Shown here: positions 1-23,178 of the stretch, piece by piece | Layout of the letters: the number at the start of each line of letters is the position of its first letter | Numbering within the stretch: position 1 is the first letter of the stretch | Virus record (IMG/VR): IMGVR_UViG_3300006749_000149 | Span: 1 to 23,178 of that record | Origin: a virus | Strand: one strand, 5' to 3' | Length of the DNA: 23,178 bases | Notes under the pieces: generated by a model | What the model saw: the letters and a program-made list of their open reading frames with translations, nothing else | What the model was told of the DNA's origin: nothing | Database searches by the model: none | Made by a program: the position numbers and the translations under genes

Positions 1-1
1 A

Positions 2-1171
2 TATAATGACTCAGACGTCACTCAACGAAATGCGAATGGACAAACTCGCTCTGGATTATATAGCTTGTTTATACCTATGGAGTGGAATTACGAAGGATAC
101 ATTGATTCTTATGGATTACCTGTATTCGATACGCCTAAAAAACCGAAGCAAGGGCCTCAGGGTGAAATAATAGATTTAGGTGTAATAGAGTATTGGAACA
201 ACGAAGTTGAAGGTCTTAAAAAAGATCAAGATGCTTTAAATGAATTTTATAGACAATTTCCAAGAACCGAAAAACACGCATTTAGAGATGAGTCAAAGGA
301 ATCTTTATTTAATCTAACCAAGATATATGAGCAAATAGATTTCAATGAAGATCTTAAAAATTCTATAAATATTACTAAAGGTAATTTTATGTGGAAAAAT
401 GGCATACAAGATAGTCAGGTTTTGTTTATGCCTAATAATAATGGTAGGTTTTTAATAACATGGGTTCCACCTGTTAATATGCAAAATGCAGTAATTACAA
501 AAGGAGGTGTGAAGTATCCTTTAAATGAAAACTTAGGAGCTTTTGGCTGTGATCCTTATGATATATCAGGAACTGTAGATAAAAGAGGCTCTAAAGGATC
601 TTTGCATGGCCTTACTAAATTTTCAATGACAGACACGCCACCAAATCATTTCTTTTTAGAATATATAGCAAGACCTCAAACTGCTGAAATATTTTTTGAA
701 GATGTATTGATGGCTTGTGTTTTTTATGGCATGCCTATATTAGCAGAAAACAATAAACCTAGACTTTTATATCATTTTAAAAGAAGAGGTTATAGAGGTT
801 TTTCTATGAATAGACCTGATAAAAAAAGAAATAAACTTTCTGTAACGGAAAGAGAGTTAGGTGGTATACCTAATTCTAGCGAGGATATTAAACAAGCTCA
901 CGCCGCTGCAATTGAGTCTTACATCGAAGATTTTGTAGGTTTAAAAGAAACTGGTTATGGTGATGTTTATTTTCAAAGAACATTAGAAGACTGGGCTAAA
1001 TTTAATATTAATAATAGAACAAAACATGATGCTTCCATAAGCTCGGGGCTAGCGTTAATGGCGTGTAACAAGCATAGATATGCTCCTAGCGCGCCTCGAA
1101 AGCTGCAGTCAGTTGATTTAGGTATAAAAAAATACGACAACAAAGGAGTTACATCAAAAATAATAAGTTAA
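2..1171 (+). CDS. terL: Terminase large subunit, C-terminal part (5' end outside window)
   Basis: This is the ATPase-nuclease motor that packages DNA into the prohead through the portal. Only the end of the ATPase part and the RuvC/RNase H-like nuclease domain are in the window. The frame is open from base 2, so an apparent TTG start at 65 is not a start. The reading before it (residues NGQTRSGLYSLFIP) is coding-like and fits the segment before the nuclease domain of T4-type large terminases. Acidic nuclease motifs are visible: GCDPYD with Asp at 551-553 and 560-562, AENNK with Glu at 746-748, and KHDASIS with Asp at 1028-1030. The spacing fits the three-motif metal-binding nuclease core. The stop codon directly abuts the portal ATG with no gap, so the two are probably co-translated. 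The last 80 bases are noticeably richer in G+C than the rest. The identification is firm; the exact N-terminus cannot be seen. Confidence 0.93.
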   Translation, partial: YNDSDVTQRNANGQTRSGLYSLFIPMEWNYEGYIDSYGLPVFDTPKKPKQGPQGEIIDLGVIEYWNNEVEGLKKDQDALNEFYRQFPRTEKHAFRDESKESLFNLTKIYEQIDFNEDLKNSINITKGNFMWKNGIQDSQVLFMPNNNGRFLITWVPPVNMQNAVITKGGVKYPLNENLGAFGCDPYDISGTVDKRGSKGSLHGLTKFSMTDTPPNHFFLEYIARPQTAEIFFEDVLMACVFYGMPILAENNKPRLLYHFKRRGYRGFSMNRPDKKRNKLSVTERELGGIPNSSEDIKQAHAAAIESYIEDFVGLKETGYGDVYFQRTLEDWAKFNINNRTKHDASISSGLALMACNKHRYAPSAPRKLQSVDLGIKKYDNKGVTSKIIS

Positions 1172-3559
1172 ATGGGCATATACACCAATACTAGAAGTGC
1201 ATTTCCTAGCCAAGTTGTTAGCGAACAAGAGAAGTCAAGCCTTGAATATGGAAAACAAGTGGCTCAAGCTATAGAAGGCGAGTGGTTTAATCAAGGTAGA
1301 ACTACAGGTAATAGATATTTAACTAATTGGAATAATTTTAATCAATTAAGACTTTACGCAAGAGGTGAACAAAGTGTTCAAAAATATAAAGATGAATTAT
1401 CTATAAATGGTGATTTGTCTTATCTTAATTTAGACTGGACACCTGTCCCTATTTTATCTAAATTTGTAGATATAGTTGTAAACGGAATATCTCAAAAAAA
1501 GTATGAAATTAAAGCATACGCACAAGATCCTGAGTCTGTAAAAAAGAGAACAGATTATGCTTCAATGTTATATGAAGATATGATATCTCAAGATTATTTA
1601 CAAATACTTCAAGAAACACTAGGTATTGACGCGTATCAATCTCCTAGTAAAAATGTTGTTCCAGAGTCAAAAGAAGAGCTAGAGCTTCATATGCAGTTAA
1701 GTTATAAGCAGTCTATAGAAATAGCTCAAGAAGAAGCTATATCTTCTGTAATGGCTCAAAATAAATACAATCTTACTAGAAGAAGATTAAATATGGATTT
1801 AGCAGTTTGCGGTATAGCGGCTGTTAAAACTAATTTTAATACCGCCAACGGTGTTACTGTTGATTATGTTGATCCAGCATACATGGTTTATTCTTACACA
1901 GAAGATCCTAATTTTGAAGATATATATTACGTAGGTGAAGTTAAATCTATAACCATACCAGAGCTTAAAAAAGAATTTCCTGATATACCAGATGATGAAC
2001 TAGAGCGCATACAAAACACGCCTGGCAATAAGTCTTATATAACTGGTTACGGAAATTACGATAACAATACAGTTCAAGTTTTATATTTTGATTACAAAAC
2101 TTATAATGATCAAGTTTTTAAAATAAAACAAACTCCACAAGGGTTGATGAAAGCTATAGAAAAAGAAGATACTTTTAATCCACCCGAAAGTGACATGTTT
2201 GAAAGAGTTTCTAGGTCTATTGAAGTTTTATACAGTGGAGTTAAAGTACTAGGTACAAATATAATGCTTAAGTGGGAGTTGTCTAAAAATATGTCTAGAC
2301 CTATGTCAGACACTACTAAAGTTCGCATGAATTATGCTATATGTGCGCCTAGAATATATAAAGGTAGAATAGAATCTTTAGTTGGAAGATGTACTGGTTT
2401 TGCAGATATGATACAACTTACACATTTAAAGCTACAACAAGTGATATCTCGCATGGTTCCAGATGGTGTATATCTAGACATGGACGGACTTGCTGAAGTT
2501 GATTTAGGCAATGGAACTAATTATAACCCAGCTGAGGCATTAAATATGTATTTTCAAACTGGTTCTGTTATTGGTAGATCTTTAACGCAAGACGGCGAAA
2601 TGAACGCTGGTAAAGTTCCGGTTCAAGAGCTTCAAGCTGGAAGCGGTAACGCAAAAATACAAAGCTTGATTACAACATATCAATATTACTTACAAATGAT
2701 ACGTGATGTGACAGGTTTAAACGAAGCAGTAGATGGTAGCTTACCTGATCGCAATACTTTAGTTGGGCTTCAAAAATTAGCGGCTAATGCTTCTAATGCA
2801 GCTACTAGACACATAGGCCAATCAAGTATGTATCTTACTCTTAGAATAGCTGAAAACATAACTTTAAAAATAGCAGATGCTTTAGAGTTTCCGTTGACAA
2901 ATAAATCTTTGCAAAATTCTATATCTACTTTTAATATAAAAACACTTCAAGAAGTAGTTAATCTTAATTTGCATGATTTTGGTATATTTTTAGAATTAGA
3001 GCCAGACGAAGAAGAACAAGCTAAATTAGAAGAAAATATACAAGTTTCTTTACAACAAGGTGGTATTAATTTAGAAGACGCTATTGACTTACGTCAAATA
3101 AAAAATCTTAAACTTGCTAATCAAATGCTTAAAATAAAGCGCAAACACAAGCAAGAACAAGATATGCAAATACAACAAGCCAACATAGCAGCTCAAGCTG
3201 ATGCTCAAGCTCAGACTGCCGAAAGAACTGCTATGGCTGAAGTTGAAAAACAACAAGCAATAACTTCTACTAAAGTGGATTTTGAGCAATCAAAAAGTCA
3301 AATGGAAATTCAAAGAATGAATACTCAGACTCAGTTAGACATGCAGAAAATGGCTAGAAAGTTTGAATATGATAGGCAATTAAAGCAAATGGAAGTTGAT
3401 GCTATTGGCTCAAAAGAACAAATGATAGAAGACAGAAAAGACAAGCGTATAAAAATGGAAGGTACGCAGCAAAGCGAAATGATAAGCCAAAGAAAGAACG
3501 ATGGCTTACCCATTGATTTTGAAAATCAGCCAGACGCTGATTTGAGTGCGTTTATGTAA
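1172..3559 (+). CDS. Portal protein
   Basis: The 795-residue protein should form the dodecameric ring at the capsid vertex through which DNA enters and leaves. Its length is typical of the long portals of short-tailed P22-like and crAss-like phages, well above the 450-550 residues of siphovirus portals. Residues about 430-470 (DMDGLAEVDLGNGTNYNP and following) and 509-570 (IRDVTGLNEAVDGSLPDRNT, then LVGLQKLAANASNAATRH) match the portal core as I know it from this phage type. From about residue 655 to 760 the chain is a Gln/Ala/Lys/Met-rich, almost uninterrupted helix with coiled-coil character, expected to form the C-terminal barrel or crown inside the head. Position directly after the terminase supports the call. 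The ATG follows the terminase stop without a gap; AAAGGAG at 1142-1148 lies too far upstream to act as its ribosome site. Confidence 0.92.
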   Translation: MGIYTNTRSAFPSQVVSEQEKSSLEYGKQVAQAIEGEWFNQGRTTGNRYLTNWNNFNQLRLYARGEQSVQKYKDELSINGDLSYLNLDWTPVPILSKFVDIVVNGISQKKYEIKAYAQDPESVKKRTDYASMLYEDMISQDYLQILQETLGIDAYQSPSKNVVPESKEELELHMQLSYKQSIEIAQEEAISSVMAQNKYNLTRRRLNMDLAVCGIAAVKTNFNTANGVTVDYVDPAYMVYSYTEDPNFEDIYYVGEVKSITIPELKKEFPDIPDDELERIQNTPGNKSYITGYGNYDNNTVQVLYFDYKTYNDQVFKIKQTPQGLMKAIEKEDTFNPPESDMFERVSRSIEVLYSGVKVLGTNIMLKWELSKNMSRPMSDTTKVRMNYAICAPRIYKGRIESLVGRCTGFADMIQLTHLKLQQVISRMVPDGVYLDMDGLAEVDLGNGTNYNPAEALNMYFQTGSVIGRSLTQDGEMNAGKVPVQELQAGSGNAKIQSLITTYQYYLQMIRDVTGLNEAVDGSLPDRNTLVGLQKLAANASNAATRHIGQSSMYLTLRIAENITLKIADALEFPLTNKSLQNSISTFNIKTLQEVVNLNLHDFGIFLELEPDEEEQAKLEENIQVSLQQGGINLEDAIDLRQIKNLKLANQMLKIKRKHKQEQDMQIQQANIAAQADAQAQTAERTAMAEVEKQQAITSTKVDFEQSKSQMEIQRMNTQTQLDMQKMARKFEYDRQLKQMEVDAIGSKEQMIEDRKDKRIKMEGTQQSEMISQRKNDGLPIDFENQPDADLSAFM

Positions 3560-3571
3560 ACGTTATTTAAT

Positions 3572-3593
3572 TATTTAATTATATTATATTATG
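3572..3593 (+). promoter_or_regulatory. A/T-only leader and start region of the scaffold-like gene
   Basis: The sequence TATTTAATTATATTATATT precedes the ATG at 3591. Apart from one A/T difference it is identical to the leader at 6343-6364, over 22 bases including the ATG. A second TTATTTAA copy sits just upstream at 3563-3570. It contains no Shine-Dalgarno core. It may be a translation-enhancing leader, a promoter, or both; which one cannot be told from the sequence. Confidence 0.45.
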
Positions 3594-4802
3594 TCAGAAA
3601 TAAAAACAAATGAACCTGTTAAACAGGAAGGTGAGTTTAAATTAAAAACAAAAAAGAAAACACCTAAAAAATTAAACGAAACTAAGGATAATGTTACCAA
3701 AGTAAACATAAACCCTAAAGAACCTTTAGTTGAATTAGAGCCAGAGGTTAAAAAAGTAATAATTCCAAAACAAGAAGAAAAAGATGCCATTCAAGTCGGA
3801 GAAACAAAGGAGGTATCTGTGGAAAAACCATCCGGAGATAGCACAGAGGTGGGAGAACCTGTACAAGAGTCCAACGAGACTGCTGAAGGGTTTTCTCCGA
3901 TCCAAGAAGTAACTGAAGCTGAAGTTAAAAAAGTTGAAGCAGAAGTTAAAGAAGCTATAAGAGATGAAAAAGTACTAGGTAAACAATTGCCTGAAAATAT
4001 TGAAAAACTAGTTGCTTTTATGGAAGAAACTGGTGGGACAATAGAAGATTATACTCGTTTAAATGCTGATTATAGCAATGTAGACGATAAAACTCTTATT
4101 AAAGAATATTACAAAAAAAATAAACCTTATTTAGATTCTGAAGATCTTGATCTTTTGTTAGAAGACTTTGACTACGATGAAGACATAGATGAAGATAAGG
4201 ATATACGCAAAAAGAAACTTGCGTTTAAAGAAGAAGTTGCAAAAGCCAAAAACTTTTTAGAAGAAACAAAGAGTAAGTATTACGACGAGATCAAGTTGAG
4301 ACCGGGCGTTACTCAGGAACAACAAAAAGCTATGGATTTTTTCAATAGATACAACAAGGAGCAAGAACAAGCTGAGCAACAGCATCAAATGTTTAAAGAT
4401 AGTACAAAAAAACTTTTTAGCGATGATTTCAAAGGTTTTGATATCAGTGTTGGTGAAAAGAAATATAAGTACAATATTCAGAATAAAGATAAAGTTGCAG
4501 AAAGCCAGTCTAATATAACAAACCTCGTTGGGAAGTTCCTAGACGAAAATGGTAATGTTAAAGATGTTAATGGTTATCACAAAGCTATTTATGCTGCTGA
4601 AAATGTAGATAAGATTGCCGCTCATTTTTATGAGCAAGGAAAAGCAGACGCTGTAAAAGAAGTTGTAAACAAATCAAAAAACTTGAGTGACACTAAAGCT
4701 AGGACTTCTCAAGGTGATGTGTTTATAGATGGATTTAAAGTTAGAGCTATTTCAGGCGCTGACGCTACAAAACTTAAAATAAAAACTAAAAAATTTAACT
4801 AA
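3591..4802 (+). CDS. Probable scaffolding protein
   Basis: The 403-residue protein is highly charged (Glu/Lys/Asp) and has no predicted membrane segment. Residues 1-130 look disordered: a Lys/Thr/Pro stretch (KKKTPKK) is followed by a Glu/Val/Ser/Pro linker. Residues about 145-205 are acidic (for example LLLEDFDYDEDIDEDKD). Residues about 205-275 are helical with coiled-coil character and include LRPGVTQEQQKAMDFFNRYN. The C-terminal quarter is more ordered, ending with a basic KLKIKTKKF tail that could bind the shell interior. Low-complexity, helical proteins coded between portal and major capsid genes are the usual scaffolds, so the role is inferred from position and composition. No protease motif was seen, so it does not look like a protease-scaffold fusion. 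DNA at 3821-3900, coding for the disordered linker, is about 51 % GC, unlike its surroundings. The leader is the repeated A/T element; no Shine-Dalgarno sequence. Confidence 0.62.
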   Translation: MSEIKTNEPVKQEGEFKLKTKKKTPKKLNETKDNVTKVNINPKEPLVELEPEVKKVIIPKQEEKDAIQVGETKEVSVEKPSGDSTEVGEPVQESNETAEGFSPIQEVTEAEVKKVEAEVKEAIRDEKVLGKQLPENIEKLVAFMEETGGTIEDYTRLNADYSNVDDKTLIKEYYKKNKPYLDSEDLDLLLEDFDYDEDIDEDKDIRKKKLAFKEEVAKAKNFLEETKSKYYDEIKLRPGVTQEQQKAMDFFNRYNKEQEQAEQQHQMFKDSTKKLFSDDFKGFDISVGEKKYKYNIQNKDKVAESQSNITNLVGKFLDENGNVKDVNGYHKAIYAAENVDKIAAHFYEQGKADAVKEVVNKSKNLSDTKARTSQGDVFIDGFKVRAISGADATKLKIKTKKFN

Positions 4803-4817
4803 TAAAAACTTAAAATT

Positions 4818-6281
4818 ATGAGTTTAACTCCTCAATTTGGTAGTTTAATCCCTTCTCCTAAACAAGAGATTTTAGATTCTAACTACTTACAATTTAATGG
4901 TGGTGCTAACGTAGGCGACAGTGATTCTTTCGCTCAACAGTATTTACCAGAAGTATACGAACAAGAAGTAGAGCGTTATGGAAACAGAACGTTATCTGGT
5001 TTTTTACGTATGGTTGGCGCTGAAATGCCCATGACATCTGATCAAGTAATTTGGTCTGAGCAAAATAGATTACACATTTCTTATGATGATTGTGTTATTG
5101 GAGGCGCTTTAGCGGCTGATGAAATAAATGTAGCTCCTGCTGCAGGATTTCCAGGCGTACAAAACGTTATTTCTATAAACGACACAGTTGTTATTTTAGA
5201 TACGGCTACAGGCGCTGAGCAAAAAGGTATTGTAACCGCTAGTGTTGACACTACTGCTGCTGTAGATGGTGTAATTAGTGTTACAACTTTTGATGGAAAT
5301 GGATTTGCTGGATTTACTAGTGGAGCTGTTAAAGTATTTGTATACGGTTCTTCTTATGGAAAAGGAACTACTATTGGAACTGGAGCTGGTAATTCAGCTG
5401 TAAGAAAATCAGTAGAACCACAGTTTACACAATTTTCTAATTCACCAATTATCTTAAGAAGCCAGTATGTAGTATCTGGATCTGACATGGCACAAATTGG
5501 ATGGGTAGAAGTTGCAACAGAAGACGGTGCATCTGGTTACTTATGGTATTTAAAAGCTGAATCTGAAACTCGTTTACGTTTTGAAGATTACTTAGAAATG
5601 GCAATGGTAGAATCAGAGTACAATCAGACTGCTGGATTAGGAGCTTATGGCGCTGCTAAATTACCAGGATCTGAAGGTTTATTTGCTGCTATCAGATCTC
5701 GTGGTAATGTAGAAGTAGGATTTACTGCTGCTAACGGACTAGATGAATTTGATGCTATTTTGAAAAACTTAGATACTCAAGGTGCTATTGAAGAAAACAT
5801 GCTTTTCTTGCAAAGACAAACAGCTCTTGATTTTGACGATATGCTAGCTGCGATCTCTGGTGGAACTGCCGGTGGTACTGCATTTGGTTTATTTGAAAAC
5901 TCAGAAGAAATGGCATTGAACTTAGGGTTCAGCGGTTTCCGAAGAGGATCTTACGATTTCTATAAAACTGATTGGAAATACTTAAACGACGCTTCAACTC
6001 GTGGCGCTATCGATGGAGTTAATTCTATCGAAGGTGTATTAATACCAGCTGGAACATCTACAGTATACGATCAAGTTTTAGGAACTAACATCCGTAGACC
6101 TTTCTTACATGTACGATACAGAGCTTCACAAGCTGATGATCGTCGTATGAAGTCTTGGATTACTGGTTCTGCTGGTGGTGCATTTACATCTACTCTTGAC
6201 GCTATGGAAGTAAACTTCCTATCTGAAAGATGTTTAGTTGTACAAGCTGCTAACAACTTTGTATTATTCCAAGGAGTATAA
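4818..6281 (+). CDS. Major capsid protein (HK97-fold type)
   Basis: The 487-residue protein should build the icosahedral head. Residues about 50-92 (EVERYGNRTLSGFLRMV, then EMPMTSDQVIWSEQNRLH) match the N-terminal arm and E-loop region I associate with capsid proteins of crAss-like and related podoviruses. Residues about 100-195 are rich in Gly, Thr, Val and Ala and look like an inserted beta domain before the main P- and A-domain sequence. The C-terminal end (GGAFTSTLDAMEVNFL, then ERCLVVQAANNFVLF) is compact and hydrophobic, as expected for a subunit core. Codon use differs from neighbouring genes: by hand count 9 of 21 Arg codons are CGT and 2 are CGA, whereas neighbours use AGA almost throughout. 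This suggests selection for very high expression. Start: ATG after a short A-rich leader 15 bases behind the preceding stop. A strong terminator follows immediately. Confidence 0.92.
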   Translation: MSLTPQFGSLIPSPKQEILDSNYLQFNGGANVGDSDSFAQQYLPEVYEQEVERYGNRTLSGFLRMVGAEMPMTSDQVIWSEQNRLHISYDDCVIGGALAADEINVAPAAGFPGVQNVISINDTVVILDTATGAEQKGIVTASVDTTAAVDGVISVTTFDGNGFAGFTSGAVKVFVYGSSYGKGTTIGTGAGNSAVRKSVEPQFTQFSNSPIILRSQYVVSGSDMAQIGWVEVATEDGASGYLWYLKAESETRLRFEDYLEMAMVESEYNQTAGLGAYGAAKLPGSEGLFAAIRSRGNVEVGFTAANGLDEFDAILKNLDTQGAIEENMLFLQRQTALDFDDMLAAISGGTAGGTAFGLFENSEEMALNLGFSGFRRGSYDFYKTDWKYLNDASTRGAIDGVNSIEGVLIPAGTSTVYDQVLGTNIRRPFLHVRYRASQADDRRMKSWITGSAGGAFTSTLDAMEVNFLSERCLVVQAANNFVLFQGV

Positions 6282-6295
6282 TTACTTCTTAAATT

Positions 6296-6337
6296 AACCC
6301 TATGGGCTACATAGTGAGCGTAGCCCTAGGGTTTTTA
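6296..6337 (+). terminator. Rho-independent terminator after the capsid gene
   Basis: Left arm 6296-6310 (AACCCTATGGGCTAC), loop 6311-6319, right arm 6320-6333 (GTAGCCCTAGGGTT), followed by a T run at 6332-6336. The arms pair fully except for one bulged A in the left arm. The G+C of the stem is far above its surroundings. It lies 15 bases past the capsid stop and should end or attenuate the head-gene transcript. Confidence 0.9.
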
Positions 6338-6342
6338 TTAAC

Positions 6343-6364
6343 TATTTAATTTTATTATATTATG
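6343..6364 (+). promoter_or_regulatory. A/T-only leader and start region of the 271-residue gene
   Basis: TATTTAATTTTATTATATT precedes the ATG at 6362 and matches 21 of 22 positions of the element at 3572-3593. It starts only a few bases after the T run of the terminator. If the terminator is efficient, transcription of the downstream gene must restart here or depend on readthrough, so a promoter nearby is plausible. No clear Bacteroidota -33/-7 pair (TTTG and TANNTTTG) could be recognised. Confidence 0.45.
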
Positions 6365-7177
6365 GCTAAAAAAGCTAAAGCAGAAGCTGTTGAGGTTGCA
6401 CCTCAAGAAGTAGCGGTTAAAACTGCTCCAAAACCCACAAAACCAACGTGGGAAATTAAAGATAGAATTTATTATTTAAAAGGAAATAAATCTCCATTAA
6501 CTTTAACCATTCCAGGTAAGCATACTAGAAAACACTCTTTATTATATTTTGATGAAAAAACAGGTAAACAAAGAGAGTTAAGATATGCTACAAATCAAGA
6601 TTCTCCTTTTGTAGATGAGCAAAAAGGAGAGTGTACAATGGGCCATATAAGATTTAGAGATGGAACTTTAAACGTTGCTAAAGAACAACAAAATTTACAA
6701 AAACTGTTGTCTTTGTATCACCCTTTAAGAAATAAAATTTATGCTGAGTTTAGCGCAAAAGAAGAAGCTGAAGATCAATTAGATATTTTAGATCTTCAAA
6801 TAGACGCTTTAAACGCAGCTAGAAACATAGACATTGATCAAGCAGAAGCTATATTAAGAGTAGAAATTGGATCTAAAGTAAATAACATGAGCTCTAAAGA
6901 AATTAAAAGAGATTTGCTTTTATTTGCTAGAAATAATCCACAATTATTTATTAGTTTAGCTAATGATGATAATGTTCAATTAAGAAACACAGCTATTAGA
7001 GCTGCTGAAGCTGGTATAATTAGATTATCAAGCGACCAAAGAACATTTACTTGGGGATCAAACGGTAGAAAACTAATGAACGTTCCTTTTGATGAAAATC
7101 CTTATTCAGCTTTCGCTGCTTTCTTGAAAACAGACGAAGGCGTTGAAATCTATAAGTCTATAGATAAAAAACTATAA
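6362..7177 (+). CDS. Unrecognised phage virion-module protein, 271 residues
   Basis: No function can be assigned. After an Ala/Lys/Val/Pro-rich tail (residues 1-28) comes a beta-type segment, residues about 29-105 (TWEIKDRIYYLKGNKSPLTL, then TIPGKHTRKHSLLYFDE). A charged helical part follows at about 107-165 (NLQKLLSLYHPLRNKIYAEF). The C-terminal half contains a helical stretch (SSKEIKRDLLLFARNNPQLF) and a short domain ending TWGSNGRKLMNVPFDENP. I recall proteins with the YxLKGNKSPL-type start beside capsid genes of uncultured marine phages, which suggests a conserved structural or head-completion part, but that is memory rather than a search. The gene stands alone between two terminators, so its dosage may be set separately from the capsid and tail genes. 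Confidence 0.85.
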   Translation: MAKKAKAEAVEVAPQEVAVKTAPKPTKPTWEIKDRIYYLKGNKSPLTLTIPGKHTRKHSLLYFDEKTGKQRELRYATNQDSPFVDEQKGECTMGHIRFRDGTLNVAKEQQNLQKLLSLYHPLRNKIYAEFSAKEEAEDQLDILDLQIDALNAARNIDIDQAEAILRVEIGSKVNNMSSKEIKRDLLLFARNNPQLFISLANDDNVQLRNTAIRAAEAGIIRLSSDQRTFTWGSNGRKLMNVPFDENPYSAFAAFLKTDEGVEIYKSIDKKL

Positions 7178-7186
7178 AAACAAGTG

Positions 7187-7223
7187 ATACTAATATAGGC
7201 GGTTTCGGCCGCCTTTATAGTAT
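7187..7223 (+). terminator. Hairpin terminator after the 271-residue gene
   Basis: A GGCGG / CCGCC core (7198-7202 and 7209-7213) closes the loop TTTCGG. The stem continues outward into ATACTA...TAGTAT pairing with one T-T mismatch and one bulged A. The 3' side starts with TTTAT, a weak T run, so efficiency is less certain than for the first terminator. It lies 9 bases past the stop codon and 15 bases before the next start codon. Confidence 0.75.
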
Positions 7224-7238
7224 AAATAAAAAATTAAT

Positions 7239-8018
7239 ATGGCAGTAAGCGTAAACACGGTATATACTACAGTCTTGTACTTGTTAAATAAAGAACAAAG
7301 AGGTTATGTAACTCCTGCTGAATTCAATAGCGTTGCTGACTTAGTTCAAAAAGAAATATTTAATTCTTATTTTCCAGATGGAAACCAAGTTAACAGACAG
7401 AATCAAAATAATACTAATAATGATACTGAATTTTTTGATATGTTTAAAGATATATCATATAAATTATATCCATTTGTAAAAGAAATTTCTTTTACCTATA
7501 ATACATCATTAAATTGTTGGTACAACGCAACTGCTTCTAATATCTACAAAATAGGTGAAGTAGTAATAGATTATAATGGGCAACCTAAAAATAGCTCAAT
7601 AGCTCAACTTGTTAGTAAGAAAGATTTAGAAAAAATATCTAGATCTAAATTAACTTCACCAACAAAAAAATATCCTTTATTTTACACTTCTAATTCTATT
7701 ATTCCAAACACTTCTTTTTCTCAATTAATATTAAAAACTTTTCCATCTGCAATATCTGGAGACAGTGTTTTAGTTAATTGCTTAATAAACCCGACATCTC
7801 CATCTTGGGGATATACTGTTGGTGGTGTTGGACAATACGTATTTCAACAAATAAATTCACCTAACTCAACAAGTGTTGATTTTGAATTAGATATTTCCGA
7901 ACAAACAAATTTAATTATAAGAATATTAAAATATTTTGGTGTTGTTATAAATGATCCTACAATCATAGAAGTAGCTGCTTCAGAAGAACAGGCTTCAGAG
8001 GTTAATTTAAAATCTTAA
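7239..8018 (+). CDS. Probable head-tail connector or ring protein, 259 residues
   Basis: The N-terminal 40 residues are helical and contain TVLYLLNKEQRGYVTPAEF, a segment I associate with proteins at this locus in uncultured marine podoviruses. A Gln/Asn-rich linker follows (QVNRQNQNNTNND). The remainder is mixed beta, with hydrophobic strands and a conserved-looking CLINPTSPSWGYTV segment near residues 182-196, ending in an acidic tail. There is no signal peptide or membrane helix. It lies 3 bases before the 406-residue connector gene and opens the tail transcript after the second terminator. A neck role is inferred from order only; a minor head protein is the main alternative. Start: ATG after an A/T leader with no Shine-Dalgarno sequence. 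Confidence 0.5.
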   Translation: MAVSVNTVYTTVLYLLNKEQRGYVTPAEFNSVADLVQKEIFNSYFPDGNQVNRQNQNNTNNDTEFFDMFKDISYKLYPFVKEISFTYNTSLNCWYNATASNIYKIGEVVIDYNGQPKNSSIAQLVSKKDLEKISRSKLTSPTKKYPLFYTSNSIIPNTSFSQLILKTFPSAISGDSVLVNCLINPTSPSWGYTVGGVGQYVFQQINSPNSTSVDFELDISEQTNLIIRILKYFGVVINDPTIIEVAASEEQASEVNLKS

Positions 8019-8021
8019 AAA

Positions 8022-9242
8022 ATGAGTCTATTAACAGAAACAAATCAACAATATTATCAAGGCGCTCAAGTATTTTTATCTGCAGATACTCTACCAACCC
8101 CTAATACTCAAAGTTTTAAAACTACTTTTAATACAGATTTAGTACTTGGAAGCCAAGACCCAAATAATGAAAACTACGCTTTAAATAATTTTAAAATATT
8201 TACAAGCGCAAGTGGTTTGCCTGGTGATTTTCAAGAGCTTACTAACTATAGTTTAGCTAATAATACTTTTAAAATATCAGGATTAGCTCAAAACACTTAT
8301 ATAGTTGTTCAGTTAAAAACATTAAGCGGTGGTCAATATGGCAATCAAGATGCTTTTGGTCAAACTGTAGAACAAAACTACGGGGGTTATGAGTATATAA
8401 CATTAAACGATGCTATAGATAATTTTATGGTAGGATACGTTGGAGACGGCAAAATACTTCAATCAGTAAAAAAATCTGATGTATTATTTTTTGCTAAAAG
8501 ATCTTTACAAGAGTTTAGCTATGATACGTTAAAAAGTATACATTCTCAAGAATTAACAGTTCCACCTTCATTAAGCGTGGTTCTTCCTCAAGATTACGTA
8601 AATTACGTTAGAGTTTCTAGAATAGACGAATTAGGTATAAAAAGAATAATATACCCAGTAAATAACTTAACTATAAATCCTTACAACACACCGGTTCAAG
8701 ATTCAGAAGGAGTTCCCGTGCAAGATAATTTTGGTAACAATATAGAAGGTACTTCTATTACTGAAGAAAGATGGGCTAAAGCAAATTTAAATTTATTAAA
8801 TTTTAACTTATTAGACAACTTTGATGATTTTGCTTATTGGTGGAATTTATATGGATTTGATGGTAATTTTAATACAGGTAAATTATATGGACTAGATCCT
8901 CAAACATCTCAAATAAACGGCTGGTTTAGCATGAACCATAGAGAAGGTAAAATGTCTTTTTCCAATGAACTAGCCAATAAACTTATAACATTAGAATATA
9001 TTTCTGATGGTTTATCTCATGACGGTGATAGTAGGGTTCCAAAATTAGCAGAAGACGCTTTATACGCGTCTATACTGTATAATATAGTATCTGTTAGATC
9101 TGGACAAAATCCCAATGATTTAATTAGATTAAAAAGAGATAGAAGCGCTAAGCTTAGAAATGCTAAAATAAGATTATCTAACATAAAACTAGACGAAATA
9201 GTTCAAGTTATGAGAGGTAAATCTAAATGGATAAAACACTAA
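8022..9242 (+). CDS. Probable tail ring/adaptor protein with extra N-terminal beta domain, 406 residues
   Basis: From about residue 123 the protein reads like the connector or tail-ring family I know from crAss-like and marine podoviruses: YITLNDAIDNFMVGYVGDGK, then DVLFFAKRSLQEFSYDTLKS, PQDYVNYVRVSRIDELG and, near residue 320, ITLEYISDGL. The last 60 residues are helical and basic (RDRSAKLRNAKIRLSNIKL), a feature suited to packing in a ring. The first 14 residues (MSLLTETNQQYYQG) also look like the usual start of this family. Between them lie about 100 residues of beta-type, Thr/Asn/Ser-rich sequence that I do not remember in relatives. The gene is only 6 bases from the next one, and both are likely co-translated. 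The ring role is inferred; a T7 gp11-like gatekeeper is the nearest known analogue by position. Confidence 0.55.
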   Translation: MSLLTETNQQYYQGAQVFLSADTLPTPNTQSFKTTFNTDLVLGSQDPNNENYALNNFKIFTSASGLPGDFQELTNYSLANNTFKISGLAQNTYIVVQLKTLSGGQYGNQDAFGQTVEQNYGGYEYITLNDAIDNFMVGYVGDGKILQSVKKSDVLFFAKRSLQEFSYDTLKSIHSQELTVPPSLSVVLPQDYVNYVRVSRIDELGIKRIIYPVNNLTINPYNTPVQDSEGVPVQDNFGNNIEGTSITEERWAKANLNLLNFNLLDNFDDFAYWWNLYGFDGNFNTGKLYGLDPQTSQINGWFSMNHREGKMSFSNELANKLITLEYISDGLSHDGDSRVPKLAEDALYASILYNIVSVRSGQNPNDLIRLKRDRSAKLRNAKIRLSNIKLDEIVQVMRGKSKWIKH

Positions 9243-9248
9243 AATTTA

Positions 9249-12200
9249 ATGGCAGAAGTTAAGAATAGTTTTATATCGTCTAAAATGAATAAAGATTTAG
9301 ACGATAGATTAATTCCTAATGGTGAATATAGAAACGCTGTAAACGTTTCAATAAATAAATCCACTGGAGAAAACGTAGGCACAGCACAAACAGTACTAGG
9401 TAATCAACTTCTTGTTAATTATGGTCAAATCTTAAACGCTTCAAGCTTAGAAGTTATAGGTGTTTTACCAGATGATAGCTCTAATACTATTTATTCTTTT
9501 CTAACAAACAATACATTAGAAAGATATGTTCCCGTTGGAGCGGTAGGTGTTACGAGTACTTATCCAAGCCAACAAAACAGCTTTGATGTGCTACCTCCTG
9601 TAATTATAAATAACCCAGGTCAAGGTTATGATAACATACAAAATGGATCTACAACAAACGTTTCTGTTGCCAATCCTAACGCTTCGGGTTTATTGCTAAG
9701 TGTAGTTTGCGACCCTACCGCAGCTGTTTCTTGTACTTTAATATCTGGTGGATCTGGATATCCCAATGGTTTACAGCAAAACATAAATACTATAGCACAG
9801 AGTCCATCAACTGGATTTGGAGCTATAGTAAGTTATTTCGGCGCTAATAACTCTGTGACAAGTCCTACTATAACTTTTGGAGGAACTGGATACAATGCTG
9901 GTGACGTATTAAGAGTTTTAGGTGGTGGAAGTGGAATTAATGCTGTTATAGAAATTAGTTCAGTTAATAACACTGGAGCTATAACCTCTGTTGAAGTAAA
10001 AAACTCTGGTTTTGGTTATTCAATTGGAGATATAGTTCAAGTAGATGGTTTTGATCCATCGGGTTTCGCGGCTGAAATTCAAATTAACTCTCTTTTATTA
10101 TGCGATAATTTTGTTGTTTCGTTTAATATTAACGAATTAAACCAATTAACAACAATAGCAAAAGGTTCTTTTTTAAATTTTTCTACTTTAAATCCTATTA
10201 ATGGAATTAACTTATTAGAAGAGTTGTTGTTTTTTACAGACAATAGAAATCAACCTAGAAAATTAAACGTAACAAGAATAGATCCTTATTACACTACAGA
10301 AGATCAAATATCTGTGGCTAAGTATTATCCTTTTGATCCTATACAGCTATATCAACCTAGCGAAGTTGCAGGAGCTATTTATGACACAGGAGAAATAGAC
10401 GCTGTTTCTGATAGTAAAATTATAAATTTCAACGTTACACCAACGCAGTCATCAAGTTCTAGCTTAGGTGTTATAGGTACTTTTGCTCAGATTACAAGTG
10501 GTGGAGAAAATTATGGCACTGGCAACGGCAATAATACAGTCGGTGGTACTGGATTTGGGTTGACAATAGATATTGATTCCGTAGATCCTAACGGTTCAAT
10601 AACTGGAATTACTGTTGACCAACCAGGTAACGGTTATACTAATGGAGACGTTGTAACAATATTCGATGCTACAGGAAACGGCCAAGCTACAGCTACGGTT
10701 AGCGTTGTTAAAGACAATACTTTTGTAACAGACGTAACAAACTGGCCAAACTCTATAAGTGTTAATCAAACTCAAAATCTCCCTGCTGGAATGACTGTTA
10801 GTCTTGTAGAAGTAGAGACAACTATGCAAAATGCTATAAGTCTTTATCTTCCACCTACAGCAACGTCTAGTATATTTGGAGTGCCTTCTGCTAATCAATT
10901 TGAAGTATACATTGTAGGAACACCAACAATTCCAGGCTTTGTAGGAGTGCCAGAGCTTGTAGGTTTAAATGTTTGGTTAAAAAATTCAAACGATGACTTT
11001 GTAAACACAACATCAGTAGTAACTTCTGTTTCAATAGTAAATATTGGCGGTGTTGATTATTATCAAATACAAGTATCACCTAACATAGTGGCTACAGGTT
11101 TAAGTTTTCAAGACGAATCAGAAGTTTTGTTTGCGCTGCCAAATCCTTATTATGATACTGTTTTTGAGCAAAATGCTAACGTAGAATTTTTAAATGACAA
11201 ATTTGTTAGATTTTCTTATAGATATAGATATGACGATGGAGAATATTCGTTAATAGCACCTTTTACTCAACCAACTTTTATACCAGAACAAGATGGTTAT
11301 TTTAGAACAACAGGCGTTGGTGTTGATGATGGAGTTAGTGATGAATTAAAAGCATATAGGTCTACTGAGGTAGATTTTATGGAAAATAAAGTAAACAAAG
11401 TACTTTTAAATATACCACTTCCTACTATAGCTGATTCTATTTCATCTGAATTTAAAGTAACAGATATAGAAATACTTTACAAAGAGTCTGATCAAACTAC
11501 AATAAAAGTAGTTGAAACTATTCCCGTAAAAAATAATATCTTTGGAAGTAGTCCTTTTTATCAATATGAATACGGTTCTAAACCTCCTTTTAAAACTCTT
11601 CCGCAAAGTGAAACTGTAAGAGTTTCTGATAAAATTCCAGTAAAAGCTTTTTCTCAAGAAATTTCTAGCAATAGAGTTATATATGGAAATTATCAAGACA
11701 AACACACTCCACCTAGGTTTTTAAATTATACTTTAGCTGCAGAGTCTAAAAACCCTTCGTTTGTGGTAACTGATAATAAAGTTGATAATTACACTAGTAT
11801 AATAGAATATCCTAATGCTAGTTTAAAACAAAATAGAACATATGAAGTAGGAGTTGTTTTATCTGATAGATTTGGAAGACAGTCTACTGTAATATTTTCC
11901 AAAACTAAACTAGCTTTACAACAAAGCTTTATAGCGTCATCTTTGTATTCACCATATAGAACAGAGTTTGACAATGACGGAACAGGTAATAATCCGACAG
12001 GAGGCTTATTAAATTACGACGGTGATTCTTTAAAAATACAATTTTTAGATGCAATACAAAGTTTTAAAAGCCCTGATCCTAATGATGGTGTTCCTGGTAT
12101 ATACAACGGTGATATATCATCTCCAGATTATAATCCATTAGGTTGGTATTCTTTTAAAATAGTAGTAAAACAAACAGAGCAAGACTATTATAATGTGTAC

Positions 12201-14366
12201 TTGCCTACAGCTATGGCGGGTTATCCTTTAGATCCAACTAAAGAAATTGAAACTACAACACATGTTGTTTTATTTAATGATAATATAAATAAAATACCTA
12301 GAGATTTAACAGAGGTTGGTCCTACACAAAGAGAGTTTCCTAGTAGCGTTAGAATGTTTGGAAGAGTTAGTGACAATTTTAAAGGTCTAGGCACAAGTAC
12401 TAATCAATTCTATCCTGGTAGAAACGCTAGTCTTTCAACTTCTGTAGGAACAATAAGAGACTTGTTTGATTATAATGCTTTTCCAGAAATAAATACAGGT
12501 GTAACAACTGGACAGTATATATTTTATAATTTTGATTATATTAGTACCTCAACCGGCGGCGGAAATTTTGAAAACTCATACCCAGACTCAAGTTCTTTAG
12601 TAGCTAGAATTGAAGGTGATAAAATTGGGGTTCCTATTCCTGCTATTGGAGGTGGTCTTTCTGGTTTTGCTTATTCTGCTGTTCCAAAACTAAATGTATT
12701 TGAAACAGCCCCAACGGTTTCTTTGTTAGACATATATTATGAAACTACTACTTCTGGTAAAGTTAGTGATTTAAACAAAGCTATATTAGAAGGCCCAGCT
12801 GCTAATGTATTTGCTGATGTAACTCCTTTTGCCGTGTTTTTAGCTGAAGACATGCTAGGTACAAATGGAAATGATATAGAAGTAACAGGAGAATTTAGAC
12901 CTCAAAGATTTGATGGAAGTGATTTTACAAACCCTTCACAAAACGGATGTAGAATTATATCTGTTACAAACTTATTGGGAGCTGAAAACGATCATTTTGA
13001 AAACGAAGATAGCGTTCCTTATCATGTAGAGCAAACTGTTGACGAAGGAATATTTGGTATACAAGAACAATTAAACCAATCACAAGAACCGTCAGGTTCT
13101 TTTAAAATAATATTAACAAAATCGCCTAGCATTACAACGCCTGGCTTAGTTGTTAATAAAACTTTATTAGATTCAAATATAGCACCAGCTAACGGACCTT
13201 TTAGACTTAAATTTGATCTTGAGTTTACTAATCCTGAAGCAGAAGAACCTTTTCAATATACAACTTTTTTAGAAATACAAAATAAAGCACCAGAAAATAT
13301 TGTTGTTCAAGATAGAAATAGAGCAATTGTACCATGTTGCAGTCAAGATGTTGGTTGTAATCCTACTGCTTTTAATGTATTCAATAGAGAGGCAATACCT
13401 AGAGGAAATTGGTTAAAAGTTAATGCAACAAATGGATCTAAAACGCAAAGTTTAGAAAAATTAGGTTTAAGTTTTGAAATATTTAAAATTGTAGACTATT
13501 CTACCCCTCAAGGTGTTGTTATTGATCCTACTATTGGGGCATTAAGATATTTCTTTTTAACTGAAGGACCAGCTGCAGGCTTAGGCGGTGGTGGACCTTT
13601 TTCTGACGCTCAAGCTATTATAAATATTCCTGATCAAAATCTTTTAGATACTAACCGAACATATATGATAAGTCTAAAAGTAACAGACGGAGGTGTTCCA
13701 GGTATGTTTAGAATATGTGACTTGTTTGTTGTATTTAACTCTTCGCCTTTAGTTTCTTGGACTGAGGATTTAAATAGTGGAGGTTGTGATTCACAATTTA
13801 CTCCAGTTCAAGCTCCAGTTGCTGGATCATTTACTTGGGGTGCTAGTTCTGGGTTTTTTAATAGAGTGATGAACAATCCGTTTCAAGGTTGGCTTTTCGG
13901 TCAAGGCGGCGCAGCTAATCCTAACTCTTATCTTTGTAATGATAGCATAGTTACATGTGATAATGAAATTCCTTTTCAAATAAAAGTAGACAACGCACCT
14001 GTTGATCTTTATTTAACAGTAGTTGTAGCGCGAAACTGGGGTAGTCAAGATTTTGTAATTTCACAAGGAACAGTAAGTACTCAATTAAATGTTTTAGGAA
14101 ACCCAACAACACCTCAAATAGTTATTCCCGCAATGACGCTTGCACCAGGTGGAACACAACCACAAGGTGCTAATTTTCCTTTAATATCTGGAGATTTCAT
14201 AACTTTAGAGCCTCAACCTGGTCAAGAATGTGGTACTCTTTTTAATTTAACATTGAGAGCTTTTGGAGAAGCTTTTAATCCGGGCAACAGCGCACCAGTT
14301 TTAGGCTACCAGCTACTAGTTGTGCCTACAGGAACAGGGTATCCAAACACCTATAGCTTAGGATAA
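9249..14366 (+). CDS. Tail-hub / muzzle-type protein (P22 gp10-like tail stabilisation type), 1705 residues
   Basis: This is the largest complete gene here. Residues 7-60 (SFISSKMNKDLDDRLIPNGE, then YRNAVNVSINKSTGENVG) are the start I associate with the long tail-tip or stabilisation proteins of crAss-like and uncultured marine podoviruses. Framework segments follow: ELLFFTDNRNQPRKLN (~330-345), KFVRFSYRYRYDDGEYSL (~652-670), AFSQEISSNRVIYGNY (~800-815) and VGVVLSDRFGRQS (~868-880). Two blocks of GY..GD repeats are inserted at about 121-281 and 417-488. The C-terminal part, from about 1230, has all nine of its cysteines between residues 1234 and 1661, with beta-sandwich-like sequence (KVTDGGVPGMFRICD). 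There is no signal peptide. The protein likely forms the tail nozzle below the ring proteins and contacts the cell surface. The family call is from remembered motifs, not from a search. Confidence 0.62.
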   Translation: MAEVKNSFISSKMNKDLDDRLIPNGEYRNAVNVSINKSTGENVGTAQTVLGNQLLVNYGQILNASSLEVIGVLPDDSSNTIYSFLTNNTLERYVPVGAVGVTSTYPSQQNSFDVLPPVIINNPGQGYDNIQNGSTTNVSVANPNASGLLLSVVCDPTAAVSCTLISGGSGYPNGLQQNINTIAQSPSTGFGAIVSYFGANNSVTSPTITFGGTGYNAGDVLRVLGGGSGINAVIEISSVNNTGAITSVEVKNSGFGYSIGDIVQVDGFDPSGFAAEIQINSLLLCDNFVVSFNINELNQLTTIAKGSFLNFSTLNPINGINLLEELLFFTDNRNQPRKLNVTRIDPYYTTEDQISVAKYYPFDPIQLYQPSEVAGAIYDTGEIDAVSDSKIINFNVTPTQSSSSSLGVIGTFAQITSGGENYGTGNGNNTVGGTGFGLTIDIDSVDPNGSITGITVDQPGNGYTNGDVVTIFDATGNGQATATVSVVKDNTFVTDVTNWPNSISVNQTQNLPAGMTVSLVEVETTMQNAISLYLPPTATSSIFGVPSANQFEVYIVGTPTIPGFVGVPELVGLNVWLKNSNDDFVNTTSVVTSVSIVNIGGVDYYQIQVSPNIVATGLSFQDESEVLFALPNPYYDTVFEQNANVEFLNDKFVRFSYRYRYDDGEYSLIAPFTQPTFIPEQDGYFRTTGVGVDDGVSDELKAYRSTEVDFMENKVNKVLLNIPLPTIADSISSEFKVTDIEILYKESDQTTIKVVETIPVKNNIFGSSPFYQYEYGSKPPFKTLPQSETVRVSDKIPVKAFSQEISSNRVIYGNYQDKHTPPRFLNYTLAAESKNPSFVVTDNKVDNYTSIIEYPNASLKQNRTYEVGVVLSDRFGRQSTVIFSKTKLALQQSFIASSLYSPYRTEFDNDGTGNNPTGGLLNYDGDSLKIQFLDAIQSFKSPDPNDGVPGIYNGDISSPDYNPLGWYSFKIVVKQTEQDYYNVYLPTAMAGYPLDPTKEIETTTHVVLFNDNINKIPRDLTEVGPTQREFPSSVRMFGRVSDNFKGLGTSTNQFYPGRNASLSTSVGTIRDLFDYNAFPEINTGVTTGQYIFYNFDYISTSTGGGNFENSYPDSSSLVARIEGDKIGVPIPAIGGGLSGFAYSAVPKLNVFETAPTVSLLDIYYETTTSGKVSDLNKAILEGPAANVFADVTPFAVFLAEDMLGTNGNDIEVTGEFRPQRFDGSDFTNPSQNGCRIISVTNLLGAENDHFENEDSVPYHVEQTVDEGIFGIQEQLNQSQEPSGSFKIILTKSPSITTPGLVVNKTLLDSNIAPANGPFRLKFDLEFTNPEAEEPFQYTTFLEIQNKAPENIVVQDRNRAIVPCCSQDVGCNPTAFNVFNREAIPRGNWLKVNATNGSKTQSLEKLGLSFEIFKIVDYSTPQGVVIDPTIGALRYFFLTEGPAAGLGGGGPFSDAQAIINIPDQNLLDTNRTYMISLKVTDGGVPGMFRICDLFVVFNSSPLVSWTEDLNSGGCDSQFTPVQAPVAGSFTWGASSGFFNRVMNNPFQGWLFGQGGAANPNSYLCNDSIVTCDNEIPFQIKVDNAPVDLYLTVVVARNWGSQDFVISQGTVSTQLNVLGNPTTPQIVIPAMTLAPGGTQPQGANFPLISGDFITLEPQPGQECGTLFNLTLRAFGEAFNPGNSAPVLGYQLLVVPTGTGYPNTYSLG
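9609..10089 (+). repeat. Four GY..GD protein repeats (block 1) in the muzzle-type gene
   Basis: Four units start with a Gly-rich turn ending in Gly-Tyr: PGQGY (Tyr127), GGSGY (Tyr171), GGTGYNAGD (Tyr215) and SGFGYSIGD (Tyr257). Tyr-to-Tyr spacing is 44, 44 and 42 residues. Between turns the units share a pattern of short strands with a Gly-rich link and an Ile-Thr-Ser-Val strand. Units are recognisable in protein but diverged in DNA, so they are not recent copies. Confidence 0.8.
10497..10713 (+). repeat. Two GY..GD protein repeats (block 2) in the muzzle-type gene
   Basis: Two further units of the same type: SGGENYGTG (Tyr422) and PGNGYTNGD (Tyr463), 41 residues apart, with the strand NGSITGITVD between them matching TGAITSVEVK of block 1. 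They are separated from block 1 by about 135 residues of framework sequence without repeats. Confidence 0.75.
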
Positions 14367-14400
14367 GCGTAAATAATAATAAAAAAAAGTAATAATACAA

Positions 14401-15864
14401 ATGGCTGCTACTTTAGAAATAAAATACTTTAATAGCTATATATTAAAAAGATACGAACCTATAACCACATCTAGTCCCAATGTTATTAGAAGACAGATAT
14501 GGAATGGATCTTTTGGTATACCTACGGCTATAGGTGGGCATCCAAGAAATTTAGACCCAAGGCTTCCTAACTGCTGGTATTTAGAAGAATCTAGAATAAG
14601 AGGTGGTTACAACAATACAACAGTAGATTTTGGTGTTAGAGCTTATCTAGTTGAACAAGAGCCAAACTCTAGTATTAGATTAAATTCTTTAATATATTCT
14701 GGTATATATAATTCTAGAACAGGCGTTAATCAAACAAATGTATTTAGCGTAGCTGAAGAAATTACAAAAAGTTTAGATCCAGCTCAAGGCGCTATTAATA
14801 AGCTTTATGCAGAAGATACTAATTTAATAATTTTTCAACAATATAAAGTAAATAAAGCATTAATAGATAAAGATGCTATATATAGTGCAGAAGGAGGAGG
14901 ATTACCAGTTAGTTCTTTTAAAACTGTTATAGGTCAAACAGTTCCATTTCCAGGTAATTATGGCATTGGAAACAATCCAGAAAGCTTTGCAGTGTATGGT
15001 TACAATAAATATTTTGTAGATCCAAATCAAAATGCAGTTATGAGACTAGGGCCTGATGGTTTAGTAGAAATATCTGCTGCAGGTATGAATGGTTTTTTTA
15101 GAAATCAAATATTAAAAGTAAACTCATCTGCTTTTGGAGTTGGTAAACTAGTTGGTGGATGGGATATATATAATAAAGAATACGTTTTATCTTTACAGCC
15201 AGTTTCAATATCTGCTCAATTATCAGAGCCTACTTTATCTTGGGACGAAAAAGCTCAAGGTTGGATTAGTTTTTATAGTTATAAACCAAGTCAATCTTTT
15301 AGTTTAAAAAACAATCATTACACAACTTTTGAAGACTCATTATACTTACACAATTCTCAAAACGGAATTTATAATACTTTTTATGGAAAAAGAACTCCAT
15401 CTTCAATAGAATTTGTTTTTAATCCACAGGTTAGTAACTCAAAAGTGTTTAACACTGTTAACTACGAAGGATCTAATGGATGGCAAGTTGATTTTTTTAG
15501 ATCAGACGAAACAGGACCTGGAACACTTGCTGACCCAGCTGCTTTTGTTGTTGATAGCACGGCCCAAGTATTAAGTTATGTTGAAGGTGCTTATGATTCT
15601 GCAGTGCCATCTAACACTGGGTCTAATGCGGTTGTTCAGCCTATATATAGAGCTGGTTTTTATAGAAAAGAAAACAAATACTGTGCAAACTTAATAAACA
15701 GTACGCCTATAGCTCAAGAAGAGGTAATATTTGGAGATCAAATATCAGGAGTAAGAGGCTTTTTTATGAATGTAAAATTTTCTACTGATAACACGACAGA
15801 CGTTAGTGGTTTTAAAGAACTTTTTGCAGTTTCATCTAACTACACTTTTTCAAGTGGATATTAA
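14401..15864 (+). CDS. Tail protein, companion of the muzzle-type protein, 487 residues
   Basis: Residues about 138-165 (LYAEDTNLIIFQQYKVNKAL, then IDKDAIYS) and 192-237 (NPESFAVYGYNKYFVDPNQN, then AVMRLGPDGLVEISAAGMNG) are strongly patterned beta sequence of the propeller type. I recall these motifs near the C-terminal end of the long muzzle or tail stabilisation proteins of related phages. Here they are on a separate gene, 34 bases after the 1705-residue gene, in another frame, with in-frame stops between, so it is a true second gene. The C-terminal half includes a Trp-containing WDEKAQGWISFYSYKPS segment and a possible surface part near the end (CANLINSTPIAQEEVIFGDQ). No membrane segment. 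Likely part of the tail nozzle, assembling with the upstream protein. Leader A/T-only with an A8 run. Confidence 0.58.
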   Translation: MAATLEIKYFNSYILKRYEPITTSSPNVIRRQIWNGSFGIPTAIGGHPRNLDPRLPNCWYLEESRIRGGYNNTTVDFGVRAYLVEQEPNSSIRLNSLIYSGIYNSRTGVNQTNVFSVAEEITKSLDPAQGAINKLYAEDTNLIIFQQYKVNKALIDKDAIYSAEGGGLPVSSFKTVIGQTVPFPGNYGIGNNPESFAVYGYNKYFVDPNQNAVMRLGPDGLVEISAAGMNGFFRNQILKVNSSAFGVGKLVGGWDIYNKEYVLSLQPVSISAQLSEPTLSWDEKAQGWISFYSYKPSQSFSLKNNHYTTFEDSLYLHNSQNGIYNTFYGKRTPSSIEFVFNPQVSNSKVFNTVNYEGSNGWQVDFFRSDETGPGTLADPAAFVVDSTAQVLSYVEGAYDSAVPSNTGSNAVVQPIYRAGFYRKENKYCANLINSTPIAQEEVIFGDQISGVRGFFMNVKFSTDNTTDVSGFKELFAVSSNYTFSSGY

Positions 15865-15882
15865 TAATAAAAAATAATAATT

Positions 15883-16587
15883 ATGCCTGCATCAATGATA
15901 ATAGGTGGCGCTTTAAAGCTAGGTAGTGCTATATTCGGCTCAAGCGCTAGAAGAAAAAGGGCTAGAAGATTAGCTAGACAATTAAGAGCAGAAACAGCAA
16001 AACTAAATCAGTTAGAAAATGCTAGACAGCAAATTACTAATCCCTATGATAATGTGACTGATGTTTCTAGTAGAGCAACTTCTTTAGAGTCTAAAGTTTC
16101 AAATCCTTTTGCAAACTTAAGTGTTGCTACTAAAGCAGCAGAAATACAAATGGAGCAAAGCGATTTAGCTTTAGCTAATACACTAGATACATTAAGAGCT
16201 ACTGGCGCTGGAGCCGGTGGTGCTACCGCGTTGGCTCAAGCGGCTTTACAAAGCAAACAACAAGTTGCTGCTAGTATTGAAAGTCAAGAAGCTAATAACG
16301 AAAAAATGCGAGCAGAAGGTCAGCAAGCTATGGAGCAACAGCAGTTGGCTGATGCGCAAAGAATACAAGGAATTCAAGTTGCAGAGCAAGGTAGAGTTCA
16401 GCAGTTAAGAGGCATGGGTAGAAACATACAAATGCAAATGAGAGAAGCTAGACAACAAGATGGTATAAATTATCAAAGAGATAAAATAGCCGCTTTAACA
16501 GGCGCTAAAAACAAAGCTAAAAACTCTTCAACTAATGCTATAACTGGTATGCTTTCGCAGTTTGGAAGTGGTCTAATGGGCTTTTAA
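15883..16587 (+). CDS. Probable internal virion / ejection protein (T7 gp14-like type), 234 residues
   Basis: The protein starts with a short Gly/Ala/Ile hydrophobic stretch (MIIGGALKLGSAIFG, residues 5-19) followed at once by a strongly basic patch (SARRKRARRLARQLR). The remainder is helical, rich in Ala, Gln, Glu and Met, with coiled-coil character at about 25-48 and 130-205. A Gly/Ala hinge (ATGAGAGGATALAQAA) lies at about 106-121, and the Gly/Phe tail is hydrophobic (MLSQFGSGLMGF). Small proteins of this build, placed after the tail genes and before very large virion proteins, are typically internal proteins ejected with the DNA to form a channel through the envelope. The function is inferred from composition and order. 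Leader: AATAATAAAAAATAATAATT, no Shine-Dalgarno sequence. Confidence 0.55.
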   Translation: MPASMIIGGALKLGSAIFGSSARRKRARRLARQLRAETAKLNQLENARQQITNPYDNVTDVSSRATSLESKVSNPFANLSVATKAAEIQMEQSDLALANTLDTLRATGAGAGGATALAQAALQSKQQVAASIESQEANNEKMRAEGQQAMEQQQLADAQRIQGIQVAEQGRVQQLRGMGRNIQMQMREARQQDGINYQRDKIAALTGAKNKAKNSSTNAITGMLSQFGSGLMGF

Positions 16588-16600
16588 ATATTTAAAATAA

Positions 16601-17698
16601 ATGGAAAACAAAAATATAGCAAATAATTTATTTTTACTTCAAAGAAATGAAAGCAACGCTTTAGGTTATAATAAAAACTTTTTAGCTAATAGCTACGATG
16701 TTGATTTTGACATACTAGGTAAAGCTTATGAAAACACGGGAAGATTTTATGCTAAATTAACTATAGCTATAGAAAACAACAATTGCACTTCGCCAAATTG
16801 TGAATACGAAAGAAAACAACTAAAAATACTAAAAGAAGCTCCTGCGTTATCTATAGAGTTTATGTCAGATCTTTTTTCTCAATTAGAAATAACTGAAAGT
16901 CCTAATTTTGATCCTAATAATAACTTTAAATATACAGTTGCTAACTCTATAATAAGAGAAAAACCAGGTTTTGCTAAAAACTATGGATATGATGTTAGAT
17001 TAAACTTAATAGATGATGGATCTCAAGAGATGATATTTACAGGTCCTTTGTTGGAAGAACCACTTGTTATTAATAGCGTAGCGTTGCAAACTTTACAGCA
17101 AAGCGGTACTAGCATTGTATCTGACACTCCTGATATAAATAAACTTATGCTAGCTCTAATGCCTCAAGTTGGCTTGTTTGAGCCTGAAATGGTTATAGAA
17201 GGCGAACTATCTCCAAATGCTGAAATATCTGAAGAGTTTATTCTTAAAAATATAGACGGTACTTTTGATTATAAAATAATAGACATAGGTAACGGTTTAG
17301 GTAGAAATGTCTTACAGTTTGACATGGATAAAATAGAAAGAAAGGCTATGCCTTTTTTAAACGCAGAAGTCGCAGGTGTGCTTTCATCAGAGCAAAATGC
17401 CGTGGCACTTTGGAACGTTTATTTAGCACAAGGAACTAGCGTAGAAGAAGACGATCAAATGGTACAAAACGCTAATGCTGCAGGTAAAAGTTGGAGTTAC
17501 GAAAAAGATTTACCTCTTGATCAAAACAAGAAGAAAAAGTTTGAAAAAAGTTTTATAGATTATTTTATGAACAACTATATAAAACAATTTATTACAAATA
17601 GATTACCTACGGTTACAGAAGACGCCGCTGTATTTGATTTAGCAGAAGCTAAAAAAGCTAAAGCACAAAAGTTTTTACAAGATAACAAATTAACTTAA
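16601..17698 (+). CDS. Unrecognised virion-module protein, 365 residues
   Basis: I do not recognise a family. The protein is acidic and soluble-looking, with no signal peptide or membrane helix. Residues about 30-85 are helical and contain a two-cysteine motif NNNCTSPNCEYERKQ. The middle is mixed alpha/beta (YGYDVRLNLIDDGSQEMIF, residues 128-146; VIEGELSPNAEISEEF, 199-214). Residues about 285-365 are helical, with a Lys-rich cluster (DQNKKKKFEKSFIDYF) and a charged tail (AEAKKAKAQKFLQDNK). It sits 13 bases after the ejection-type gene and 5 bases before the giant gene, so all three are probably made together. A second internal virion (cargo) protein is the simplest guess, given this position, but nothing in the sequence proves it. 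Confidence 0.8.
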   Translation: MENKNIANNLFLLQRNESNALGYNKNFLANSYDVDFDILGKAYENTGRFYAKLTIAIENNNCTSPNCEYERKQLKILKEAPALSIEFMSDLFSQLEITESPNFDPNNNFKYTVANSIIREKPGFAKNYGYDVRLNLIDDGSQEMIFTGPLLEEPLVINSVALQTLQQSGTSIVSDTPDINKLMLALMPQVGLFEPEMVIEGELSPNAEISEEFILKNIDGTFDYKIIDIGNGLGRNVLQFDMDKIERKAMPFLNAEVAGVLSSEQNAVALWNVYLAQGTSVEEDDQMVQNANAAGKSWSYEKDLPLDQNKKKKFEKSFIDYFMNNYIKQFITNRLPTVTEDAAVFDLAEAKKAKAQKFLQDNKLT

Positions 17699-17703
17699 AT
17701 TAA

Positions 17704-20700
17704 ATGACATTAGAAGAAAAAACTATAGAACTTCAATCTCAGTTTCCTCCTTTGAAAGTTGAGCAAATTATAGAAATTCTAAAAAACTTTAAGCCTGATG
17801 AAGAGGTTGTAGATGAAGTTGAAGAAACTCCTACTGAAGAAAATAAAGAAGAGGGAAAGCCACCTGCTGTTGCGGAGAAGGATACGACTGTGACAGCGGA
17901 GAAAAACGAAGTATCCGATCCTTTAGATTCTGGAGATGGCAAATCACAATTAGATCCTTATGCTTTAAGAAATCTTGATATAATAAATCAAAGAGCAGAA
18001 AGAGCTATTGCTATGGACGCAGCGGTAGATGTAAGAAAGTCAAGAAAATCTTTAGAAGAATCCGCTGGTTTTGTTGCTGACTTTAAATCTTCGGCTAATG
18101 TTATTGACGAAGTTGGTGTATTTAAAGACAAAGACGGTAATATTATAGACACAAGTAATGTAGAAATTAAAAAAGAAAAAATACCATCATCATTTACTCA
18201 AGAAAGAAAAGATTTGTATGATGCTAAAAACCAAAAATATGATGATACAATAGTTCGGGAGGAGCCTGAAATTGAAATAACTGAAGAACAAAGACTAGAT
18301 GAAGCAGAGCAAGAGTATATTGATGCAAACGGCACTGACATTATAAAACTAAGTCCAGTTGGCGTTAGAAAATATAAAATATTTGGGCCTGACTACGATT
18401 ATGGCCAACACAGACATTTCAGTAATATTAAATTTAAAGATTTTGCAAAATTAGAAACTGTTAAAAATCAAGCTTTAAGTGTGCTAGATCAAATAAACGA
18501 CCCTAGTTTTTCTGAATTTACTCCTAAAGAAATAACAAATCAAGCTGCTTTAAATCATTTTGGCAAACTAGATGATATAAGAATACAAGACACAGAAACA
18601 TATGGTTTTGGTGTTGATAAAGAATCTTACACAAATCCAAGATATGAGAATAAAAAAGAATATGAAGATTATTTATTAAAAACACTTGGTGAGGAAAAGT
18701 TTGAACAATACAAGCTTTACAACCCTACATATTCTAACATATACAGCGAAGATTTTGAGGGAGGTGATTTTGGTGTAACGCCTGAGCAACAAGAGCAAGC
18801 TACAAACGAGCTTATTGCTAAAAAAGTTCAAAGAATAATGTATAGCGCCGACGATGACGCTAATATGGACGGTTCAACGCTTGGAAGTAACAGAGCCTTG
18901 GGTATTATATCTAAAATATATGATGAAAATATTGGTGAAGCGCAAAAAGAAGTTAAAGCTCTAGACGTATTTCAAAATGATTTAGAAAAAAGATCTATCG
19001 AGTTGCAGCAACGAAGTGATGAAATACAAGTTAAATTAGATCCTATTGTAAAAAATATACAAAATCTTTCTAATAAATCAAAAGAATTAAAAGCCAAAAT
19101 ACAAGAATATAAAGATTCTAATTTTTTCTCTAGTTTAGATCCTGGATATATTAAAGCTGTTGAAGAATATAATGAATCTATAACTAATTATCAGCAAGCT
19201 TATAACGAATATAAGTCTAGTGAAATTGGTCAACTTGCTAACACTTTGAATCAAGATGTTAAAGTTTATAAGTATAGACTAGATCAGTTTGAAAAAAGAG
19301 CTGAGGCCTCTTCTGAAGATCCTACTAGAGTAATAGAGCATGCTTTAGGTTTAGATTATAGTAATTGGGCTAAAGTTACAAATTCTTTATATAACACGTT
19401 TATTAAAGATACTAAAAACTTTTTTAATTTAACTGCTCAAGGGTTTTTAAAAATGGCAAACTTTTTAGGAGGTGATGATCCAGAAGGCGAAGCGATACTA
19501 AATACTGCTATATATAATTTAGAGCAGAACATGTATGATTATAACAAAGAGCGCGCTGAATATACACAAGCTAATATAGCTCCTTCGGTTTCATTAGATG
19601 ATATAGGCAAAGACGGTATAGGTTTCTTTGATTTCTCTATGCAAGCTCTTTCTGATCAAACAGGTACTATAGCGTTAGGAGCTTCTTATTTACTTACTGG
19701 AGGAGCAACATCTCTAGTTACAGGTGGTTTAAAGGCTGGTTCTAGTTTTGCTACAAGAAGAGCTTTTAGAATGATGCAAAAAAGAGTCGTAGCAACACAA
19801 CAAAGAATAGTATCAAACACGTTTGGCATAACAGAAACTGGTAGCGCTATTAGCGAGGCTAATATGGACAAGTATGATGCCATAAAGTCTCTTGATTTTT
19901 ATAATAAAGCCATATCTTCTGGTCAATATACAGCTGAAGAACTAGACGACATGGGTTTAGACATAGATGACCTTAGAAGAAAAGCTAATTATAGTTGGAA
20001 CTCAATGGCGTTTCAAGCTTATGGTCATGGGATTGTAGCTAATTATGCAGAAAAATTAGGTACAATAAGAATGCCATCTATATTGCGAAAGGCTTCTAAA
20101 AGGCGTGGTATGGAAAATATTATAAAAACAAAAATATACAAACACGACTTTGGTTTAAAAGCCTTATACAGCGCTAAACGAGCCCTGCAGGGTTTAAGAC
20201 CTTTAGCTACAAAAGCCATACCAGGTGAATTATTAGAAGAAACTTTAACGGAAATAGGCCATAAAGCTTTAAGATATTATGCGTTAGATGAAAACGGAAG
20301 TTGGTTAGAAGGAGTAAATAAAGATTTTCTAGCTAAAACTAGTTTAAGTTCTTTAGCTATGATGGCACCTGGTTCAATGCAGAATGTGTTTACCACTCTT
20401 AAAAGTGATTTTAGATCAATAGACGATTTATCTGCAAACATTAAGCTTAGAGACAGACTAAATCAACTAACTCTTTTAATTCCAAGCTTAGAAGGCGCTA
20501 GGCGCGTTAAAGCTAGAGAAGAAAAAAGAGATATATTAAGAACTTTTGCCTTAAACGAAGTTAGTACTATTCAAAAATTAAATCATTTAACAGCTGATCA
20601 AATATTTGAAATAGCAGAAGCTAGTAGAATACAAAGAGATTTAGCAAAACAAGCTAGACTAATAGGTCAAGATGGAAGTACTGACGCTGAAAGTAGAAAT

Positions 20701-23178
20701 GAAATAGCTAAAATAAACGAAGAGTATTCTAATTTACAAAAAGTAAAAGATAACCTGTTAAACACTAAGAAGCGTCAAATGGCTCTTGCGGCTAAAAATA
20801 TGCGACAGGAAATGGGTGCTCCAAGCGCAATAGACGTAGAATATAATCTAGGTTTATATGATATGGCTGTTGATAGCGCAGGCGTTTTAATGAACAAAGA
20901 CGGTAATTTTATTCAAATACCAGTAAAAGAAGGTGGTGGAATTCCATCTCCTGCAGAAGTTATAAACATATTAAAAGAAAATGGCTATGATGACGCTAAA
21001 GCTGAAGCGTTGGCTTTAAAATTAACCGGAGACGCTCCTGTTAATGCTTTGCACGATGGCAATAATATTATAGTAAATGACTACGCTATTAAAGCTAGAA
21101 TATATACTTCTTTAAATAAAGGTGATGCTGAATATGCTGCTATAGCACCTATTGAAGAAATATTCCATGCCAATATAAAAGCTAAGAATTTAAGAAATGC
21201 TAAAGGAGAATTAAGCGATTTAGCTACTCAAGCTATTGAAGACACTATTAGAATATTAAAACAAAATAGAGACAATGGTGTTATATCAGAGCAAGACTAC
21301 AATGATTTACTAGAACGTTTTGAATTATATAGAGAAAGTAACGGAAAAGTTGTTTTAAAATCTGGAGAAAGAGGTGCTGCAAAGGTAGATATAGAGGAAG
21401 TGATGGCGCAAATGAATAACGCTAATATACTAGGAAAAATAAACGCCAATGATTTAAAAGGCGCTCCTTCTATTAGAACTTTTTTAAACGGTGTTATCTC
21501 TAATATAATGGGTGATTCTGCGTGGCTTATGGATCTTAAGGATTCTAACGACGTGTTAAACTTTTTAGATACTTTCAAGAAAAGATACGAGGATAGAAAT
21601 ATAAAAGTTGATTCAGACGAAGAGCAAGCAGACACCACGCCTGTTATAGATTTACAAACAGAAACACAAGTTGATGGTGAAGGAACTCTTAGGCCATTCG
21701 AGCTAGATACCGCAGCTAGTAGAGGCCAGCAAATAAATCGAGCCGAAGAAGCAGCTGGTTATCAAGTGGCTCCATTAGCAGCGTTTCTTGCTGCTGATGT
21801 AAAATCTGGTGAAAAAACTAATGAACAACTAATTGTAGACGCTGCACCAAAAAACAATGCAACACCAGAGGTCAGAATAGCATCACAGGATGCATTAGTA
21901 GAGGCTAATTGGCCTGTTATAAGAAAAGCATTAAAGATTGATCCTAGTGGTAAGATTCCACAGCCTTTTATAAAGCTTGCTGTTCAAGAAATGTTTAGAG
22001 ATACATTTCCAGGTAGAGGTGTTGAAGCTAAGTTTTTTGATAAATTTGATCCTAGCCTAGAAAACAAAGTTACTACGTTCCTTGAAGGCCAGTTAAACAT
22101 GAGAACTGGAGATATATTAGAAAGAGCTAAGGCTTTAGAATCTGGTAAGCAAGATTTAGGAATTGAAAAAGCTGGTGGTGTTATAGATACAACAGTAACT
22201 GAAACTGTAAAAGAAACCGCTGTAAAAAGACCACCAAGTGAAACTGGTGTTTACACTCCTGTTGTTGCTGAAAACTTAAACATTGATGTACTTACTGAAA
22301 AAGTAGATCAAAATGGAGATAGAATACCTAAGACAAGTGCTCAGATAAAAACAGAAGTTGATGCTGTTATAAACGAAGCGATAAAAGCTGACACAAAAGG
22401 GGTGACTGGTGTTACTAGATTTGGTCAAGTAAAAGTAGGTCCTCAGTTGGCTGCAGTATTAGGAAAAGCATTTAACCTTAATCCTAAAGTGTTTTTACAA
22501 AAAGGTTTTAACTTGTCTGGCAACTTTGAAAACTTAAGACAGTACTTGCTTAAAAATGCCCAAGAAGACTTTAGCAACCTACCAGAAGCATATGATCCTT
22601 CTATATCTGGAAAAAATAGAGTTTCAGGAGCAGCTTTTATACCTGAAAACGTTAAGAGAGAATTTTATAAAAAAGTAGAAGGCACAAACAGATTTGAGCT
22701 AGATAAAAGCAAAACAGTTAAAGATTACATTAATCTACTGAAAGAATCAGACGGTAGATCTACTGGAGCTACAACAGTTAAAGGCTTAGCTGATTTACAT
22801 TTTAGAAACAAAATAGCTGAAACATTAATAGAGCCTTCAACTAGAAGAGTTACAGGTATAAAGTTTAATAGAGGCAAAAAACTAGTAAACCCAGTTGACG
22901 TTTTAAGAGAACTAGAATCAGGCGCAAATGTTCAAAGCTATAATAAAACTCTAAGAATATTTGGTGCTAAACCTTTAAGTTCCAAAAATTTAGATGTAAA
23001 TAGCTCTAAGCTTCCAAAAATAGTTATTGATTATTTAAATAAAAACAATATACCTGTACCTGAAGGTTTAGAAGATTTTTTAGATAAAAACTTTAAAGGT
23101 GTAGAAAATTTTAAAGATTTTGATGAAAAGTTTTCACAATTAAAGAAAGATTTTTCTGAACTATATCAAGATGGTGAT
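17704..23178 (+). CDS. Giant internal virion / large polyvalent-type protein, N-terminal 1825 residues (3' end outside window)
   Basis: The frame is open from the ATG at 17704 to the last base, 1825 codons without a stop; I translated it throughout. Residues 1-25 form a short helix, followed by an acidic Glu/Pro/Thr linker (~25-85). Residues about 409-529 are a long coiled coil (QNDLEKRSIELQQRSDEIQV). Hydrophobic Gly/Ala/Leu segments at 654-680 (GTIALGASYLLTGGATSLVT) and 879-897 (TSLSSLAMMAPGSM) bracket a domain holding PGELLEETLTEIGHK (840-854). This pattern is known in ejected internal proteins and large polyvalent proteins. Residues 960-1030 are again helical. An acidic linker at about 1300-1330 and a Thr/Val-rich linker at about 1490-1515 separate later globular parts, including GVTGVTRFGQVKVGPQLAAV (~1567-1586). 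No lysozyme, HExxH protease or RNA-polymerase motif was recognised. Probably packaged in the head and ejected with the DNA. Confidence 0.7.
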   Translation, partial: MTLEEKTIELQSQFPPLKVEQIIEILKNFKPDEEVVDEVEETPTEENKEEGKPPAVAEKDTTVTAEKNEVSDPLDSGDGKSQLDPYALRNLDIINQRAERAIAMDAAVDVRKSRKSLEESAGFVADFKSSANVIDEVGVFKDKDGNIIDTSNVEIKKEKIPSSFTQERKDLYDAKNQKYDDTIVREEPEIEITEEQRLDEAEQEYIDANGTDIIKLSPVGVRKYKIFGPDYDYGQHRHFSNIKFKDFAKLETVKNQALSVLDQINDPSFSEFTPKEITNQAALNHFGKLDDIRIQDTETYGFGVDKESYTNPRYENKKEYEDYLLKTLGEEKFEQYKLYNPTYSNIYSEDFEGGDFGVTPEQQEQATNELIAKKVQRIMYSADDDANMDGSTLGSNRALGIISKIYDENIGEAQKEVKALDVFQNDLEKRSIELQQRSDEIQVKLDPIVKNIQNLSNKSKELKAKIQEYKDSNFFSSLDPGYIKAVEEYNESITNYQQAYNEYKSSEIGQLANTLNQDVKVYKYRLDQFEKRAEASSEDPTRVIEHALGLDYSNWAKVTNSLYNTFIKDTKNFFNLTAQGFLKMANFLGGDDPEGEAILNTAIYNLEQNMYDYNKERAEYTQANIAPSVSLDDIGKDGIGFFDFSMQALSDQTGTIALGASYLLTGGATSLVTGGLKAGSSFATRRAFRMMQKRVVATQQRIVSNTFGITETGSAISEANMDKYDAIKSLDFYNKAISSGQYTAEELDDMGLDIDDLRRKANYSWNSMAFQAYGHGIVANYAEKLGTIRMPSILRKASKRRGMENIIKTKIYKHDFGLKALYSAKRALQGLRPLATKAIPGELLEETLTEIGHKALRYYALDENGSWLEGVNKDFLAKTSLSSLAMMAPGSMQNVFTTLKSDFRSIDDLSANIKLRDRLNQLTLLIPSLEGARRVKAREEKRDILRTFALNEVSTIQKLNHLTADQIFEIAEASRIQRDLAKQARLIGQDGSTDAESRNEIAKINEEYSNLQKVKDNLLNTKKRQMALAAKNMRQEMGAPSAIDVEYNLGLYDMAVDSAGVLMNKDGNFIQIPVKEGGGIPSPAEVINILKENGYDDAKAEALALKLTGDAPVNALHDGNNIIVNDYAIKARIYTSLNKGDAEYAAIAPIEEIFHANIKAKNLRNAKGELSDLATQAIEDTIRILKQNRDNGVISEQDYNDLLERFELYRESNGKVVLKSGERGAAKVDIEEVMAQMNNANILGKINANDLKGAPSIRTFLNGVISNIMGDSAWLMDLKDSNDVLNFLDTFKKRYEDRNIKVDSDEEQADTTPVIDLQTETQVDGEGTLRPFELDTAASRGQQINRAEEAAGYQVAPLAAFLAADVKSGEKTNEQLIVDAAPKNNATPEVRIASQDALVEANWPVIRKALKIDPSGKIPQPFIKLAVQEMFRDTFPGRGVEAKFFDKFDPSLENKVTTFLEGQLNMRTGDILERAKALESGKQDLGIEKAGGVIDTTVTETVKETAVKRPPSETGVYTPVVAENLNIDVLTEKVDQNGDRIPKTSAQIKTEVDAVINEAIKADTKGVTGVTRFGQVKVGPQLAAVLGKAFNLNPKVFLQKGFNLSGNFENLRQYLLKNAQEDFSNLPEAYDPSISGKNRVSGAAFIPENVKREFYKKVEGTNRFELDKSKTVKDYINLLKESDGRSTGATTVKGLADLHFRNKIAETLIEPSTRRVTGIKFNRGKKLVNPVDVLRELESGANVQSYNKTLRIFGAKPLSSKNLDVNSSKLPKIVIDYLNKNNIPVPEGLEDFLDKNFKGVENFKDFDEKFSQLKKDFSELYQDGD

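Follow-up and report, generated by a model that had tools for sequence, protein, structure and literature searches.

What is the giant open reading frame at the 3′ end of the 23,178-nucleotide window (the whole stretch of viral DNA analysed here), and which of its parts can be recognised? The frame starts with an ATG at 17704 on the + strand and is free of stops to 23178, giving 1825 codons with an open 3′ end, a length with a chance probability of ~1e-61 at 33% GC. The whole IMG/VR record comprises the same 23,178 bases, so the giant frame reaches the contig end and the rest of the gene is not obtainable from the same genome. The downstream sequence was read in a relative from IMG/VR (L003; L numbers denote individual sequences), with 90% identity across residues 1-1820 and a complete gene encoding 3095 amino acids, placing about 59-60% of the protein within the window. 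Comparison with L003 and a second relative, L002, gave dN/dS values of 0.3-0.55 for the part preceding residue 561 and 0.09-0.20 for the remainder, confirming that the frame is coding and bearing out the original prediction, made from the DNA letters, of at least 1825 residues running off the window. The last five codons (23164-23178, YQDGD) differ from both close relatives, which have NKKKV there, and the contig edge may be unreliable at this point.

We consider it quite probable that the frame is the 5′ part of a mosaic virion cargo protein of ~3,000 amino acids, of the ejected polyvalent type, carrying a zincin that is probably inactive or altered. This kind of protein is already known; what is new is a clade-fixed EExxH site combined with exchangeable modules (Table 1).

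Table 1 Features of the window and of the giant frame (positions in the window)
Feature	Position	Strand	Basis
Portal protein (context)	1172..3559	+	49.5% to 'P22 like portal protein' of MW202828
Major capsid protein (context)	4818..6281	+	tblastn 42-51% to Elemovirus, Panino, MW202828
Muzzle-related proteins, two ORFs, 9249-14366 and 14401-15864 (context)	9249..15864	+	phrog_14478 in both
Giant virion cargo/ejection protein (probable), first 1825 residues	17704..23178	+	Open frame; relative L003 is 3095 aa
Residues 1-30, N-terminal tag (MTLEEKTIELQSQFPPL...), exchangeable between middles	17704..17793	+	L004: residues 1-100 alike, middle otherwise different
Residues 31-85, acidic linker, probably disordered	17794..17958	+	D+E 30% in residues 1-60
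Residues 86-560, fast-evolving, polar, helical or coiled-coil-like	17959..19383	+	dN/dS; weak PHROG matches
Residues 561-900, core module; one hydrophobic segment, EExxTE	19384..20403	+	Homologous to parts of phi38:1 gp101 and elemo gp18
Residues 654-674, only hydrophobic peak (GTIALGASYLLTGGATSLVTG)	19663..19725	+	Kyte-Doolittle 1.19
Residues 841-850, GELLEETLTE (EExxTE)	20224..20253	+	E845 and E846 invariant in 16 homologues
Residues 1045-1290, zincin-like domain	20836..21573	+	Profile/alignment; AF2 pLDDT mostly 65-87
Residues 1151-1155, EEIFH in the active-site helix of the zincin, Glu in place of the first His	21154..21168	+	E in 15/15 of clade
Glu1232, predicted third metal ligand, second helix	21397..21399	+	Invariant in 27 aligned members
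Residues 1294-1346, flexible linker	21583..21741	+	AF2 pLDDT < 50
Residues 1347-1760, two small modules with linker 1482-1514, common to other mosaics	21742..22983	+	BLAST to relatives

The giant frame closes a late gene module

The genes of the window lie on one strand in the order terminase, portal, scaffold-like ORF, major capsid protein, small virion proteins, muzzle-related, two ORFs and the giant ORF, the terminase and scaffold names being assigned from gene order. Portal and capsid proteins match those of Elemovirus, Cellulophaga phages, Maribacter phage Panino and MW202828 (41-51% identity among the matches listed), and the Cellulophaga phages in question belong to the Pervagoviridae and Pachyviridae, families proposed as relatives of the Crassvirales from predicted structures (PMC9855967). 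The crassvirus Pfam family crAss_MUZ_C was found in the second muzzle ORF only, and to judge by the shared PHROG the muzzle-related sequence seems to be split between the two ORFs. The window represents the late module of a crAss-related marine podovirus, akin to Pervagoviridae, Pachyviridae, Elemovirus and Crassvirales, and the giant frame is the final gene of that module.

In Elemovirus, phi38:1 and phi13:2 the last late gene, in the same order, encodes a protein of 1691-3694 amino acids annotated as 'structural' or 'virion structural'. Giant genes in the same slot at MW202828.1 741-12320 and PP540027.1 28228-33717 carry the names 'reticulocyte binding/rhoptry protein' and 'tRNA methyltransferase'. 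As the Panino giant protein matches a member of the family described below (L007, E 2e-20), these names look like misannotations.

Genome bins holding related contigs are labelled Flavobacteriaceae, Cryomorphaceae, Flavobacteriales and Saprospiraceae, and also Aliivibrio and Woesearchaeota. The bin label of a viral contig is weak evidence of its host, and the hosts are probably Bacteroidota-type bacteria. The bins labelled Aliivibrio and Woesearchaeota, in which L062, L064-L068 and L072 sit, probably reflect binning contamination.

A family of mosaic giant proteins

A tblastn search of the frame against 50,697 phage records gave no match, and searches of Pfam, PHROG and PDB with the frame and with full-length relatives returned no known family beyond weak HAD and polynucleotide kinase (PNK) matches. 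Foldseek found no significant PDB match for either of two AF2 models, whose mean pLDDT was low (57 and 62); the best viral Foldseek matches, though weak, were proteins of Gundel_1 and phi46:3/phi19:3. Repeat and Rfam searches revealed nothing notable. Full-length matches came from uncharacterised IMG/VR contigs alone, and the protein does not coincide with an ejection or cargo protein already characterised.

Scans of IMG/VR and GTDB genomes yielded 38 non-redundant relatives, the complete ones being ~2,300-3,300 amino acids long. The family has a common build: a short N-terminal tag, an acidic linker, an exchangeable middle and a conserved C-terminus. L003 and L004 are 86-87% identical over residues 1-100 and 66% identical over ~1,100 C-terminal residues, with no BLAST similarity between these ends, which marks the proteins as mosaics with an exchangeable middle. 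The middle of the window's protein (~312-1371) is in turn common, at 25-32% identity, to contigs with differing N-termini. The family thus combines several unrelated domains in a single chain and exchanges them between relatives, as polyvalent phage proteins do.

Ahead of the core module, residues 121-560 show dN/dS of 0.31-0.53, and residues ~411-545 gave weak matches to unnamed PHROGs only. The disordered layer that had been predicted probably corresponds to the acidic low-complexity linker at ~31-85 and to low-confidence AF2 stretches at 1294-1346 and 1482-1514, the latter two lying close to the linkers placed at about residues 1300 and 1490.

A core module shared with phage proteins annotated as structural

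Profile comparison linked window residues ~613-890 to residues 332-548 of gp101 of the isolated phage phi38:1 (hhalign probability 96.6, E 5.7e-10) and residues ~755-1020 to residues 566-823 of elemo gp18 (probability 86.9, E 4.2e-6), and BLAST connects the core module to these phage proteins via other family members. Profile comparison with N4 gp50 and phi14:2 g067 gave no match. Both gp101 and gp18 are annotated 'structural protein' and occupy the same gene slot; the label of gp101 is indirect, as the phi38:1 record bases it on similarity to another phage's protein.

Two hydrophobic segments had been proposed to bracket a region with an EExxTE helix. The helix motif was found at E845-E850 (EETLTE) with both leading glutamates invariant, and one of the segments at residues 654-674; since no other peak exceeds a Kyte-Doolittle value of 1.0, the claim of a second segment is weak. 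The corresponding modules of phi38:1 and elemo have stronger hydrophobic peaks than the modest one of the window, so that a membrane role of the core module is presumptive.

A zincin-like domain with a fixed His-to-Glu change

The prediction that enzymatic domains could be hidden in residues 1000-1825 proved correct in part: a zincin-like domain occupies residues 1045-1290, though in the window's clade it lacks the canonical catalytic motif, and no known fold was found in residues 1347-1760. Exactly one HExxH is present in 23 of the 38 relatives, at equivalent places, where shuffling leads to an expectation of 0.0028 per protein. Alignment of 27 members left three invariant columns only, E1152, H1155 and E1232, corresponding to the Glu and second His of HExxH and to a Glu in the next helix; a zincin signature with this helix-2 Glu has been described for polyvalent proteins (PMC5512222). 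The window's protein thus retains the catalytic Glu, the second His and the Glu of the following helix, and has Glu1151 in place of the first metal-binding His. None of the curated Pfam and PDB families recognises the domain. In the AF2 model, which is of low confidence and has no significant fold match, strands at ~1069, 1115 and 1121 precede the EExxH helix. One relative, L019, has HExxxH in place of HExxH at this position (residues ~1169-1174), a variant known from other polyvalent proteins (PMC5512222).

The window and 14 relatives read AP[IL]EE[IL]FH at the site, the first His being Glu in all 15 at ~25-30% identity. Two sisters, L057 and L071, which align to the window's protein at E 2e-33 and 2e-41, carry P[ML]HELLH there. 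A tree with these sisters as outgroup unites the EE members in a single group (support 100/100; 65/83 in a wider tree), and profiles built from EE-only and HE-only members match each other at E 4.8e-7 with a score of 51.7, where shuffled columns score at most 17.6. The domain is under strong purifying selection, with dN/dS of 0.10-0.15. Taken together, the EE group, its HELLH sisters and the low dN/dS are most simply explained by a site that changed once and was then kept.

Changes of the first His to Glu in other zincins are viewed as inactive sites with roles unknown (PMC3650047). From its residues, the EExxH plus Glu site in the window's clade is most likely that of a pseudoprotease or of a domain whose metal chemistry has changed, retained for a structural or binding role. 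We regard it as rather unlikely that the domain is active, with Glu1151 serving as a ligand in a Glu-His-Glu site that binds another metal and acts as a protease or other hydrolase. The fixation of Glu1151 across so divergent a clade, the retention of the general-base Glu, the second His and the helix-2 Glu, and the strong purifying selection all speak for such a site; against it stand the treatment of the same change as inactivating in other zincin families (PMC3650047) and a literature search that found no biochemical precedent. Were it correct, this clade of ejected giant proteins would hold a functional metal site of a novel kind, a protease repurposed and not simply lost, an outcome to which we give a minor chance.

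Modules downstream of the pseudoprotease candidate

Residues 1347-1760 are matched by BLAST in seven relatives (L010, L013, L018, L020, L009, L047, L048) and by profile in the type represented by L004 (probability 99.8). The module that follows the zincin in the L004 type (window ~1389-1524) might be taken for a domain resembling sigma-70 region 2 and diverting the RNA polymerase of the host, an idea to which we give hardly any credence. It aligns collinearly to the phages' own sigma factor with a score of 20.4 and has several weak Foldseek sigma matches, but comparable scores came from column-shuffled controls (up to 20.1) and from an unrelated helical stretch (21.5), no Pfam sigma match was obtained, and the window's own version is without a match. 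Good by eye and in one profile alignment, the assignment was rejected, as controls score equally.

Beyond the window, L003 contains FDFDDTLA at residue 2163, a DxDxT motif I present in most relatives, and residues 2283-2379 have a weak polynucleotide-kinase PHROG match. Relatives give weak HAD Pfam matches in the C-terminal part, where the model alternates strands and helices and weak Foldseek matches include structures that we take to be HAD folds. The motif, the PNK and HAD matches, the alternation and the fold matches together point to a HAD-type phosphatase, that is, a DxDxT motif I with a predicted Rossmann-like fold, lying outside the window and placed at residues ~2140-2390 of L003. It is followed in L003 by ~700 mostly helical and strongly conserved residues.

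A phosphatase-like motif in relatives together with swappable modules, as in conflict proteins, is also what one would expect of a late or early protein with no place in the virion, for instance a replication factor or cytoplasmic toxin, that merely adjoins the virion genes. We judge this improbable, because the proteins in the corresponding slot of other phages carry structural annotations and one of them has a homologue of the core module.

Presumed delivery into the host and the RNA polymerase alternative

The preferred reading, a virion cargo protein, suggests the following course. Copies of the giant protein would be packed in the capsid, and the chain would be ejected N to C through the tail, partly unfolded, with the N-terminal tag and acidic linker leading. 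The core module would associate with the cell envelope and help the DNA channel. Once in the cell, the zincin-like domain and the small modules would refold, as would the HAD-type phosphatase and the helical domain of the C-terminus. The capsid and tail of crAss001 store its cargo proteins, and N-to-C ejection with partial unfolding has been proposed for them (PMC10172136); by analogy, the giant chain may be ejected in the same way. The gene slot, the homology to structural proteins, the module swapping and the zincin-like domain all fit the large polyvalent protein that had been predicted, and its injection into the host is presumed.

The same slot and size class are those of the crAss/N4-type virion RNA polymerases and RNA-polymerase-associated proteins, and the N4 virion polymerase likewise combines a membrane part at the N-terminus with an HExxH domain and an extensive helical C-terminal region (PMC12633501). 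An identity of this kind is nevertheless very improbable and, at sequence level only, largely refuted: eight related contigs of 51-69 kb contain no phi14:2-type polymerase, although the query finds itself, there is no profile match to N4 gp50, and a D-x-D-x-D motif is not conserved. A PF00940 search without matches is uninformative, since the controls were equally silent.

Six of the eight related contigs (G001-G006) encode a separate ORF of 250-265 amino acids with a sigma-70 region 2 match (L076-L081), five of the six exceeding the Pfam cut-off for PF04542, and the phages concerned may have a sigma factor of their own. The lack of a phi14:2-type polymerase in the eight contigs together with the sigma ORF in six suggests, without proving it, that the related phages use the host RNA polymerase.

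Comparison with known systems

The closest known counterparts of the virion cargo protein proposed here are gp101 of phi38:1 (Pervagoviridae), gp127 of phi13:2 (Pachyviridae) and gp18 of Elemovirus, each the last late gene in the same slot. Both gp101 and gp18 contain a homologue of the core module. However, the HAD motif was not found in these three proteins of 1691-3694 amino acids, the conserved C-terminal domain of the window's family has no profile match in them, and the giant proteins of phi38:1 and phi13:2 lack HExxH.

The polyvalent zincin-like MPTase proteins (PMC5512222) resemble the family in their many swapped modules, the zincin helix-2 Glu and the HExxxH seen in L019, but differ from the window's clade in the first metal His, which is Glu there, and the text of PMC5512222 makes no mention of a HAD phosphatase such as the window's family carries. 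N4 gp50 is similarly laid out, with a membrane part, an HExxH domain and an extensive helical region at the C-terminus, whereas the window's family has neither a detectable RNA polymerase domain nor profile similarity to it. The crassvirus cargo proteins (crAss001 gp45-gp50) are likewise large proteins of a related virion whose genes follow that of the muzzle; crAss001, however, has five separate cargo proteins including RNA-polymerase-associated ones, where the window's family has one giant chain in which a polymerase is undetectable.

What emerges is a defined family of ~40 giant virion proteins in which the borders of the modules are mapped and whose layout suggests one mosaic chain doing the work of several crassvirus cargo proteins. 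The protein is ordinary in kind, and the parts worth following are its clade-fixed EExxH site and its module exchange. HExxH, HExxxH and EExxH at one position in sister proteins constitute a natural experiment, through which the role of ejected phage zincins in self-processing, in attack on host proteins or as a scaffold becomes testable.
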